Assembly (NCBI RefSeq): GCF_000243135.2
Contig: NC_019903.1
Location: 782,001 to 846,000 of the forward strand
Source of the DNA: Desulfitobacterium dichloroeliminans LMG P-21439
GTDB taxonomy: Bacteria; Bacillota; Desulfitobacteriia; Desulfitobacteriales; Desulfitobacteriaceae
Length of the DNA: 64,000 nt
Direction of reading: 5' to 3'
The translations under genes and the position numbers were made by a program. Shown in pieces: positions 1 to 64,000 of this stretch (the first letter of the stretch is position 1; each line of letters begins with the position of its first letter). Under the pieces are notes generated by a model. That model was not told the DNA's origin. It saw only the letters and a list, made by a program, of their open reading frames with translations, and ran no database searches.

Positions 1-95
1 TTCTTATTATAGATTTAACAAATTACACCGTCATTAAAAGCATCGAGACCGGCGTAACCCCAAAATCACTTGTCTATATTTTGAATGATGAATAA
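1..95 (+). CDS. C-terminal end of an unidentified protein (partial)
   Basis: An open frame runs from the left edge to a TAA at 93-95 and encodes about 30 residues ending in KSLVYILNDE. It stops 30 bases before the next gene, which has its own ribosome site, so it is positioned like the end of an upstream gene. The segment is too short to assign a family. It could also be chance open sequence. Confidence 0.4.
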   Translation, partial: LIIDLTNYTVIKSIETGVTPKSLVYILNDE

Positions 96-125
96 TACAG
101 TGTTTCAAGGAAGAGGTGGAAAAGG

Positions 126-548
126 ATGAAAGACCATATCCAAAGCATCCTGATGTGGGGTTTGATGGCAGTAGCGTTGCTTGTCTTAGGTGCATTATAC
201 ATCTGGGTACCTGTTTGCGATGGGTTACTGGAGCTGGCTAATGGCAACCTAGTACACATGAAATGCTTCTATACCAGTCAGGCAACATCTGTGTTGGCTG
301 TACTGGTATTGGTCGCAGCCATATCTGCCCTTATAACCAAGCAGACGCATGCCCCTATAATCATTGCCATCGGTATCCTGCTCATCGTTATTACCTATCA
401 GTCGTTTTTGGGTATTGGTATCTGCATGAAAGAAACCATGGCTTGCCACCAAACTGCTTTCTGGATACGCGGTGGAGGTGTGCTGACCATTTTACTTGGT
501 ATTCTAGCATGCTTCAAAAAACAAAAGAACAGTTCTAAGGAATCCTAA
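126..548 (+). CDS. DUF4418 family membrane protein
   Basis: A 140-residue integral membrane protein with about four hydrophobic segments (near residues 10-30, 55-75, 78-98 and 113-130). The pattern of an early VPVCDG, then MKCFYTSQA and a later Cys-containing loop (GICMKETMACH) matches what I recall of the DUF4418 family, whose function is unknown. It lies 18 bases upstream of the molybdoenzyme catalytic gene and is probably cotranscribed with it. An accessory membrane role for that enzyme is inference from position only. The start follows a GGAAAAGG ribosome site. Confidence 0.8.
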   Translation: MKDHIQSILMWGLMAVALLVLGALYIWVPVCDGLLELANGNLVHMKCFYTSQATSVLAVLVLVAAISALITKQTHAPIIIAIGILLIVITYQSFLGIGICMKETMACHQTAFWIRGGGVLTILLGILACFKKQKNSSKES

Positions 549-566
549 GTAGGAAGGGGAAAAATC

Positions 567-2909
567 ATGACAAATGAGAATATGACAAAGAAAAAGCCAT
601 CAGGTGTGTCAAGACGTACCTTTATCAAAGGTACCGGTGCCGTAGCGGCGGCTGCTGCTGTTGGCGGAATCGGGATTACCGCAGGGATGCCGGATGTTGT
701 TGAAGGTGCCCCAGTGGATCTCTCCAATGCCAAGACCTTCACCTCCAGCTGTGCGATGGAATGTCTGCACCATAATTTAAAAGGCTACGTGGTGGATGGC
801 AAATTAGTTAAAGTGGAAACCGGTGATGATACGACCAAAGCTTGCTTACGGGGGATCAGCCGTACCCAGTGGGTCAATAATCCCGATCGCCCTAAAATGC
901 CCATGCTGAGAACCGGGGAAAAAGGTGAAGGCAAGTGGAAAGAAATCAGCTGGGATGAAGCAACCGATTTAATCGTTACTAAAATCAAAGAAACCCAAAG
1001 TGAGCTGGGCAATCAAGGGATCACGTATAAAGGTGGTTCCGGTAACTTCGGCGCCTTAACTGGTGGCGTGGCTGGTGCATTTTTTAATTATCTAGGTGGC
1101 TATACCCCCATTGTCGGTTCCTTATGTTGTCAAGCTGTGACATCGACGATGACGCCTATGCTGGGAACACGTTACGAGGATACTCGAGATACGATCCAAG
1201 ATAGCAACTATATTATCGTTTGGGGAACCAACCCAGCTGTCACCATGCAATCCTACTTCTCCAAATATCAAGAAGCCATGAGTAAAGGTGCCAGATTGAT
1301 CACCATAGATCCGCGCTTAAGTGAGACGGCCGCCAAGTCCGATGAATGGATAACCATTTTGCCTGGTACAGATACAGCCCTTGGCCTAGGCATGCTCAAA
1401 ATCATTATTGAAGAAAAATTGTATGATCAAGGGTTCTTACTCAAGCATACCGGAGTGCCCTTCTTAGTGGATAAGGCTACCGGCGACCAAGTGAAAGCTG
1501 AGGACAACGACACTAGCTACATGGTCTATGACCAGATTAGCAAAAGCATCGTCCCCCATGATCAAGAGGGTATTTCTCCCGCTTTAAGGTTGGACGGAAC
1601 CCCTATTGCCGAGCAATACAACACAGTTTTTGAGCTCATTTATAATGAAGCCAAGATTTGGACACCAGAAAAAGTCCAAGAGGAAACGGATGTACCCGCA
1701 GGGAAAGTGGTTCTCTTGGCCCATGAGTACGCGACAGCCAAACCAGCCATGATTGTTCAGAATATGGGTAGTTTCCAAAGGACTGAATATGGTTCCTATG
1801 CCGTGGGTGTTCAGTTCTATCTGGCTGCTTTCACTGGTAACTTTGGTAAAGCCGGCGGTGGAGTATGTGATGCGGGTGGAGTCGGAACCACGATTAAAGT
1901 GAAGACGGCGATTCCTTCACCCAAACCTCAAGGTGAATTTGGGCAAATTCCTTCACCAAAATTAGGTGAGTATATTTTGGCCGATAAACCAAACAAGATA
2001 GGTTTTATGTGGGTTTTGACCACCAGTCTGATGACCCAATTCCCTAATACAGCTGCAGTTAAAGAAGCTCTGAAAAAGATACCTTTCGTAGTGGTCGTTG
2101 ACAGTTTGATGACCTCCACAGCCTTGTATGCGGATCTCGTACTACCCTGCACGACTATTTTTGAAGATACCAATCTACTAGCCCATAACCGTTCTCACTT
2201 AGTGCAGTTGATGGAAAAGGCTGTTGAGCCGCCCGGTGAAGCCAAATCTGACCTGGAGATTTTCACAATGCTAGCCAAGAAGCTAGGTTTCGGCGAAGCT
2301 TTTGACAAGAGTCCTGAAGAATTCATTGAAATATGTCTAGAGGGAACAGGAATTACCCTCGAGCAATTAAAGCAGGGACCTGTATCTCCGATGCCCCAAC
2401 CCTATATTCCGTATCCCGACGGGAAGTTCCGAACTCCCACGGAAAAGGCAGAATTATTTATGCCTGCATGGAAATCCAAAGGCTTTAATCCTGTAGTAAC
2501 CTATATTCGCCCTAATGAGTTTATCAACGGGGATCAGGCTCTAGCTGAAAAATATCCCTTGATGGCTGTACAGCGGAAGACAAACCGCACCATCCATTCG
2601 ACCTTTGGCAATCTGCCTTGGATCAGTGAATCCACAAGGTCAAAGGCTCAGGTGTTAATCCATCCCGATGATGCTTCAGCACGCGGAATCAAGAGCGGAG
2701 ATAAGGTCGTCGCTTACAATGATCGTGGTGAGCACCATTGTATAGCTAATGTCCAGGCTCATATTAAAAAAGGTATCGTCGCTCTGGAAAATGGTTGGTG
2801 GGAGCAACAAGGCGGAAGCAGTAGCTATGTTACCAATGATTTCGTGGAGCCCTTGAGCGGCGGTCATAGTAACAATAATACCTTGGTACAAATCAGGAAG
2901 GAGGCGTAA
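567..2909 (+). CDS. Molybdopterin oxidoreductase catalytic subunit (DMSO reductase family), Tat-exported
   Basis: A 780-residue bis-MGD enzyme subunit. A twin-arginine signal with SRRTFIK at residues 15-21 is followed by an Ala/Gly-rich hydrophobic stretch, so the folded enzyme is probably exported by Tat. After the signal comes the N-terminal [4Fe-4S] region (C62, C66, C93 followed by RG), then the molybdopterin-binding domains. Cys187/Cys188 in GSLCCQ lie about where the molybdenum ligand is expected. The C-terminal dinucleotide-binding domain includes HPDDASARGIKSGDKV. It is followed at 3-base spacing by an electron-transfer subunit and then a membrane anchor, the DmsABC/PsrABC arrangement. 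The substrate cannot be read from sequence. The third canonical Cys of the Fe-S motif appears to be Asn70. Confidence 0.94.
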   Translation: MTNENMTKKKPSGVSRRTFIKGTGAVAAAAAVGGIGITAGMPDVVEGAPVDLSNAKTFTSSCAMECLHHNLKGYVVDGKLVKVETGDDTTKACLRGISRTQWVNNPDRPKMPMLRTGEKGEGKWKEISWDEATDLIVTKIKETQSELGNQGITYKGGSGNFGALTGGVAGAFFNYLGGYTPIVGSLCCQAVTSTMTPMLGTRYEDTRDTIQDSNYIIVWGTNPAVTMQSYFSKYQEAMSKGARLITIDPRLSETAAKSDEWITILPGTDTALGLGMLKIIIEEKLYDQGFLLKHTGVPFLVDKATGDQVKAEDNDTSYMVYDQISKSIVPHDQEGISPALRLDGTPIAEQYNTVFELIYNEAKIWTPEKVQEETDVPAGKVVLLAHEYATAKPAMIVQNMGSFQRTEYGSYAVGVQFYLAAFTGNFGKAGGGVCDAGGVGTTIKVKTAIPSPKPQGEFGQIPSPKLGEYILADKPNKIGFMWVLTTSLMTQFPNTAAVKEALKKIPFVVVVDSLMTSTALYADLVLPCTTIFEDTNLLAHNRSHLVQLMEKAVEPPGEAKSDLEIFTMLAKKLGFGEAFDKSPEEFIEICLEGTGITLEQLKQGPVSPMPQPYIPYPDGKFRTPTEKAELFMPAWKSKGFNPVVTYIRPNEFINGDQALAEKYPLMAVQRKTNRTIHSTFGNLPWISESTRSKAQVLIHPDDASARGIKSGDKVVAYNDRGEHHCIANVQAHIKKGIVALENGWWEQQGGSSSYVTNDFVEPLSGGHSNNNTLVQIRKEA

Positions 2910-2912
2910 ACC

Positions 2913-3455
2913 ATGGCAAAAGTAGGATTTTATTATGATATGCAAAACTGCTACGGCTGTAAAACCTGTCAGGTAGCCTGTAAATCAGAGCAAAAGACCG
3001 CACCGGCTGTTAGCTGGCGTCGGGTACGGGATTTTGACACAGACCATCCGGCGACTCATGCCACATTATCCATGGGCTGTAACCACTGTGAAAACCCTGA
3101 ATGCTTGAAGAACTGCCCAACCGGTGCTTATACAAAGCTGGAAAACGGCATCGTCTATCAAGATCATAGTCAATGTATCGGTTGTAGAATGTGTACCATG
3201 GCTTGCCCCTATGGTGTCCCCCAATATGACCCCGAAGAAGGGAAAGTCAGCAAATGCAGTTATTGCAAAGAGCGCATCGAGCAAGGTCTACAGCCAGCCT
3301 GTGCTGAGTCCTGTCCTGGTGGTAATATCATCGCCGGGGATTTGGAAGAATTAAAAGCAAAATACAAAGGGGTTCAGGAGCTTCCGGGCATGCCTGTTGC
3401 CAGCATAACCAATCCGTCAATTATTATCAATCCAGCAAAAACATTTAAGAAATAG
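2913..3455 (+). CDS. 4Fe-4S ferredoxin-type electron transfer subunit (DmsB/PsrB-like)
   Basis: A 180-residue protein with four cysteine clusters typical of DmsB-type subunits: CYGCKTCQVAC near the N-terminus, CNHCENPECLKNCPTGA, CIGCRMCTMACPYG, and CSYCKERIEQG followed by CAESCPGG. It should carry electrons between the membrane quinone subunit and the molybdenum subunit. No signal peptide is present, as expected for a partner carried along with the Tat substrate. It sits 3 bases after the catalytic gene and 15 bases before the anchor gene, with AGGAGG upstream of its own start. Confidence 0.95.
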   Translation: MAKVGFYYDMQNCYGCKTCQVACKSEQKTAPAVSWRRVRDFDTDHPATHATLSMGCNHCENPECLKNCPTGAYTKLENGIVYQDHSQCIGCRMCTMACPYGVPQYDPEEGKVSKCSYCKERIEQGLQPACAESCPGGNIIAGDLEELKAKYKGVQELPGMPVASITNPSIIINPAKTFKK

Positions 3456-3470
3456 AGAGGAGGATTTGGC

Positions 3471-4328
3471 ATGGACACATGGGAATTTCCGTTAGTATTA
3501 TTTACAGTATTGGGACAGTGGGCGATTGGACTCGCCCTGATGATCACCCTCATCGAATATATCTCCCCAGCTAAGGGCAATCAAGCAAGCTTAAAGCAAC
3601 TAAGAATAGGTGGCATGGCAGTCTTGCCTCTGGTCGCCTTGGGATTAATCTTCTCCGTATTCCACTTAGGTCAACCCTTAAGTGCCGTCAAAGCCCTCAT
3701 GAATCTCGGCACTTCGATGCTAAGCATGGAGATCCTTTTCTTCTCCATCGTCGGGGTATTAGCTCTAATCTATAGCATTATGTGGTGGAAAACCCCAGAG
3801 AATCCTTTGCGCAAAGCAGTCGGAGCTGTGCTTAGTGTCGTAGGCCTCGCAGCCATCGTCGTCACCAGCAAGGTCTATACCTTACCTGCAAGAATGGCCT
3901 GGGATTCTTGGCAAACTACAGCAGCATTTATCCTAACAGCCATTCTCCTAGGAGCTGTTTCCGTAGCCTTCTTGCTCAATAAAGTGGAAGATGAAGCAAG
4001 TCAAAAGGCCAAAAAGGTCATGGGTTGGTCCATTATTGGATCAGTTGTGCTGATTGTGGCCGTCTTAGCCTTCTTCGCCGGAACCTACGGCACCTCCGTT
4101 GAACAATCTGCAGCGGTAGCAGCGACCTTCTCATCAGGCTTCTTTATCGCCAGAATGGTTCTGGGTATCTTATTACCGGTCGCCTTCGCCGCCGTATTTA
4201 TCACCGGTAGCAAGAAAAAATCCTATCCTGCAATTGCCGGAGTCACCCTCGTCGGGGTAATCCTTGGCGAAGTAGCCGGAAGAATTCTCTTCTATTCCTC
4301 GGTCATGGGTCAATATCCCTGGTTCTAA
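3471..4328 (+). CDS. Membrane anchor subunit of the molybdoenzyme (DmsC-like)
   Basis: A 285-residue polytopic protein with about eight hydrophobic segments. It starts MDTWEFPLVLFTVLGQWAIG and contains FHLGQPLSAVKAL, which resembles the quinone-site region of DmsC anchors. It would oxidise menaquinol or menaquinone and pass electrons to the Fe-S subunit. It is the last gene of the cluster and ends before a terminator hairpin at 4411-4450. AGAGAGGAGG precedes the start. Assignment rests on topology, the few matching motifs and gene order. Confidence 0.88.
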   Translation: MDTWEFPLVLFTVLGQWAIGLALMITLIEYISPAKGNQASLKQLRIGGMAVLPLVALGLIFSVFHLGQPLSAVKALMNLGTSMLSMEILFFSIVGVLALIYSIMWWKTPENPLRKAVGAVLSVVGLAAIVVTSKVYTLPARMAWDSWQTTAAFILTAILLGAVSVAFLLNKVEDEASQKAKKVMGWSIIGSVVLIVAVLAFFAGTYGTSVEQSAAVAATFSSGFFIARMVLGILLPVAFAAVFITGSKKKSYPAIAGVTLVGVILGEVAGRILFYSSVMGQYPWF

Positions 4329-4410
4329 GAAAGCATAGATTGATTATCCCAATCGCAAATCTAGTATTCTCAAGGCAATCCTAGAGAAGCTGAAAAGCCG
4401 GGATAGGGAA

Positions 4411-4450
4411 GCGAGGCATTATCTCAATCGAGATAGTGCCTCGCTGTTTT
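4411..4450 (+). terminator. Rho-independent terminator after the molybdoenzyme genes
   Basis: Arms at 4411-4425 and 4431-4445 (GCGAGGCATTATCTC and GAGATAGTGCCTCGC) form a 15-bp stem with one G-T type mismatch and a short loop, followed by TGTTTT. It lies about 80 bases after the anchor gene. Confidence 0.8.
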
Positions 4451-4666
4451 CTAGGGGAACGCTATTGGAGTTTTGTCTTAAATCATGGTAAACTTATTAA
4501 TTAGAAGCGAATTGCTATTTTATACTTTTGACTCCCATGTAGATTAGACTACAGCCCTGATGAATGAATAATCCTTCCACGCAAATCGCTCTCTCCTGTA
4601 TGTTAAGCTACGCTCATGGTTGCTATTTTTTGGACAAAAAGTTTTTTGAAAAGAAAGGAAAGATAC

Positions 4667-6262
4667 ATGAAAAACGGAAAAGTATTGCTCTCAATAATCT
4701 GGGTAGCGCTAATAATAATTTCTTACTATTTTCTGCTCATCCCGCTCAATCTGCAGTCCCCTAGCTTTTGGGCTTTAATATTTTATAGCTTGGCCTTGGG
4801 AGCAGGGTTATTCCTACTTCATCAAGTGTTCGTGGAAAGAAAGCTCACGATAACCAAGAGCCTACCCACTTACCTGATTGCAGCCACCCTACTAGTGGCT
4901 ATCCTGGGAGGAATCATATGGGTGTACTCCCTGCCGGTCTTCCATGCTCGGTCCTACGCTAGCCTTGTGGAAAAGCAAGAAGGTAATTTTGCCACCGATG
5001 TCGCTGAGTTACCCATCAATCGCATCCCTACAGTGGACCGTGATACGGCTGTGCGCTTAGGGGATCGGAAAATGGGAGAAATCATCGAGCTGGTCTCCCA
5101 ATTCAATGTGGCTCCTGACTATACGCAAATCAACTACCAAGGGAAGCCCGTCCGGGTTTCACCCTTAGAGTATGCTGGTTTCTTTAAATGGCTGAACAAC
5201 ACCAAAGAAGGCCTTCCCAGTTATATGATGGTGGACATGGTCAATGGAGAAGTCGATTTGGTCACCCCGGAACAAAGTATCAAATACTCGGAGAGCGAGC
5301 TGTTTTTCGAGAATGTCCGCCGTTACCTGAGAATGAACTATCCGACCGCCATCTTTGGCGATTTTAGTTTTGAAGTCGATGAACAAGGGGTACCTTATTG
5401 GATTGTCTCCGTACGTGTGAATAGAATTGGGCTTTTCGGTGGTACCGATATCAAAGAAGTCATTATGCTCAATGCCAGCACGGGTGAACATCAAAAAATC
5501 AAAATTGGCGAGGTTCCCGAGTGGGTGGACCGGGTCTATGATGCCGGACTGGTCGTCAATCAAGTGAACTATAATGGTCGTTTCACCAATGGCTTTATTA
5601 ACTCCATCTTTGGCCAGCAGGGCGTGCTTGCCACCACCGAAGGATACAATTATCTTGCACTCAACGATGATGTTTACCTATATACCGGGATCACCTCCGT
5701 GGTTAGAGACGAATCCAACATCGGCTTTATCCTGGTCAATATGCGGACCAAGGAAACAACCTTCTATAGCATTTCCTCCGCTGAAGAGTATTCAGCCATG
5801 GAAAGTGCCCAAGGGGCGGTGCAGGAAAAACGCTATCTCTCGACCTTCCCCATCTTGCTCAATGTTGACGGGAAACCCACCTACTTCATGTCCCTTAAGG
5901 ATGCCGCCGGGTTAATCAAGATGTATGCCTTGGTGGATGCCCAAGACTACCAAAAGGTCGTCACCGGCAATACCGTAGAAGAGACCGTCAATAAATTCAC
6001 CAATCGCACAACTCCCATCACGGAAACAGAACCTGAGGCACCGCGAGAGGAATTTGAGATTCAAGGAAAAATCACCGATATCCAAAGTGTCGTTATTGGT
6101 GGCAATACCTATTTCTATCTACTTCTCGAAGGTCAAAAGGATGTCTTTAGAGCCAATATTACCGTATCAGAGAAATTACCCTTCCTGAAAATTGGCGATG
6201 AAATCAAAGGCCAATACAATAAGGAATATCAGGGTGTTAATCTGATTATCAGGATGCAATAG
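4667..6262 (+). CDS. Conserved membrane protein of unknown function
   Basis: A 531-residue protein I do not recognise by name. Three N-terminal hydrophobic helices (about residues 5-27, 32-52 and 66-88) are followed by a large soluble domain that is probably extracytoplasmic. Within it, DFSFEVDEQGVPYWIVSV and VIMLNASTGE recall PepSY-like strands, and PTYFMSLKDAAGLIKMYALVD is notable. The last 75 residues (FEIQGKITDIQSVVIGGNTY onward) look like a small beta domain, possibly OB-like. The ATG at 4667 is chosen because GAAAGGAAAG precedes it; an in-frame start at 4616 lacks such a site. It ends 13 bases before the CsoR-type gene, so the two may be cotranscribed. Confidence 0.8.
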   Translation: MKNGKVLLSIIWVALIIISYYFLLIPLNLQSPSFWALIFYSLALGAGLFLLHQVFVERKLTITKSLPTYLIAATLLVAILGGIIWVYSLPVFHARSYASLVEKQEGNFATDVAELPINRIPTVDRDTAVRLGDRKMGEIIELVSQFNVAPDYTQINYQGKPVRVSPLEYAGFFKWLNNTKEGLPSYMMVDMVNGEVDLVTPEQSIKYSESELFFENVRRYLRMNYPTAIFGDFSFEVDEQGVPYWIVSVRVNRIGLFGGTDIKEVIMLNASTGEHQKIKIGEVPEWVDRVYDAGLVVNQVNYNGRFTNGFINSIFGQQGVLATTEGYNYLALNDDVYLYTGITSVVRDESNIGFILVNMRTKETTFYSISSAEEYSAMESAQGAVQEKRYLSTFPILLNVDGKPTYFMSLKDAAGLIKMYALVDAQDYQKVVTGNTVEETVNKFTNRTTPITETEPEAPREEFEIQGKITDIQSVVIGGNTYFYLLLEGQKDVFRANITVSEKLPFLKIGDEIKGQYNKEYQGVNLIIRMQ

Positions 6263-6275
6263 AGGCGGTGTCTAA

Positions 6276-6551
6276 GTGAAGCAATGTATGGATTCGGAGA
6301 ATATTCATCGTCGAATCAATAAGATTATGGGACAACTCAAGGCGATCGATAAGATGGTGGATAGTGATGTCCCCTGCGAGGACCTCCTCATTCAAATTAA
6401 CGCAGCCAAGGGTGCCCTGCATAAGGTCGGACAGATCGTCCTTGAAGGGCATATCAACCATTGCGTCAAGGATGGCATCGAGCATGGTGATGCTGAGAGG
6501 ACCATCAAGGACTTCACCAAAGCTATCGAGCATTTTTCGCGCATGAGTTAG
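6276..6551 (+). CDS. csoR: CsoR/FrmR-family metal-sensing repressor
   Basis: A 91-residue all-helical DUF156 protein. It has the family's opening RRINKIMGQLKAIDKMV and the Cys-His-Cys copper-site pattern: the Cys in VPCEDLL, then His and Cys in LEGHINHC. Known members bind promoter DNA when metal-free and release it on binding Cu(I). The GTG start follows AGAGGCGG by 8 bases. A terminator follows at 6605-6649, and a CsoR-like operator lies in front of the next gene, the P1B ATPase, so regulation of that pump is likely. Copper rather than another metal is inference from the ligand pattern. Confidence 0.9.
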   Translation: MKQCMDSENIHRRINKIMGQLKAIDKMVDSDVPCEDLLIQINAAKGALHKVGQIVLEGHINHCVKDGIEHGDAERTIKDFTKAIEHFSRMS

Positions 6552-6604
6552 GGCAGGTTAGCCTAACGAGCGGTCGATGATGAACTTAATATTTTGTTTA
6601 GGGT

Positions 6605-6649
6605 GAGTATTGCTGTAGCTTCATAAGCGTATGGCAATACTCTTTTTTT
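6605..6649 (+). terminator. Rho-independent terminator after csoR
   Basis: GAGTATTGC (6605-6613) pairs with GCAATACTC (6634-6642), followed by seven T residues. It separates the repressor gene from the promoter of the metal ATPase. Confidence 0.85.
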
Positions 6650-6751
6650 GGCCGTCTTAAAGGATTCTCCATGTTTTCTGAGCGATGTGCCATTTCATCG
6701 CGAAGGACTTCCATATCTTCTTGAGTAAGGCATAAGATCGGTACCGCCCTC

Positions 6752-6781
6752 TTGACAAACCTATACCCCTATAGGTATATT
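6752..6781 (+). promoter_or_regulatory. Promoter with CsoR-like operator upstream of the P1B ATPase
   Basis: A consensus -35 TTGACA (6752-6757) and -10 TATATT (6776-6781) are 18 bases apart. Between them lies the inverted repeat TATACC-CCTATA-GGTATA (6762-6779), which matches the style of CsoR operators (ATACC...GGTAT with a C/G-rich centre). Its overlap with the spacer and -10 suits repression by occlusion. Operator identity is inferred from pattern and from the neighbouring csoR. Confidence 0.8.
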
Positions 6782-6833
6782 GTAATCATGCAAAAACAGC
6801 TATAGGAATGACAATAGCTAAAGGAGAGTAGAG

Positions 6834-8756
6834 ATGAGTTTTAAGGGTTGGACAGAAGTTTTTACGGATGAGACCAAACGAAACATCCTTTTCATAAGTC
6901 TGGCTGGGATGTCATTGATTCTGAGCTTCTTTTATGCCAGCGGATTCCCGATTGATCCCGCTTGGGTGGCCATTATCCTCTGTGGTCTTCCCATCATCAA
7001 AGAAGGGGCCATCGGACTGTTCACTCGCTTTGATATCAAGGCGGACGTTTTGGTTTCCTTGGCCTTAATCGCCGCAGTTTCCATCGGGGAGATTTTTGCG
7101 GCAGGGGAAGTGGCCTTCATTATGCAGATTGGGGCCTTGCTGGAAACCTTGACCGTAGCGAAAGCACAAGCAGGCATTGAGAGATTGATTCATATCACTC
7201 CTCGCATCGCGCGCCGGCTAAATCAGGATCAGGAAGAGCTGATCCCTGCGGAAGAGGTTCAAGTCGGTGATGTGCTGCGGGTTCTTCCCGGAGAGACAGT
7301 CCCCGCCGACGGATTGATCATCAAAGGCAAGACCTCGGTGGATCAGTCCGTGATGACAGGGGAATCCCTACCGGTCGACAAGCAGGAAGGGGATGACGTC
7401 GCCACCGGGACAGTGAATCAATTCGGAGCCTTTGATATGCAAGCCACCGTAGTCGGGGAGAATAGCTCACTCCAACGGATGATTCGTTTAGTCCAATCAG
7501 CGGATGCGGATAAAGCCAAGATTGTCGGCATTGCCGATCGCTGGGCGACCTGGATCGTCGTCATAGCTCTGCTTTCTTCCTCCCTGACCTGGTACTTCAC
7601 CGGTGAAATCATCCGCGCCGTCACCATCTTAGTTGTCTTTTGCCCTTGCGCTTTAGTACTCGCCACCCCCACCGCTATTATGGCCGCCATCGGTAACGCC
7701 ACAAAATATGGGATACTCGTTCGCGAAGGGGATGCTCTGGAACGCCTAGCCCAAGTGAAGCGGATAACCTTTGATAAGACCGGTACTCTGACGTATGGCA
7801 AACCCAAGGTTATGGCAGTGCAAAGTTTTGCCGAGGGACTGACCCAAGAGCAGCTCTTTGGTTACTTAGCATCCGCCGAATTAAATTCAGAACATCCCCT
7901 TGGCAAGGCCATCGTCAGCAGCTATAAGGCCACGAGTCAGCAAGTCCGTGAGCCCCAGAGCTTTCAGATGATTCCCGGGCGCGGGGTCTCTGCCCTGATT
8001 GACGGAAAACAAATCTACGCGGGAAATGCCGAACTCCTGCAAGAACATAGCATTGACCTGTCTTCGGAGATTCATGCAGAGGCAAAAGCCTACACCAAAG
8101 AAGGCAGCACCGTCATTTATATAGGGATGGATAACCAGGTGGTGGGCATGGCCGCTTTATCCGACAGCCTGCGGGAAACCTCCTCAACCATGATTGCGCG
8201 CTTAAAAACGAGGGGCATCCACGCGGTGCTCTTGACCGGGGATCACAAGGAAGCGGCTCATCATATCGCAGCCCAGGTACAGATCCCCGCCCACAATGTC
8301 CATGCAGATTGTCTGCCGGAGGATAAGCTAAAGGCCATTGAAGGTTATCAGGAAAAAGGTGAGCTGGTGTGCATGGTAGGGGAAGGCATTAACGATGCCC
8401 CGGCTCTCAAAAAGGCCCATGTGGGCATCGCCATGGGAGGTATCGGTAGCGATATTGCGGTAGAGGCTGCGGATATTGCCCTCGTGGGCGATGATATCAG
8501 TCAGCTGCCTCATTTGCTGGGACTTTCCCAAAAGATGATGAGCACGATTAAGCTGAACTTAGCTTTCTCCTTAATACTGAACTTTGTCGCCATCATCCTC
8601 GCTGCCAATGGCAGCTTAGGCCCAGTCATGGGTGCCCTAGTGCATAATGCGGGATCGGTGCTGGTTATAATCAATTCTGCCCTGCTGTTGAATTGGAAGG
8701 CGAAGGATAAGCCGACTTCGTCTACCCCTGGGGAATATGTGCCGGAGATGAGTTAG
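6834..8756 (+). CDS. P1B-type heavy-metal-transporting ATPase
   Basis: A 640-residue metal pump. Motifs: TGES at 175-178 (actuator), CPC at 270-272 in the membrane metal path, DKTGT with the phosphorylated Asp314, His354-Pro355 in the nucleotide domain, TGD at 468-470, and GEGIND at 516-521. There is no N-terminal Cys-X-X-Cys metal domain. The last membrane segment (VHNAGSVLVIINSALLL) resembles CtpC-type and related Firmicute pumps rather than classic CopA, so copper, zinc or manganese are all possible. The CsoR-like operator favours Cu(I). The hinge motif normally reads GDG; here it is Glu517. Start ATG follows AAAGGAGAG. Confidence 0.93.
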   Translation: MSFKGWTEVFTDETKRNILFISLAGMSLILSFFYASGFPIDPAWVAIILCGLPIIKEGAIGLFTRFDIKADVLVSLALIAAVSIGEIFAAGEVAFIMQIGALLETLTVAKAQAGIERLIHITPRIARRLNQDQEELIPAEEVQVGDVLRVLPGETVPADGLIIKGKTSVDQSVMTGESLPVDKQEGDDVATGTVNQFGAFDMQATVVGENSSLQRMIRLVQSADADKAKIVGIADRWATWIVVIALLSSSLTWYFTGEIIRAVTILVVFCPCALVLATPTAIMAAIGNATKYGILVREGDALERLAQVKRITFDKTGTLTYGKPKVMAVQSFAEGLTQEQLFGYLASAELNSEHPLGKAIVSSYKATSQQVREPQSFQMIPGRGVSALIDGKQIYAGNAELLQEHSIDLSSEIHAEAKAYTKEGSTVIYIGMDNQVVGMAALSDSLRETSSTMIARLKTRGIHAVLLTGDHKEAAHHIAAQVQIPAHNVHADCLPEDKLKAIEGYQEKGELVCMVGEGINDAPALKKAHVGIAMGGIGSDIAVEAADIALVGDDISQLPHLLGLSQKMMSTIKLNLAFSLILNFVAIILAANGSLGPVMGALVHNAGSVLVIINSALLLNWKAKDKPTSSTPGEYVPEMS

Positions 8757-8788
8757 TAAGCGAGCGGGCAGTGAGAAATGTAGTAAGG

Positions 8789-8819
8789 TCTGATTTGCCT
8801 TTGGGCGGGTCAGATTTTA
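8789..8819 (+). terminator. Probable terminator after the P1B ATPase
   Basis: TCTGATTTGCC (8789-8799) pairs with GGCGGGTCAGA (8804-8814) using G-T pairs, followed by TTTATTT. Confidence 0.65.
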
Positions 8820-8866
8820 TTTATGTATGTGGGGTGGTGAATTACTTGGCAAGGAAGTAGATTAGG

Positions 8867-8908
8867 CGCCAGTATTCCTGCCTATTCTGAGATAAGCAGG
8901 AATTGGCG
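8867..8908. repeat. Inverted repeat at the left end of the acquired region
   Basis: Arms at 8867-8881 and 8896-8908 pair along CGCCA..ATTCCTGC / GCAGGAATTGGCG with a two-base bulge and a 14-base loop. It lies just upstream of the group II intron remnant. It has no T-run, so it is not an obvious terminator. Confidence 0.55.
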
Positions 8909-8939
8909 GAAATCGGGAGAATCAAAACTGAAAGGGTAA

Positions 8940-9340
8940 GGTATAAAAGTTAACACATGTGAAAGAATGCGTTCTCTATACCGGTAGGCATAGTAAATAA
9001 CTCAAGCTGTACATTTAGTGAAGTGCGCGATTATACGTAAATGAAAATCCGAACTCTGCTGACGAGAAGGAAACGGAGACAAAAGCGTAGCATTGGTTGG
9101 CGCGGAGATGGAGTAATGAATACCTTTATAACGTGTTGGGGCTCTTCCGGGACTGTAAAGTCCATCCCCTTAAAATGTAGGGCATTTCGATGGAATTGTA
9201 TACCACTCGATAGGTCGCATAACTCTTATGATGAAGGTTACGGGGTGAGCTGCTTGAGGGGAAACTTCACGAGCAGTTATGGGGAGGGGCAGGAAACTGG
9301 TCGTAATCGAACCCGCGCCACTCTTTTGCCGACAGTTGTT
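8940..9340 (+). mobile_element. Group II intron remnant without a reverse transcriptase
   Basis: The 3' part carries a good domain V (9247-9280). The upstream few hundred bases have no convincing gene and read like structured intron RNA, but the 5' end and domain VI cannot be placed with confidence. No reverse transcriptase/maturase gene lies between here and the BREX genes, so this is either an ORF-less intron or a deletion remnant. The boundaries given are approximate. Confidence 0.5.
9247..9280 (+). ncRNA. Group II intron domain V hairpin
   Basis: A 34-base segment matches the domain V layout position by position: GAGC at the 5' end with the catalytic AGC, a first stem strand TGCTTG, a GAAA tetraloop at the expected position, a two-base bulge, and the closing strand GAGCAGTT. 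The paired strands TGCTTG..../....GAGCA differ from the common CCGTATG/CGTACGG consensus but covary. Confidence 0.75.
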
Positions 9341-9924
9341 CCTTAAATGGCTCAAGTGGTTTTTCTATTTTTCATAGACTAGATTTTCCCGCTTTATCGG
9401 GTGCGAAACTTAAATATATTTGATTTCACAGCAAAAACCTCTATGTAATTCATATAATGAGAAGGAGGTTCATCCTGTTAAGTCGAATTAGAAAATATAA
9501 AAGGGGAATAAATTAAAAAGCAAAGATAAAAATGAACTTTCTTGGTAGATGTTGAAGTTGAAGATGATCCAAATAGTATTAAAAGAAGCAGTAATAATTA
9601 TTGGTGGCAAAGAGGATGAATTATCTATTTTAATCTTAACTACTTCTTAGCCTCCACGTGATCCTCCCTCTAATTATGATTGATTCAATATCTAATAGAT
9701 GTAAAATGGAAGATACGACTAGACCCTCCAATTGAGGTCACTGAAGAACCAGGAGTTTTGATGGGGCACCTAATTGCAAATTCGTCAAAATGAAGAATTT
9801 TGGAGAATTCAAAGGGTCGAGTACAGAAAAAAGTACGTCTGCGGTGATTATAGGGAGCTGGAACTGAACGTTTCAGAGACCGGGAAAGAATTTGACCCGG
9901 CAATCCATGATGTTTTCCGGGAAA
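9341..9924. other. AT-rich stretch with degenerate coding traces, no intact gene
   Basis: Between the intron remnant and the BREX promoter I find only short frames. One fragment, from an AGGAGG-like site at 9463, breaks up within a few codons. Another near 9550-9625 reads VDVEVEDDPNSIKRSSNNYWWQRG then stops. A 61-codon frame at 9774-9959 has no convincing ribosome site, and the next promoter lies inside it. This looks like decayed sequence at an insertion boundary. Confidence 0.5.
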
Positions 9925-9955
9925 TTGACAGTTTACAAGAGATATTTGCTATAAT
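9925..9955 (+). promoter_or_regulatory. Probable promoter of the BREX operon
   Basis: TTGACA (9925-9930) and TATAAT (9950-9955) are separated by 19 bases, with an extended -10 TGC directly before TATAAT. The predicted transcript start near 9962 is only about 10 bases before the first ATG at 9973. Confidence 0.65.
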
Positions 9956-9972
9956 TTGAATCAATAATAAAA

Positions 9973-11871
9973 ATGGATGGTGACGTAGGAACTGTGAACT
10001 ATGTAAACGGAAAGAAATTGATAGTGCGTAGCACAGCAAAACACCCAGGGTTGCTTTCTGAGTGGACATTAGATGATGTTCCTGCTTTGTGTGCATTTAA
10101 AAATGACCTTTCGAATGACCAACCTGCAAGAAGTGCCGCCGACAATATTATTCGTTGCTTGGAAAACGGTGTTCAGCCAAATTGGATTCCTAGCGAAATA
10201 AGAGGGGAATTGCCAATACCACCTAGAAATATTGAAGCGAAAAAGCATTGCAATTCAGATGAAGTACGCTACGTGGATTTTGACCATCCCGAGATGTGTT
10301 CGGACTGTAATCCTCTGACTTGCTCAATAAATGGCGAGAGCATTCCTGTCGGAAATTGGCGTGACTTATTGGTGACGCTCATAGAAAAGTTTTTGGATGA
10401 GCAGAATGATAAAATTGCTGAGTTGTTCGAGAAACCTTTGCATTTGAGAAGGCGGCGACCATTTCTATTAAATGAGAAGCCAAATGGAGCAGCAAGACAA
10501 ATTTCAACAGGGCATTGGGTATATGTCAATCTTAATATAGCAAGCCTTGTAGACTTAATAGGAAAACTTTGCAGACATTGTGGTGTTAATCTGATCGATG
10601 TCGAAATTACATACACACCGAAGTTGAACAGCGGTTTTATCTATACTAAGTCCAACCGCAGCAGTGATTCGTCCGTGTTAGCTCGGCAGCATATACGGGC
10701 AACTTTTCGAGAATGGTTGACAAAGCAATATCCAGATTGGAGTCCAAACACGATTAAAATGCACGAATCGGACGCTTACTATTTGAATAATAATGACCGC
10801 GGGATAACGCTTGCAGAAGCTTTAATAAACGATGACGGCATTCAGGAAGCGTATGCCGCAATAAAAAAGTATTTTACATTTAATCCCACGCAGACGAATA
10901 GACCCGCGATGTCGGCACAAGGCTATACCCGTTCTTTGACGATGCTCAAGGATTTTCTGTCCGAGCATTTTCCTGAACTACTGAGCATAGATGCGAAAGA
11001 ACAAGCAAACGTACCATCAAATGTAATAACCGTACTTGCAGAAGATTACACTCACGGTTTTCGTTTTGACACCACAGCAATACGCTTACTCTCCGACAAG
11101 TCTGGCATTGATATAGACGTTGCCATTCAGAACGCTTTGAAAAGGTCGATGTTTCATCGGAATGACGATGTTTATTTCTTACTTGATACAGTCTCCGAAG
11201 CTAATGTACGTGAAGAAATTGTCGATATTGCAGACAGTCTATTGGACGATTACGGCTGTTTTGAGGTATCGGAACTTTATAACATTTTTCATAATAACCT
11301 TAATGAAAAATGCATTCGAAACGCAGATGACTTTGAAAGTCTTTATGATTTTATTCGCAAAGGTGATATCCGCACAGTGTCGTTTTATGGAATAAGGATT
11401 GCCCGTCCAGGGAATGTACGCAGCGTACATGAATCACTTGAGGAACTCATATCAAAAATAATTGAATTCATCCGAGACGAAGTCGGCGGCGTGGTCAGCG
11501 TGGATGATTTGCGCGTTAAGTTTCGTGCCTTTTCAGCGGATTTTCTTAGCAAGGTAATAAAAGATTATGCCGAGGAACTTGTAAAAACCGAAATCAACGG
11601 GATTGGATGTTATCAGACCCTTGACTCGCTGGGATTATCTGACGAGTTTGAGGATGTGCTTGCTGAAACGCTGAACCATCTGGCTGAACTCGACGTCACA
11701 CCATCCGATGAAGCCATACATACGGCGTTAAGCCTTGCAATGGGGGTCAATTTTAAAGCCGAATATAACTTGCTTGACGAAAAAACCTACAGGCGCTTAA
11801 TTGCCTTTTACTATAAAGCCGAACCTCCCCGAGAATGGAAAGGCGGTATATTCGCGGAGGTATCGAATTAA
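9973..11871 (+). CDS. Unknown protein, first gene of the BREX type 4 operon
   Basis: A 632-residue protein I cannot name. Around residues 110-215 it has INGESIPVGNWRDLLVTLIEKFL and GHWVYVNLNIASLVDLIGKL, resembling a poorly characterised module I recall from restriction and defence proteins. A middle segment (RATFREWLTKQYPDWSPNTIKMHESD) and a C-terminal region with winged-helix-like periodicity follow. The N-terminus has several Cys (HPEMCSDCNPLTC) that could bind metal. Its stop overlaps the next start as TAATG, so it is translationally coupled to BrxP. No good ribosome site precedes the ATG; GTG at 9994 is an alternative start. A role in target recognition or in the modification complex is speculation. 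Confidence 0.75.
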   Translation: MDGDVGTVNYVNGKKLIVRSTAKHPGLLSEWTLDDVPALCAFKNDLSNDQPARSAADNIIRCLENGVQPNWIPSEIRGELPIPPRNIEAKKHCNSDEVRYVDFDHPEMCSDCNPLTCSINGESIPVGNWRDLLVTLIEKFLDEQNDKIAELFEKPLHLRRRRPFLLNEKPNGAARQISTGHWVYVNLNIASLVDLIGKLCRHCGVNLIDVEITYTPKLNSGFIYTKSNRSSDSSVLARQHIRATFREWLTKQYPDWSPNTIKMHESDAYYLNNNDRGITLAEALINDDGIQEAYAAIKKYFTFNPTQTNRPAMSAQGYTRSLTMLKDFLSEHFPELLSIDAKEQANVPSNVITVLAEDYTHGFRFDTTAIRLLSDKSGIDIDVAIQNALKRSMFHRNDDVYFLLDTVSEANVREEIVDIADSLLDDYGCFEVSELYNIFHNNLNEKCIRNADDFESLYDFIRKGDIRTVSFYGIRIARPGNVRSVHESLEELISKIIEFIRDEVGGVVSVDDLRVKFRAFSADFLSKVIKDYAEELVKTEINGIGCYQTLDSLGLSDEFEDVLAETLNHLAELDVTPSDEAIHTALSLAMGVNFKAEYNLLDEKTYRRLIAFYYKAEPPREWKGGIFAEVSN

Positions 11872-14255
11872 TGTACTCTTACGTTTGGGATAAAAAAACT
11901 GGTGGTTATTTGCTAACCACGCAGATAGGCAAGTTCGTTGCCAACGAAATACGCCCGGTATTTGCGCCTGAACTCTCGTTGACAGGACTGGGCAGATTCT
12001 TTGAATATGATCGGCGTGAAACCCGCCCTCTTTTGTGGGCGCAGAAAAATGTCTACTTGAAAAACGGCGAAAAAATTGCACAGCTTAACAATACACAGTA
12101 CGGCAAGCCGTTGAACATCCAGGTCTTTTTCGAGGGCAAGCTTAAACTCGAACCAGTGGACGTTGCGTCAATGGTTACCGCAAACGCCGACATTATGGAT
12201 ATCGTTGTGGCTGATGCGAAACGCCGCACAAAGGAACTTTATGACGCAGATATCGGACGTTGCGATATCGCCTATATTGCGTTTTCCGGTGGCAAAGATT
12301 CTGTTGCGCTCCTTGACCTATGCCATCGAGTCCTACCGCTCTCCGTACCCGTTATTTTCAGTGACACGGATATGGAACTGCCAGACACTTATAAAGTTTG
12401 GGAGGAAATCCAAACCCGCTACCCAGAGAGAGAGTTTATTTGCGCGAGAGCGGGAACGTCCGCGCTTGAAAACTGGCGGACATTTGCCCCACCATCGCGA
12501 ACGATTCGGTGGTGCTGTTCCGTCCACAAAAGCACGCCCGCACTTATGTGTCTGAAATATAAACTACACAAGGCGGCGGTTAGGGTTATGGCATTTGTAG
12601 GAGTGAGGGGCGACGAAAGTTACAGTCGTTCCTTTTACGAAGACGCTAAGGATGGCGCAAAAAATGCTTCCCAACTAAACCGCATGCCGATTTTGGACTG
12701 GGGAGCACACGAGTTGTGGCTGTATATACTCGCTAACGATTTGCTAGTGAATTGTGCGTACAAAAAAGGTCTAACCCGCGTTGGTTGCCTGATGTGTCCC
12801 GAATCGTCTGAGAAGTACGAATGGTTTGTGGACAAGGCTTATCCTCGGCTGTTGAAACCTTACAACGATATTATAATTAGCACAAGCTCAAAAAGTTTTA
12901 AGACAGCAGAAGAACAAATAGAATTTATCGGAAGCCTAAATTGGCAAGCTCGAAAAAATGGACTCATTCTTAGAGACACAATTACAAATCCACTTGAAGT
13001 AGGCGCGGGTCTAAAAACCACATTCCAAAGTCCGCATTTTTTAAAGGATTTGTTCTACGAATGGATTAAGACACTTGGTATGGTTGTTAAGGAACGTGAA
13101 ACAGACCGTCAGAGATTGAAATTGCCGAACACGCTTGATGACGGAATACTCTTTAGTTATTATGCGCCCTATACAGGCGGAGGCACTGTAACGTTTGAGT
13201 TTCGCTCCAAGGAAGAACAGGCTTCGTTATTGCCAGTCTTACGCTCTTTTTTGCGTAAAGTATCGGCGTGTGTTGTTTGCCGAAGCTGTGAAGCTGAATG
13301 TCCTGTTGGAGCAATGAGTGTTAAGGACAATAAACTTAAAATCAGCGCAACAAAATGTATAAAGTGTCGCAAGTGCTACAATTCGGACAACAATTATTGT
13401 TGGAGGTATAAGTCTATGTTTAAGCCAGAAACCGAAAAGAACAACGTAATGCGCAGCATTGCGAACTATGAAAATTTCGGGTTGCGCGAAAAAGGGAATT
13501 ACTTGTGGGTTTCAACTCTGGTTGAATTAGGCGATAAGTTTTTCCCTTGGCACGAAAATCACCCGCTCGGTAAGAATATGGTGAAGTCTGCGGCCCGAAT
13601 TTGGTTCACACAAGCGGGGCTTATTTTCGCAAATGATAAGAAACCTACAATACTTGTAGAACTGTTCCGGAAATTCGGTGGGGCTTCATCGCTCGGTTGG
13701 GAATATATTTGGCTTACGCTCGCAAACAATGCCATTTTGATAAAGTGGTTCATAACATCTACAGAAATCGGAACCACATACACTATTGAACAGTTGGTAA
13801 GGATGCTGTCTGAAAGTAATCCAACTCTCGGTAAATCTACAATAGATGGCGGACTTAATGCTCTGAAAGATATGCTCAGTAAATCCCCTCTCGGCGGCGA
13901 AGGTGCGGTGACCCTCCCTGAAATGAAAGGGCGTACAGTGGTTAGCCTCACCCGAGAATCTAAAGATGTGCACCCGCTCACGCTCCTCTACGGTTTGTAC
14001 CTCATTGCTAACAAAGCCGAGCGCGGGAGCTTTACCGTGCGCGAATTGATGACGGCAGATATAGAGTCTACCTTTGTTTCGCCGCTCGTTGCTTTTGGTA
14101 TTACTCCGGATACATTTAAAAAACAGTGCGAAGGCTTACGAAGTAAATACCCGGACTATATTTCCACCACGTTCACGCACGGCAACGACGGGCTTGAGGT
14201 TTTTCAGAACAGATATACCATAGAAGACATAATCTCGCTTGCATTGGGGGAGTAG
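11871..14255 (+). CDS. brxP: BrxP: PAPS-reductase-like protein with ferredoxin and DUF4007-like domains (BREX type 4)
   Basis: A 794-residue multidomain protein. After an N-terminal region of about 120 residues comes a PP-loop/PAPS-reductase-like ATP pyrophosphatase domain with SGGKDS at 139-144, the same fold as DndC, which acts in DNA phosphorothioation. Then a dicluster ferredoxin segment: CVVCRSCEAECP, and a second set CIKCRKC with the last Cys seven residues later. The C-terminal 270 residues (NYENFGLREKGNYLW, HPLGKNMVKSAARIWFTQAGLI) look like DUF4007. BrxP replaces the methylase PglX in type 4 BREX. The ATG at 11871 is preferred over 11835 because GGAGG precedes it and TAATG couples it to the upstream stop. 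Sulfur modification of DNA is inferred from the DndC relationship. Confidence 0.88.
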   Translation: MYSYVWDKKTGGYLLTTQIGKFVANEIRPVFAPELSLTGLGRFFEYDRRETRPLLWAQKNVYLKNGEKIAQLNNTQYGKPLNIQVFFEGKLKLEPVDVASMVTANADIMDIVVADAKRRTKELYDADIGRCDIAYIAFSGGKDSVALLDLCHRVLPLSVPVIFSDTDMELPDTYKVWEEIQTRYPEREFICARAGTSALENWRTFAPPSRTIRWCCSVHKSTPALMCLKYKLHKAAVRVMAFVGVRGDESYSRSFYEDAKDGAKNASQLNRMPILDWGAHELWLYILANDLLVNCAYKKGLTRVGCLMCPESSEKYEWFVDKAYPRLLKPYNDIIISTSSKSFKTAEEQIEFIGSLNWQARKNGLILRDTITNPLEVGAGLKTTFQSPHFLKDLFYEWIKTLGMVVKERETDRQRLKLPNTLDDGILFSYYAPYTGGGTVTFEFRSKEEQASLLPVLRSFLRKVSACVVCRSCEAECPVGAMSVKDNKLKISATKCIKCRKCYNSDNNYCWRYKSMFKPETEKNNVMRSIANYENFGLREKGNYLWVSTLVELGDKFFPWHENHPLGKNMVKSAARIWFTQAGLIFANDKKPTILVELFRKFGGASSLGWEYIWLTLANNAILIKWFITSTEIGTTYTIEQLVRMLSESNPTLGKSTIDGGLNALKDMLSKSPLGGEGAVTLPEMKGRTVVSLTRESKDVHPLTLLYGLYLIANKAERGSFTVRELMTADIESTFVSPLVAFGITPDTFKKQCEGLRSKYPDYISTTFTHGNDGLEVFQNRYTIEDIISLALGE

Positions 14256-14258
14256 AGA

Positions 14259-17200
14259 ATGAAATACTATTCGGACTATTTTGTAGTCCCGCAGGACTAC
14301 AAAGCGAATATGACCCGCGAGGCAATTAATGAGACGCAAGAGACGTGGCTCAACTTTTACCCGCACAAGAAATTCGCGGAATTTCTTGAAACTTTGCTTG
14401 ACGGGTTTAAGAGCAATCTTTCAACGTGGTTGTATGGAAACTATGGCACAGGCAAAAGCAATGCTGCACTCGTAACGCAAAAGCTGTTTATGGACGATGC
14501 TGAACGAGTTCATAGCTGGTTTAGGAGTTGTGCTGATGCGCTCTCCGATCGAGAAGCACTCGAAAAAGACTTGTTTGCTCATCGGAATGAAGGAACGTTT
14601 GTCGTTTATGACTACAACGCGTCCGGTGTTGGCCCGAAAGAGGATTTTCTTGTCCGCTTGGAAAAAGGTATTGTTGCTACGCTGAGAGAGCGAGGCCTGA
14701 CCGTACCGGCGAAAGCGAACCTTGACAGTATAATTGAACGGCTAAAACGCGAGGCTGATCATTTTTTTACAACGCGCGATTCAATCCAAAGCGAACTCGC
14801 CTATCTACATACCGGTATTACTACAGTTGAGCAACTTACTGAATTGTTAAATAAGGAGCATAAAACTGCAGATGCTCCAACTAGGCTGTTAGGCGATGTG
14901 CAAAGGGTATTCCATGAAGACTCCATCTTTCTTAACATTGATGTGCCAACATTTAGAAAATGGGTTGCTGCAATCTTGCTTGAAAACAATTTATCGCGCA
15001 TCGTCTATATTTTTGACGAGTTTTCGGAGTTTATTGACGAGAACAGAGCACATTTAAAGACTTTTGAGGATGTAACGGAAAACCCCGGCATAAATCACTT
15101 TTTCCTTGTTCCGGTTACTCATCTTGAAATCACGGCGTTTGTAGCTGAGGGCTCTGAAAACGCACAAAGGTCAAAAGACCGCTTTTATCGCCGCAAGTTA
15201 CAGATGCCCAACGATACTGCATTTCGCCTTGCCGCCCATGCGATGAAGCCATTGGCAGACCCCGAGACGGACCCGATATCTGTCGCAGAATGGAAAACTG
15301 AAAAAGACAATCTCTATAGTGCAATATCGGATATTGCAGGGTATTTCAATACTACCGATCCTTCTTCAGAGGATTATGTTAGCCGCCAATCGTTTTATGA
15401 CGTACTGCCGATACATCCTATGGCAGCATTTTTATTGAAATTTCTATCAGAATCGACGCGGTCGGGTCAGAGAAGTATTTTTGATTACCTTAAAGGAAGC
15501 GCTAACGGACGTGAGTTCCAAGATTTTATCCGCACGGCAGGACCGAGCGTTGCAAATAAGCAATTTTTAACTGTGGATTACTTGTGGAAGTATTTCATAG
15601 ATCGTGAGGATTTGGGAATTAACGAAGAGATTACGTCCATCCGTTCGGAATATGAGCGCATAAAGAATCGCGAGTTTTCCAATCAAACGAATGACGCTAC
15701 GGAAATTCGTGTTCTCAAAGCGGTATTGTTATTCTGCCTACTTGACAGACTTAATCCAGATGGACATGAGCGATTAAGGCCAACTGTAACAAACATCGAA
15801 CTGTCTTTCAGAGGGGACGGCGCGCTTGTCAACGTTGGAGAAATTGTGAAAGATTTGGCAGAAGATAGACACTGTTTCTCAGTCGTGAACGGTCACATCG
15901 AATTGTTTGCCACATCTGTAGGCGGGGCGGATTTACAAAAGAAAATAGCAGAACAAGAAAATAAATTCCACGACTTGCTATCCCCAAAAGTTGCGTCAAT
16001 GCTTGAAGAACACACAAAAAGCACAAGGGCATCTCACTCAGCCCATCGCTTTGAAATTCGCGTCTCAGATGCAATTCATACAACACTGACAAATATCACC
16101 TCTTCTGTAAGAGATAGATATAGCGTTGGACTAAATAAGGATAACGCTTCTGTTTGTCTATGGTTTGTTATAGCCAGAAATGAAAAGGAACAGCTTGAAA
16201 TAACTGAAAAAATAAAAAGCATTCTTTCTCATCTCCATGACCACCGTGTACTGATGTTTACTTTTCCGACACTTTCGTTCTGTCACAACAATGTGAATTT
16301 ATGGAATGATTACATACGGCAGTATGCTCAGTATTTGCTCGAAAACGACGGCGGAGCGAAGACCCAGATTAAAAATTCCTATGAACGATTGGAGCGCGAA
16401 TGGTTTGATGAAATAAAGAAACAAAGCACAATCATTAAGATGCATTCTATTCAATCCGGGCAAGTTGTGTCCTCAGACACTTATTGGAGTGCTTTTAAGC
16501 AACGTATCTCAGATTATGTTCGCAAGACATTACCGAATTGTGTTGATTACTTAACACAATATATATCGGCATTCGATATTCGTGGTTTGAAGGAATGGGC
16601 ATTGTCGGGAATACAATTTGATAACTATGCAGGAAAAAGCAAACAGCTTATTAACATTTTCAAAGCACAGAGTATTACTGATGATGAAAATTGGTTTGCA
16701 CAGAACCCCAAACACCCCCTGTCCGAAATTCACGCGCTATTTGAAAAGAAAATTGCAAACAGCATTGGCAAAGGCGGTCAACTTTCCGTTCGTAGGGTGT
16801 ATATTGAGTTACAACGCGCTCCGTTTGGCATGCGTTACAATGCTCTCAGCGCCTTTGTCCTCGGCTTTACTCTCCGCAATATTCTTACGAAAAACTTTCA
16901 GTGGACTGACGGCAAACTTACACGCCCACTTGATGCGGACACGCTTGCTGAAATTATTGAATCCGTAGTCAAAAACGACGGGAATGAAAATATGAAAGGC
17001 GAAAAAGTGATTTGTCGTCTATCTAAAGAAGACAAAGCTTTTATTGAAAAGGCGCCGCAAATGTTTGGCGTTTCCTCAATTGCAGATGCGACTATTGAGA
17101 TTGTTCTTGGACAAATTCAGAACAGCATACAGGACATGTCCGGGCGCGTACCGCTGTGGGTTTTACCAGAATATATCCGTTCTGTCAGTGAGGAAAAAGC

Positions 17201-18467
17201 AGACAAGATTGAGGAGATTTTGAATAACGTATGTATAGCGTTTTCCACCAGTTCGAAAGGCAAAACAGAGGAACGTTCAAACGCGGTTAGAGATGTTGGT
17301 ACGGCTATTTTAGAATGCCCAGATATTGTAGATGTAATCGCAGACTATATCAAGTCAGAAAATTTTGTAACGGCTTTTGACCTTTATATTGATAAGACGA
17401 ACTTAGCACTTGCCGAACTTGCGAAACGCATCGGCGATGTCTCCCACGGATACAGCCGCGCCATACGGGAAAAAGCTAGTGAGGCGGCGGGATGGCTATG
17501 GAAACAGGCTGACATCAGCAAAGAAGTCGACGAAATGTTCTGCGAGTATGAAGTAATAGAACTTGCAAAGCCGTTACTAGGCTTTACGGACTTTATACCG
17601 TATAAGCACGTATTTGAGGCGTTGCGTTCAGCCATTATGCAGACAAACTGCCTGCCCAAGTCGATGATTGTTACCGCATATCCTGCGCTTTCGATGTTTT
17701 TGTCAGTATTGCAGCAAAGCGGTTCAGTATACGATATCAAGTCCGCACTATTACAGTATTCAGAAATCATAGCAAAGCTGTTCTTTGATTCAACAAAAGC
17801 AGAAGCGCTTGAAATTGTGAAAAAACGCTTGAATGGCGCGGAGATTTCTAATGATGAATTGCGCGACATACTTGGTGGTATGCCAAGTGGGTTCGGTTTG
17901 GATGAACCCACGTTTCTAAACGGTCTACGCGCCAAAATTGAGGATAATGCCAAGCAATCCGTTGTTTCCAAGCTCAAAGCTGAATGGTTACGACTATCCT
18001 CAGGCGTAAAAACACCATTTGAATGGGCCTTAAGTAATGGAATTCCAGCTCGTTTTCTACTTGGTGGATTACCACAAAGCGACGATATCCTCAAAGCTAT
18101 AGAGCAGCCTGAAACTTTCGCGGCGGCAAAACTTGCGGAACTGCTTGACACTCTCCAAGAGATAACTCCGCCGAGCATAGTGGAATGCCAACAAGCATTT
18201 CTTGCGGAAACTGTACCGACGCGGTATGCAAAATTTAATATCAGCCTCGCCTCTCTCCTTGAATTTTTGCGTGAGATATACGGCAAACAGCCGAACTTCT
18301 GGTCGAAGCAGCCGGACATTTCAGAGTTTATCCGTAGCCAATATAAAGGAATGCTCGCGCCACAGGTTGCAGAAAAAATCCGCAACCAGTCTTCTGATGA
18401 ACTGAAGCAAAAGCTTCTCCTATTAGCACAGGAAAACGCAGAATTAGGATTGTTGTTTTGGGAGTGA
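14259..18467 (+). CDS. brxC: BrxC/PglY-type ATPase (BREX)
   Basis: A 1402-residue P-loop ATPase. The Walker A motif GNYGTGKS lies at 60-67, preceded by a characteristic N-terminal segment (YFVVPQDYKANMTREAINETQETWLNFYPHKKF, of which only the pattern matters). A Walker B-like IVYIFDEFSEF lies near residue 250. The rest is long and largely helical. PglY/BrxC proteins are a core part of all BREX systems and probably form a large ATP-driven complex with PglZ. It starts 3 bases after brxP and ends 5 bases before pglZ. A long reverse-strand frame over its 3' third is a shadow. Confidence 0.9.
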   Translation: MKYYSDYFVVPQDYKANMTREAINETQETWLNFYPHKKFAEFLETLLDGFKSNLSTWLYGNYGTGKSNAALVTQKLFMDDAERVHSWFRSCADALSDREALEKDLFAHRNEGTFVVYDYNASGVGPKEDFLVRLEKGIVATLRERGLTVPAKANLDSIIERLKREADHFFTTRDSIQSELAYLHTGITTVEQLTELLNKEHKTADAPTRLLGDVQRVFHEDSIFLNIDVPTFRKWVAAILLENNLSRIVYIFDEFSEFIDENRAHLKTFEDVTENPGINHFFLVPVTHLEITAFVAEGSENAQRSKDRFYRRKLQMPNDTAFRLAAHAMKPLADPETDPISVAEWKTEKDNLYSAISDIAGYFNTTDPSSEDYVSRQSFYDVLPIHPMAAFLLKFLSESTRSGQRSIFDYLKGSANGREFQDFIRTAGPSVANKQFLTVDYLWKYFIDREDLGINEEITSIRSEYERIKNREFSNQTNDATEIRVLKAVLLFCLLDRLNPDGHERLRPTVTNIELSFRGDGALVNVGEIVKDLAEDRHCFSVVNGHIELFATSVGGADLQKKIAEQENKFHDLLSPKVASMLEEHTKSTRASHSAHRFEIRVSDAIHTTLTNITSSVRDRYSVGLNKDNASVCLWFVIARNEKEQLEITEKIKSILSHLHDHRVLMFTFPTLSFCHNNVNLWNDYIRQYAQYLLENDGGAKTQIKNSYERLEREWFDEIKKQSTIIKMHSIQSGQVVSSDTYWSAFKQRISDYVRKTLPNCVDYLTQYISAFDIRGLKEWALSGIQFDNYAGKSKQLINIFKAQSITDDENWFAQNPKHPLSEIHALFEKKIANSIGKGGQLSVRRVYIELQRAPFGMRYNALSAFVLGFTLRNILTKNFQWTDGKLTRPLDADTLAEIIESVVKNDGNENMKGEKVICRLSKEDKAFIEKAPQMFGVSSIADATIEIVLGQIQNSIQDMSGRVPLWVLPEYIRSVSEEKADKIEEILNNVCIAFSTSSKGKTEERSNAVRDVGTAILECPDIVDVIADYIKSENFVTAFDLYIDKTNLALAELAKRIGDVSHGYSRAIREKASEAAGWLWKQADISKEVDEMFCEYEVIELAKPLLGFTDFIPYKHVFEALRSAIMQTNCLPKSMIVTAYPALSMFLSVLQQSGSVYDIKSALLQYSEIIAKLFFDSTKAEALEIVKKRLNGAEISNDELRDILGGMPSGFGLDEPTFLNGLRAKIEDNAKQSVVSKLKAEWLRLSSGVKTPFEWALSNGIPARFLLGGLPQSDDILKAIEQPETFAAAKLAELLDTLQEITPPSIVECQQAFLAETVPTRYAKFNISLASLLEFLREIYGKQPNFWSKQPDISEFIRSQYKGMLAPQVAEKIRNQSSDELKQKLLLLAQENAELGLLFWE

Positions 18468-18472
18468 TTACT

Positions 18473-20533
18473 ATGGTATACACACTCAACGAATATTGCC
18501 AATTCGGTGACTGTAAGTCTGCGCGTGTAGTAGTTTATCCGAATATCGATACGGCGGCATACTTACTTGCCCACCATAAAAATGAAGTGAAGTTGTCAGT
18601 TAGCGATTGTATTTCCGATGGTGCGGTTCTTTTGCCTATGCCCGACACGCTCTTCGCATGTCTTGACAATAGTATTGCAACACAAAACGGACGTGTTGTC
18701 ATTACCGGCATTGATGCCTATCTATCATTACTCTCCAAACAAAATATTGATGCTTTCTTTGTTGCGTTACGCCATCGGATTGACGAAGGGAACCTGAATG
18801 CCACTTATCTGCTGAGTAGTAGCTATAACATCGACCGGTACTTCGTCAATCCGAAGTATGAACAGTCACTAGATGTTGTTAAAATAGCGACAGTGGAAAT
18901 GATAAACTCTGTCGAGCCGCCAAAAGTTGAGGTTGTTTCATCTAAATGGTTCGGATCTGCAAACAATCTCAATGATTATAAAACGCTTCTAAAAAGACTC
19001 GGTGATTCTGTCTCAACAGGCAAACACTTACTTGTCTTAAATGATCTGCGTTATAAACAAGCAGGACTAAGTGAAAACATTTCGTTCTACGTTGATGTGC
19101 AGCAAGTGGCGGAGCGTTTCTACAGTTTCAATGTCGTTTTGAAACCCTCTACGATGGAAACTCTACTACTGAAAGCAAAAGAGAAAAATGTATCGCCGGA
19201 AGCGTGGCTTGAGGTCCAATTCGGCAAAGAAAATATTGGCGTTCGCTATGCGCTTAATAGGTTGATTGAAATGCTTGACGATGAACTTTGGATGGCATAT
19301 GTTTGGCTGCTCCAAAAGAAGTTACCGATGGATACCTACTTGTCAAAGGTTCTCGACGCTGAACCGACACATGAAAATTTACTTCGTAAATATGTGGTTG
19401 AAACGGCTGTGACTCTACTCGGAGATGATGATGCTAGGCGACTTGCAGTTGAACGTGCCGATGCTCTTAGCCCATTGATGAATACAGTAGAACCTTTGAT
19501 TGTGGAGTTTATCGGGCAAACAAAGAATAATGTGACTGCAGCAGAATTCCTTAACTGCGGCACAAAAGCGGAAATGCGTGAGATTGTTCGTCGTGCTGCA
19601 AAATATGACTTGATATTGGGCTTACCGGATATATTGAAACGCATATGCCCGGTACTTTCGGATTATTTGTCGGATTATGACTACGGTGATAAAGATTTGA
19701 CTGCTTACTTCAAGGAATATCGTAGATTTAAGGTAAACGACACCGTCACAGATGTGTTCGCTAAAAAAGCGTTCAACCTTGTATTGCCGACTTCGCTTAC
19801 TGCTCGCGATTCGGTTCTGTTGAAGCTGTCAACCGACGATGATATGGCCCTTCTTGTTGTGGACGGAATGGGTGCAGAATATTATCCGCTCTTGCTGGCA
19901 ATGGCTAAGCGGCGAAATATGAATATTGAATCACATGCTGTCGTCTCGGTCAAGTTACCTACTTCAACAAAATATAACCCGCTCAAATGGGCTAATGACA
20001 GGACACTTGACGAGGTAAAGGACATAGATAACATTGCCCACTACGGGGAGGCGAAGCACGAGCATTGCCCGCCCGAACGAAACATAGCGGCATCTTTGCG
20101 AGTTTTTGAATCAGAGGTATTTCCGCGCATTTCTACTGGACTTGAGAAATACTCCCGTGTAGTTTTGACTTCCGACCACGGCTCATCAAGGCTTGCCGTA
20201 CTCGCGCGCAATAATGGATTGGGTGCCACTCTACCGTGGAACGGGAATCCGCTTGATTGGCGGTATTCCGTTGCTCCGCAACACGGAAATCGTCCGCCGG
20301 AGTTCGAGTCGCAATACAGCGCGAGCGATGGCAAGACGTATTGGGTGGTTCGTGGATATAACCGATTGCCTAAGCAGGGGGGCAAGCTTAACGAACTACA
20401 TGGCGGTGCCTCTCTTGAAGAACGGCTTGTTCCAATTATCGTTTTCTCGAGAGTGAAAACTACAGAAAAGCCATCTCAACTTGGTAAAAAGACAATGGAG
20501 CAAATCCTAGATAGAATGGGATTTGATATTTAA
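18473..20533 (+). CDS. pglZ: BREX PglZ-domain protein (alkaline phosphatase superfamily)
   Basis: A 686-residue protein with the PglZ signature: a metal-binding LLVVDGMGAEYYPLL (Asp464) and VVLTSDHGSSRLAVL (Asp568, His569), plus a later LHGGAS motif, as in the alkaline-phosphatase superfamily. PglZ is the universal marker of BREX systems. Its biochemical role is not firmly known, although phosphatase- or nuclease-like chemistry has been suggested. The ATG at 18473 follows GGGAG by 9 bases; a TTG at 18458 would overlap the upstream stop. It sits 15 bases before brxL. Confidence 0.92.
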   Translation: MVYTLNEYCQFGDCKSARVVVYPNIDTAAYLLAHHKNEVKLSVSDCISDGAVLLPMPDTLFACLDNSIATQNGRVVITGIDAYLSLLSKQNIDAFFVALRHRIDEGNLNATYLLSSSYNIDRYFVNPKYEQSLDVVKIATVEMINSVEPPKVEVVSSKWFGSANNLNDYKTLLKRLGDSVSTGKHLLVLNDLRYKQAGLSENISFYVDVQQVAERFYSFNVVLKPSTMETLLLKAKEKNVSPEAWLEVQFGKENIGVRYALNRLIEMLDDELWMAYVWLLQKKLPMDTYLSKVLDAEPTHENLLRKYVVETAVTLLGDDDARRLAVERADALSPLMNTVEPLIVEFIGQTKNNVTAAEFLNCGTKAEMREIVRRAAKYDLILGLPDILKRICPVLSDYLSDYDYGDKDLTAYFKEYRRFKVNDTVTDVFAKKAFNLVLPTSLTARDSVLLKLSTDDDMALLVVDGMGAEYYPLLLAMAKRRNMNIESHAVVSVKLPTSTKYNPLKWANDRTLDEVKDIDNIAHYGEAKHEHCPPERNIAASLRVFESEVFPRISTGLEKYSRVVLTSDHGSSRLAVLARNNGLGATLPWNGNPLDWRYSVAPQHGNRPPEFESQYSASDGKTYWVVRGYNRLPKQGGKLNELHGGASLEERLVPIIVFSRVKTTEKPSQLGKKTMEQILDRMGFDI

Positions 20534-20548
20534 GGATGGTGAGTAAAT

Positions 20549-22051
20549 ATGTATGATGTTGATAAATTACGGGAGTATTTTCCTTCTACCACGGTCTATA
20601 AAGACCCATCTGTCATGGCTATGTTCAAATCTGCAAAAATTGAGGCTTTTCTTCGTGATTGGATACTGAAGCGTAAAGCAGGACCAGACGGACGTGTCGA
20701 AAATGTTGATGTGCTTAGTGAATATGTTGCATCCATTATTCCTCCTCGTAGCGAAAAAGAACGTTTACAAGACGAGGCACGTTCTAACGGAGAAACTCGC
20801 CCATTTCTTGCAAAGGTTAATATTTCATTTAATTCAAGCGCAGACTACTACTGCTTTGAGATACCCGGTCTGGGATTCACTTATTCCCATACTATCATAG
20901 AGGACTATGTGTGGGATAGAATTAAGGATGAACTTATCGGCGAAGCGGGCGGCTGGGGCTTGGTGAGGCTTGGCTATATGCCGCCGGAGGGAAATAAGAA
21001 AAATGGCCGGTTCACATTGCTCGACTATAAAAATTTCTGTCCTTACGAAGTCAATTTGGACGCTTTCCGTGAGGCTAGAACCCATTTTGAGGTCGAAGAG
21101 TGGATGGGTATCATACTTGGCGCTATAGACTACAATCCAGATGGTTTTGAACGCGAAGGTTGGATTGACACTGACATTTGGAATGCGAAACATACGATGC
21201 TTACTCGCCTTTTGCCGTTTATTCAGCCACGCATTAACCTGATTGAGCTCGCGCCGCAACAGACGGGAAAGTCCTATATTTTCGGCAAGGTAGGGAAATA
21301 TGGCTGGTTATTGAGCGGGGGCAGTGTCAGCCGCACAATGCTCTTTTTAGATCGGCGTGCAGGGGCACGGGCAAAAGGTCTAGTTACTTTTAATGATTTT
21401 GTTGCGATTGATGAAGTTAAATCAATTAGCTTTACCAATGACAAGGAAATGGGCGGCATCCTCAAAGGCTATATGGAAGACGGTTACACTACGGTTGGTG
21501 GAACAAGGGTTGATGGCGACGCGGGAATTATATTCCTTGGCAACATTGCTGTTGAGGATATGGACGCTTCAAAGGATATGTTGCGTGAACTCCCTGATAT
21601 TTTCCGCGATAGTGCGCTCATACAGCGTATTCACGGCTTTGTTCCTGGTCAATTTATCCCACCGCTCTCTCCAAGAATGTATATAAGCGGGTGGGCGCTC
21701 AATACCGAATATTTCACGGAAATTATGCATTTGCTTCGTAGCCCTGCTGAAACGATGCGTTACCGTGGTTTTGTAGAAGAACTCGTAGATGTAAGCTCAA
21801 AGTCCGGCGATACGTCAGGGCGGGAGCAAGATGCGATTATGCGTCTTTGCACGGCTTATCTGAAGCTGTTCTTTCCTCATGCCGATAGCGCCTTGATTCG
21901 GGACTCAAAGTTCAAACGTGAATTTGATAAGTACTGTTTGCAACCCGCAAAACGCATGCAGGAAACTGTATTAAAGCAGATGAAAATTATAAATCCAGGT
22001 ATGTTCGGAAACACGGGATTTGCGACTTATAAGGTGAGGTATGATATTTAA
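20549..22051 (+). CDS. brxL: BrxL-like AAA+ protein, apparently without the Lon protease domain
   Basis: A 500-residue protein. The N-terminal half fits BrxL (YDVDKLREYFPSTTVYKDPSV, LNLIELAPQQTGKSY style). A P-loop APQQTGKS lies at 235-242 and a Walker B-like FVAIDEVKS near 285-292. Full-length BrxL as I recall it is near 680 residues with a C-terminal Lon-like Ser-Lys protease fold. Here the protein ends shortly after the ATPase region (NPGMFGNTGFATYKVRYDI) and I see no Lon active-site motif. The stop overlaps the next ATG as TAATG, so the short form is the intact gene product rather than an edge artefact. Reported BrxL proteins form DNA-binding ring ATPases. Confidence 0.85.
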   Translation: MYDVDKLREYFPSTTVYKDPSVMAMFKSAKIEAFLRDWILKRKAGPDGRVENVDVLSEYVASIIPPRSEKERLQDEARSNGETRPFLAKVNISFNSSADYYCFEIPGLGFTYSHTIIEDYVWDRIKDELIGEAGGWGLVRLGYMPPEGNKKNGRFTLLDYKNFCPYEVNLDAFREARTHFEVEEWMGIILGAIDYNPDGFEREGWIDTDIWNAKHTMLTRLLPFIQPRINLIELAPQQTGKSYIFGKVGKYGWLLSGGSVSRTMLFLDRRAGARAKGLVTFNDFVAIDEVKSISFTNDKEMGGILKGYMEDGYTTVGGTRVDGDAGIIFLGNIAVEDMDASKDMLRELPDIFRDSALIQRIHGFVPGQFIPPLSPRMYISGWALNTEYFTEIMHLLRSPAETMRYRGFVEELVDVSSKSGDTSGREQDAIMRLCTAYLKLFFPHADSALIRDSKFKREFDKYCLQPAKRMQETVLKQMKIINPGMFGNTGFATYKVRYDI

Positions 22052-22251
22052 TGGAGAAACCAACTAAATGTTACCTTTGCGAGACCGAACTCAACAAAAT
22101 TGCCGTTGGTCTCAACAAAAAGCTTCACGGCAGAAAAGTGGAAAAGTTCTTTTGCTTAAGATGTCTTGCCGAACACCTTGATATGACTGTGGAAGACTTG
22201 CTCGCTAAAGTTGAGGATTTTAAGGCGCAAGGATGTACCCTTTTTAATTAA
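22051..22251 (+). CDS. Small double-CxxC (zinc-ribbon-like) protein in the BREX operon
   Basis: A 66-residue protein with two CxxC knuckles (CYLC at residues 7-10 and CLRC at 35-38) that could hold one zinc ion, followed by a helical tail. Its ATG overlaps the brxL stop (TAATG), so it is part of the operon and translationally coupled. I do not recognise a named family. It may be a DNA- or protein-binding accessory of the BREX complex; that is inference from position. Confidence 0.75.
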   Translation: MEKPTKCYLCETELNKIAVGLNKKLHGRKVEKFFCLRCLAEHLDMTVEDLLAKVEDFKAQGCTLFN

Positions 22252-22263
22252 AGGATGAGGTAT

Positions 22264-22320
22264 ATGGCTGATAACATTGATTATGAAAGCATTTGGAAAC
22301 GTGTAGGGGAATCACGTTAA
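22264..22320 (+). pseudogene. Truncated start of a former gene
   Basis: A good ribosome site (GGATGAGG) precedes ATG at 22264, and an 18-codon frame (MADNIDYESIWKRVGESR) ends at 22320. The continuation has repeated stops. It looks like the first codons of a gene that once followed the zinc-ribbon gene in the operon and has since decayed. Confidence 0.45.
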
Positions 22321-22529
22321 AAACAAGGTTTGTCTAAGAACATCTCGTTGCTAAATCGGATATCCTTATTGTTTATCTTATAATGTGGAACCGTTCACTC
22401 CAAGGGGGGCTTTCCGGCGTTCTTCAAAATTCCCAACGCATCCGGTTGATGTGCTTATGTATGATAATATGAATAATATTGACATGGACTACTGTCACGG
22501 AATACTTGACAGTGTCCCTCAAACCTTGC

Positions 22530-23012
22530 ATTTCCCTTCAAAAAACAGGCGGATGATTTGTGCCTGAAGCACGGGGATTTATCTGCACAGATTGACTATT
22601 TAATCATCACGAAGAAAAGGTGCTTTGTTGTAGAGGGTAAAAGTCTATTTGGCAATTTGCAGATCTGCAACGGAGATTTTATCAGGACTGTAAACCACAA
22701 GGGCAAGTACGTAAAGGAAGCAATCTATTCCCCAATTACTCAAAACAAAAGGCATTTGGAGTTAATCAAACAGATTCGACTGGAACAGAAAAATTTTATT
22801 CTAAAGGCATTGATTGAGAAATCCTTTTATGATAACTATCGACCGGTCGTTGTCTTAGCAAATCATAAAACGGTTTTAAATGCTAAGTTTGCCAAAAAGG
22901 AGTCAAGAATCAAGTGATTCGGGCCGACCAACTCATCGAACATATTCAAAAAACCAACGGAGAAGCGGGTATTGTCGAAATCAGTGAAAAAGATATGGAG
23001 CAGGTTCTTTGA
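22530..23012 (+). pseudogene. Broken NERD-domain protein gene
   Basis: The frame up to 22917 reads QIDYLIITKKRCFVVEGKSLFG, GDFIRT and YSPITQNKRHLELIKQI, which fit NERD (nuclease-related) domain proteins. The start is missing upstream of about 22530, where the sequence breaks down. Near 22905-22917 a frameshift ends the frame at KKESRIK, and the family-like continuation (VIRADQLIEHIQKTNGEAG) resumes in another frame to a TGA at 23010-23012. The gene is therefore truncated at its 5' end and frameshifted near its 3' end. NERD proteins often occur with DNA-processing and defence genes. Confidence 0.7.
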
Positions 23013-23042
23013 GCCTCACTTTGCCCCAGGTAAGCATCTCTT

Positions 23043-23255
23043 TTAACGGTAGGATTCCTTATTATTAGTTAATCCCAGCAGATAATCAACACTGGTGTTA
23101 TAAAAATGAGCAAGCTTTATTAATGATGTGTTAGGTATATCAAGAGCTCCACTTTCATACCTAGAGTAAGTCGTCTGGTTCACATTAAGTAAATCCGCTA
23201 AATTTTGTTGGGTTAAATCCTTGTCTTCTCTTAAATCTTTTAAACGTTGATACAT
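23043..23255 (-). CDS. XRE-family helix-turn-helix regulator
   Basis: A 70-residue Cro/C1-type repressor. The helix-turn-helix covers residues 5-55 (LREDKDLTQQNLADLLNVNQTTYSRYESG), ending in the common HFYNTSVDYLLGLT. GAGGTGATTCT precedes the start. It is divergent from the small gene at 23359, and the region between them holds two ATGCG/CGCAT inverted repeats, so it probably represses its own gene and the divergent gene. Confidence 0.88.
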   Translation of the reverse strand: MYQRLKDLREDKDLTQQNLADLLNVNQTTYSRYESGALDIPNTSLIKLAHFYNTSVDYLLGLTNNKESYR

Positions 23256-23282
23256 AGAATCACCTCATACTTATTTTATAGT

Positions 23283-23324
23283 ATGCGATAATCGCATATT
23301 GATTATTATGCGGAAAACGCATAA
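23283..23324. promoter_or_regulatory. Twin inverted repeats between divergent xre and small gene
   Basis: ATGCGAT-A-ATCGCAT at 23283-23297 is a perfect palindrome. TTATGCG-GAAAA-CGCATAA at 23306-23324 repeats the ATGCG/CGCAT core with a 5-base spacer. The two centres are about 25 bases apart, on the same region of the intergenic DNA. They are likely operators for the XRE regulator. Confidence 0.7.
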
Positions 23325-23358
23325 AATGTAGTGGAAAGCATTTTATGAGGTGATATGG

Positions 23359-23532
23359 GTGACAAATTACAGTGAGATGTATCTCATATTGTTTAACAAG
23401 ATTACAGATATCATTGAAGAACTACAGAATGTGCAGCGTCAAACAGAGGAAATGTACATTCAGTGTCAAAAGGGCGAGACGGTTTCTCTGAAAGTATCCA
23501 AAAACTCCTATAGTGTAAAAATGAAAATATAA
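23359..23532 (+). CDS. Small protein of unknown function
   Basis: A 57-residue protein (TNYSEMYLILFNKITDIIEELQ...QRQTEEMYIQ) with a helical N-terminal half and a Lys-rich end. GTG at 23359 is chosen because AGGTGA precedes it by 5 bases; GTG at 23350 overlaps that site. It is transcribed away from the XRE gene across the twin operators. No function can be given. Confidence 0.6.
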   Translation: MTNYSEMYLILFNKITDIIEELQNVQRQTEEMYIQCQKGETVSLKVSKNSYSVKMKI

Positions 23533-23552
23533 GTAATCCTATTTCGTCCTAT

Positions 23553-23586
23553 ACAAAAAACCAACCGAGGCCACAGCCTCGGTTGG
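23553..23586 (-). terminator. Terminator of the DUF3102 gene
   Basis: CCAACCGAGG (23561-23570) and CCTCGGTTGG (23577-23586) form a perfect 10-bp stem. On the minus strand it is followed by TTTTTTG (plus-strand 23554-23560), so it terminates the leftward DUF3102 gene. It may also stop rightward transcripts. Confidence 0.85.
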
Positions 23587-23625
23587 ATTCTCCTCCAAAC
23601 TAATCCCCGCTCACATCTTGATTGT

Positions 23626-24441
23626 TTACAGCTTCTTCGTTATCGTCCCGATAAACTCACTTATCTCACTTCTGTATTTCTGATGCGTTTCTGGGTCGGC
23701 GGGGGCTAGATTCGCCATTTCCTTTAGCAATTCGCTGAACTGTTTGGAGATACTATCATAGTGGAAGACAACTTTGTTAGCGGACACCTTGGCCCGAACG
23801 GTTTTGAGTTCCTTTTCCAGAGCGGCGATTTTCTCGGTGGATGCGTTGTTTTTCTTGGCACCCTCCAGTTGTTGCTGGAGGGTCTTGATGGTGGCCTCTT
23901 TAACCTTGCTGACGGATGTGAGACTTGAGTATTGTTTTCTCAGTTCATCACGTTCAACGGTTATTTGGTTAATTGCGCCGCTGTTGGAGTTCAGAGTATT
24001 TTGGAGATCCGCTTTCTCGCTTAGGGCTTGGTCTCTTTCCTTGACAGCTTGCTGTAGCTCCCGGGTGGACAAGCTGACTATATCATTATCGGCGATAAAG
24101 GCCTCCCGTTCTTCTTTCGGTACCCCTAGGAGCAGCACCGCTTGGGTGTAGCTCAAATTCCCAAGCGCTTGGGAATTCGCACTATCGGGGTGGTCGATGG
24201 GCAGGTTAGAGCCATACTCTTCATAGAGACGAATCAGGTTTTCGGCAGTACTCTTCGAGTAACTTACCGATTCCTCCAGCCATTGTAACCATTCGCCATG
24301 ATTGACCAGAGACTTGGCCTCTGTCAGGCGTCGGCCGATTTCGATGGCGCTGTAGAGTAGCATTTTGCCCGCTTGATCTTTGATGCTGTTGATCTCGAAG
24401 GCGATGACCTGTGGGGTCCGGTTGGTTATTTCATTATCCAT
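23626..24441 (-). CDS. DUF3102 domain protein with coiled coil
   Basis: A 271-residue protein. The N-terminal 90 residues (EIGRRLTEAKSLVNHGEWLQWLEESVSYSKSTAENLIRLYEEYG) match DUF3102, a domain common in phage-derived and plasmid-like genes of Firmicutes and thought to resemble HTH/ParB-type regions. Residues about 130-215 are heptad-rich and should form a long coiled coil. The C-terminus is helical. Function is unknown; it stands alone between terminators. A ribosome site GGAGATCG precedes the start on the minus strand. Confidence 0.85.
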   Translation of the reverse strand: MDNEITNRTPQVIAFEINSIKDQAGKMLLYSAIEIGRRLTEAKSLVNHGEWLQWLEESVSYSKSTAENLIRLYEEYGSNLPIDHPDSANSQALGNLSYTQAVLLLGVPKEEREAFIADNDIVSLSTRELQQAVKERDQALSEKADLQNTLNSNSGAINQITVERDELRKQYSSLTSVSKVKEATIKTLQQQLEGAKKNNASTEKIAALEKELKTVRAKVSANKVVFHYDSISKQFSELLKEMANLAPADPETHQKYRSEISEFIGTITKKL

Positions 24442-24536
24442 AGTGATCGATCTCCTCTGTTAATTTGTAAGCTTTTCCTGAGGAAGAGCTCCCATAAGAT
24501 TCCCTACAGAAGGGTCGGGATTTTACCTATAAGAGG

Positions 24537-24554
24537 AGCGGCCGTTTGGCCGCT
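24537..24554. repeat. GC-rich hairpin between DUF2922 and DUF3102 genes
   Basis: AGCGGCC (24537-24543) and GGCCGCT (24548-24554) form a 7-bp stem with a GTTT loop. No T-run follows on either strand, so it is only a weak terminator candidate. Confidence 0.4.
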
Positions 24555-24599
24555 AGAGATCGATTTCTCATGAGGCGTGTTTTCTCCGTCTGGGGTACT

Positions 24600-24839
24600 C
24601 TAAAACTGTGGCGGATCATACAGATCAGCCGTTGTGGTATCGATGACTTTAATGTCTCGCTTACCGGTTAATTCACCGACGGAGGTCATAAACATATTTT
24701 TGGCCACAATCAGGTTCATGACGGCCTCGGCTTCGAGGGTTGTCAGGTCTTCTCGGGGATTCGGGAGGGTAATGGTAAACGAATTTCCGAGAGTTGTGGC
24801 GAAGGTCAGTCTAAGGACCTTCTGCGTACTGGTTGCCAT
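24600..24839 (-). CDS. DUF2922 family small protein
   Basis: A 79-residue protein (KVLRLTFATTLGNSFTITLPNPREDLT...AVMNLIVAKNMF) that fits DUF2922. It is paired with a DUF1659 gene directly upstream on the same strand, an arrangement typical of endospore-forming Firmicutes. Function is unknown. AAGGAGGTGACC precedes the start. Confidence 0.88.
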   Translation of the reverse strand: MATSTQKVLRLTFATTLGNSFTITLPNPREDLTTLEAEAVMNLIVAKNMFMTSVGELTGKRDIKVIDTTTADLYDPPQF

Positions 24840-24871
24840 AGGGTCACCTCCTTAAGTGGTGTTTTCATGCC

Positions 24872-25093
24872 TTACTCCTCGATTAAGTCGATGCGGTTCT
24901 CACGAGTTACGGATGTCAGAGGGTATTGGAGTAGATCGAATAGGGCAGTTGCCACTTCGTGAATATCCTCATCGAGTACATCGGTCTTCAGCCCTGCCAG
25001 CCTTTTTTGCCGGATAACCGGGGAGCCGTCGACCATTCCGGTTTGATAGCGAACAACCATTACGGTTTCCAACGGTGTCGAAAGGATTGCCAT
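24872..25093 (-). CDS. DUF1659 family small protein
   Basis: A 73-residue protein (MAILSTPLETVMVVRYQTGMVDG...RLAGLKTDV) that fits DUF1659. The start at 25093 is chosen because AAGGAGGGA precedes it; the open frame continues upstream on the minus strand across msrAB, but that part is antisense noise. Together with the DUF2922 gene it forms a small two-gene unit of unknown role. Confidence 0.85.
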   Translation of the reverse strand: MAILSTPLETVMVVRYQTGMVDGSPVIRQKRLAGLKTDVLDEDIHEVATALFDLLQYPLTSVTRENRIDLIEE

Positions 25094-25199
25094 GCATAGT
25101 TCCCTCCTTGTTCTGAATTTTGACCGGCTTCGAATAAGCCTTGTCTTTTTATTTATATGCACCTTGTCCACCGGGGGTTCTTGACATAGGTGGGGTAGA

Positions 25200-25233
25200 T
25201 TGCATTTTTTTGGAAGACAACATACAATGTATG
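25200..25233 (+). promoter_or_regulatory. Possible promoter and palindrome upstream of msrAB
   Basis: CATACAATGTATG at 25221-25233 is a perfect palindrome containing a -10-like TACAAT (25223-25228). A weak -35-like TTGCAT lies 17 bases upstream. The palindrome could be an operator. The evidence is pattern only. Confidence 0.35.
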
Positions 25234-25285
25234 CAAGGTCTGGGAGGCGCCATGGGAATAATGAGTCATTTAAGGGGGAATAGAT

Positions 25286-26245
25286 ATGACCGCTAGCCAA
25301 CCCAAAATAGAAAAAGCAACCTTTGCTGGAGGTTGCTTTTGGTGTATTGAAGCAGCACTTAGTCCGATTGAGGGTGTAATGGATATACAATCGGGCTATA
25401 CAGGAGGTCATGATAGTAAACCTAGCTATGAGAAGGTGTGTTCCCATACCACCGGGCATCTGGAGGCGGTGCAGATCAAGTTTGACCCTGAACGGATAGC
25501 CTATGAAGAATTGCTCAATCATTTTTGGCAACAGATTGATCCGACCGACCCGGGTGGACAATTTCATGATCGGGGAGAATCGTACCAAACAGCCATTTTT
25601 TATCATTCTGAAGAGCAGCGACTCCTTGCCGAAGCATCCAAAAAGGCCTTGGAGGAAAGCAAGCGCTTCAGCAAGCCTATCGTTACCGGCATTCTCCCGG
25701 CGCTTCCTTTTTACCCGGCAGAGGACTATCATCAAGGCTATCATAAGAAGAATTCCTTGCGTTATAAGCTCTACCACCAAGGTTCGGGCCGTGAGGATTT
25801 TATCAAAAAGCATTGGCCTAAAGATAATGGGGAGCTAAAGAAGCGGCTCACCCCCATGCAATATCAAGTGACTCAAGAAAATGGCACGGAGCCGGCCTTC
25901 CGCAATGAATTTTGGGATCACAAGCAGGAAGGGATTTACGTCGATATAGTCTCCGGGGAACCCTTGTTTAGTTCCAAGGACAAATTTGACAGTGGTTGTG
26001 GCTGGCCGAGCTTTACCAAGCCTCTTTTAAAAGGCTACCTCCAAGAGAAGCAGGACACGAGCCATCATATGACCCGTACTGAAGTTCGCAGTGTAGAAGC
26101 TGATTCCCATCTTGGTCATGTTTTCGAGGATGGACCCGGTCCAGAAGGCTTGCGCTATTGTATCAATTCGGCAGCCCTGCGCTTTATTCCTAAGGAGGAT
26201 CTGGAACGCGAGGGGTACGGAGATTTTAGTATTCTATTTCGCTGA
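25286..26245 (+). CDS. msrAB: Fused peptide methionine sulfoxide reductase MsrA-MsrB
   Basis: A 319-residue bifunctional repair enzyme. The N-terminal MsrA domain (about 1-160) has the active-site [10 protein letters not shown], which reduces the S form of methionine sulfoxide. The C-terminal MsrB domain (about 180-315) has [10 protein letters not shown] and the catalytic Cys in [12 protein letters not shown], reducing the R form. MsrB's zinc-binding CxxC pairs are not apparent, as in zinc-free MsrB forms. The protein has no signal peptide, so it acts in the cytoplasm. It stands alone, with a terminator at 26294-26319. Start ATG follows AAGGGGGAA. Confidence 0.95.
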
Positions 26246-26293
26246 TTGTGTCATTGTGCAGCCTACGGATCACATTATTATAGATATGAACGG

Positions 26294-26319
26294 ACGCCTC
26301 TTCGACAAGGGGCGTTTTT
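26294..26319 (+). terminator. Rho-independent terminator after msrAB
   Basis: ACGCCTC (26294-26300) pairs with GGGGCGT (26309-26315) using one G-T pair, followed by a T5 run. Confidence 0.75.
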
Positions 26320-26332
26320 CTTAAGTAATATA

Positions 26333-26361
26333 TTGACATACTTCGATGTGAGTCATACAAT
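26333..26361 (+). promoter_or_regulatory. Promoter of the ars-hgc operon
   Basis: TTGACA (26333-26338) and TACAAT (26356-26361) are exactly 17 bases apart, close to consensus for the main sigma factor. The region from 26340 to 26395 is rich in ATCGAT/ATAGAT segments in which an ArsR operator probably lies, but I cannot define it. It is the only strong promoter I see upstream of the five genes 26401-29582. Confidence 0.75.
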
Positions 26362-26400
26362 AATCGTATCGATAAAAATAGATATGAGGTCGTAATAGCT

Positions 26401-26718
26401 ATGGACAATAAATATCAAAAAGATGCCAAAGTATTTAAGGCACTCAGCGATCCAAATCGGTTGATGATTATGGAAATGTTGCAAAGTGCTGAGAGATGTG
26501 CCTGTGAAATTCTTGAGGATTTGCACATCGGACAATCCACCTTATCGCATCATATGAAGATTCTTTGTGATTCCGGTCTTGTGGGTAGTCGGAGGGATGG
26601 GAAGTGGATGTACTACTCAATTGATAAAGAGGGGTGTGACGTGGCTAAGAAGCTGTTGGACGAAATAACAAGCCAGAAGGAAAATGTCACTGTGGGAGGG
26701 CGCAGATGTGAATGTTAA
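26401..26718 (+). CDS. arsR: ArsR-family arsenic-sensing repressor
   Basis: A 105-residue winged-helix repressor. The metal-sensing Cys33-Ala-Cys35 in [11 protein letters not shown] is at the start of the DNA-binding region, equivalent to the CVC site of As(III)-responsive ArsR. The recognition helix is [11 protein letters not shown]. An extra Cys-Glu-Cys ends the protein (103-105). It overlaps the Acr3 gene by 11 bases from the preferred Acr3 start. It probably represses the whole operon until arsenite binds. Confidence 0.92.
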
Positions 26719-27784
26719 AGCTCCAGCGAAATTATCTATTCTTGACCGCTTTCTAACACTATGGATTTTCCTTGCAATGGGGATAGGGGTATTAGGGGGA
26801 TACCTTGTTCCAAGTCTTGCGAAGGCTTTAGAGAGTATGAGTACCGGAACCATTTCATGGCCTATAGCCATCGGTCTTATTATTATGATGTATCCGCCCC
26901 TAGCAAAGATTAAATATGAGGAAATAGGTAAAGTAGCCCAAAATAAAAAGGTTCTCATCCTGTCCTTGGTTCAAAACTGGATCATTGGCCCTGTGTTGAT
27001 GTTTATCTTGGCAATTTTATTGTTACCTGATATGCCAAACTACGCTATTGGTCTGATTATCATTGGCCTTGCGCGCTGTATTGCCATGGTTATTGTTTGG
27101 AATACGTTGGCCAAAGGAGACAATGAATATTGCGCTGCCCTAGTCGCCTTGAATTCCATCTTCCAAATCCTATTTTATTCGGTATATATATATTTCTTTG
27201 TCACCGTCTTACCTCAATGGTTAGGACTTTCTTGGGGTGGGCAAGTGGTTCATGTTGCCATGGGGGATGTAGCCAAGAGCGTTTTAATCTATTTAGGAAT
27301 TCCTTTTGCAGCCGGTTTTTTAACCCGATTTATTTTCTTAAGAGTTAAGAACAAGGAGTGGTATGAAAAGGTCTTTATTCCTAAAATATCGCCTCTTGCT
27401 TTAATCGCCTTGTTATATACCATCATTGTCATGTTCGTCTTAAAGGGACAATTTATCGTGGCTCTGCCCTTTCATGTGGTCCGCATTGCCATTCCGCTGT
27501 TGATCTATTTTACCATTATGTTCTTGATTAGTTTTTATATGTCCTATAAGCAAGGTGTCAACTATGAGCAGACAGTAACGCTTGCCTTTACTGCAGCCAG
27601 CAATAACTTTGAACTTGCTATTGCTGTAGCGGTCGCCGTCTTTGGAATTGCCTCGGATCAAGCTTTCGCAGCCGTCATAGGACCACTGGTTGAAGTGCCT
27701 GTGATGATTGCCTTGGTTAATCTTGCTTTTTACTTTAAGAGAAAGTATTTCGATAAAAAAGGGGTTGCAACCCCGACTATCTAA
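26708..27784 (+). CDS. acr3: ACR3-family arsenite efflux permease
   Basis: A 358-residue membrane protein with about ten hydrophobic segments. [21 protein letters not shown] near the start and [16 protein letters not shown] near the end are typical of ACR3/bile-acid-sodium-symporter-superfamily pumps; the first half also contains the conserved Cys in [12 protein letters not shown]. It exports arsenite across the cell membrane. GTG at 26708 is preferred because GGGAGGG precedes it by about 7 bases; ATG at 26684 is an alternative inside arsR. It is followed by arsC. Confidence 0.93.
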
Positions 27785-27834
27785 CAACAGAAGCGAATGT
27801 CCTGACAAAATAGATTTTTAATGAGGTAAAAAGA

Positions 27835-28242
27835 ATGTATAAAGTTGCCTTCGTCTGTGTTCATAATTCTTGTCGTTCGCAGATGGCTGAAGCCCTTGGG
27901 AAAAAGCTGGCTGCAGATGTATTTGAGTCTTATTCAGCAGGCACTGAAACCAAACCTTCAATCAATCAAGATGCAGTGCGGATTATAAAGCAGCTTCATG
28001 ATATCGACATGGAAAAAACGCAGTTTTCCAAGCTTATCCAGGATATCCCTCGGCCGGATATTGTGATTACGATGGGATGTAATGTCCATTGTCCTCATGT
28101 ATCCTGCAAGCACAGAGAGGATTGGGGGCTGGAAGATCCCACAGGAAAAGAAGATGGAGACTTTATTCAAACGGCAAAGATTATCGAGAATAAGGTTTTA
28201 GAGCTTAAAGAACGGATAATTAGCGGTCAAGTTAAAGTCTGA
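27835..28242 (+). CDS. arsC: Arsenate reductase, low-molecular-weight phosphatase type
   Basis: A 135-residue enzyme with the P-loop CX5R (Cys8 to Arg14 in VCVHNSCRSQ) of the thioredoxin-coupled ArsC family. Further downstream, CNVHCPHVSC supplies the two resolving cysteines for the disulfide cascade, and WGLEDPTG is the conserved Asp-Pro loop. It reduces arsenate to arsenite, which Acr3 can then expel. It sits 50 bases after acr3 and 18 bases before hgcA. Confidence 0.95.
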   Translation: MYKVAFVCVHNSCRSQMAEALGKKLAADVFESYSAGTETKPSINQDAVRIIKQLHDIDMEKTQFSKLIQDIPRPDIVITMGCNVHCPHVSCKHREDWGLEDPTGKEDGDFIQTAKIIENKVLELKERIISGQVKV

Positions 28243-28260
28243 GTGAGGATGAGGTGAAAT

Positions 28261-29265
28261 ATGTTATCCATCGACACGAAAAAAGAGATTAAAATTTTGC
28301 AAACATCAAGTCAATTAACCTTTGCTGATACGTTGGGCGCCTGGAAGGTCCGGTGGGGTATTGACAGAATGAATTATAAAGTCGAGCCTGGGCTTTATCG
28401 TGTGGGGAACCCTGATGGGAGTTCTCCTGTACTCGTTACAGCGAATTACAAGCTGACCTTCGATGGTTTGCGAAAAAAATTAACAGGACTGGACACCTGG
28501 ATTTTGGCTCTTGACACTAAAGGGGTCAATGTTTGGTGTGCCGCAGGCAAGGGAACATTTGGAACAACAGAACTTATCAATCGATTGGCTATCGCACAAC
28601 TCGATAAAGTTGTAGCACATCGAACTCTGATTTTACCTCAGTTGGGCGCTCCGGGTGTAAGTGCACATGAGGTCACCAAGTATACGGGGTTTAGGGTTAT
28701 TTATGGACCGGTGAAAGCGGAAGATATAAAAGAGTTTATTCAAGCAGGGATGAAGGCCACTCCTGAAATGAGAACGGTTCAATTCGGTGCTTATGATCGA
28801 TTGATTTTGACACCGATTGAACTTGTGGGCACCTTAAAGAAATCCTTGATGATTTTTGGAGTACTCTTTTTGTTAAACCTTATGGGCCTGGGGCCCTTTG
28901 GTTGGGTCGACTTTTATGGCTATATAGGCGCCGTGATTATCGGATGTGTCTTAACCCCGGCATTACTACCCTGGATCCCGGGGCGAGCCTTTGCTTGGAA
29001 AGGTTGGTTATTAGGACTTGTCTGGGCTATTCTGGTTAATGGACTCAATGGATGGCCTTATGAACCAAGGTATAGCTTACTTCAGGCGCTTGGGTATATC
29101 CTTATTTTTCCTGCCGTTTCGGGGTATTTAGCTATGAATTTCACCGGTTCCTCAACCTACACTTCTTTTTCAGGTGTTTTGAAAGAGATGAGAATAGCGA
29201 TTCCGACTATTATTATTTCAATTATTGTGGGCTGCGTATTGCTACTGGCAGGTAGCTTCATCTAA
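28261..29265 (+). CDS. hgcA: HgcA, corrinoid protein of mercury methylation
   Basis: A 334-residue protein. Residues 1-185 form the corrinoid-binding domain related to the CFeSP large subunit and contain the diagnostic cap-helix motif NVWCAAGK at 90-97, with Cys93 as the expected cobalt ligand. Residues 190-334 hold about five transmembrane helices, as in known HgcA. With HgcB it transfers a methyl group to Hg(II), producing methylmercury. The start has GAGGTGAA upstream. It lies 18 bases after arsC and 20 bases before hgcB. No mer genes are nearby. HgcA is known from Desulfitobacterium and related Clostridia. Confidence 0.95.
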   Translation: MLSIDTKKEIKILQTSSQLTFADTLGAWKVRWGIDRMNYKVEPGLYRVGNPDGSSPVLVTANYKLTFDGLRKKLTGLDTWILALDTKGVNVWCAAGKGTFGTTELINRLAIAQLDKVVAHRTLILPQLGAPGVSAHEVTKYTGFRVIYGPVKAEDIKEFIQAGMKATPEMRTVQFGAYDRLILTPIELVGTLKKSLMIFGVLFLLNLMGLGPFGWVDFYGYIGAVIIGCVLTPALLPWIPGRAFAWKGWLLGLVWAILVNGLNGWPYEPRYSLLQALGYILIFPAVSGYLAMNFTGSSTYTSFSGVLKEMRIAIPTIIISIIVGCVLLLAGSFI

Positions 29266-29285
29266 GAATTAAGGAGAATAAGAGT

Positions 29286-29582
29286 ATGAAGAGCCAATAT
29301 TTAAAAAACGTTGCAACCTTAAAATTGGAACAGAGCCGATGCACAGGCTGTGGAAAATGCTTTGAAGTATGTCCCCATCAGGTTTTTGCGATTATGAACA
29401 GTAAAGCGACTATTGTTGAGAAAGATCGTTGCATCGAATGTGGTGCCTGTGTTAAGAACTGCCCGTTTCATGCCTTAGAGGTCAAACCCGGCGTGGGTTG
29501 TGCTTCTGCGATTATTAAGGGCTGGCTAACCGGCACAGAACCTAGCTGCGACTGTTCACCTGATAGTGGAGGCTGTTGCTGA
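29286..29582 (+). CDS. hgcB: HgcB, 2[4Fe-4S] ferredoxin partner of HgcA
   Basis: A 98-residue dicluster ferredoxin. Cluster ligands are C19-C22-C25-C29 and C49-C52-C55-C59. It carries the extra cysteines expected of HgcB: Cys72 and a C-terminal tail with C88, C90 and the terminal pair C97-C98, proposed in known HgcB to bind Hg. It reduces the corrinoid cofactor of HgcA for turnover. AAGGAGAA precedes the start. A strong terminator follows at 29633-29687. Confidence 0.95.
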   Translation: MKSQYLKNVATLKLEQSRCTGCGKCFEVCPHQVFAIMNSKATIVEKDRCIECGACVKNCPFHALEVKPGVGCASAIIKGWLTGTEPSCDCSPDSGGCC

Positions 29583-29632
29583 TTCTAGCTTTCTGATGAA
29601 CTTGATTAAACACCTGCGTAGCCGAAGTTAAG

Positions 29633-29687
29633 AGGCAAGTACATTTCTGTTCTGATTTTTCAGAAGAAAAGAAGTACTTGCCTTTTT
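29633..29687 (+). terminator. Terminator of the ars-hgc operon
   Basis: AGGCAAGTAC (29633-29642) pairs with GTACTTGCCT (29674-29683), with an inner stem TTCTG/CAGAA, followed by a T-run at 29683-29687. Confidence 0.88.
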
Positions 29688-29692
29688 GCCTA

Positions 29693-29701
29693 TGCTATAA
29701 T
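29693..29701 (+). promoter_or_regulatory. Extended -10 promoter element directly before the DUF1538 gene
   Basis: TGCTATAAT at 29693-29701 is a perfect extended -10. The predicted transcript start (about 29708) coincides with the ATG at 29709. No clear -35 or ribosome site is seen; the -35 position falls inside the preceding terminator. Confidence 0.55.
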
Positions 29702-29708
29702 ATCGAGT

Positions 29709-31481
29709 ATGAGATACTTTAACACCCTTAAAGAAGTCTTCATATCGTCGCTACCGCTGGCTATCGTAATCATCATTGTTTGTGTGTTCATAGCGCCTAT
29801 GGAAAGCGCGTCTGATTATGTAAAGCTGGCCGTAGGCTATTTAGGCGTTGTCGTCGGACAGGCTTTATTTTTGGATGGGCTAGATATTAGTATTCTACCA
29901 ATAGGTAAGCTGGTGGGTAGTTCACTGATTAGGTTAAAAAAAGGTATCTTTATCATCATGGTCGGCCTTTTGTTCGGGGTGCTGGCGACAGTAGCAGAAC
30001 CGGCCCTTTGGGTCTTGGCGAAGCAAACTCACATGATCATGCCGGGCGTCAAGGAGATGGTATTCGTCTGGGTCCTGAGCATGGGGATCGGCGTCTTCGT
30101 CGGCTTCGCTCTGTTCAGAATTCTCAAGGACCTGAATATCAAAGTGGTTTTCGCCATCCTGTATATTGCCGTATTTCTGATGGTCATTTTTGTCCCCGAG
30201 GAGTTCGTCGCCTTGGCCTTTGATGGCAGTGGGGCGACGACGGGCGATGTTTCTGTGCCCTTTATCTTGGCGCTGGGTTTGGGTATTTCGGCAACGATGT
30301 CGAGGTCCAAAACCAACGAAGATACTTTCGGCATCATTGGATTAGCTTCAGTGGGTCCGATTCTGGCCTTATTCCTTTACGGTATCATTATGAAAGCGGC
30401 CAATGGCGGAACCATTCCACCTGCAGAGGTCTACGATCCGGGGGTATTGGAGAGCCTAGGGGCAATACTCTTTGCCAACTTGGGTGGTGTTGCTTGGGCG
30501 CTTTTCCCGATTATCCTTGTTTTTATGCCCTTTCAGCTGTTTCTGATTAAGCTGTCCCACAGAGAGTTAATGAAGCTACTGCTGGGAACGGTTGTTGTCT
30601 ATCTGGGCTTGCTCATCTTCTTGTCGGGCATTGACTTCGGCTTTGCCTTCGCGGCTAAATATATCGGTGAAGTATTTTTGGACCCCAGCCGTCCCGATTG
30701 GTTTAAGTGGCTCCTGCTCGCGGTGGGCTTTGTGCTCGGGGCTGCCATAACGCTGGCCGAGCCGGCTGTCACTGTCCTAGGAGAACAACTTGAAGAGATA
30801 ACTAACGGTCATATCAAGAAAAACTCCATACGAATCACCCTGGCCTTAGGGATTGGCGTTGCAGCCTTGATTAGTATGGTGAAGATTCTGACCCAAATAC
30901 ATATCCTTTGGTTTTTGGTTCCCCTCTATGTCCTGGCTATCATCATGCTTAAGTTTTCCTCTAGACTTTTCGTAGGCTTAGCCTTCGATTCGGGGGGCGT
31001 CTCAGGGGGAGCCTTAACCTCAGCTTTTTTAACCCCTCTGACCCTCGGGACTGCGCAGGCTGTAGCTGCTTCAGCGGGACCGGGCGCCCAATCGGTTTTG
31101 ATTAACGGATTCGGAATTATCGCCTTTATTTCGGTTACCCCTTTAATTGCCGTGCAGGCTTTGGGCATAATTTACGATACCCAGCTTAGAAAAGCACAGA
31201 AGCTTATCCGGGCAGCTGAGGCAGAGGAACTTAAAGAACTGGCTTCTCTAGCTATGCATGCTGGGAAAGCAGAAGCAAGTGAACCGACAAATAGTGAAGC
31301 CGTTGGCAAGGAAGCGGTAGATAACGAAGCTTTAGATAATGAAGCTGTAGGTAACAATACATCAGGTAACAACACCACAGATAGCGATATTGCAGATTGC
31401 GATAAGATGAATGGCGATGCTACAAAAAAAGAAGTAGTACATGAGTTCTTCGTCACGGAGGTAAAGGAAAGCAATGAGTAA
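29709..31481 (+). CDS. DUF1538 two-lobed membrane protein
   Basis: A 590-residue polytopic protein with two homologous halves. Each half contains a related signature: ATVAEPALWVLAKQ near residue 100 and ITLAEPAVTVLGEQ near 350; FDGSGATTGDVSVPFILALGLG and FDSGGVSGGALTSAFLTPLTLG are also paired. The internal duplication and helix content suggest a transporter or channel. The last 75 residues are a hydrophilic, repetitive tail (NEAV/NEAL-type units) ending HEFFVTEVKESNE. Two PII-like genes follow, the first overlapping by 8 bases, so transport may be regulated by them. The substrate is unknown. Confidence 0.88.
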   Translation: MRYFNTLKEVFISSLPLAIVIIIVCVFIAPMESASDYVKLAVGYLGVVVGQALFLDGLDISILPIGKLVGSSLIRLKKGIFIIMVGLLFGVLATVAEPALWVLAKQTHMIMPGVKEMVFVWVLSMGIGVFVGFALFRILKDLNIKVVFAILYIAVFLMVIFVPEEFVALAFDGSGATTGDVSVPFILALGLGISATMSRSKTNEDTFGIIGLASVGPILALFLYGIIMKAANGGTIPPAEVYDPGVLESLGAILFANLGGVAWALFPIILVFMPFQLFLIKLSHRELMKLLLGTVVVYLGLLIFLSGIDFGFAFAAKYIGEVFLDPSRPDWFKWLLLAVGFVLGAAITLAEPAVTVLGEQLEEITNGHIKKNSIRITLALGIGVAALISMVKILTQIHILWFLVPLYVLAIIMLKFSSRLFVGLAFDSGGVSGGALTSAFLTPLTLGTAQAVAASAGPGAQSVLINGFGIIAFISVTPLIAVQALGIIYDTQLRKAQKLIRAAEAEELKELASLAMHAGKAEASEPTNSEAVGKEAVDNEALDNEAVGNNTSGNNTTDSDIADCDKMNGDATKKEVVHEFFVTEVKESNE

Positions 31482-31788
31482 TGATTTAAGCGGCTTGGTT
31501 TTTTTGACACTGATTGCCGGTAGAAAGCAAAAAGACGCCCTGTTAGAAGCGCTTCCGGAGGCGGGGGGGCGGCTTGTCAATATCGTATATGGAAAGGGCA
31601 CTGTGAATACGAGTCACTTGAAATGCCTGCTCGGATTCGTGACGGAAGAAGATAAAGTGGTCATCACCTGTCTCTTGCCCGGGGAGAAAACCGATGCGGT
31701 GCTGGAAATGCTAATCAAGAAGTTTAACTTTGACAAGCAGAACACAGGCATTGCTTTTACCATACCTGTCGAAAAGCTGTCCATTTAA
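31474..31788 (+). CDS. PII-like protein, first copy
   Basis: A 104-residue protein with the ferredoxin-like PII fold pattern and the PII-style ending GIAFTIPVEKLSI. The central loop is much shorter than the T-loop of GlnB/GlnK. It overlaps the DUF1538 gene by 8 bases. PII-like proteins without a standard T-loop often sense small molecules and regulate membrane partners. The ligand is unknown. Confidence 0.8.
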   Translation: MSNDLSGLVFLTLIAGRKQKDALLEALPEAGGRLVNIVYGKGTVNTSHLKCLLGFVTEEDKVVITCLLPGEKTDAVLEMLIKKFNFDKQNTGIAFTIPVEKLSI

Positions 31789-31807
31789 GGATAGGAGAGG
31801 ATAAAGG

Positions 31808-32119
31808 ATGGAAAACGAAATGGATTTAAAAGCTCTCTATATCATCGTCAACGCCGGTTTTGCTGATGAGGTGGTGGAAGTCGCTCGCCAGGCAGGAGCA
31901 GGCGGTGGGACAATTATCCACGCTCGTGGCAGCGGCCCGGTACATAAATCGATTCTGGGTATTACCTTAGATACTGAGAAGGAGATCGTCTTAAGCATTG
32001 TCAGCGGGGACAAAGTTGAGAAAATTATGGCTGCCATCAAAGAAAAGGCAGGGTTGAATTCCCCTGCCAACGGTATTTGCTTTACGATGCCTGTTGAAAA
32101 ATGGTTGGTGAAGCAATGA
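31808..32119 (+). CDS. PII-like protein, second copy
   Basis: A 103-residue protein with clearer PII resemblance: KALYIIVNAGFADEVVEVARQAGAGGGTIIHARG at the start and NGICFTMPVEKW at the end. The T-loop is reduced to about a dozen residues. It differs enough from the preceding copy to form a hetero-oligomer or to sense a different signal. GGAGAGG precedes the start. It ends 14 bases before the convergent diguanylate cyclase gene. Confidence 0.85.
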   Translation: MENEMDLKALYIIVNAGFADEVVEVARQAGAGGGTIIHARGSGPVHKSILGITLDTEKEIVLSIVSGDKVEKIMAAIKEKAGLNSPANGICFTMPVEKWLVKQ

Positions 32120-32133
32120 TCAGGGCATAATGC

Positions 32134-32979
32134 TTACTTGCCCTTAAAGAACTTCCCGGCACCCAAATAGAAAGTCTGTTTGTCCCGGTACATCCGTTGG
32201 TCAGCTAAAGCCAATACGGCTTCCATGCTCTTTTCTTCAAAAGAAGTGGCGTAGCCGAAGCTTATGTTGAGTACCGCAGGGGTATGCTCGGTCGGAATCT
32301 TATTTTGACTCTTGATTCGGGCCTCAATCATTTTAAGAACGGGTTCTTTGGCTGTGGTAAGTATCAAGAACTCATCGCCGCCGAAGCGAAATGCGAAATC
32401 AGTATCCCTGATGCTGCTCCGAATCGAGGCAGCGGCTTCTTTAAGAATGCGATCTCCTTCCTCATGTCCAAAGTGATCATTGATATACTTCAAGCCGCTA
32501 ATATCAAGCATGGCCAGTCCAAAGGGCTTGGACTCGTTGATATAGCCCTGAATAACCTCCTGAAAAAGATTGCGATTAAAAAGTCCGGTGAGGGGATCTG
32601 TCTCGGAATTTTTCTTTATGCGTTCTAAGTAGAGTTCTCTTTCCGTGACATCCTTGGTAATAATCATAGCTCCGGTAAATTGGCCGGGTATATTAATCGG
32701 GGAATAAGCATTTTCGATACATCTGCCTTGAGTTTTGATGACTCTGTGCCATTCGATAGTTGCCGGTTGATTGAGTTTATCAAGGACCTTGGGCTTGGAC
32801 TCGTTTTTATGACAGGAGAGAATGCTATTATTTTCCGGAAGGTTAGGGTCCCACCCCAGCAATTCCCCTCCCAAATGATTGAAATAAATAACTTTCCCGG
32901 TGGTGTCGATGAGCGTTAGGCCGATTTTTAATTCGGAAAGAACGGTGTTGACTATCTCTGTTGGAATGGAGTTATGCAT
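32134..32979 (-). CDS. PAS-GGDEF diguanylate cyclase
   Basis: A 281-residue cytoplasmic protein. The N-terminal PAS domain (about 1-115) starts IVNTVLSELKIGLTLIDTTGKVIYFN. The GGDEF domain follows (about 122-275) with DPLTGLFNR and the active-site RFGGDEFLI. It should make c-di-GMP from two GTP in response to a signal sensed by PAS. The typical RxxD product-inhibition site is not obvious. AAAGGAGAG precedes the start on the minus strand. It stands alone and converges with the PII-like genes. Confidence 0.92.
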   Translation of the reverse strand: MHNSIPTEIVNTVLSELKIGLTLIDTTGKVIYFNHLGGELLGWDPNLPENNSILSCHKNESKPKVLDKLNQPATIEWHRVIKTQGRCIENAYSPINIPGQFTGAMIITKDVTERELYLERIKKNSETDPLTGLFNRNLFQEVIQGYINESKPFGLAMLDISGLKYINDHFGHEEGDRILKEAAASIRSSIRDTDFAFRFGGDEFLILTTAKEPVLKMIEARIKSQNKIPTEHTPAVLNISFGYATSFEEKSMEAVLALADQRMYRDKQTFYLGAGKFFKGK

Positions 32980-33194
32980 CGGGCTCTCCTTTTGCTTGTT
33001 TTTTGCTTGTTCTAATGATTAAAGATTAACAAAAAGACGAGAACTGTCAAGTAAAATTAACCAGATTCGCCATGGCACGAGTCTATCTATGCCGAAAATG
33101 TTAAGTCTTGCCTGTAGGTGTAAAAATGCTGTCAAAAATGCTATACTATATTGAGTAGGTATTTTAAAGATAAAGTTATTTTTGGAGGGTGGAT

Positions 33195-33401
33195 ATGGGA
33201 GCAAAAAAGAAAAAACAAGTCGTTGGGGTTATTAATCAGTTGGATCTGATTAAACAGTCTCCGAACAAAATGAATTCCTCGATGGAAATCGTCAGACAGG
33301 GGGTAGGGGTTCATCGCGACAAGACGAAGTATAACAGGAATAAAATGAAGCAACAAAATGTTTATGATGGGTATCATTGTGTATCGAATGGGGCGGTATA
33401 G
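33195..33401 (+). CDS. Small Lys-rich protein of unknown function
   Basis: A protein of about 68 residues, strongly basic (GAKKKKQVVGVINQ...DKTKYNRNKMKQQN). ATG at 33195 follows GGAGGG by 5 bases, and a good terminator follows at 33451-33489, so it is probably a real monocistronic gene. No family is recognised. Confidence 0.6.
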   Translation: MGAKKKKQVVGVINQLDLIKQSPNKMNSSMEIVRQGVGVHRDKTKYNRNKMKQQNVYDGYHCVSNGAV

Positions 33402-33450
33402 AATGATACCCATTATAATTTCTAGAACATTAGCTATTGCATCCCCGAGA

Positions 33451-33489
33451 AAAGCTTCAATGAGCCAAACTGGCTCTTGAAGCTTTTTT
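33451..33489 (+). terminator. Rho-independent terminator
   Basis: AAAGCTTCAA-T-GAGCCA (from 33451) pairs with TGGCTC-T-TGAAGCTTT, with an AAC loop and T6 tail ending near 33489. Confidence 0.9.
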
Positions 33490-33643
33490 GCATTGATAGT
33501 TTAGGAGTTGTTTAAAATAAAAAGAAGGAATTTGTGTAAGTATAAGCGAAATGGAAAATAATGGGTACATGTTTGGCTGCTAAATTTACTAATCCTGAAT
33601 ACGATAGAGGAAAAGCAAAATTGAAGAAAAGGAACATACGGTA

Positions 33644-34717
33644 ATGTTTCCATTACTTAGCGCAAGTATAACGATTAGTCTGGCTGTTGCAGGCTACTGG
33701 TTATTAAAGAAGATTAATTTCCCGGCACCATCAATTATGGGGCCGATGATGTTTATCGGTATATATCAAGCATTGGGAGGGGGACTTCCCGATCTCTCCA
33801 TGACCACCGTCAATATATTTCAGCTGATTATAGGGCTGTCTTTAGGGGCCAGAATTAATCATCAGAGGCTGGCTGATTTGCGTAGGGTGTTACGTCCTTC
33901 CTTAGTTATAGCGGTTTGGACTTTACTATCAACCTTGGGTATGACGTTTCTTTTACTCCAATTTACCCCTAATATCGCTACGGCTCTTTTCTCCGCCGCT
34001 CCCGGTGGGATCTCAGAAATGACGGTTGTCGCCTTGGCCTATGATACCGAAGTGCCCATGGTATCCACCTATCAATTTGTACGCTTAGTGGTCATTATCA
34101 GTGTGGTGCCTATTATTGCTCGTTGGTTAAAGCGAAGAACACCAACTGCGCAACGGGTCGCGATGAAGGAAGAGCAAAATCAGACACTAGTAACAGGAGA
34201 CGCCGAGCCAATAGAGCAAGTAGAAATTGGGTTGGGAACTAAGCTACTCCTTTACAGCCTTGGCATAATGGGGGGCCTGCTTCTGCTGGTCTTGGGCTTT
34301 CCCGGCGGAGGAGTGATTGGTGCCATGACGACTTTGGCGCTGACCAACATAGTGCTCAAAAAGCAGTATCAATTTCCAAGTTCTGTTTTGCAACTTGCCT
34401 TGCTTGGAATTGGTATGAGCATCGGGTTGGAATTTTCACCGGAGGTGGTGCGGACTATTCAAGAGATGTTGCTGCCCATTATTGGCTTTTCCTTGCTTAT
34501 TGTACTCAGTAATTTCGTCGTGGGGTGGTATTTACATCATCTGACTCATTGGGATATCATCACCTGCCTATTGAGTTCAGCCCCCGGCGGGCTGAATCAA
34601 ATGCTCGCGGTTTCCGAAGAGATGAAGGCCGATACCCTGACCATCAGCATACTGCAATTGGTGCGACTGTTAATCATCATTACCTGTATCCCGATTATCG
34701 CTGTTATGTTTATCTGA
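33644..34717 (+). CDS. AbrB-family membrane transporter
   Basis: A 357-residue protein of about ten hydrophobic segments in two similar halves. SAAPGGISEMTVVAL in the first half and SSAPGGLNQMLAVSEEM in the second are the repeated AbrB signature (PF05145; older annotations call it ammonia monooxygenase). The function of this family is not established; transport is likely. It is followed after 60 bases by an Ldh2-type dehydrogenase and may be cotranscribed with it, which suggests a hydroxyacid-related substrate. Confidence 0.88.
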   Translation: MFPLLSASITISLAVAGYWLLKKINFPAPSIMGPMMFIGIYQALGGGLPDLSMTTVNIFQLIIGLSLGARINHQRLADLRRVLRPSLVIAVWTLLSTLGMTFLLLQFTPNIATALFSAAPGGISEMTVVALAYDTEVPMVSTYQFVRLVVIISVVPIIARWLKRRTPTAQRVAMKEEQNQTLVTGDAEPIEQVEIGLGTKLLLYSLGIMGGLLLLVLGFPGGGVIGAMTTLALTNIVLKKQYQFPSSVLQLALLGIGMSIGLEFSPEVVRTIQEMLLPIIGFSLLIVLSNFVVGWYLHHLTHWDIITCLLSSAPGGLNQMLAVSEEMKADTLTISILQLVRLLIIITCIPIIAVMFI

Positions 34718-34776
34718 ATTAGATTGAATCCATTTAATTCAGAGATTTAACATCATAAAACCAAAGGAGTGAAGTA

Positions 34777-35823
34777 ATGCAAGCTAACAACACCTATGAA
34801 GTCAATGCCATGAAAAGGTTTATGGAACAGGCCTTTTCGGCTTGCGGAGTACCTGTAGCCGATGGGCAAATTGTAAGTGATAACCTGCTCTACGCGGAGC
34901 TACGTGGGATCAAGAGCCATGGTATAAGTCGTTTTCCTATTTATTTACGACGCATCCAAAAGGGGGCGGTGAACCCTCAACCGAAAATAGCTATCGAACA
35001 AAGAGCACTCGGAATATTAGGGGTGGACGGGGATAACGGATTAGGTGCTGTGGGAATGGTGCATGCTCTGAACCGAGGGATGGAACAAGCTCGGCAAGTA
35101 GGGATTTGTGTTATTGGGATGAAGGGGAGCAACCATTTTGGGGCTTCAGGTTATTATTGTCAACTTGCCGCAGAGCAAGGTTTTGTCTCCATAGTGCTTA
35201 CGGACGCACCACCGGCGACACCGCCTTGGGGAGGTAAGGAGGCCTATTTTGGCACGAATCCTATTGCCTTTGGCCTACCGCGAGCCGAAAAACCGCATAT
35301 CATCGTGGATCTGGCTACCTCGCTTGTGGCGCGTGGCAAGATTATTCGAGCGGCTGCTCAAGGGGAAGAAATTCCTAAGGGGTGGGCTCTCGATAAAGAA
35401 GGCTTTGCCACAACAGATCCCCAGGCTGCTTTGGCAGGCGTTTTGCTGCCCATGGCCGGAGCGAAGGGGTATGCCTTGAGCTTAGCGGTAGAGCATTTAG
35501 CGGGGGTCTTGGTGGGAGCTGGTTTTGGCAAAGAAGTAGCTTGGCAATACGGTGAAGGAAACAAGCCTGCCAATGTCGGTCATTTCGTCATTTTAGTCAA
35601 GGCAGATGCATTTCTAACGATGGAAACCTATCATAAGCGCGTGGAACATTTTGTAGAAGAAATTAAACAGATTCCGTTGGCACCGGGGTACCAAGAAATC
35701 AAACTGCCTGGGGAACGTGAATGGGAGCAAGAGCAGAGTTCGGTGGTCCAAGGGGTTACCCTGGATGAGGATATGCTCGCTACATTCCAAGCTATTGCTC
35801 AAGAGTTAAATATCAAGCTATAG
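34777..35823 (+). CDS. Malate/L-lactate dehydrogenase (Ldh2) family oxidoreductase
   Basis: A 348-residue NAD(P)-dependent enzyme of the Ldh2/ComC family, unrelated to classical lactate dehydrogenases. It has the opening AELRGIKSHGISRFPIYLRR with the catalytic His, the GSNHFGASGYYCQLA motif, and FGTNPIAFGLPR. Members act on malate, sulfolactate, ureidoglycolate or 2,3-diketogulonate. Here the neighbourhood of sugar-acid genes suggests a 2-hydroxyacid or keto-acid substrate; which one is not visible. A GGAGTG site precedes the start. The sigma-54 activator follows 35 bases later. Confidence 0.92.
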   Translation: MQANNTYEVNAMKRFMEQAFSACGVPVADGQIVSDNLLYAELRGIKSHGISRFPIYLRRIQKGAVNPQPKIAIEQRALGILGVDGDNGLGAVGMVHALNRGMEQARQVGICVIGMKGSNHFGASGYYCQLAAEQGFVSIVLTDAPPATPPWGGKEAYFGTNPIAFGLPRAEKPHIIVDLATSLVARGKIIRAAAQGEEIPKGWALDKEGFATTDPQAALAGVLLPMAGAKGYALSLAVEHLAGVLVGAGFGKEVAWQYGEGNKPANVGHFVILVKADAFLTMETYHKRVEHFVEEIKQIPLAPGYQEIKLPGEREWEQEQSSVVQGVTLDEDMLATFQAIAQELNIKL

Positions 35824-35858
35824 GTCATATTATCTTCTTGCTGTATGGAGGATTACTC

Positions 35859-37733
35859 ATGATCAGAATAGTCTATACCATGACCCTTGGCCATAATCGG
35901 GATATTATCAATAAACTGATTTGCTCGAAGGAGTCAAAGGATGTCTCAGTAGAAGTCTTGCAAACGGCCAGCCCTCAAGAGTTGATGGAGTATGACATTG
36001 ACAATACCATTGTGATTGCTCGTGGAATTTACTTCCTAACCCTCAGTAAGAGATTTAGGCGTGCTCGTGTGATAGAGCTTGCTGTCACGGGGTATGATAT
36101 TATGCGGGGAATTGTGGAGTGTAAAAATGTATATCAGGCCAAAAAGATTGCCATTATCATCTCGGAAACTATTCAAGTCGAGAAGAGTTTTATCGAAGAC
36201 ACTTTGGATGTTCAGTTAACGGTTTTTCCAGTCAAAGAATATGGTCATGTGGCGAATGTCTTTGACTTCGTTAAGCGTCTGGGCTTTGATGCAATTCTCG
36301 GTGGGTTTACAGTTTTTCGTATGGCCAAAAGTGAGGGCGTCAATTCAGTAGCAATAACTATGGGATATGAAGCCAACCACTTAGCCTTCAATGAGGCATT
36401 CAACGTAGCAAAAGCCATCATCGAAGAACGCAAGAAAAATGAGCTTTTTAAAATCATTCTGGAAAGCACCGATGAAGCGGTTATCGCCTACGATCATCAG
36501 GGGCTGATTATGGCATACAACCAAGCGGTCTATGGCATTTTGGAGCTCCCCGCCCAAACGATTCTCACAGGCAAAGAACTCTCGTCCTTCCTGCCACAAT
36601 TCAAAGAAGCCCATCTAAGCAAAGAAAGTTATACTACCAATGAAGTCATCACCATTAACAACCGCGTGGTCGTTATCAATAAAAGAAACATTATCATTGA
36701 ACAGAAAAATCAGGGTGCAGTATTAATACTACAAAATGTCGATACTTTGCAAAAGGCAGAAATTGATGTGCGCCAGAAATTAAACAAGAAAGGCTTAGCA
36801 GCTAAGTACAATTTTGACGCAATAATCGGCAGCAGTGAGGTTATTATGAAAACCATCCGGGTTGCCCAAAAATATGCTGTTGCAAACTCAAATGTATTGA
36901 TTATCGGCGAGACAGGGACAGGGAAAGAGCTCTTTGCTCAGAGTATTCATAACAACAGCATGCGGTGTAACCAGCCTTTTGTTGCCATAAACTGTGCAGC
37001 ACTTCCTGAACAATTACTGGAAAGTGAACTTTTTGGCTATGTGGGAGGCGCTTTTACAGGAGCCGCTAAAGGTGGGAAAGTAGGGCTTTTTGAGTTAGCC
37101 CATAAAGGGACCCTCTTTCTAGACGAAATAGCCGAAATGCCTCTTGGTTTGCAAGCGAAACTCCTGCGGGTATTGCAGGAAAGGGAAATTCGTAAACTAG
37201 GTGATGACAAGAACATTCCCATTGATGTACGAATCATATCGGCAACCAATGAAGATTTAAGTTTACTAGTGCAAGAAAGTAAATTTCGCCAGGACCTTCT
37301 CTATCGTATCGATGTGTTGAGTTTAATTCTTCCGCCCTTGCGCGAACGCAAGGAAGATATTAAAGATATTGCGAAGACCTTTTTAGCAGATTTTCCTAGA
37401 GGTCATAAGCCAATCTCCCTAAGCCTTGAAGGACTCTTAGTACTCATGCAATATGAATGGCCGGGAAATATTCGTGAACTGCGCAATGTCTGTGAACGTT
37501 TATCCGTACTCTCTGAGAACAAAATGCTTGGGGCTCAAGAGGTCAAAGAAATCTTGCCTATAAAAGAGGCACCTCTATTAACTCTTGTGACACCGCTTCC
37601 GGATATCCGAAATCAGCGACAGCAAGAAAAACAAAGCAAAATGACCCAACAACAGTTGGCAGAGATGCTAGGAATAAGCCGCACCACGTTGTGGCGCCGA
37701 AAAAGAGAACAAATTAGACCATACGACCGTTAA
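35859..37733 (+). CDS. PrpR-type sigma-54-dependent transcriptional activator
   Basis: A 624-residue activator. Domains in order: PrpR_N ligand-sensing region (about 1-185), PAS (about 195-300), AAA+ sigma-54 interaction domain (about 325-560) with Walker A GETGTGKE, the GAFTGA loop and EWPGNIRELRN, and a C-terminal Fis-type helix-turn-helix (QQLAEMLGISRTTLWRRKRE). PrpR_N proteins sense small acids. A -24/-12 promoter lies 235 bases downstream in front of the catabolic operon, with inverted repeats between, so this protein very probably activates it. ATG at 35859 follows GGAGG; the earlier in-frame start at 35838 lacks one. Confidence 0.94.
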   Translation: MIRIVYTMTLGHNRDIINKLICSKESKDVSVEVLQTASPQELMEYDIDNTIVIARGIYFLTLSKRFRRARVIELAVTGYDIMRGIVECKNVYQAKKIAIIISETIQVEKSFIEDTLDVQLTVFPVKEYGHVANVFDFVKRLGFDAILGGFTVFRMAKSEGVNSVAITMGYEANHLAFNEAFNVAKAIIEERKKNELFKIILESTDEAVIAYDHQGLIMAYNQAVYGILELPAQTILTGKELSSFLPQFKEAHLSKESYTTNEVITINNRVVVINKRNIIIEQKNQGAVLILQNVDTLQKAEIDVRQKLNKKGLAAKYNFDAIIGSSEVIMKTIRVAQKYAVANSNVLIIGETGTGKELFAQSIHNNSMRCNQPFVAINCAALPEQLLESELFGYVGGAFTGAAKGGKVGLFELAHKGTLFLDEIAEMPLGLQAKLLRVLQEREIRKLGDDKNIPIDVRIISATNEDLSLLVQESKFRQDLLYRIDVLSLILPPLRERKEDIKDIAKTFLADFPRGHKPISLSLEGLLVLMQYEWPGNIRELRNVCERLSVLSENKMLGAQEVKEILPIKEAPLLTLVTPLPDIRNQRQQEKQSKMTQQQLAEMLGISRTTLWRRKREQIRPYDR

Positions 37734-37754
37734 CAGCGGAAGTATGGTTTTTTT
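37718..37754 (+). terminator. Terminator of the activator gene
   Basis: ACCATAC (37718-37724) pairs with GTATGGT (37742-37748), followed by a T-run to 37754. The left arm overlaps the last codons of the activator. Confidence 0.78.
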
Positions 37755-37780
37755 AATGACCTTGCAACGTAAGAAACAAA

Positions 37781-37818
37781 TGAAACAAGAAAAGGTTTCA
37801 CTGTAACAAAAAGTGTTA
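37781..37818. promoter_or_regulatory. Candidate upstream activator sites
   Basis: Two inverted repeats: TGAAAC-N8-GTTTCA (37781-37800) and TAACA-N5-TGTTA (37804-37818). They lie about 150-190 bases before the -24 element, the usual distance for enhancer sites of sigma-54 activators. Assignment is by position. Confidence 0.5.
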
Positions 37819-37967
37819 AGAAAATTATGGAGAGTGGGTAAAAGTTTATCTTGTAATGGAAGAATATGCCATACAAATTTGAAATAAGATATATCAAAGT
37901 CAGATAGCATGGGCAATAGGAAAAGCACGCGGCTTAAGGTAAAGAGTTTTCGGAATATTTAGTGAGT

Positions 37968-37983
37968 TGGCATAGATTTTGCA
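37968..37983 (+). promoter_or_regulatory. Sigma-54 (-24/-12) promoter of the catabolic operon
   Basis: TGGCAT (37968-37973), five bases, then TTGCA (37979-37983). GG and GC are separated by exactly ten bases, as required for sigma-54 RNA polymerase. It lies 40 bases before the preferred start of the PdxA-like gene. Confidence 0.85.
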
Positions 37984-38023
37984 CTTAAGGAGTGTAGCAC
38001 TGAGGATAGGGGGGAATCTCGTT

Positions 38024-39043
38024 TTGATAAACTGTGAAACTAAACCCGTCATCGGCATCACCATGGGCGATCCTGCAGGAGTTGGACCGGAAATCGTGGC
38101 TAAGGCTGCTGCCGCAGGAAGCTTAGAAAAGGATGCTCATCCGATTATTGTGGGGGATCAGCGCTTATTCGAGCATGGTATGCAGATTGCGAAGGTCAAC
38201 GTAGATTTCCAAGTAGCCTATACCTTGGATGAAGCCCTAAGGATGATGGGGATTGTCGTTTTAGATACCAAGAGGTTTAACGCTGCGGATTTAGTTATGG
38301 GCGAGTTGAGCGTTGAATGCGGTAAGGATGCAGCGACCAATATTCAGCAATGTGTGGGGTATTGTCAACAAGGGTTGATGGACGGACTCTGTTTTGCTCC
38401 CAACAACAAAGCAGCTATGAAAAAAGCAGGCTTTGTCCTGCATGGGGCGATTGATTTGTTGGCAGGGTTTTTTCAGTATGAAGGCAACCGCGGCGAATTG
38501 AACGTGCTAAAGGATGCATGGACAGCTCGTGTTACCAGTCACATACCGGTGAAAGATATTAGTGCTCGATTGAGTGTAGAGGGAATCCTTAAGTCCATCC
38601 ATTTGGTGAATCAGACCCTCAAGCGGGCGGGTATTGCTCACCCCCACATTGCGGTGGCGGCCTTAAATCCCCATGGGGGGGAAGGTGGCACTTGCGGGAT
38701 GGAGGAGATTGAGATCATTTCTCCTGCTGTAGAAGAGGCCAGAGCTCTAGGGATTATGGCTGAAGGTCCATTTCCTGCCGACACCTTGTTTATTAAGTTA
38801 TTCAACAAGGAATATCAGGCGGCGGTGACCATGTTCCATGATCAGGGCCAGATTGCCATGAAGCTGAAAGGGTTTGATCAGGGTGTCACCGTAATGGCTG
38901 GCTTACCCAGTCCAGTTACCACCTGCTCTCATGGCTCTGCTTTCGATATCGCCGGTCAAGGGATTGCCAACCCTGGGGCATGGGAAAGTGCTTATGAACT
39001 TGTGGTTAAGATGGCCAAAGTGGGTCGACGACATAGCTGCTAA
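38024..39043 (+). CDS. PdxA-family 4-phospho-hydroxyacid dehydrogenase
   Basis: A 339-residue member of the PdxA superfamily: ITMGDPAGVGPEIVAKA at the start, the metal-binding His segment AALNPHGGEGGTCG, and MFHDQGQIAMKLKGFDQGV. In catabolic operons such PdxA2-type enzymes oxidise 4-phospho-threonate or -erythronate. The usual DUF1537 kinase partner is absent here, so the substrate is uncertain. A TTG start at 38024 follows AGGGGGAA. The upstream in-frame start at 37979 lies inside the promoter and cannot be used. It is the first gene after the sigma-54 promoter. Confidence 0.9.
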   Translation: MINCETKPVIGITMGDPAGVGPEIVAKAAAAGSLEKDAHPIIVGDQRLFEHGMQIAKVNVDFQVAYTLDEALRMMGIVVLDTKRFNAADLVMGELSVECGKDAATNIQQCVGYCQQGLMDGLCFAPNNKAAMKKAGFVLHGAIDLLAGFFQYEGNRGELNVLKDAWTARVTSHIPVKDISARLSVEGILKSIHLVNQTLKRAGIAHPHIAVAALNPHGGEGGTCGMEEIEIISPAVEEARALGIMAEGPFPADTLFIKLFNKEYQAAVTMFHDQGQIAMKLKGFDQGVTVMAGLPSPVTTCSHGSAFDIAGQGIANPGAWESAYELVVKMAKVGRRHSC

Positions 39044-39056
39044 GGAGGGCAAATCT

Positions 39057-39962
39057 GTGAAACTAGGTTTTGTTGGCTTGGGACAAATGGGTAAACCTAT
39101 GGCCTTAAATTTACTTAAAAGTGGTAAAGAATTAATCGTTTATGATCAGCGGCCGAACAGTTACCTTGAGTTTGAAGAACAGGGGGCGCGGGTGGCAAAG
39201 GGTCTACAGGATGTGGCAGAAGCGGATATCATCTTTTGCTCTCTTCCCAACAGTGAAGTCGTTCATCAGGTATTGCTGGGGGAGGAGGGGCTTAAGCAGG
39301 CCCTTCGGACAGGGCAGATCATTGTGGATACCAGTACCATTAAATACAACACCACCTTAGATATTGCCAAGGAATTAGCGGCACGGGGAGTCGAGTTTCT
39401 CGATGCGCCAGTTTCAGGTATGGAAGCACGGGCTAAGGAAGGAACCCTCACCATGATGTGCGGCGGCAAGCAGGAACTTTTTACAAAGGTGACGCCCTAT
39501 CTCCAATGGATGGCCAACAAAATTCTCTATATGGGCAACAGCGGGAGTGGCCAACTGACCAAGCTAATCAATCAATTATTATTTGATATCAATGGAGCTG
39601 CCTTGGCCGAAATCCTCCCTATGTCCATTAAACTCGGCCTTGATCCGGAAAAAGTAGGGGAGGTCGTCAACAGTGGAACGGGTAGGAGCTATGCCTCAGA
39701 GTTTTTCATTCCCAAGATTCTCGAGGGCAATTTTACCGAGGGGTATCCTATGAAACATGCCTATAAGGATTTGGTCAGTGGAGTGGAGATCTCGTCCAGC
39801 CTCTGCATCCCCATGCCTGTACTCTGTGCGGCGACGACAACCTATCAAATCGCCCTGCTTAAGGGACTGGGTGATCGAGATAAAGGCGGTATGATTGGGG
39901 TGTTTGAGGACTTGCTTCAGGTGCAATACCGTAAATCCACAGGAAAGGGTGGACTAGGATGA
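39057..39962 (+). CDS. Beta-hydroxyacid dehydrogenase (3-hydroxyisobutyrate dehydrogenase family)
   Basis: A 301-residue NAD-binding enzyme. GFVGLGQMGKPMALNL is the Rossmann nucleotide motif, DAPVSGMEARAKEGTLTMM the substrate-binding motif, and GSGQLTKLINQ carries the catalytic Lys. Related enzymes include tartronate semialdehyde reductase and L-threonate dehydrogenase. GTG at 39057 follows AAGGAGGG. It overlaps the next start by 4 bases (ATGA). The gene context favours a sugar-acid substrate. Confidence 0.93.
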   Translation: MKLGFVGLGQMGKPMALNLLKSGKELIVYDQRPNSYLEFEEQGARVAKGLQDVAEADIIFCSLPNSEVVHQVLLGEEGLKQALRTGQIIVDTSTIKYNTTLDIAKELAARGVEFLDAPVSGMEARAKEGTLTMMCGGKQELFTKVTPYLQWMANKILYMGNSGSGQLTKLINQLLFDINGAALAEILPMSIKLGLDPEKVGEVVNSGTGRSYASEFFIPKILEGNFTEGYPMKHAYKDLVSGVEISSSLCIPMPVLCAATTTYQIALLKGLGDRDKGGMIGVFEDLLQVQYRKSTGKGGLG

Positions 39963-40795
39963 AATTAGCCTACACCATAAGCGGTCCTGATACCCAGGCT
40001 AAGTATCTAGCCTATAGAGGAGAGCTGGAGGACATGTTAGCCAGCTTGCATGAGATAGGTTACCAGGGAGTAGAGTTATTTGTTCGGGATCCGCGGGAAA
40101 TTGACCTAAGGAAATTGGGGCAGCTTTTAGAGCTTAATCATCTGGAATTGGCGGCCCTTGGTACAGGTCCTATGGTTTCCGAAGATCAATTACGGTTTAC
40201 TTCCTTAGATGGGACGATTCGGAATGAGGCGATGACGAGGGCAAAGGCTGCCATTGATTTAGCCGCTCGGTTTGGATCCCAAGTTAATGTGGGTAAATTG
40301 CGCGGAGATATTGTTCAGGGAGACGAGGCGCATACAGGACGCCTAAGGGATCGGGCCATTAAAGAACTATGTGACTACGCGGCAACGAAAAATGTGCTGA
40401 TTACCATAGAGCCCCAATGTCGTTTTGCAATTAACAACCTCAAATCTACCCAGGAAGCCTTGGCTTGGCTCCAAGAGCAGCAATTGCCTAATTTGTACCT
40501 TATGCTTGATGTATTTCACATGAATATCGAAGATAAGTCCATTGCGGCCAGCTTGATTGAAGCCAAGAACCAGACAATCCATGTCCATTTGGCAGATAAC
40601 CATAGGGGTGTTCCGGGAACAGGAGCCCTGAATTTCCCGGAGATTATACGAGTCTTAAAAGCTTTGGGGTATGATCGCTATCTTTCGATGGAAATCGAGC
40701 AGACTCCCAGCTGCTATGAAGCAGCCGCCAAAGCGTATACCTATATTCAGAAACTCATCGACGATGATGGAGTGATTATAGAAAAAGTGAAGTGA
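39959..40795 (+). CDS. Xylose-isomerase-like TIM barrel protein
   Basis: A 278-residue sugar phosphate isomerase/epimerase family protein (AP endonuclease family 2 fold). Metal-ligand type motifs are visible: [34 protein letters not shown] and LSMEIEQ. In threonate-type pathways a protein of this kind (OtnI) isomerises the oxo-acid made by the dehydrogenase, which precedes it here with an ATGA overlap. Such a role is inference. Confidence 0.88.
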
Positions 40796-40802
40796 TGTGG
40801 CC

Positions 40803-42470
40803 ATGGAAACAGACAATAGAATAATAAATTCTCAAGAGTTGTTTAAGGGAATCAAGGGTGCCTATCCCCGTGCCATGTTTAAATCGGTGGGTTATACCCA
40901 GGAAGATTTGAGAAAGCCAATTATTGGAGTAGTCAGCTCTTGGTCAGAGATCCATCCCGGCAGTTACCCCAATAAAGAGCTCGCCCAATTCGTCAAAGCT
41001 GGGGTATGGGCTGCCGGTGGAACACCAGTGGAGTTCCATACTATAGCTGTCTGTGATGCCATAGCTCAAGGGGTAGGAATGCACTATTCCCTACCCAGCC
41101 GGGAAATTGTCGCCGCGGAGATCGAGCTGATGGTGGGCTCTGGTGGATTTGATGGTTTAGTCTTACTTCCTTCCTGTGATAAATCTCCCGGAGGCATGCT
41201 GATGGCTGCTGCCCGCCTTAATCTACCGACAATCTTTCTGCCCCCGGGTCCGATGCTTCCCCACTTTGATGACCAAGGTCAACAATGGGTGATGTCAGAT
41301 ATTAAGGAAGCCATGGGAGCCTTCACGAAGCAACGGATGGATGACAAGCTTTTCGAAGCCATTGAAACGGATACCTGCACCACTGTGGGCGTTTGCGGAA
41401 TGATGGGAACTGGGAACACCATGGGGTGCTTAATCGAAGCCTTAGGTATGTCCCTGCCCGGCACCTCGACGACCCCTTCGGTCTATGCCAAAAAAAGACA
41501 CCAAGCCAAAGAAACAGGAAAGCGCATCGTGGAAATGGTCAAGGAGAATTTGCGTTCACATCAGATCCTGAATGAAGGAAGTTTAGCCAACGCTGTGCGC
41601 CTTGTCATGGCTATTGGTGGCTCAACCAATGCAGTATTACATTTACCGGCCATTGCGAGGGAGGCAGGAGTAGAGCTAACCCTTGATGATATCGATAGGC
41701 TCTCGGAACAAACGCCCTGTGTTGCTAAGTATAAGCCCTCTAGTAAATACACCCTCTGGGATTTTTATCAAGCAGGGGGAGTCGGGGCTATCCTCAAGAT
41801 TATTTCCCCATTGCTCCATAAAGAGGTGTTGACAGTGACCGGCAAAACTATCGAGGGATATTTTAGCGAGGTTAAGAAGTGGCAAACTGTCCGTCCTCTG
41901 AATAATCCGCTGCAACCCAAGGGGGGAATTGTGGCATTAAAAGGTAACCTGGCACCGGATGGCGCTGTGATCAAGGTTAGCGGGGTGAAAGATGCACCCA
42001 ACTGCCAAGTAGGGATCGCCAAAACCTTTGAATCGGAAGAGGATCTCATGGAACACATCATGACTAAGGAAATCAAACCAGGGGATGTGTTGGTCATTCG
42101 CAATGAGGGACCTGTCGGGGGACCGGGGATGCGAGAGATGTCCATTCCCGCCGCCTTACTCACGGGCATGGGTCTGGGTGACAGTGTTGCTATGATCACT
42201 GATGGCCGCTTTTCCGGAGCAACCCGCGGCTTTTGCATTGGGCATGTTGCCCCAGAAGCTTACGTCGGAGGACCGATTGCCATAGTCCAAGATGGCGATT
42301 CGATAGAGATTGATATTGAACACAAAGCCCTGAACCTGCGGGTGAGTCCGGAAGAGATCAGCAAGCGCTTAGCGAACCTTCCTCCACGGAAAAGGCCAAT
42401 GGATAAAGGTTTTTTAGGGGTCTATGCGCGCAATGTCAGTCAGGCAGACAAGGGTGCAATTCTTGAGTAA
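40803..42470 (+). CDS. IlvD/Edd-family dehydratase
   Basis: A 555-residue Fe-S dehydratase. Cluster-ligand regions are [36 protein letters not shown] and the earlier [13 protein letters not shown]. The C-terminal domain has [19 protein letters not shown]. The family includes dihydroxy-acid dehydratase (IlvD), phosphogluconate dehydratase (Edd) and aldonate dehydratases. In this operon, an aldonate or sugar-acid dehydratase making a 2-keto-3-deoxy acid is the more likely reading, but an IlvD role cannot be excluded. ATG 40803 is used; GTG 40797 is an alternative. Confidence 0.92.
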
Positions 42471-42580
42471 CCTAATGAATTGGAGGGAGGTGAGGTGGGT
42501 ATAAAAAGGTAGGCAACGGTTTACGGGGAGGAAGGGTTAAGGTTCTAATAATAACTAAAAATTAAAAGGGAGCTGGGGAT

Positions 42581-43603
42581 ATGAAAAAGCATTTTCGTTC
42601 TATAGTGTTTATAACCGCACTTTTGTTTTTGTTAGGCTCGATAGCCGGTTGTGGTAGCAGTAGTAGTAGCAATCAAAAACAAGACTCAAGTTCTGGCACG
42701 GAAAAAGCTGCAAGTTTTCCCGAAAAGGATTTTGAATTTTTAGTACCCATGGGAGCGGGCGGCGGTAGTGATGTATTCTGTCGTACTCTAGTGAAAACTG
42801 TTGCTGATAATAAACTTAATCCCACTAACATCACCGTAGTCAATAAACCCGGTGGTTCTGGTTCCATAGGTTGGTCCTATGTAGCTAATGATCACAAAGG
42901 AAATCCTTATGAGTTAAGCACAGTGAGCTCCAGCTTCTATACGGGTCCGATATCGGGACAGTCCCCTGTATCCTATAAAGATTTCACCCATATCATCGCA
43001 GTAGCTGAAGATCCGACTCTGCTCGTCGTCCCGACGGATTCTCCCTATCAAACGATGGAGCAACTGTTAGAAGCGGCTAAAGCTAAACCGGAATCCATTA
43101 GTTCCGGTGGTTCCAGTGGTCTCTCCATGGATGCTGTTGTATTCTATGCCCTTAGCGATAGTGCAGGGGTGCAAATGAAGTATGTGCCTTTTGCAGGTGG
43201 TGGAGAAGTAATGACTTCGGTTCTTGGCGGCCATGTTACCTTCGGCTTCTTAGGGCCAAGTGAAGCAGCTTCACAGCTGGAAGCGGGTAAAATGAAAGCT
43301 TTAGCGGTTACTACCGAAGATCGAGCTGGCGGTATTCTAAAGGATGTCCCCACCTTAAAGGAACTGGGTCATGATGTTGTCTTATCCCAATTGCGAGGGG
43401 TTGTAGCTCCTTCCGGTATCTCTCAAGAGAATGTGGATTATCTTCATGATATGTTTAAAAAAGCCACCGAAACTCCAGAGTGGAAAGAATTTGTCAAGAA
43501 TAATTTCATGGAAGAAAAGATTATGGGACCGGATGAATTCTTGAAAGCTAGCCAAGCACAAAATGATATGTATGCCAAGTACTTAGACAAAATTGAAAAG
43601 TAA
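42581..43603 (+). CDS. tctC: TctC-type substrate-binding lipoprotein of a tripartite tricarboxylate transporter
   Basis: A 340-residue lipoprotein. The signal peptide ends in a lipobox SIAGC (Cys near residue 24), followed by a Ser-rich linker. The mature part has FEFLVPMGAGGGSDVFCRTL and NKPGGSGSIGWSYVA, the ligand-binding loops of the TctC/Bug family. It should catch an organic acid outside the membrane and deliver it to TctB-TctA, encoded downstream. A strong AAAAGGGAGCTGGGG site precedes it, and a hairpin follows that may protect its mRNA. Confidence 0.93.
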   Translation: MKKHFRSIVFITALLFLLGSIAGCGSSSSSNQKQDSSSGTEKAASFPEKDFEFLVPMGAGGGSDVFCRTLVKTVADNKLNPTNITVVNKPGGSGSIGWSYVANDHKGNPYELSTVSSSFYTGPISGQSPVSYKDFTHIIAVAEDPTLLVVPTDSPYQTMEQLLEAAKAKPESISSGGSSGLSMDAVVFYALSDSAGVQMKYVPFAGGGEVMTSVLGGHVTFGFLGPSEAASQLEAGKMKALAVTTEDRAGGILKDVPTLKELGHDVVLSQLRGVVAPSGISQENVDYLHDMFKKATETPEWKEFVKNNFMEEKIMGPDEFLKASQAQNDMYAKYLDKIEK

Positions 43604-43621
43604 TTATTAAATAGCACTGAT

Positions 43622-43653
43622 GGAGGAGGCTTTTTGAAGCTAATGCCTCCTCC
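43622..43653 (+). repeat. Intercistronic hairpin after tctC
   Basis: GGAGGAGGC (43622-43630) and GCCTCCTCC (43645-43653) form a perfect 9-bp stem without a T-run. It may stabilise the upstream tctC message or reduce readthrough. Confidence 0.6.
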
Positions 43654-43733
43654 TCGTCCTCCCCTGATCAATAGCGAGAACACCTTGTGAATTATGACAC
43701 TTGTAATTGAAGGCACCTCAAGGAGGGAAATTG

Positions 43734-44573
43734 ATGCTTATTGATAAAGAGAAGTGCATTGGCTGCGGCATATGTGTACCCTACTGCCCCACGGGAGCCA
43801 TCAGCATGTCGGATAAAAAAGCCGTAATCGATCAAGCGCTCTGTGTGGAATGTGGCAACTGTATTCGCCATAGAGTGGTAAGATGTTCGCCGAAAGCTAT
43901 CTATGAACCCTATGAACAAATCAAAGGAACACCTAGAGAAGTGAGGCGTTACTTCAGTGATCCGGCTACGGTTCATGGGGTGACTGGAGTGCCCGGCAGA
44001 GGAACTGAGGAAGTCAAGACCAATGATGTCACTGGCCGTGTGTGCCGTGGTGAAGTCGGTATTGCTATCGAAATGGGGCGACCCTGTGTCGGAACCACCT
44101 TTGCCGAAGTGGAAAAGCTGACTACGGCCCTAGCCCCATACGGTATTGAATATGAAGAGTGCAATCCCTTGACACATTTATTAGAAGACAGAGCTAAGGG
44201 TGTTTTTAAAGATGAATATAAAAAGGAAACTGTTCTTTCTGCCATAGTGGAGTTTACTGTCGAGATCGAACGAATGGCTGAAATTTTTGAAACCATCAAA
44301 AAGGTAGCAAAGGAACTGGATACAGTCTTTTCCCTCGATCTCATCGGCTGCTTTGAAGAAGATGGAAGTATACCGGTGTTACCGGAACTAGAGCGCATGG
44401 GAATGAAGCCCAGACCCAATGCCAAAGTCAATCTAGGATTGGGAAGACCTTACAAAATTGTCCGCGAGGCACAAGGAGGGATAGATGATGACCCATTCAT
44501 TACACCGTCGGGGGGTAGAAGCCGACTTGAAAAACGACTATATCCTGCTGGTAACCGCTGCTTCAGGAATTAA
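43734..44573 (+). CDS. Ferredoxin-domain protein of an unrecognised pair, copy 1
   Basis: A 279-residue protein. Residues 1-55 form a dicluster ferredoxin domain: CIGCGICVPYCPTGA, then CVECGNC with the fourth Cys seven residues later. The rest (about 200 residues) I do not recognise; it carries GRGTEEVKTNDVT, GRPCVGT, NPLTHLLED, SAIVEF and KVNLGLGRP, all shared with copy 2 at 47131. The C-terminus runs about 40 residues beyond that of copy 2 and overlaps the partner gene by 86 bases in another frame. ATG at 43734 follows AAGGAGGG. It is likely an Fe-S enzyme subunit or electron carrier acting on the transported acid; that is inference. Confidence 0.85.
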   Translation: MLIDKEKCIGCGICVPYCPTGAISMSDKKAVIDQALCVECGNCIRHRVVRCSPKAIYEPYEQIKGTPREVRRYFSDPATVHGVTGVPGRGTEEVKTNDVTGRVCRGEVGIAIEMGRPCVGTTFAEVEKLTTALAPYGIEYEECNPLTHLLEDRAKGVFKDEYKKETVLSAIVEFTVEIERMAEIFETIKKVAKELDTVFSLDLIGCFEEDGSIPVLPELERMGMKPRPNAKVNLGLGRPYKIVREAQGGIDDDPFITPSGGRSRLEKRLYPAGNRCFRN

Positions 44574-45141
44574 TCATGTGGGCTCAAAGGATAAATTACG
44601 GCAAGTTCTAGAAGAAGTTTGGAAAATAGGCCCCACCAATATTGGGTCAAATGAAACAGGAACCATACTATCCGGGGTGGACATTGATGAGATTAGAGCG
44701 AATTTAATGGATGTTCCGCGAGTGCGGTGTAATTTCGCGAGTAAGGAGAAAATACGTCAGGCTATTGAACGCCTGCTGGAATTAGATTTGGAAATGTCGG
44801 TTACAGTTTCCGGCCCCACTCTGGATATTCTTGAATTGTGTAAAGAATATGGAATCAAGCCTCATTCCATCAACTTCTCATTAGATATTTGGGGGAAAAA
44901 AGAGAAATTACCTCCTGAGGAGGCTTTGGAGCTTCTCACCATGTGCGGACATAGTTTAATCTCTAAGACCTTAGTGGAGGAGACTATCACTAAAGTGCGT
45001 CAGGGTAAAATGTCACCTGAGAAAGCGGCCATCAAAATTGGTCATCCCTGCATCTGCGGTATTTATAACCCAGAACGTGCCCAAACCATTTTGGAGAGAA
45101 TGGCTCCCCACACTGAAGGTCTTGGAGGGGAGGGCTCTTAA
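44488..45141 (+). CDS. Cys/His-motif partner protein, copy 1
   Basis: A 217-residue protein I do not recognise. Conserved with copy 2 at 47853: MTHSLHR at the start, GINHVG, GPTNIGS, the segment C-EYGIKPHS, LTMCGHSLIS, and near the end PCICGIYN followed by RA. The invariant His, Cys-Gly-His and Cys-X-Cys-Gly suggest a metal or Fe-S site. ATG 44488 aligns with copy 2 and follows AGGAGGG by 7 bases. It always follows a ferredoxin-domain gene, so the two probably form one enzyme. Confidence 0.82.
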   Translation: MTHSLHRRGVEADLKNDYILLVTAASGINHVGSKDKLRQVLEEVWKIGPTNIGSNETGTILSGVDIDEIRANLMDVPRVRCNFASKEKIRQAIERLLELDLEMSVTVSGPTLDILELCKEYGIKPHSINFSLDIWGKKEKLPPEEALELLTMCGHSLISKTLVEETITKVRQGKMSPEKAAIKIGHPCICGIYNPERAQTILERMAPHTEGLGGEGS

Positions 45142-45142
45142 T

Positions 45143-45595
45143 ATGCGCATGGCCAATCGGATTGCTAGCATTATTATCTTTCTATTTGGACTCCTTGTCT
45201 TTATAGGGGCTCAGAAATTAGACTATATTCTTAAAGGCATTCCCGGTCCTGGTTTCCTCCCAAGATGGGTGGCGCTACTTATCATGATCCTTGCCTTGGT
45301 GCCTTTTATCAAAAGCTTTACCAAACATGAAGTGGAAGGTGAGCAACCTTTTAAATTTGCCGAATTTAAAAATGCAGGAATTATTATCGGGAGTGCCGTT
45401 GCCGTCATGCTTTTAACGAAGTTCATTGGACTTAGTCTGGCCATTGGTTTGATGGCTGGGGTAATTGCTAAGTTCACTGGCCCAACAAGCTGGAAAAAGG
45501 TAATTGCTATTACCGTGGTTACCCCCGTTGCTGCCTTCGTCCTTTTCGATATAATTCTCAGCGTGCCACTACCCACCGGTATTTTTGGATTTTAG
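45143..45595 (+). CDS. tctB: TctB-type small membrane subunit of the TTT transporter
   Basis: A 150-residue protein with four hydrophobic segments, the usual size and topology of TctB (short N-terminal helix, a GPGFLPRW loop after helix 1, then three more). The start at 45143 directly follows the partner gene (1-base gap). The upstream in-frame extension is an overlap artefact. Together with TctA it forms the membrane part of the carrier fed by TctC. Confidence 0.88.
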   Translation: MRMANRIASIIIFLFGLLVFIGAQKLDYILKGIPGPGFLPRWVALLIMILALVPFIKSFTKHEVEGEQPFKFAEFKNAGIIIGSAVAVMLLTKFIGLSLAIGLMAGVIAKFTGPTSWKKVIAITVVTPVAAFVLFDIILSVPLPTGIFGF

Positions 45596-45607
45596 GGGGT
45601 GGAATGA

Positions 45608-47134
45608 ATGGAAACTCTACAAAATCTAGTTATGGGTTTATCTGTAGCAACAGATCCTATGAATTTAGTTTATTGTGTTATCGGGGTTGTGTTCGGAATC
45701 ATCATCGGTGCCTTACCGGGACTTGGGCCTTCGGCAGGGATTGCAATTCTCCTCCCCCTAACCTTTGGGACAGATCCTGTTGCAGGAATTATTATGCTGG
45801 CAGGGATTTATTATGGTGCTATGTATGGCGGTTCTATCACCTCCATCTTGATCAATGTACCTGGGGATGCTTCGGCAGTGATGACCACTTTGGATGGTCA
45901 TCCGCTAGCTAAGCAAGGAAGGGCTGGTCAGGCCTTAGGTATGGCTGCTTTTGCATCGATTATTGGAGGAACTGCTTGTGTCGTGATGTTTATGTTTTTG
46001 GCTCCGGCTCTAGCTGAGTTTGCCATCACTTTTGGACCTCCAGAATACTTTGCTCTGATGGTCCTGGGGTTAACCACTATTGGGGGTATGACTGGGAAAT
46101 TTCCGGCGAAGGGTTATATGTCTGCCTTAATTGGTCTCTTTATAGCTACCATCGGCTTAGATTTGGTTCAAGGGATTCCTCGTTTTACCTTCGGAACCTA
46201 TGAACTCTATGAGGGCATAGATTTTATCCCGGTGGCCATGGGCTTGTTTGGAATTGCTGAACTGCTCGTGATCAGTGAAGAAGGGGAAAAAGTTAAGATT
46301 AATAAAAAAGATCTGGGCTGGCGCAAACAGATGCCTACGAAAGAAGATTGGAGATACTCTGCACCTCATATTGCCCGAGGTACCGGAATTGGCTTCTTAA
46401 TCGGCATGCTCCCTGGGGCGGGTGCGACTATCGCTTCCTTTATCTCCTATGGGATAGGTAAGAAAGTATCCAAGCGTGGGGATAAATTTGGGACTGGAGT
46501 TATTGAGGGGGTTGCCGCACCAGAGTCAGCTAATAACGCTGCTTCCATCGGTGCTCTGGTTCCGCTTCTTACCTTAGGCATTCCTGGATCAGGGAGCACG
46601 GCAGTGATGTTGGGAGCACTGATGATGTTTGGCTTAAGCCCAGGGCCGCTGCTCTTTGCGAACAATCCGGAATTTGTCTGGGGTCTGATTGGCAGTATGT
46701 ATATTGGTAACTTCATACTTTTGATTCTCGCCTTGCTCGCCGTACCTTTATTTGTCAAGGTCTTGGATGTTTCTTCAAATGTTCTTAATGCTGTCGTGAT
46801 GGGGTTCATTCTCATCGGTGCCTACAGCCTGAATAACAGCATGTTCGATGTGGGTTTAACCATTCTGTTCGGGGTATTAGGCTTCCTCATGAAGAAATTA
46901 GAATTCCCCGCAACTCCCATGGTGTTAGCTTTGGTATTAGGAGCCTTGCTAGAAACTTCGTTAAGACAATCCCTGATTATTTCCAATGGCAATCCGGCAA
47001 TCTTCTTCACCCGACCTATCTCAGGGACAATTTTGGTCGTAGTAATCCTCGCTGTGGCTTGGCCGTTGCTTAAAAAGATCATCGCTCGGGTGAGGAAAAG
47101 CGGTAAACCTGCTACTGGGGAGGGACTAAAATGA
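45608..47134 (+). CDS. tctA: TctA-type large permease of the TTT transporter
   Basis: A 508-residue polytopic permease with about twelve helices. It has the family motifs GALPGLGPSAGIAILLPLTFG, YYGAMYGGSITSILINVPGD and GLLPGAGATIASFISY-like GMLPGAGATIASF. It imports an organic acid using an ion gradient. GGGGGTGGAATGA precedes the start. It overlaps the following ferredoxin-domain gene by 4 bases. Confidence 0.94.
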   Translation: METLQNLVMGLSVATDPMNLVYCVIGVVFGIIIGALPGLGPSAGIAILLPLTFGTDPVAGIIMLAGIYYGAMYGGSITSILINVPGDASAVMTTLDGHPLAKQGRAGQALGMAAFASIIGGTACVVMFMFLAPALAEFAITFGPPEYFALMVLGLTTIGGMTGKFPAKGYMSALIGLFIATIGLDLVQGIPRFTFGTYELYEGIDFIPVAMGLFGIAELLVISEEGEKVKINKKDLGWRKQMPTKEDWRYSAPHIARGTGIGFLIGMLPGAGATIASFISYGIGKKVSKRGDKFGTGVIEGVAAPESANNAASIGALVPLLTLGIPGSGSTAVMLGALMMFGLSPGPLLFANNPEFVWGLIGSMYIGNFILLILALLAVPLFVKVLDVSSNVLNAVVMGFILIGAYSLNNSMFDVGLTILFGVLGFLMKKLEFPATPMVLALVLGALLETSLRQSLIISNGNPAIFFTRPISGTILVVVILAVAWPLLKKIIARVRKSGKPATGEGLK

Positions 47135-47856
47135 AGATTGATGATGAATTATGTATAAGCTGTGGTGAATGTATTCCTTATTGCCCTTTGGGGGCTATAG
47201 AAATGGGAGATACAGCTCAGATAAATCAGGATGAATGTGTAGAATGCGGTATCTGTATTCGCCAAATTGAATGTCCGGTTGATGCATTTTATGAACCGCC
47301 GGAAACAATGAAGTGGCCGCGTTCCGTGCGCAAAGTATTTAGCGACCCCACAGCCAAGCATGAAAATACAGGAGTGCGCGGGCGAGGTACGGAAGAGGTC
47401 AAAACCAATGATGTCACCGCTCGTTTTAAGCGGGGATACTTGGGCATGGCCTTGGAATTCGGTAGACCAGGGGTAGGTACTCGCCTAGGTGATGTTGAGA
47501 TAATAACCACTACCTTAGCTCAAGCAGGAATCGAATTCGAACCCAATAATCCTTTGACCCATCTCATGGAGGATGTCCATGCAGGTAGTATCAAAGAAGA
47601 TGTGCGCAACGAAAAGGTCTCATCAGCAATCGTGGAGTTCGTTATCCCTGAAGGTCAATTAGAAGATTGCGTCGATAAAATCACGGAAGCTGCCAGTCGG
47701 GCCCAATGCATATTTTCTTGGGGAATCGTGGCTCGCTTTGAGCCGGACGGGAGTCTGCCCGTAGTGGAGAGGCTAGCTAAATTAGGAATCAATGTACCCA
47801 AGAATATGAAAGTCAATGTCGGACTTGGACGGCCGAGGGGGGAGGATAAAACATGA
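47131..47856 (+). CDS. Ferredoxin-domain protein of the unrecognised pair, copy 2
   Basis: A 241-residue paralogue of the protein at 43734. Ferredoxin domain: CISCGECIPYCPLGA, then CVECGIC with the fourth Cys five residues later (IECPVDAFYEP). Shared C-terminal motifs: GRGTEEVKTNDVT, GRPGVGT, NPLTHLMED, SAIVEF, KVNVGLGRP. It ends soon after the last motif and overlaps its partner by 4 bases, the tidy arrangement lost in copy 1. No function is known to me. Confidence 0.86.
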   Translation: MKIDDELCISCGECIPYCPLGAIEMGDTAQINQDECVECGICIRQIECPVDAFYEPPETMKWPRSVRKVFSDPTAKHENTGVRGRGTEEVKTNDVTARFKRGYLGMALEFGRPGVGTRLGDVEIITTTLAQAGIEFEPNNPLTHLMEDVHAGSIKEDVRNEKVSSAIVEFVIPEGQLEDCVDKITEAASRAQCIFSWGIVARFEPDGSLPVVERLAKLGINVPKNMKVNVGLGRPRGEDKT

Positions 47857-48473
47857 CTCACTCGCTGCATCGGGTAGGGCCGGAAGAGAGCTTTACTGAG
47901 GATTTTGTGTTCATCTCCAGACCGGCTATGGGCATTAACCATGTTGGCTGTACTCCTAAGGTGCAACGCACATTAGAGCTTATCTTTGAGGAAGGTCCAA
48001 CAAATCTTGGTTCTTTAACTACACAGGAAAACCTTACCTTAGGCCTTGACCCCCAAGCCTTGATAGCCAAGACCGAAGATAACTCCCCAGTTATGTGCGT
48101 TTTTCACGAACGTGAAAAAATCGTCCATGTCCTTAAACGGCTAAAGGAAGAAGAGATTGGCTTGTCTGTGGTGGTCACAGGGCTTGTTGATCAAGTACAG
48201 GCGATTTGTGAAGAAGTAGGTTTGAAGCCTCACTCAGCGGGTATTTCCTTAGGCGTTCATGGTGCTACGGATTTGCTTCCGGAAGAAGATGTGATGTGCT
48301 TTACCACCATGTGCGGTCATGGCATGATTGCAGCCGGTCTTGTCAGACAGGTGAAAAAGGCGGTGGCTGATGGACAAATGACGCCAAGGGGGGCATCCGA
48401 AATTCTCGCCAAGCCCTGTTACTGTGGAATTTTCAACCAAAAACGTGCGGAGAAGTTACTTGCTCAAGAGTAA
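47853..48473 (+). CDS. Cys/His-motif partner protein, copy 2
   Basis: A 206-residue paralogue of the protein at 44488. Shared motifs: MTHSLHR, GINHVG, GPTNLGS, C-EEVGLKPHS, TTMCGHGMI, and PCYCGIFN with RA at the end. Its start overlaps the preceding ferredoxin-domain gene (ATGA). The arrangement, fusion-like coupling and conserved Cys/His residues suggest an Fe-S or metal enzyme. It could be a dehydratase, isomerase or lyase of the pathway; nothing in the sequence decides this. Confidence 0.84.
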   Translation: MTHSLHRVGPEESFTEDFVFISRPAMGINHVGCTPKVQRTLELIFEEGPTNLGSLTTQENLTLGLDPQALIAKTEDNSPVMCVFHEREKIVHVLKRLKEEEIGLSVVVTGLVDQVQAICEEVGLKPHSAGISLGVHGATDLLPEEDVMCFTTMCGHGMIAAGLVRQVKKAVADGQMTPRGASEILAKPCYCGIFNQKRAEKLLAQE

Positions 48474-48508
48474 CCACGGATAATCGTCATAGATAGGAGG
48501 AAAAAGGT

Positions 48509-49399
48509 ATGTTCAAACTACGTGGTATTTATGTCCCGATTCCTACTCCATTTAAAGATGGCCAAATTGCTTTTGATAAGCTGGAAAGTAATTTGGAGTT
48601 TTGGTTGGCTTCAAAACTCGAGGGCATTGTGGTTATGGGTTCCAACGGTGAATTCATCATGCTGAGCCCTGAGGAAAAGCAACAGCTTATTCACGCGGTC
48701 TGTGCTCAGGCTAAAGGTAAGAAGCCGGTTATTGTAGGGACAGGTACCGAGTCAACTCAAGAGACGATCAAGCTCAATAAGCTTGCCACTGAAGCTGGTG
48801 CTGCCGCAGCCTTGGTATTAAGCCCTAATTACTTCAAAAAGGCTATGAATGATCGTGTACTGAAGGAGTTCTACTTGGAAGTGGCTGAAGCTAGCCCCAT
48901 TCCTATCATTCTCTATAATATGCCCGGTAACTCCGGCATTAATCTATCCGCCAAGCTGGTGGCCGAGCTGGCTACCCACCCCAATATTATCGGCATCAAA
49001 GATTCCGGCGGCAATATTGTTCAGATCGCGGAGATTATTCACACAACACCGGGTGATTTTTCAGTATTTGCAGGGTCAGCGAGTTTTTTGTTTGCTAGCT
49101 TAGCTTTGGGGGCTATTGGAGGAACTCTAGCCTTAGCTAATGTTTTCCCCAACGAATGTGCACAGGTTCAAGAGCTTGTGGAGGATGGTCAATTTGCAAA
49201 AGCCAAAGCCCTACAACTGAATTTAATCGAGGCCAATAATGCTGTAACCGCTCGCTGGGGTGTAAGTGGCTTAAAAGCTGCCCTAGAGCTTATTGGTTTG
49301 TATGGTGGTGAACCCCGGAAGCCATTGTTGCCCTTAGGGGCCGAAGACAGAGAGCTGCTTAGGACTATTATTAGACAAACTCAGGAAAGTATCGCCTAG
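48509..49399 (+). CDS. DapA-family lyase (dihydrodipicolinate synthase / keto-deoxy-acid aldolase type)
   Basis: A 296-residue class I aldolase-fold protein. It has GSNGEFIMLSPEEK, the catalytic Tyr in LYNMPGNSG and the Schiff-base Lys in IGIKDSGG. Family members include DapA and aldolases or dehydratases for 2-keto-3-deoxy acids. Sitting in a sugar-acid operon after an IlvD/Edd dehydratase, cleavage or dehydration of a 2-keto-3-deoxy acid is more likely than lysine synthesis. AGGAGG precedes the start. Confidence 0.92.
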   Translation: MFKLRGIYVPIPTPFKDGQIAFDKLESNLEFWLASKLEGIVVMGSNGEFIMLSPEEKQQLIHAVCAQAKGKKPVIVGTGTESTQETIKLNKLATEAGAAAALVLSPNYFKKAMNDRVLKEFYLEVAEASPIPIILYNMPGNSGINLSAKLVAELATHPNIIGIKDSGGNIVQIAEIIHTTPGDFSVFAGSASFLFASLALGAIGGTLALANVFPNECAQVQELVEDGQFAKAKALQLNLIEANNAVTARWGVSGLKAALELIGLYGGEPRKPLLPLGAEDRELLRTIIRQTQESIA

Positions 49400-49425
49400 C
49401 CAATCGGTGAGAAGGAGGAGTGGAA

Positions 49426-50046
49426 ATGGTTATTAAAAACATTTATTGCGTCGGCCGCAATTATATGCAGCATGCCAAGGAACTCAACAATGCAGTTCCA
49501 ACTTCCCCGTTTCTTTTTGCAAAGCCCACTCATGCTCTTGTTGAAGGTCAGGGGCAGACGATTTCTATGCCACAGGATCAAGGTGATGTGCATTACGAAG
49601 TAGAATTCGTTGTCCATATTAGTGAAAAATTTGAACCCGATATGAAGGCCGAGGAGCTTATTGATAAAATCGCTATAGGAATTGATTTTACCCTAAGAGA
49701 AGTGCAAGATGAGTTGAAGGAAAAAGGACTGCCTTGGTTACTGGCCAAAGGGTTCCCGAATTCTGCAGTTTTGTCGCAATGGCTTCCTTTTGAAGGCCTT
49801 GGGGCTTCGGCCAACTTTGACTTTACTCTGGAGAAGAATGGTATCGAAGTGCAAAGAGGAAATATCAAGGAGATGATCTTTGATATTCCTACAATCATAG
49901 AATTTTCGGCGAAACACTTCGGGCTGGATGAAGGTGACATCATTTATACGGGTACACCATCCGGAGTGGGAAAAGCAGGCAAAGGGGACCGTTTTGTATT
50001 GAAATGGAAGGAAGAAAAAGTAGGAGAGCTGTTAATTGGTGACTAA
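49426..50046 (+). CDS. Fumarylacetoacetate hydrolase (FAH) family protein
   Basis: A 206-residue FAH-fold protein: IYCVGRNYMQHAKEL at the start, HYEVEFVV with metal-binding Glu, and IIYTGTPSGVGKAGKGD at the end. Members hydrolyse or decarboxylate 2,4-diketo acids or isomerise oxalocrotonate-type compounds. In keto-deoxy sugar-acid pathways such enzymes cleave a diketo-deoxy acid. The ATG at 49426 follows GAAGGAGGAG by about 6 bases. Confidence 0.92.
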   Translation: MVIKNIYCVGRNYMQHAKELNNAVPTSPFLFAKPTHALVEGQGQTISMPQDQGDVHYEVEFVVHISEKFEPDMKAEELIDKIAIGIDFTLREVQDELKEKGLPWLLAKGFPNSAVLSQWLPFEGLGASANFDFTLEKNGIEVQRGNIKEMIFDIPTIIEFSAKHFGLDEGDIIYTGTPSGVGKAGKGDRFVLKWKEEKVGELLIGD

Positions 50047-50073
50047 GTTAGGGGTTTGGAAGGTTGTGTGCTA

Positions 50074-51048
50074 ATGTCTGAAGTTTTTATCGCTCGAAAG
50101 GTTCCCCAGGAAGTTGAAGACTTTATCGGCAAGCACTGTAGATATACGAAGTGGGAGGGTGCCGGGGAAATATCCCGGAGTGAACTTCTCAAGCGGCTAT
50201 GGGATGTGAAGGGACTCTTAATCAATCAAGAGAAAATCGATCGAGAACTTCTTGCTGCTGCACCGAAGCTGAAAATAGTCTCCAATATTTCTGTAGGGTA
50301 TAATAATTTCGTTCTTGAGGATATGAAGGCTAGGAAAGTCCTTGGAACCAATACACCCAATGTATTGAATGATACCGTCGCCGATTTAATTTTTGGACTT
50401 ATGTTGAGCACTGCCCGACGCTTATGCGAACTGGACCGCTATGTAAAGGATGGCCAATGGAACAAGAAGGTCACTCCAGAGCTTTTCGGTGTCGATGTTC
50501 ACCACCAGACCCTAGGCATCATCGGGATGGGACGCATCGGCAATGCTCTTGCTCAAAGAGCAAAGTTTGGCTTTAATATGAACATTCTTTATCATAATCG
50601 TTCCCGTAATCCTGAAGCAGAGGAGCGATTTGCAGCCCACTATTGCTCCCTTGAAGAACTCCTCCGAAAAGCGGATTTTGTTGTGCTTCTCACCCCCCTG
50701 ACTCCACAAACGGTGAATTTCATGGGTTCTAAAGAGTTTAGTCTCATGAAGGGATCGGCTGTTTTTATCAGTGCTTCACGAGGTGAGACGGTGGATGAAG
50801 TGGCATTAGAAGATGCCCTTCGCGAAGGAAGAATTCGCGGTGCGGGTCTGGATGTATATAAGAAAGAACCGGTCAACCCGGATCATCCCTTGCTCCAATT
50901 TAAGAATGTGGTTACTCTGCCTCATCTTGGCTCAGCCACTACAAGTACGCGCTTCGCAATGGCCATGTTGGCGGCAGAAAACCTGGTAAGAGGTATGAAA
51001 GGTGAAATACCTCCCCATTTAGTCCCTGAACTACAGCCACTTAAATAA
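50074..51048 (+). CDS. D-2-hydroxyacid dehydrogenase (phosphoglycerate dehydrogenase-like)
   Basis: A 324-residue NAD-dependent dehydrogenase: GIIGMGRIGNALAQRA (Rossmann motif), ISASRGETVDE, GLDVYKKEPV and the catalytic His in LPHLGSAT. Typical substrates are hydroxypyruvate, glyoxylate or other 2-keto acids. As the last gene of the catabolic operon it may reduce a two- or three-carbon product. A terminator follows at 51074-51105. Confidence 0.92.
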   Translation: MSEVFIARKVPQEVEDFIGKHCRYTKWEGAGEISRSELLKRLWDVKGLLINQEKIDRELLAAAPKLKIVSNISVGYNNFVLEDMKARKVLGTNTPNVLNDTVADLIFGLMLSTARRLCELDRYVKDGQWNKKVTPELFGVDVHHQTLGIIGMGRIGNALAQRAKFGFNMNILYHNRSRNPEAEERFAAHYCSLEELLRKADFVVLLTPLTPQTVNFMGSKEFSLMKGSAVFISASRGETVDEVALEDALREGRIRGAGLDVYKKEPVNPDHPLLQFKNVVTLPHLGSATTSTRFAMAMLAAENLVRGMKGEIPPHLVPELQPLK

Positions 51049-51073
51049 GGTTGGACCTCCTCAGTCCCGTCGA

Positions 51074-51105
51074 AAAGGATCAAGGCTTTGCCTCGGTCCT
51101 TTTTA
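51074..51105 (+). terminator. Terminator at the end of the catabolic operon
   Basis: AAAGGA..AGGC (from 51074) pairs with GCCT..TCCTTT, followed by a T-run to 51105. Loop and one mismatch are present. Confidence 0.75.
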
Positions 51106-51141
51106 ATATGGAGTGAAGCGCCACATCAAGAATCTCCTAAA

Positions 51142-51170
51142 TTGACAAAATACTACAAAATATCTCTTAT
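51142..51170 (+). promoter_or_regulatory. Possible promoter for the GGDEF/EAL gene
   Basis: TTGACA (51142-51147) and TCTTAT (51165-51170), 17 bases apart. It lies about 175 bases before the gene; the rest of the region shows nothing else definite. Confidence 0.4.
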
Positions 51171-51344
51171 CTATTGTTTTTTTGCATAGGGTCCGATAAA
51201 ATGGATTTATATTTGGCTATAATTGCCTGAGATGGACCATTTTGTACAAATTTACCTGACTTATACAGACTTGTACCTAGCTTTTTATAGATATAGTATT
51301 CGCCGGAGGGTCTCATACTCACCTAGAATTGGAGTTGAGAAAGA

Positions 51345-53435
51345 TTGGGGATTCGTGACCGACTGAAGCTCTACTTTGGACAGAATAAGCTCGAAGGATT
51401 TGGCTATTACATAGAAAATCAATATAAAATAAATCCCTTAGTAGAAGCCCTTAAAATCACCTTGATTTATGGGCTTGTGGGTATGCTCTGGATTTTGTTT
51501 TCTGATGAATTGACCAGAAGAGTCGCTGGTAGCATGGAAGTCTATCAACAGATGCAGACCTATAAGGGTGTAGTCTATGTTTTTTTAACCATGCTTTTGC
51601 TGTTTTTCCTGGTATGCATTAGAATGAATCTTTTTAAATTAGCAATCAAAGAGTTAGCTGACAGTATTCATGAGTTAAAGCAACATCGCAATGCCTTGGC
51701 TCTTAGTGAACAAAGGTTGGAGCTGGCGGTTGAAGGATCGGACTGTGGCATTTGGGACTGGAATTTAGAGCATAGTTCCTATTACTTTTCATCGAAGTAT
51801 ACCGAAATCCTCGGCTATGAGGAGGGTGAGGTAAATTTTACTTACGATACATGGCTTTATTTGCTTCATCCTGATGATCGAGATGAGACGCTAAAAGCGG
51901 TAGACGACTATCTCCAATCGGAAAGTGGCTCCCTGGAAATCATGTATCGGATGAAAAGGAAAACTGAGGATTATATCTGGATCCTTTGCAAGGCTAGGGC
52001 AATCCATGATGATCATCACAAGGTTATTCGTCTTGCCGGTACTCATACAGATATAACGAAGAAGAAGCACTTGGAAAATAAGCTTCATGCCTCCGCCTAC
52101 TATGACAGTCTTACGGGATTGCCCAACCGGTTCTTTTTCGAAGAGAAGATAAATGAGCTTATTAGCGGGAGTCGGGCGGAGAAGTTCACCTTGCTCTACA
52201 TGGATATCGATAATTTTAAAAATATCAATGATTCAGTGGGGCATGCTTCAGGAGATCTATTCGTCAAGCATATTGCTGATCGAATCAAGCAGCACACGAG
52301 CCCCGCGGACTTTGTGGCCAGATTAGGTGGAGATGAATTTGCAATCATTTACAAGGGGATGAATCAAGAGGAAGAGATTGCCCGTACAGTACAGGATTTG
52401 CAGAACTCCTTAAGAAAGCCTTGGACTGTGGATAATCATGAATTCTTTATTTCCACGAGTATTGGGATTGCCCTTTATCCGGAGCACGGGGAAGATCTAG
52501 CGTCCATATTTAAAAATGTGGATATTGCCTTGTATCTTGTGAAGAAGAACGGAAAAGATAACTATCGTTTTTACTCCTTAGAGGCGCAAAATAAGATGCT
52601 GGAGCAGATTGCCTTAATTAATTACTTAAGGCATGCCATTGAATATAATGAATTCCAGCTTTTGTATCAGCCGATTATCAATATGACAGATGAGAGCTTA
52701 ATTGGCGCTGAGGCCTTGATTCGCTGGACCCATCCTAAGCTCGGCTTTATTTCTCCGAGTGAGTTCATCCCCTTAGCGGAGGAAACAGGACTCATCTACG
52801 ATATCGAAAAATGGGTCATAAAAACAGCCTTAAGGCAGAAAAAACAGTGGCTGGAGTCACAGTATCCTGATGTAAAAATCTCGATTAATTTATCGGGAAA
52901 GAGCCTTACCTGCGTCGAGATGATTGAGGAAGTTAAAACGCTGCTACGAGAAACAGGGCTCAAAGCGAATAGCGTGCAGTTTGAAGTCACAGAAACATCC
53001 TTGATGAAGGACCTGGAGACCTCCATCAGAAATCTCAAAGAGATAAAGGCCATGGGCATCGAAATCGCTCTGGATGACTTTGGCACGGGCTATTCATCCT
53101 TAACCTACCTCAAAAAGTTGCCCATTGATGTGGTCAAGCTGGATATCGACTTTATTAAAAATATTGCCAGTGCTGAGCATGACTGCCTGATCGTCAAACA
53201 TATGATTCATCTAATTCATGATTTGAATCTGCAGGTCGTGGCGGAGGGGATTGAAGAAGCAGAGCAATCAGCCATCCTCAAAACTATGGCCTGTGATTAT
53301 GGTCAGGGTTATTTCTACAGCCGCCCGGTTCGCAAGGAAGATTTTGAGAAATTGATGAAAAAGGGAGCTATTCAGCATAGCAGTGTAGATGAGGAAACCT
53401 CAGCTTCTACTCGGCAGATTGCCGTGTCATCCTAA
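51345..53435 (+). CDS. Membrane PAS-GGDEF-EAL protein (c-di-GMP turnover)
   Basis: A 696-residue protein. Two hydrophobic helices (about 34-55 and 75-95) anchor it. A PAS/PAC domain follows (about 122-250; WDWNLEHSSYYFSSKYTEILGY), then GGDEF (about 255-420) with LGGDEFAII, and EAL (about 430-685) with GAEALIRW and DDFGTGYSS. Both catalytic motifs are intact, so it could make or break c-di-GMP. The TTG start at 51345 follows GGAG; no better start is seen nearby. It stands alone between terminators. Confidence 0.93.
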   Translation: MGIRDRLKLYFGQNKLEGFGYYIENQYKINPLVEALKITLIYGLVGMLWILFSDELTRRVAGSMEVYQQMQTYKGVVYVFLTMLLLFFLVCIRMNLFKLAIKELADSIHELKQHRNALALSEQRLELAVEGSDCGIWDWNLEHSSYYFSSKYTEILGYEEGEVNFTYDTWLYLLHPDDRDETLKAVDDYLQSESGSLEIMYRMKRKTEDYIWILCKARAIHDDHHKVIRLAGTHTDITKKKHLENKLHASAYYDSLTGLPNRFFFEEKINELISGSRAEKFTLLYMDIDNFKNINDSVGHASGDLFVKHIADRIKQHTSPADFVARLGGDEFAIIYKGMNQEEEIARTVQDLQNSLRKPWTVDNHEFFISTSIGIALYPEHGEDLASIFKNVDIALYLVKKNGKDNYRFYSLEAQNKMLEQIALINYLRHAIEYNEFQLLYQPIINMTDESLIGAEALIRWTHPKLGFISPSEFIPLAEETGLIYDIEKWVIKTALRQKKQWLESQYPDVKISINLSGKSLTCVEMIEEVKTLLRETGLKANSVQFEVTETSLMKDLETSIRNLKEIKAMGIEIALDDFGTGYSSLTYLKKLPIDVVKLDIDFIKNIASAEHDCLIVKHMIHLIHDLNLQVVAEGIEEAEQSAILKTMACDYGQGYFYSRPVRKEDFEKLMKKGAIQHSSVDEETSASTRQIAVSS

Positions 53436-53512
53436 GAGTGAAGAGTAAGAGTATTTTATTGGTAAAGCGCACGGAGCCTTTAAACGTGCTAACACGTATG
53501 AGTTCAGTTTTT

Positions 53513-53549
53513 AAACAAGCGTCGGCAACTATGCTGACGCTTGTTTCTT
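53513..53549. terminator. Bidirectional terminator between GGDEF/EAL gene and asnB
   Basis: AAACAAGCGTCGGCA (53513-53527) pairs with TGCTGACGCTTGTTT (53532-53546), followed by CTT on the plus strand and by AAAAAC/T-rich sequence on the other. It can serve both convergent genes. Confidence 0.85.
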
Positions 53550-53606
53550 GACATGGTTTTATCATGCTCCGGCTGTGATACTTCATCGTACAGGCATAAC
53601 CTAGCC

Positions 53607-55460
53607 TTACAGGCATAACTCAACCTTATACTCCTCGAACCAAAAATCCAGCTGGACCAGCCAAGCCATAAGCTGGGGTGCTCCCATGAGCTGCCCAAAC
53701 CAGGTGTTATTTCCCGGGCTGGCGAGGCGATCAAGCACATCCATGTGTAAGAGCTCCGCCAGCATCCCACTGCCCGAGCTTAAACGCTTTTGGAAAAGAT
53801 GATAGACCAAGGTTGCATAGTGGGGGTCGTGGGTTTTGGGGAAGGGGCTCTTTTTTCGATAAAGGATTTTATCGGGGAGATAATCCTGCATGGCAGCACG
53901 TAGTAGTGATTTTTCTAAACCATTTTTGTATTTGATATCCCAAGGCACGTTATAGACATAGTCGACCAGCCGATGATCAGCAAAGGGAACCCGCACTTCC
54001 AGTCCGGAGGCCATGCTCATGCGGTCCTTTCGTTCCAGCAGCGAGGTCATGAAGTAGTGGATAGAAAGCCAGCTGGCAATCCGCGAGGTGCGCATCGCTT
54101 CTGATTCTCCGGCAACCACCGGACAGGCCGCCACCCTTTGACGATAGAGCTCTGAGGTATATTCAAACCCTGCCTGAGGGCGAACCACCTCAGGTCGAAA
54201 TAAGCTAATGCGGGCATAGGGATCATGAATCCAAGGGAAGAATCCGGAGGTGAGCATCTCAGGTCGATAGAACCAAGGATACCCTCCGAAGACTTCGTCA
54301 GCGCACTCACCGGAGAGGGCGACCGTATGATGTTTCTTGACTTGGCGGCAGTAGTAAAGCAGGGAAGAGTCGATGTCCGCCATGCCGGGATAATCCCGAT
54401 AGCGGACCGCGTCATTTAAAGCGTTGACCAGATCTTCGTTTTGAGCGGTGAGGATCTGATGCTGGGTAGCCAAGTAGTCAGCGAGATAGAGGGCATATTC
54501 ATCATCGCTTTGCGGCTGAAAGAGGGTTTGCTGAAAATGCTCTTTATTCCCGGCGTGTTCAAAGGAGTAGGTAGAGAGCTGTGCACCTTTTTGCTGATAG
54601 CTTTGGGCGGCCACTGCTGTAATAACTGAGGAATCCAGTCCTCCCGAGAGAAAGGTGCAGAGGGGGACATCGGCGACCAGCTGACGTTGGATGGCATCTA
54701 CTAGAAGCTCGCGGGTGGTGGCGACGATGGTGTCCTCCCTCTCCCTGTTTTCGTAGGCCGCCAAGGACCAGTACTTGGTGGTTTGCAAACCCTGTGGCCC
54801 GCCTGCAGAGTTCGGGGAGAAGAACGCATGGGAGGCAGGAGGAAGCTCGAAGATATTTTTGAAAAGAGCGGTGCCTTCTTCTTTGACGGGCATCATATAG
54901 AGCAGCTGCCATAAGCCTTCGTAACCCAGCTGAGCCTTTACATGGGGATGCTGAAGGATTGCCTTAAGCTCCGAAGCAAAGAGTAGGGCGCCGTCCACAA
55001 AAGTATAGAAGAAGGGCTTGACGCCGAAGCGGTCCCGGGCAAGATAGGCTCGGCCTTGTCTGGAGTCATAAACAACGAAGGCATAAATGCCGTTGAACTT
55101 GGCGGAGCATTGCTCACCCCAAATGATGTAGCTGTACAGCACCACTTCCGTATCGCAATGGGTTTGAAACTTGACACCATAACCGCGTAGCTCTTGACGT
55201 AGATCTTCAGTGTTATAGAGCTCGCCGTTGTAGACGATGGTATATTCAAACCCTTCGTGGCTGGTCGTCATGGGCTGTCTGCCCTTTTCAAGGTCAATGA
55301 CGGCTAACCGATTATGTTGAAAAGCAAAATGCTCCCTATGAGAAAGCCCATTTTGATCCGGCCCCCGATGGGCTAGGGTTTTCCCTGCTTGGTTAAGATA
55401 TTGAATATCTGGGGGTAATAGCTTTCGCGAAAAACTTATTAAACCGAGAATGGAGCACAT
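53607..55460 (-). CDS. asnB: Asparagine synthetase (glutamine-hydrolysing)
   Basis: A 617-residue enzyme. The N-terminal nucleophile Cys2 in MCSILGLI heads the glutaminase domain (about 1-200; HRGPDQNG, YNGELYN). The synthetase domain has the PP-loop FLSGGLDSSVITA and LSGECADEVFGGYPW. It makes asparagine from aspartate, glutamine and ATP. ATG at 55460 is chosen because Cys must be residue 2; the two-codon TTG extension would bury it. GAGGTG precedes the start. The start overlaps the stop of a small upstream gene as TGATG. The divergent glnA lies beyond. Confidence 0.94.
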   Translation of the reverse strand: MCSILGLISFSRKLLPPDIQYLNQAGKTLAHRGPDQNGLSHREHFAFQHNRLAVIDLEKGRQPMTTSHEGFEYTIVYNGELYNTEDLRQELRGYGVKFQTHCDTEVVLYSYIIWGEQCSAKFNGIYAFVVYDSRQGRAYLARDRFGVKPFFYTFVDGALLFASELKAILQHPHVKAQLGYEGLWQLLYMMPVKEEGTALFKNIFELPPASHAFFSPNSAGGPQGLQTTKYWSLAAYENREREDTIVATTRELLVDAIQRQLVADVPLCTFLSGGLDSSVITAVAAQSYQQKGAQLSTYSFEHAGNKEHFQQTLFQPQSDDEYALYLADYLATQHQILTAQNEDLVNALNDAVRYRDYPGMADIDSSLLYYCRQVKKHHTVALSGECADEVFGGYPWFYRPEMLTSGFFPWIHDPYARISLFRPEVVRPQAGFEYTSELYRQRVAACPVVAGESEAMRTSRIASWLSIHYFMTSLLERKDRMSMASGLEVRVPFADHRLVDYVYNVPWDIKYKNGLEKSLLRAAMQDYLPDKILYRKKSPFPKTHDPHYATLVYHLFQKRLSSGSGMLAELLHMDVLDRLASPGNNTWFGQLMGAPQLMAWLVQLDFWFEEYKVELCL

Positions 55461-55651
55461 CAGCAAAACACCTCGCTACCGAAAAATGACAAAGGAGCAC
55501 CCGTCTGAGTACTCCTTTGTCTCTGTTCAATATATGCGAGGGCTCGAGTAGGGTGCCAGTCTTCACGAATGAATACAGCATCCATGACGTTCTGATATTG
55601 ACAGAGGACTTGCGCAAAGTATAAGATGAACCGTAGGGTTTCATTTTTCAT
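55460..55651 (-). CDS. Small ORF coupled to asnB, possible leader peptide
   Basis: A 63-residue frame (starting MKNETLRFILYFAQVLCQYQ) whose TGA overlaps the asnB ATG as TGATG, suggesting translational coupling. A -10 TATAAT lies on the minus strand at 55669-55664, giving a leader of only a few bases. Its 3' third contains a perfect 10-bp hairpin followed by ATTTTTC. I do not recognise the protein. It could be a real small protein or a leader used in attenuation. Confidence 0.6.
   Translation of the reverse strand: MKNETLRFILYFAQVLCQYQNVMDAVFIREDWHPTRALAYIEQRQRSTQTGAPLSFFGSEVFC
55481..55521 (-). promoter_or_regulatory. Terminator-like hairpin inside the asnB leader
   Basis: On the minus strand GACAAAGGAG (55521-55512) pairs perfectly with CTCCTTTGTC (55497-55488), with a 14-base loop, followed by ATTTTTC (55487-55481). 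It lies about 25 bases before the asnB start. It may act as an attenuator; the alternative structure is not resolved. Confidence 0.6.
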
Positions 55652-55694
55652 GCAAGGAACAGTATTATAAGATTAGGAATAGAACAAAGGCGTT

Positions 55695-55733
55695 CTAAGG
55701 ACCCTAATAGGGAACTTAGTGCGCCCTTTTTTT
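55695..55733 (+). promoter_or_regulatory. Hairpin in the glnA leader region
   Basis: CTAAG-GA-CCCT-AAT-AGGG-AA-CTTAG (55695-55719) is a symmetric interrupted stem. A T7 run at 55727-55733 lies seven bases beyond it. It could be an attenuator read by the ANTAR protein or a protein operator; the hexanucleotide loop typical of ANTAR targets is not seen. Confidence 0.45.
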
Positions 55734-55766
55734 AACCCTTTTGCCCATTAGAAAGGAGTGTCGTTG

Positions 55767-57095
55767 ATGCGATTTAGCAAAGAAGAGTGCCTGAAATTTG
55801 TCCAAGAGAATGATGTCCGTTTTATTCGTCTGCAGTTTACCGATATTTTTGGTCGGATGAAAAACATCGCCATCACGGATAACCAGCTTCCCCAAGCTCT
55901 CGAGCAGGGAGTGATGTTTGATGGTTCGGCTGTGCCGGGATTTGCAGGAGTTGAGACCTCCGATATGCTATTGCTCCCCGACCCCAGTACCTTTGCCTTA
56001 ATTCCTTGGCGACCGCAACAGGGGAAAGTAGCAAGGATCATCTGTGATGTCAAGAATCATGATGGTTCCCAATTCGCAGGGGATCCCCGCTATATTCTGA
56101 AGCGAACTCTGCAGAAGGCCCAGGACAAGGGTTATGTTTTCCAGGTGGGCCCCGAGTGCGAATTCTTTTTATTCCATACTGATGATGTAGGACAACCGAC
56201 CACCACGACCCACGACAGCGCCGGCTATTGTGATTTGGCTCCCATCGACCAAGGTGAAAACACCCGACGGGAGATTTGTCTGGTCCTAGAAGAGATGGGT
56301 TTTGAGATTGAGACCTCCCATCATGAATCCGCCGCCGGACAGCATGAGATCGACTTCAAATATACGGATGCCCTGACGGCAGCCGACAATATTATGACCT
56401 TCAAATATGTAGTCAAAATCATTGCCCAACGCAATGGCCTCCATGCGACTTTTATGCCCAAGCCACTCCAAGGGGTTAATGGGTCAGGCATGCATATCAA
56501 CATGTCTCTAGCCAAAGAAGGGGTGAATATCTTTAACCACCCTGAGGCTCAGGGGGAACTCTCGGCAACGGCAAAGCAATTCATCGCGGGATTATTAGAG
56601 CATATCAAAGGGATTACGGCCATCGCTAATCCTTTAGTCAACTCCTACAAACGCTTAGTTGCGGGCTATGAAGCACCGGTTCATATCGCTTGGTCACCCA
56701 TGAACCGCAGTCCCTTGTTGCGTGTCCCTTCCCCACGGGGTGAGGGAGCTCGTCTTGAGCTACGTAGCCCCGATCCCAGCTGTAATCCGTATTTGACTTT
56801 GGCTTTGCTTTTAGAGGCTGGGCTCGAGGGATTAAACCGCGGCCTTCAGGTGGCTGAACCGGTCAATATTAACATCTATAATCTGACTTCCGAGGAGGAA
56901 AAATCCTTAAAGTTGGATCGGTTGCCCTCCAATCTCTTAATCGCTCTTGAAGAAATGAAGAAGGATCCCTTGATCCATTCTACTATTGGCGAGCATATTT
57001 TTACGAAGTATATCACAGCCAAGACTCAAGAGTGGCGGGACTATGACACCACGGTTCATCAGTGGGAGATTGATAACTATCTAAAAATCTATTGA
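55767..57095 (+). CDS. glnA: Glutamine synthetase type I
   Basis: A 442-residue enzyme of the shorter GSI-alpha kind. Motifs: DIFGRMKNIAI near the start, FDGSAVPGFAGVETSDM, GPECEFFLF, the ATP/metal region ESAAGQHEIDFKYTDAL, FMPKPLQGVNGSGMHINMSL and NRSPLLRVP. It makes glutamine from glutamate, ammonia and ATP. No adenylylation-type insertion is apparent, so control is more likely by feedback and transcription. The ATG at 55767 follows GAAAGGAG by 8 bases. An ANTAR regulator gene follows. Confidence 0.96.
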   Translation: MRFSKEECLKFVQENDVRFIRLQFTDIFGRMKNIAITDNQLPQALEQGVMFDGSAVPGFAGVETSDMLLLPDPSTFALIPWRPQQGKVARIICDVKNHDGSQFAGDPRYILKRTLQKAQDKGYVFQVGPECEFFLFHTDDVGQPTTTTHDSAGYCDLAPIDQGENTRREICLVLEEMGFEIETSHHESAAGQHEIDFKYTDALTAADNIMTFKYVVKIIAQRNGLHATFMPKPLQGVNGSGMHINMSLAKEGVNIFNHPEAQGELSATAKQFIAGLLEHIKGITAIANPLVNSYKRLVAGYEAPVHIAWSPMNRSPLLRVPSPRGEGARLELRSPDPSCNPYLTLALLLEAGLEGLNRGLQVAEPVNINIYNLTSEEEKSLKLDRLPSNLLIALEEMKKDPLIHSTIGEHIFTKYITAKTQEWRDYDTTVHQWEIDNYLKIY

Positions 57096-57132
57096 GCATG
57101 CGAAGCCCTGTTGCCTAAAGGGGTGATAAATC

Positions 57133-57705
57133 ATGAGCGCAGGGAATGTCCTCATCGTCTGTGGAAAATCTGAAGTAGCCGGCAGTATGGAAAGCACACT
57201 GATTAAGGAAGGGTGTTATCCGGTAAGCTGCGCTCATTCGGCCAACGAGGCACGGCGGCAGTTTATTAACACCCAGCCGGATTTAATTATCATCAGTGCC
57301 CCACTTCCTGACGAACAAGGGATCGATCTCGTCCTCGATATCCGCGAGAAAACAGAGGCGGGAATTATCGTCATGGCCCGACCGGACCAAATCGCCATTA
57401 TGCAGGGAGCCCTCGAATCCACCGGGGCCATGATCCTCCCGAAGCCCATCAATCGCCTCACCCTAACCCAAAGCGCCCGCTTTGCATTATCCGTCAGGAA
57501 TTCTCTGTTCGAGTTAAAGAACGAGCGGGATAGCCTAAAGAAACGCATGGATGAACGGAAGCTTGTTGAAAAGGCTAAATGGCTGCTTGTAGAGAAGGCG
57601 AATATGAGCGAACCCGAAGCGTTCCGCACTATTCAAAAGCAAGCTATGGATCTGCGGCTCCCGCAGCTTCAGGTAGCGGAAGTGATTATCAAGGAATATG
57701 AGTAG
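57133..57705 (+). CDS. ANTAR-domain response regulator downstream of glnA
   Basis: A 190-residue protein. The N-terminal receiver-like domain (about 1-120; VLIVCGKSEVAGSMES) is degenerate in places. A short coiled coil (about 120-140) and an ANTAR RNA-binding domain follow (VEKAKWLLVEKANMSEPEAFRTIQKQAMDLRLPQLQVAEVII). ANTAR proteins bind hairpins in nascent RNA and prevent termination; members next to glnA are known in Clostridia. Here the glnA leader hairpin is a possible target. It is 37 bases after glnA and followed by a terminator. Confidence 0.93.
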   Translation: MSAGNVLIVCGKSEVAGSMESTLIKEGCYPVSCAHSANEARRQFINTQPDLIIISAPLPDEQGIDLVLDIREKTEAGIIVMARPDQIAIMQGALESTGAMILPKPINRLTLTQSARFALSVRNSLFELKNERDSLKKRMDERKLVEKAKWLLVEKANMSEPEAFRTIQKQAMDLRLPQLQVAEVIIKEYE

Positions 57706-57730
57706 CAGTTCCCACAACTAAAGGCTATGA

Positions 57731-57768
57731 AATGATAGGGTCTTCAAAAGAGCCCCTATCATTTTTTT
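57731..57768 (+). terminator. Terminator after glnA-ANTAR
   Basis: AATGATAGGG (57731-57740) pairs with CCCTATCATT (57754-57763), followed by a T7 run. Confidence 0.9.
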
Positions 57769-57787
57769 GGCATGATGGAAAGTTAAC

Positions 57788-57835
57788 TTGACATAAAAAA
57801 GCACATATGGTATCTTATAAATGTAAAGCGTGCTT
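57788..57835 (+). promoter_or_regulatory. Promoter and inverted repeat of the xre/membrane-protein pair
   Basis: TTGACA (57788-57793) and a -10-like TATCTT (57811-57816), 17 bases apart. AAGCAC (57800-57805) and GTGCTT (57830-57835) form a spaced inverted repeat, which may be the XRE operator. Confidence 0.55.
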
Positions 57836-57864
57836 TCCATAACTAAAGAAAGGGATGGAGTTTT

Positions 57865-58062
57865 TTGAAAAATAGATTAGAAGAAATTCGAAAGCAGCAC
57901 GGAATTAAACAAGAAGAATTGGCGGCTGTTTTAGAAGTATCTCGACAGACAATTGGTTCATTAGAAAATGGTCGCTACAATCCATCCATTGTTTTGGCAT
58001 TTAAAATCGCACGATATTTCGGTATGTCAATTGAAGAGATTTTCATTTATGAGGAGGAGTAA
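57865..58062 (+). CDS. XRE-family regulator (YgzD-like)
   Basis: A 65-residue helix-turn-helix protein (RLEEIRKQHGIKQEELAAVLEVSRQTIGSLENGRYNPS...FGMSIEEIFIYEE). The SIEEIF ending is typical of small regulators paired with a membrane protein gene, as here (1-base gap). A TTG start at 57865 follows AAGGGATGGAG. It probably controls its own operon. Confidence 0.9.
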   Translation: MKNRLEEIRKQHGIKQEELAAVLEVSRQTIGSLENGRYNPSIVLAFKIARYFGMSIEEIFIYEEE

Positions 58063-58063
58063 A

Positions 58064-58477
58064 ATGCTAAAGAAAACATCATTTTATGTCTATCAACTTT
58101 TATTAGGAATTGGGCTGACCGGCACAGGTTTTTTGTTTTGGGCAGATAAAAAGAATATCTCAGCACTCTTGATTGGGGTTGGGATTTCCTTGTTTGGTAC
58201 CGGTCTTTTCTATCTATATACGAAATACTTTCAGCAGAAACACCCTGAAATAAAGAAACAGCTTGAAATTGAGACGAATGATGAACGCAATAAAATGATT
58301 CAGAATAAGGCAAAGGCGAAATCGGCTGATATTTCCCAGTGGTTTATCCTAGGCTTAGCCTATGTTATGGTTCTGTTAGATTATCCATTATGGTTATTTG
58401 GAATTACCGTTGGAATTTTCGTTTTATATTACGTGGTATCCGTTTTCTTGGCGCTCAAATATCAAAAAGAAATGTAG
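58064..58477 (+). CDS. Small membrane protein paired with the XRE regulator
   Basis: A 137-residue protein with four hydrophobic segments (about 8-25, 33-50, 90-107 and 110-130) and a central charged stretch EIETNDERNKMIQNKAKAKS. This EIETNDERN signature occurs in DUF2178-like membrane proteins next to small XRE regulators. Function is unknown. GAGGAGG precedes the ATG at 58064; the longer upstream frame overlaps the regulator and is not used. Confidence 0.82.
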   Translation: MLKKTSFYVYQLLLGIGLTGTGFLFWADKKNISALLIGVGISLFGTGLFYLYTKYFQQKHPEIKKQLEIETNDERNKMIQNKAKAKSADISQWFILGLAYVMVLLDYPLWLFGITVGIFVLYYVVSVFLALKYQKEM

Positions 58478-58509
58478 ATAATATTAGTTGAAGATGCGGA
58501 AAATTAGCG

Positions 58510-58533
58510 CGCAAATTAACATGTTAATTTGCG
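58510..58533. repeat. Perfect 24-bp palindrome
   Basis: CGCAAATTAACA at 58510-58521 is followed immediately by its reverse complement to 58533. TTGTTATTTT follows on the plus strand. It may terminate the preceding pair or act as operator of the toxin-antitoxin genes downstream; both remain possible. Confidence 0.7.
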
Positions 58534-58582
58534 TTGTTATTTTAGACTGGTTGGCTTATACTATTTATAAGGGGTGATGAAA

Positions 58583-58828
58583 ATGCCTAATATTAAACCC
58601 ATATCAGATTTGAGAAATTACTCAGAAGTATTAAAAGAGGTATCCTACAACAATCCGGTATACTTGACCAGAAATGGAAGAGGTGAATATGCCATTATTA
58701 GAGTAGAAGAACTTGATAAGCTCCGCGCAATGGTAAGGCTAATGGCACAGCTTGAAGAAGGGGAAAAATCAGCTAGGGAAAAAGGATGGCTTTCTACTGA
58801 TGAGGTAGAGGCTTCATTAGGGCTATAG
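58583..58828 (+). CDS. Phd/YefM-family antitoxin
   Basis: An 81-residue antitoxin. The N-terminal DNA-binding part has IKPISDLRNYSEVLKEVSYNNPVYLTRNGRGEYAII (Phd/YefM fold), and the C-terminal tail (EEGEKSAREKGWLSTDEVEASLGL) would neutralise the toxin encoded 1 base downstream. The start at 58583 follows AAGGGGTGATG. It should repress its own operon. Confidence 0.92.
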   Translation: MPNIKPISDLRNYSEVLKEVSYNNPVYLTRNGRGEYAIIRVEELDKLRAMVRLMAQLEEGEKSAREKGWLSTDEVEASLGL

Positions 58829-58829
58829 T

Positions 58830-59168
58830 ATGGGAAAAGTCGAATATTCGCCGAAAGCACAGGAGGATCTGTGGAAAATAAGGGCATATATTATTGAAAA
58901 CTTTGGAATTGATACAGCCCAAAAGGCTCTTGTTAAAATCACTGCTAGTATTAATAGACTAGGGGAATACCCCTTATTAGGGGTGTCGTTGAGTAAAATG
59001 TTTGATGTTTCAACAGACTATATGTATCTCTTCTGTGGGAAGAACTATGTCTTTTATAGAATTGAAGGTAATATAGTAAAGGTCGTTCGAGTTCTAAATG
59101 AGCAGCAGGATTTTTTGCGGGTACTTTTTGAAATTTATATAGATTCTGATGAAGATGAAGATCAATAA
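58830..59168 (+). CDS. RelE/ParE-family toxin
   Basis: A 112-residue toxin: VEYSPKAQEDLWKIRAYIIENFG at the start, YPLLGVSLSKMF in the centre, and NYVFYRIEGNIVKVVRVLNEQQDFLRVLF, the usual C-terminal core. The last 10 residues are acidic. It could inhibit translation (RelE-like) or gyrase (ParE-like); I cannot distinguish. It directly follows the antitoxin gene and precedes a terminator. Confidence 0.92.
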   Translation: MGKVEYSPKAQEDLWKIRAYIIENFGIDTAQKALVKITASINRLGEYPLLGVSLSKMFDVSTDYMYLFCGKNYVFYRIEGNIVKVVRVLNEQQDFLRVLFEIYIDSDEDEDQ

Positions 59169-59219
59169 AAGCATGTGGAAAATAACAATTGAGTGATCTA
59201 TGAGCTCTGCAAAGATAGA

Positions 59220-59260
59220 GAGGAAGAGCCAGACTTAAGAAATCTGGTTCTTCCTCTTTG
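59220..59260 (+). terminator. Terminator after the toxin-antitoxin pair
   Basis: GAGGAAGAGCCAGA (59220-59233) pairs with TCTGGTTCTTCCTC (59243-59256), with a 9-base loop and T-rich tail. Confidence 0.85.
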
Positions 59261-59353
59261 AGTTTTAGTAGCGATTAAGCACAATATTATTTGGGATATT
59301 TTTGGGCGCTACTTTAAGACTTATTCTTTTGTCCCTTTTCCAGCCCTATGAAA

Positions 59354-59905
59354 CTACCCTATAGGATTTTTGACTGAACGCTTGACTACCTGATTGCCGA
59401 CCCAGGCGGCAATACCTCCTTTAGCCAGATCGCCGAAGATAAAGGGAAGGAAGCCAGTCGAGACGATGAGGGCCACAGTGGTAGGCTTATCCAAAACAAA
59501 GTGCATGACGAAGTAGAAGTAACTGAGGCCAACGATATATAAGGCACCAATCCCGGCGATGACCGCTAGGATTGCGGAGAGGAAGCTTTTACGGTTGTAA
59601 AGCTTACCGACCACATAGGCGGCGGCAATATCCCCTAAAAGATAACCAAAGGATGGTTTTAGAACATAGCCGATTCCCCCAAAGGGAGCGCTGGCGAAAA
59701 CAGGTAAACCAAGCAAACCCAAAAATACATAGACCGTGACTGCCAGGCTACCATACTTTGGTCCCAGAATGAGGCCGGTCAGCATAATGAACAGAGGGAG
59801 CAAACTAAAGGGAATCAAAGCTGCTGAAGCCCAACGGGCTAGCATTCCAGCTAAGCAAAGCAGGGCAGCCATGGCAGCAGTTTTAGCAAGGTATCGAGTA
59901 TCCAT
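59354..59905 (-). CDS. bioY: BioY biotin transporter S-component
   Basis: A 183-residue membrane protein with six hydrophobic segments. LPLFIMLTGLILGPKYGSLAVTVYVFLGLLGLPVFA and GGIGYVLKPSFGYLLG are the BioY signatures. It binds biotin in the membrane and works with EcfA/EcfT. A BirA operator lies 85-115 bases before its start, between it and the divergent EcfAA-EcfT genes. The start has AAAGGATG. Confidence 0.94.
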   Translation of the reverse strand: MDTRYLAKTAAMAALLCLAGMLARWASAALIPFSLLPLFIMLTGLILGPKYGSLAVTVYVFLGLLGLPVFASAPFGGIGYVLKPSFGYLLGDIAAAYVVGKLYNRKSFLSAILAVIAGIGALYIVGLSYFYFVMHFVLDKPTTVALIVSTGFLPFIFGDLAKGGIAAWVGNQVVKRSVKNPIG

Positions 59906-59988
59906 AGGAGTTGTTCATCCTTTCTGTATGAGCGATGTAGCGTTTCACTTTAAGCGATGTATAAATATGCTTTAATAATAAATGCGCA

Positions 59989-60020
59989 TTGTAAACTTGG
60001 TGATGAAATTTAGTTTACAA
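59989..60020. promoter_or_regulatory. BirA (biotin repressor) operator
   Basis: TTGTAAACT (59989-59997), 14 bases, then AGTTTACAA (60012-60020). This matches the TTGTAAACC-N14-GGTTTACAA form of BirA boxes with one substitution per arm. It lies between divergent bioY and the ECF energy module, so biotin-loaded BirA probably represses both. Confidence 0.88.
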
Positions 60021-60030
60021 TATGATAAGA

Positions 60031-60086
60031 TATTTGACAAGAGTATTTTGTGAGAGTATATGTATGAGTATTTGACGAGAGTATTT
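60031..60086 (+). repeat. Tandem direct repeat with promoter upstream of the ECF genes
   Basis: TATTTGACAAGAGTATTT (60031-60048) recurs as TATTTGACGAGAGTATTT (60069-60086), 38 bases apart, one mismatch. The first copy contains TTGACA (60034-60039) with a -10-like TATATG 17 bases downstream (60057-60062). Confidence 0.7.
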
Positions 60087-60097
60087 GGGATTGTGAA

Positions 60098-61648
60098 GTG
60101 AGTGAACGAACCATGAAGAAGACCTTAAGAGGTAAAAATATATGCTATGGCGTCCTAGATAGAATCGATTTTTCCTTGCAGCAAGGGGAAGTGGTCGCTC
60201 TTATGGGACCCAATGGCTCAGGAAAAACCACCTTGGCGCGCATCTTAGCAGGTTTCATTGAGCCGAAGGAGGGAGAGTTAAGGCTACTCCAGGATGGCGT
60301 CATCAAACCTTGGACAGAGGTGAAACGATGGCAAGAAATTGGGATTATCGGTCAACATCCCCGCCGCCAAATAATCGGGGCAACTGTCGCTGAAGAATTA
60401 GGCTTTGGCCTCTTAAATTTAGGCTATGAAGTAAAGAGAGTGCAGAAAATGGTGAAGGAGATAGCCAGAGAAATGGGTTTGGGGGCTCAGCTTAATCAAT
60501 CACCCTCCACTCTTTCCGGGGGAGAGAGGCAAAGGCTTGTTCTAGCCTCCATCCTAGCCATAAAACCGTCCTTTCTTATCCTCGATGAGGCGCTGAGTAT
60601 GCTGGATGAAAGAGCTCAAGAAGCATGCCTTGCTCAGTTAAAAGAAAAGGGCGAGGGAATGGCTCAACTCTGGATCACCCATGACCCTGAGCTGGCCGCT
60701 AAAGCCGATCGCCTCTGGGTGATGAGGGAAGGTAAGCTCTTAGATGTTGGGTTACCCCAAGCTGCCCTTCAGGATCGTGATTTTTGCCAAAGTCTTTCTC
60801 TTCGCTCTCTCCATAGACCAATTTTACTGGAGAATCGTAATTTAGGGAGTAGTAATTCAGAAAGTAGTAATTCAGGTGAGGGATTAGGGGATAAATATTT
60901 CAGAATACAATCCTTGCGACACTCGGGCGAAACTGATTCAAAACCACCCCTAAGCCAAGGCAACCCTCTGGAGTGGCAAGAGGCAAATTACCCCTCACGA
61001 CTATTTCTTACCGAGACTATTAAAGATAAGAGCTTCTTGGCCATCCTCGGTCCTTCGGGGTCAGGAAAATCCACCCTGCTAGAGAGCGCAATCGCCTTGA
61101 TTAAGCCTACGGAAGGCAAGTTTTGTGCGTTTGGTCAGGATGTTACTTTTGAGAACAGAGAATTAAGACGAAGAGCACGGCTTATCCTTCAAGAGCCAGG
61201 GGAATATTTTTTGGGAAGCACGGTCGAGGACGAAGTCTTTTACCTCCAAAGCAAAAAAGAGAGAAAAAGCAAGGCTGACCTTAACCTTGCCTATCTTGAG
61301 GTTTTCGGGGTTCCCCGCAAGCTGGCCACCGCCTATCCTGAGCGTTTGAGTGGAGGAGAGCGCCAAAGGGTAGCTTTAGCAGCCGCTTTGGAATCTCTGC
61401 CTGAGGTGCTTTTGCTGGATGAGCCATTGCTGGGCTTAGATGCAGAGGGATGGTCGATGTTCCGTGGACTTCTCAGAGAGTTGAAAGGTAAGCTAACCAT
61501 CGTTTACGTCACCCATGATTTGTCAGAAGTTCGCGATCTGGCTGACAAAGTGTGGTTAATCGAAGAGGGAAAAGTCTCTTTCAATTGTCCCGCAAAGGAT
61601 ATCGATGGACAGGTAGGACGATTGAAGGAGGCTGGGGTTCGTTGCTAG
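60098..61648 (+). CDS. Fused dual ATPase of an ECF transporter
   Basis: A 516-residue protein with two ABC ATPase domains. The first has Walker A GPNGSGKTT, LSGGERQRL and LILDEAL; the second GPSGSGKST, LSGGERQRV and LLLDEPL. A hydrophilic linker of about 60 residues (Ser/Asn-rich) separates them. In most species EcfA1 and EcfA2 are separate. It powers EcfT and BioY. It starts 77 bases after the BirA box and overlaps the EcfT start by 7 bases. The GTG start at 60098 lacks a strong ribosome site; ATG at 60113 is an alternative. Confidence 0.93.
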   Translation: MSERTMKKTLRGKNICYGVLDRIDFSLQQGEVVALMGPNGSGKTTLARILAGFIEPKEGELRLLQDGVIKPWTEVKRWQEIGIIGQHPRRQIIGATVAEELGFGLLNLGYEVKRVQKMVKEIAREMGLGAQLNQSPSTLSGGERQRLVLASILAIKPSFLILDEALSMLDERAQEACLAQLKEKGEGMAQLWITHDPELAAKADRLWVMREGKLLDVGLPQAALQDRDFCQSLSLRSLHRPILLENRNLGSSNSESSNSGEGLGDKYFRIQSLRHSGETDSKPPLSQGNPLEWQEANYPSRLFLTETIKDKSFLAILGPSGSGKSTLLESAIALIKPTEGKFCAFGQDVTFENRELRRRARLILQEPGEYFLGSTVEDEVFYLQSKKERKSKADLNLAYLEVFGVPRKLATAYPERLSGGERQRVALAAALESLPEVLLLDEPLLGLDAEGWSMFRGLLRELKGKLTIVYVTHDLSEVRDLADKVWLIEEGKVSFNCPAKDIDGQVGRLKEAGVRC

Positions 61649-62427
61649 GAAAAGAGCTATATTTACGCGCTGAAAGTCCTTTGCATAAAGCAGACCCCCG
61701 ACTAAAAATCGGAGGTCTGGTAGGACTGGGGTTATTGATGACCACAGTCGAATGGGGAGGACTGCTCGCCTTAACCATTGCATTTATGATTCTGCTTGGG
61801 GTCAGTCATATCCCTCCCAAAGCTTTTCAAGCAGTCCTGAAGGCCACTCTCCTGCTGGGAACCTTCTACACCTTGATGATGGGTTGGAGTTGGGGCGAAG
61901 GCTGGCGTTTTTGGGAAGGATACTGGACCATGGAAGGAATACGGCAAGGACTAATGATGGGTTGGCGTATTCTTCTCGTCTTCCTGCTCACCCGGATCTT
62001 CTCCGCCGTTACTCTTCCCTCGGAACAAGGGGTAGGTATCGCCTTCTTTGTCGCACCCTTCTCCCGATTCACGGACAAGGCTGCGGACTTCGCCCTGCTA
62101 ATCACCTTGACACTGCGGTTTATCCCGTTGCTCTTAGAGGAAGCTGGCTTGCTCTATAAAGCCCGTTTAGCAAAAGGAAGCTTACCTTCAGGCTGGCCCG
62201 GGAAAGTCAGAGACCTCGCCTTCCTCCTCCTACCACTGCTCCGCATCACCCTGCGTCGTGCTGAAGAACTGGCCGAGAACCTCGTGGCCAGAGGCTATGT
62301 CTCCGGAGGCTACCGAATCCTCAGCACAAAGGATTGGGAACGCAGTGATACCTGGGGAGCGGTTTTCCTCGTGCTTTGTGGTGTCCTCGCCTTAGTGGCC
62401 GATGGATGGGTTAGTTTACCTTTTTAA
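61642..62427 (+). CDS. ecfT: EcfT-type transmembrane component
   Basis: A 261-residue membrane protein with about five helices. SPLHKADPRLKIGGLVGL at the start and the EcfT coupling motifs KARLAKGSL and ENLVARGYVSGGYR with the Ala-Arg-Gly core fit the EcfT family. It links the ATPases with BioY. The TTG at 61642 follows AAGGAGG and overlaps the ATPase gene end. The upstream in-frame extension is an overlap artefact. A terminator follows at 62457-62491. Confidence 0.92.
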   Translation: MLGKELYLRAESPLHKADPRLKIGGLVGLGLLMTTVEWGGLLALTIAFMILLGVSHIPPKAFQAVLKATLLLGTFYTLMMGWSWGEGWRFWEGYWTMEGIRQGLMMGWRILLVFLLTRIFSAVTLPSEQGVGIAFFVAPFSRFTDKAADFALLITLTLRFIPLLLEEAGLLYKARLAKGSLPSGWPGKVRDLAFLLLPLLRITLRRAEELAENLVARGYVSGGYRILSTKDWERSDTWGAVFLVLCGVLALVADGWVSLPF

Positions 62428-62456
62428 ATTGTAAGTCAAGGAGATTTTTTAAGGGA

Positions 62457-62491
62457 AAATTAGCACACAAGTTGGTCTTGTGTGCTAATTT
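62457..62491. terminator. Bidirectional terminator between ecfT and the amidase gene
   Basis: AAATTAGCACACAAG (62457-62471) and CTTGTGTGCTAATTT (62477-62491) form a perfect 15-bp stem with a 5-base loop. It lies between convergent genes; T-rich sequence follows on both strands. Confidence 0.75.
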
Positions 62492-62514
62492 GCATCTATT
62501 TCTGCATTGTGAAC

Positions 62515-64000
62515 TCAATCAAAACCAAAGTACTGGAATATCCCGCGAGCTACCCCGTGGGCCGCCTTCTTTCGAAACTCATCATCGGCAAGCAGCATTT
62601 CTTCCGTGGGATGAGAAATGAACGCTACTTCCACAAGGACTGCTGGCATTGTGGTTCTTCTTAAGACATAGAATTGGGAGTCTTTTACCCCAAGATCATC
62701 GGTACCCACCACTTGGGTCAAGGCCTTCTGAATTGATTGCGCTAGTTTAATACTGGAAGCTGCTTGAGGATTACCCGATGCGTAAAATGTCGTTGTTCCA
62801 TGTGCAGTTTGCCAAGAGTCATTATGGAGACTTACGAACAAATCAGCGCTGTTCTTTTCAGCGATGGCCACTCGTGATTGTAAGTCAGCTGTTTGAGTGT
62901 AGGTTGTGTTCGCATCATAGGCGGGTGAATTATCATTCGTCCGTGTCAGGATAACGTTCGCACCGGCATTTTCGAGCTCAAGGGCTAAGAACTTGGCGAT
63001 AGCTAAATTGTTGTTCATTTCTTGAGTCCCCGAAGGTCCAAGGGCACCGGGGTTCGGAAAACCATGTCCGGGGTCTACAACGATGGTTTTTCCAGCGAGC
63101 TTTGGCTCCTCCTCTTCAGGAATCGGCTCTTGTGGAGTTGGCACTTGGGGAGTCGGCTCCTGTGGGCTTTTGGGGAGCGGAGGCGTAATTAGCGATGATA
63201 ATACGGCGTAAACGCTAGGTGATATGACCCCGGTTCCCCCTAAGATAAAGACACCCTGTAACGCTGACGTGGCAGGATCAAAAAGCTGAGCGATGGGGGA
63301 AGGTAAGGCATTGCTTTTGGTAATTAGCAGTGCAGAACTATTCTTCGCTGCTAAAATCGTGCCCACCATGGCATCCGGATATTGCTCACCCGAGGCAAAG
63401 TAAACATCATTTGAAGAAAAAGCGCCTTTAGCATAGGCGTAAAGCTGTGCTGCGGTATCATAGCGGTCAAGGCCGCCGAAGCGATGGTCAACAGGGATTC
63501 CATGGGTTTCTAACAGGGCGTCGGGGACAACAGAAGATCCCCCCACGACCATGACCTCAGCAGGGGTGTGCGCTTGATAATAGTTGATGACAGTTTCAGG
63601 AAGACTTCGGTTCGGAATTAGGATAATGGGGATATTCTTAATTCCTGCATAGGAAGCGGCCGAAAGGGCATCAGGATAATTATCGCCATTGACGAGAATC
63701 ACGGAGTCGCTGTCGACCTTTTGAGCGATAAGGACCGAGGTATCATAGCGAGTCAATCCGCCGATGCGCTCCCAAGCGTAGTTAAATTCCGTAAGCTGGT
63801 CCTCAATCCGGGTGCTAAGGCGACCTTCTCCGCCAAGTAGAATGACTTTCTTAGCTTCAAGGCGTTCTAATTCTAACCTAATCCGCGGATCAAGGTCACC
63901 CCCACGGGTCAATAGCACAGGAGCATTCAGCTGAGTTGCAAAGGGAGTTGCAGCGAGGGCATCAGCATAGTTGTCATATTCATTCAAAATAACGGTTTCT
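62515..64000 (-). CDS. Cell-wall amidase with CWB2 repeats (N-terminus outside the window)
   Basis: At least 495 residues. From the cut N-terminus: three cell-wall-binding-repeat-2 (CWB2) domains (about residues 1-275; ENYPDAL-like motifs such as NGDNYPDALSAASYA, SGEQYPDAMVGTILA and VVGGSSVVPDALLET), then a Pro/Glu-rich linker, then an N-acetylmuramoyl-L-alanine amidase domain (Amidase_3; VVDPGHGFPNPGALG, SLHNDSW, LVEVAFISHP). The frame is open to the right edge, so the true start lies beyond 64000. It should be secreted and cut peptidoglycan while bound to wall polymers. It is convergent with ecfT. Confidence 0.93.
   Translation of the reverse strand, partial: ETVILNEYDNYADALAATPFATQLNAPVLLTRGGDLDPRIRLELERLEAKKVILLGGEGRLSTRIEDQLTEFNYAWERIGGLTRYDTSVLIAQKVDSDSVILVNGDNYPDALSAASYAGIKNIPIILIPNRSLPETVINYYQAHTPAEVMVVGGSSVVPDALLETHGIPVDHRFGGLDRYDTAAQLYAYAKGAFSSNDVYFASGEQYPDAMVGTILAAKNSSALLITKSNALPSPIAQLFDPATSALQGVFILGGTGVISPSVYAVLSSLITPPLPKSPQEPTPQVPTPQEPIPEEEEPKLAGKTIVVDPGHGFPNPGALGPSGTQEMNNNLAIAKFLALELENAGANVILTRTNDNSPAYDANTTYTQTADLQSRVAIAEKNSADLFVSLHNDSWQTAHGTTTFYASGNPQAASSIKLAQSIQKALTQVVGTDDLGVKDSQFYVLRRTTMPAVLVEVAFISHPTEEMLLADDEFRKKAAHGVARGIFQYFGFD

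Follow-up and report, generated by a model that had tools for sequence, protein, structure and literature searches.

In the window, a 64,000-nucleotide stretch of the genome of Desulfitobacterium dichloroeliminans, the gene of a glutamine-hydrolysing asparagine synthase (asnB, positions 53607–55460, minus strand, with the ATG at 55460) is divergent from that of a type I glutamine synthetase (glnA, 55767–57095, plus strand). The product of asnB matches the Pfam families Asn_synthase and GATase_7 and scores above the cut-off of NCBIfam TIGR01536; glnA was identified by Pfam and by TIGR00653, also above the cut-off. The next gene after glnA (57133–57705, plus strand) encodes a regulator composed of a receiver and an ANTAR domain (Pfam Response_reg and ANTAR), which is the proposed antiterminator of both glnA and asnB. 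No other ANTAR match was found in the genome of 3.62 Mb. Homologues of asnB (E up to 1e-60) are present in 39 of the 45 genomes of the family; besides the gene of the window itself, they comprise four orthologues with 69–78% identity (genomes G003, G004, G041, and G031) and 34 homologues with 42–46% identity. Outside the family, 80 asnB loci with flanking sequence of up to 4 kb, in many cases shorter, contained no ANTAR match and a single partial match to glutamine synthetase, in L100.

The leader of asnB contains a hairpin of 15 pairs with a 4-nucleotide loop (55488–55521, minus strand), which is followed by the ATTTTT tail of an intrinsic terminator (55482–55487, minus strand). A preliminary description of the locus had noticed a perfect 10-base-pair stem near the end of a small open reading frame; this stem (GACAAAGGAG/CTCCTTTGTC) is present and actually extends to 15 pairs before ATTTTTC. 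The predicted free energy of the hairpin is −25.1 kcal/mol (z = −7.5), and none of 200 dinucleotide shuffles was equally stable. The hairpin is conserved in the leaders of all four orthologues. Terminator folds of −21 to −26 kcal/mol are formed in all five leaders, in which ATTTT is invariant and the U-tract is short, with 4–6 U. A search run under stricter filters with a covariance model (R2) built from the five leaders recovered these five sites with E values of 2.0e-14 or better; the next-ranked matches were the same sites on the opposite strand, after which E was 3.4e-4. Pairing cells make up 98.7% of the five-leader alignment, as against 44–57% for slid structures. In G041 two terminator pairs are altered on both sides, and in G031 the helix has one mismatch; the covariation is not significant, as it was reached in 112 of 500 column-shuffle controls. 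The Shine–Dalgarno-like sequence of asnB (55469–55474, minus strand) reads GAGGTG in four of the aligned leaders and GGGGTG in one.

The 5′ arm of the terminator is shared with a smaller hairpin, GAGAC[AAAGGA]GUaCUC (55507–55523, minus strand; loop in square brackets, bulged A in lower case), which is the proposed ANTAR site. Its hexaloop has the A at position 1 and the G at position 4 that characterize ANTAR-controlled leaders. The loop and 3′ arm of the small hairpin lie within the 5′ arm of the terminator, which makes the two structures mutually exclusive, and an ANTAR protein is encoded in the genome. The letters of the stem and loop positions 1–4 (A1, A2, A3, and G4) are invariant in all five leaders. 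The invariant letters include the GA just outside the terminator helix, while the four columns preceding this GA are variable. Loop positions 5 and 6 differ in G041, where their partners in the terminator differ correspondingly; therefore, the terminator is kept. The stem of the hexaloop is weak when taken alone, with a minimum free energy of −1.4 kcal/mol that was equalled by 62 of 200 shuffles, and because of its bulge it is missing from a scan for unbulged hexaloops. ANTAR leaders of the dual type carry two such hairpins, P1 and P2, 5–12 nucleotides apart; a second A1/G4 hexaloop with at least three pairs was found in none of the five asnB leaders. In a wider set, four of 25 leaders have a non-overlapping upstream candidate with at least three pairs, which is no higher than in shuffled sequences, where about 0.7 such candidates occur per 170-nucleotide leader.

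The leader of glnA carries an element of the same kind. The hexaloop hairpin UAGAAC[AAAGGC]GUUCUA (55680–55697, plus strand) is an 18-mer that is identical in G003, G004, and G041, and it overlaps a terminator found by pattern search (GGCGUUCUAAG...CUUAGUGCGCC, then seven T; 55689–55733, plus strand), for which the fold has a z of −3.6, with one of 200 shuffles equally stable. The 16-mer pattern ACAAAGGNGTNCTNNG occurs at exactly two sites in the genome, which are the leaders of asnB and glnA. The word AAAGG occurs 241 times in the window and at four of these places can form a hexaloop stem of five or more pairs, one bulge being allowed; two of the four belong to the leaders of asnB and glnA. 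Hairpins of the form GAGC or GAAGC[AAAGGC] are present upstream of glnA in seven of 16 other loci (L019–L034, one of them cut by the end of its contig), although the constancy of the loop in these seven reflects the use of that same word to find them. Six of seven glnA upstream regions from the genus designated g4 contain UUUA[AGUGUA]UAAA, with UUA/UAA as the stem in one of them, about 22–27 nucleotides before the main stem, and the glt leader of G041 carries UUUAG[AAUGAA]CUAAA as a second A1/G4 hexaloop. The sequences thus suggest that the dual hexaloop form may exist in the glnA leaders of g4 and in glt of G041, and none is seen in asnB.

Sites combining an AAAGGC hexaloop with a U-tract were searched for in all 45 genomes of the family. 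Those that form the hairpin were found in 15 of the 18 genomes with a close ANTAR homologue (E < 1e-80) and in three of the 27 without one, and the associated p value (Fisher, 1.4e-6) is only a guide since the genomes are related, the folding rule moreover having been chosen after the matches were seen. Among the 27, the regulator has a more distant match in four (G009, G020, G036, and G037). Of the three sites in genomes without the close homologue, that of G040, an incomplete genome, is clear and lies before glnN (−22.3 kcal/mol), and those of G009 (−14.9) and G016 (−9.3) are weaker. The genomes with the close homologue and no site are G029 and G031, both incomplete, and G041, in which a site before gltB pairs and was scored as a miss because it fails the folding rule. 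In D. dichloroeliminans itself, a hexaloop terminator at genome positions 717516–717573 precedes gltB, identified by Pfam, and sites before gltB occur also in G003, G012, and G041, where the gene was assigned by its similar start. The gene of the type III glutamine synthetase, glnN, is preceded by sites in G003 and G040, and in G004, where the assignment rests on near-identity to the site of G003. A site in G028 precedes the ammonium transporter gene amtB. As a separate observation, judged by eye, a GUAC..GUAC helix recurs near the terminator tips of asnB, gltB, glnN, amtB, and g4 glnA, and is not present in every leader.

Beyond the family, asnB of Niameybacter massiliensis (L102) is preceded, at a distance of 80 nucleotides, by AAGAC[AAAGGC]GUCUU with a terminator. 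Such a stem occurs in one of 77 out-of-family asnB regions and in 18 of 7700 shuffles, and is alone within chance. The same organism has AUGAAC[AAAGGC]GUUCAU before a cluster of glutamate synthase, glnA, and ANTAR genes, and CAGC[AAAGGC]GCUG before asnA, although the asnA site may be no more than an ordinary terminator. In Ruminiclostridium hungatei, an ANTAR gene accompanies glnA, and AGUGAAAC[AAAGGC]GUUUCACU lies before glnN on the contig of its asnB. A test for hexaloop terminators upstream of the out-of-family asnB genes gave three of 77 against six of 385 shuffles, without clear enrichment; 77 of the 80 regions were used, and three were excluded because the match did not begin at residue 1–2 or because fewer than 150 nucleotides were available upstream. 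The combination AAAGGNG..CNCCUUU also arises in ordinary terminators, in which a run of A pairs with the run of U, and several such cases were seen.

The ANTAR domain encoded in the window has six of the eight RNA-contact residues of EutV, as mapped by alignment with the chain numbering reduced by 2; the exceptions are Tyr164, which is replaced by Phe, and Arg168, which is replaced by Gln. The position of the phospho-acceptor aspartate in the receiver is occupied by Ser55 in the alignment to EutV and to the 1s8n chain. The residues at this position in five proteins compared are Ser, Ser, Ser, Asn, and Asn. The sensor domains of NasR and AmiR, two other ANTAR regulators, differ from that of the regulator described here.

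The promoter that had been described as leaving asnB almost no 5′ leader is weak: its TATAAT is present at 55669–55664 on the minus strand, but a consensus scan found no −35/−10 pair there. Genome G004 lacks the TATAAT stretch, yet retains the hairpin. Another possible asnB promoter is the −10-like TATATT at 55529–55534 (minus strand), which lies 5 nucleotides before the hexaloop stem, is without a consensus −35, and was not picked up by promoter scans of the window. A −10-like element 5–6 nucleotides from the stem was discerned by eye in all five asnB leaders (TATATT in three, TATAGT, and TATCGT); in G031 it belongs to a weak promoter pair with eight of 12 matches, a score reached by 58% of shuffles. 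A sigma-54 promoter for asnB was considered and rejected: TGGCAC lies upstream, but the second element, judged by eye, is inconsistent across the five leaders. The promoter of glnA, TTGACA-18-TAAGAT or TTGACA-16-TATAAG (55598–55627, plus strand), lies inside the small open reading frame, and TTGACA with a −10 before glnA is retained in G003, G004, and G041. Strong promoters with 10 or more of 12 matches were found in six of 28 leaders scanned. In three of the six, glnA of G004 and glt and asnA of Niameybacter, the predicted start is at most 5 nucleotides from the hexaloop stem, which leaves no room for a first hairpin; an equally strong promoter so near a hexaloop arose in 0.7% of shuffles of those six leaders. 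In the other three, the glnA leaders of D. dichloroeliminans, G003, and G041, the start lies 46–49 nucleotides upstream, with space for another hairpin.

The preliminary description had attributed control of asnB to translation of a 63-codon open reading frame (55460–55651, minus strand), which would disrupt the hairpin and make asnB respond to the supply of amino acids or tRNA. The reading frame is open, contains the hairpin, and overlaps the start of asnB as described, with its TGA (55462–55460) and the ATG (55460–55458) joined as TGATG, an arrangement shared by G003. It contains six glutamine codons, three of which (43, 45, and 49) are at the hairpin, as would fit a sensor of glutamine tRNA. 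However, the frame that ends at asnB in the window is interrupted by stop codons in G003, G004, G041, and G031. No open reading frame with a start codon spans the hairpin in G003. The sole one in G004 is a TTG frame that continues into asnB, the region of the start of the reading frame being absent. G041 has ATG frames of 47 and 36 codons that end at −22 and −8, and G031 has a TTG frame of 28 codons that ends at −13. The reading frames over the hairpin in G004, G041, and G031 are thus unlike that of the window in start, length, and end. The best match to the small protein outside its own genome is in G003 (E 1.6e-5, 29 amino acids), and because it contains an internal TGA and lies in the orthologous leader it reflects homology of the DNA. 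Conservation of the DNA likewise keeps the codons of the hairpin readable in G003, G004, and G031, but in frames that are not continuous with the remainder of the small reading frame. No Shine–Dalgarno-like sequence was seen by eye before its ATG, which is preceded by CTGTTCCTTGC; no protein family was matched in Pfam or NCBIfam, and a tblastn comparison with plasmids gave no match. Of 1000 dinucleotide shuffles of the intergenic stretch, 78 contained a reading frame of at least 63 codons on the same strand. A leader-peptide attenuator is recognized by a conserved translated reading frame with control codons, and none of the four relatives has a counterpart. The frame and the start are lost, the length is near that expected by chance, and no family is matched; a gene or leader peptide was therefore rejected, and the reading frame around the hairpin is probably an accident. 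The loss of the reading frame in all four relatives and the frequency of equal lengths in shuffles make ribosome-coupled attenuation highly improbable, and it also leaves the conserved letters of the hexaloop unexplained. Conservation separates the two parts of the earlier proposal: the hairpin is kept in five of five leaders and the small reading frame in none of four relatives. The more general suggestion that asnB is attenuated, in connection with the divergent glnA, has support in the sequence.

Three further readings do without an antiterminator protein or place the control elsewhere. The hairpin might be no more than a conserved terminator or mRNA hairpin, with a fixed partial read-through and no regulator, the hexaloop being a by-product of the terminator sequence. 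A strong hairpin requires no protein, AAAGG–CCUUU pairing is common in terminators, and the hexaloop stem is weak; however, the invariant GA outside the helix pairs in the hexaloop form while the four columns upstream of it vary, and the 16-mer pattern recurs only in the leader of glnA, beside the ANTAR gene. We consider this reading unlikely. A leader that senses a metabolite or tRNA, as a riboswitch or T-box, would be in keeping with the asnB genes of other Firmicutes, which are T-box targets, but it is extremely improbable. No Rfam family, the T-box model included, was matched at the gathering score in the whole window, and at E up to 10 three unrelated families at chance level were found within 55380–55780; an Rfam search of 10 of the 80 out-of-family asnB loci yielded only one tRNA. 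T-box leaders are, moreover, larger than the conserved part of about 45 nucleotides. There is, finally, very little probability that the hairpin serves RNA processing or stability, or acts on the translation of asnB instead of its transcription. The U-tract is short, and some predicted ANTAR sites described in the main text of Ramesh 2012 lie near ribosome-binding sites (PMC3369931); however, the GAGGTG of asnB is outside both the hairpin and the hexaloop form.

A trans-acting ANTAR antiterminator accounts for the conserved letters of the loop, in contrast to a ribosome-coupled attenuator. The mutually exclusive structures, their conservation, the adjoining ANTAR gene, and the element shared with other nitrogen genes can be read from the DNA itself, and the best explanation for them appears to be that asnB is part of a nitrogen regulon controlled by the ANTAR protein. 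The asnB leader is probably a transcription attenuator under ANTAR control, worked by the regulator linked to glnA. From the arrangement of the leader we infer the binding, the termination, the direction of the response, and its signal. By default, the nascent RNA would form the 15-pair terminator (55521–55488, minus strand), and transcription would stop in ATTTTT before the ribosome-binding site of asnB. When active, the nitrogen regulator encoded after glnA would bind the emerging AAAGGA hexaloop and hold GAGAC[AAAGGA]GUaCUC. Because the small hairpin would then occupy the 5′ arm of the terminator, the terminator could not form, and RNA polymerase would read into asnB. Through UAGAAC[AAAGGC]GUUCUA, the same regulator would also prevent termination in the glnA operon to which it belongs, and it would antiterminate gltB elsewhere in the genome.

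The proposed mechanism resembles characterized ANTAR systems in part. According to the main text of Ramesh 2012, ANTAR targets consist of two A1/G4 hexaloop hairpins, the second of which overlaps the terminator, and include nitrogen genes, among them those of glutamate and glutamine synthases (PMC3369931). In the published account of EutV, the minimal binding site consists of one hexaloop, but both must be contacted to prevent termination (PMC8934654). As described in these texts, the eut leaders of Enterococcus faecalis, controlled by EutV/EutW, have the same A1/G4 hexaloop with AC/GU closing pairs, a hairpin that overlaps the 5′ base of an intrinsic terminator, and a receiver-ANTAR regulator (PMC3369931; PMC8934654). 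By contrast, no second, recruitment, hexaloop was seen in the asnB leaders, the target gene is an asparagine synthase, and the receiver has a serine in place of the phospho-acceptor Asp54 of EutV. The nitrogen regulons predicted for Desulfotomaculum reducens and D. acetoxidans are similar in having terminator leaders before glutamate synthase and other nitrogen genes, but were predicted with the dual-hairpin model, and asnB is not named for them in the main text (PMC3369931). The NasR (nasF) and AmiR (amiE) leaders share the loop letters and the overlap with the terminator and differ in the genes controlled and in the dual hairpins reported for them in that main text (PMC3369931). The word asparagine has no occurrence in the main text of Ramesh 2012 (PMC3369931), and no publication on this ANTAR asnB leader was found among the matches listed, as judged by title and the start of the abstract.

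The single hexaloop together with the atypical receiver makes the asnB leader a probable variant of the known systems. More tentatively, a nitrogen regulon of Clostridia, with glnA, gltB, glnN, amtB, asnB, and asnA, may be controlled by antitermination at a single hexaloop, by an ANTAR regulator that is not phosphorylatable at the usual site; we regard this broader reading as possible and somewhat doubtful. In some leaders the hexaloop would stand at the very start of the transcript. With one hexaloop only, antitermination would work without the recruitment hairpin that is required by the current model of EutV, and the switching of a receiver that lacks the usual phosphorylation site would not depend on a histidine kinase. 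The single-hexaloop reading, if correct, separates two steps of ANTAR antitermination for which two hairpins are at present considered necessary, and the atypical receiver raises the question of how nitrogen is sensed without a phosphorylation site.

If the control of asnB by the ANTAR regulator is true, asparagine synthesis joins the ANTAR nitrogen regulon, and the position of asnB back to back with glnA and the regulator is explained. With one regulator for glnA, gltB, and asnB, the synthesis of glutamine, glutamate, and asparagine would be set together.

The glnA promoter (55598–55627) is located within the open reading frame on the asnB strand (55460–55651), and therefore the first bases of the divergent asnB and glnA transcription units may overlap. 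Upstream of gltB in the same genome is a hexaloop terminator with the sequence GAGC[AAAGGC]GCUC (loop in brackets; positions 417–474 of fetched locus L077, corresponding to G000:C1:717516–717573). Many of the terminators that overlap hexaloops, although not those of every leader, have similar tips, bearing a GUAC..GUAC or GUACUC..GAGUAC helix as read by eye. By inspection, such a helix is present in the asnB leader (55495–55512) and in leaders from loci L054, L056, L078, L080, and L083; the leaders containing it are those of asnB, gltB, glnN, amtB, and glnA of genus g4.

The surroundings of asnB and glnA include a gene for a PAS-GGDEF-EAL protein, a probable cyclic-di-GMP enzyme, positioned downstream of asnB and facing it (51345–53435), adjoining genes of a Phd/YefM-type antitoxin and a ParE-type toxin, which probably constitute a toxin-antitoxin pair (58574–59168), and a gene for the biotin transporter BioY (59354–59905).

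In the alignment, the phospho-acceptor position of the receiver domain of the ANTAR regulator (57133–57705) is occupied by serine, and by serine or asparagine in four compared homologues. The nitrogen signal reaching the regulator is therefore probably not a phosphate.
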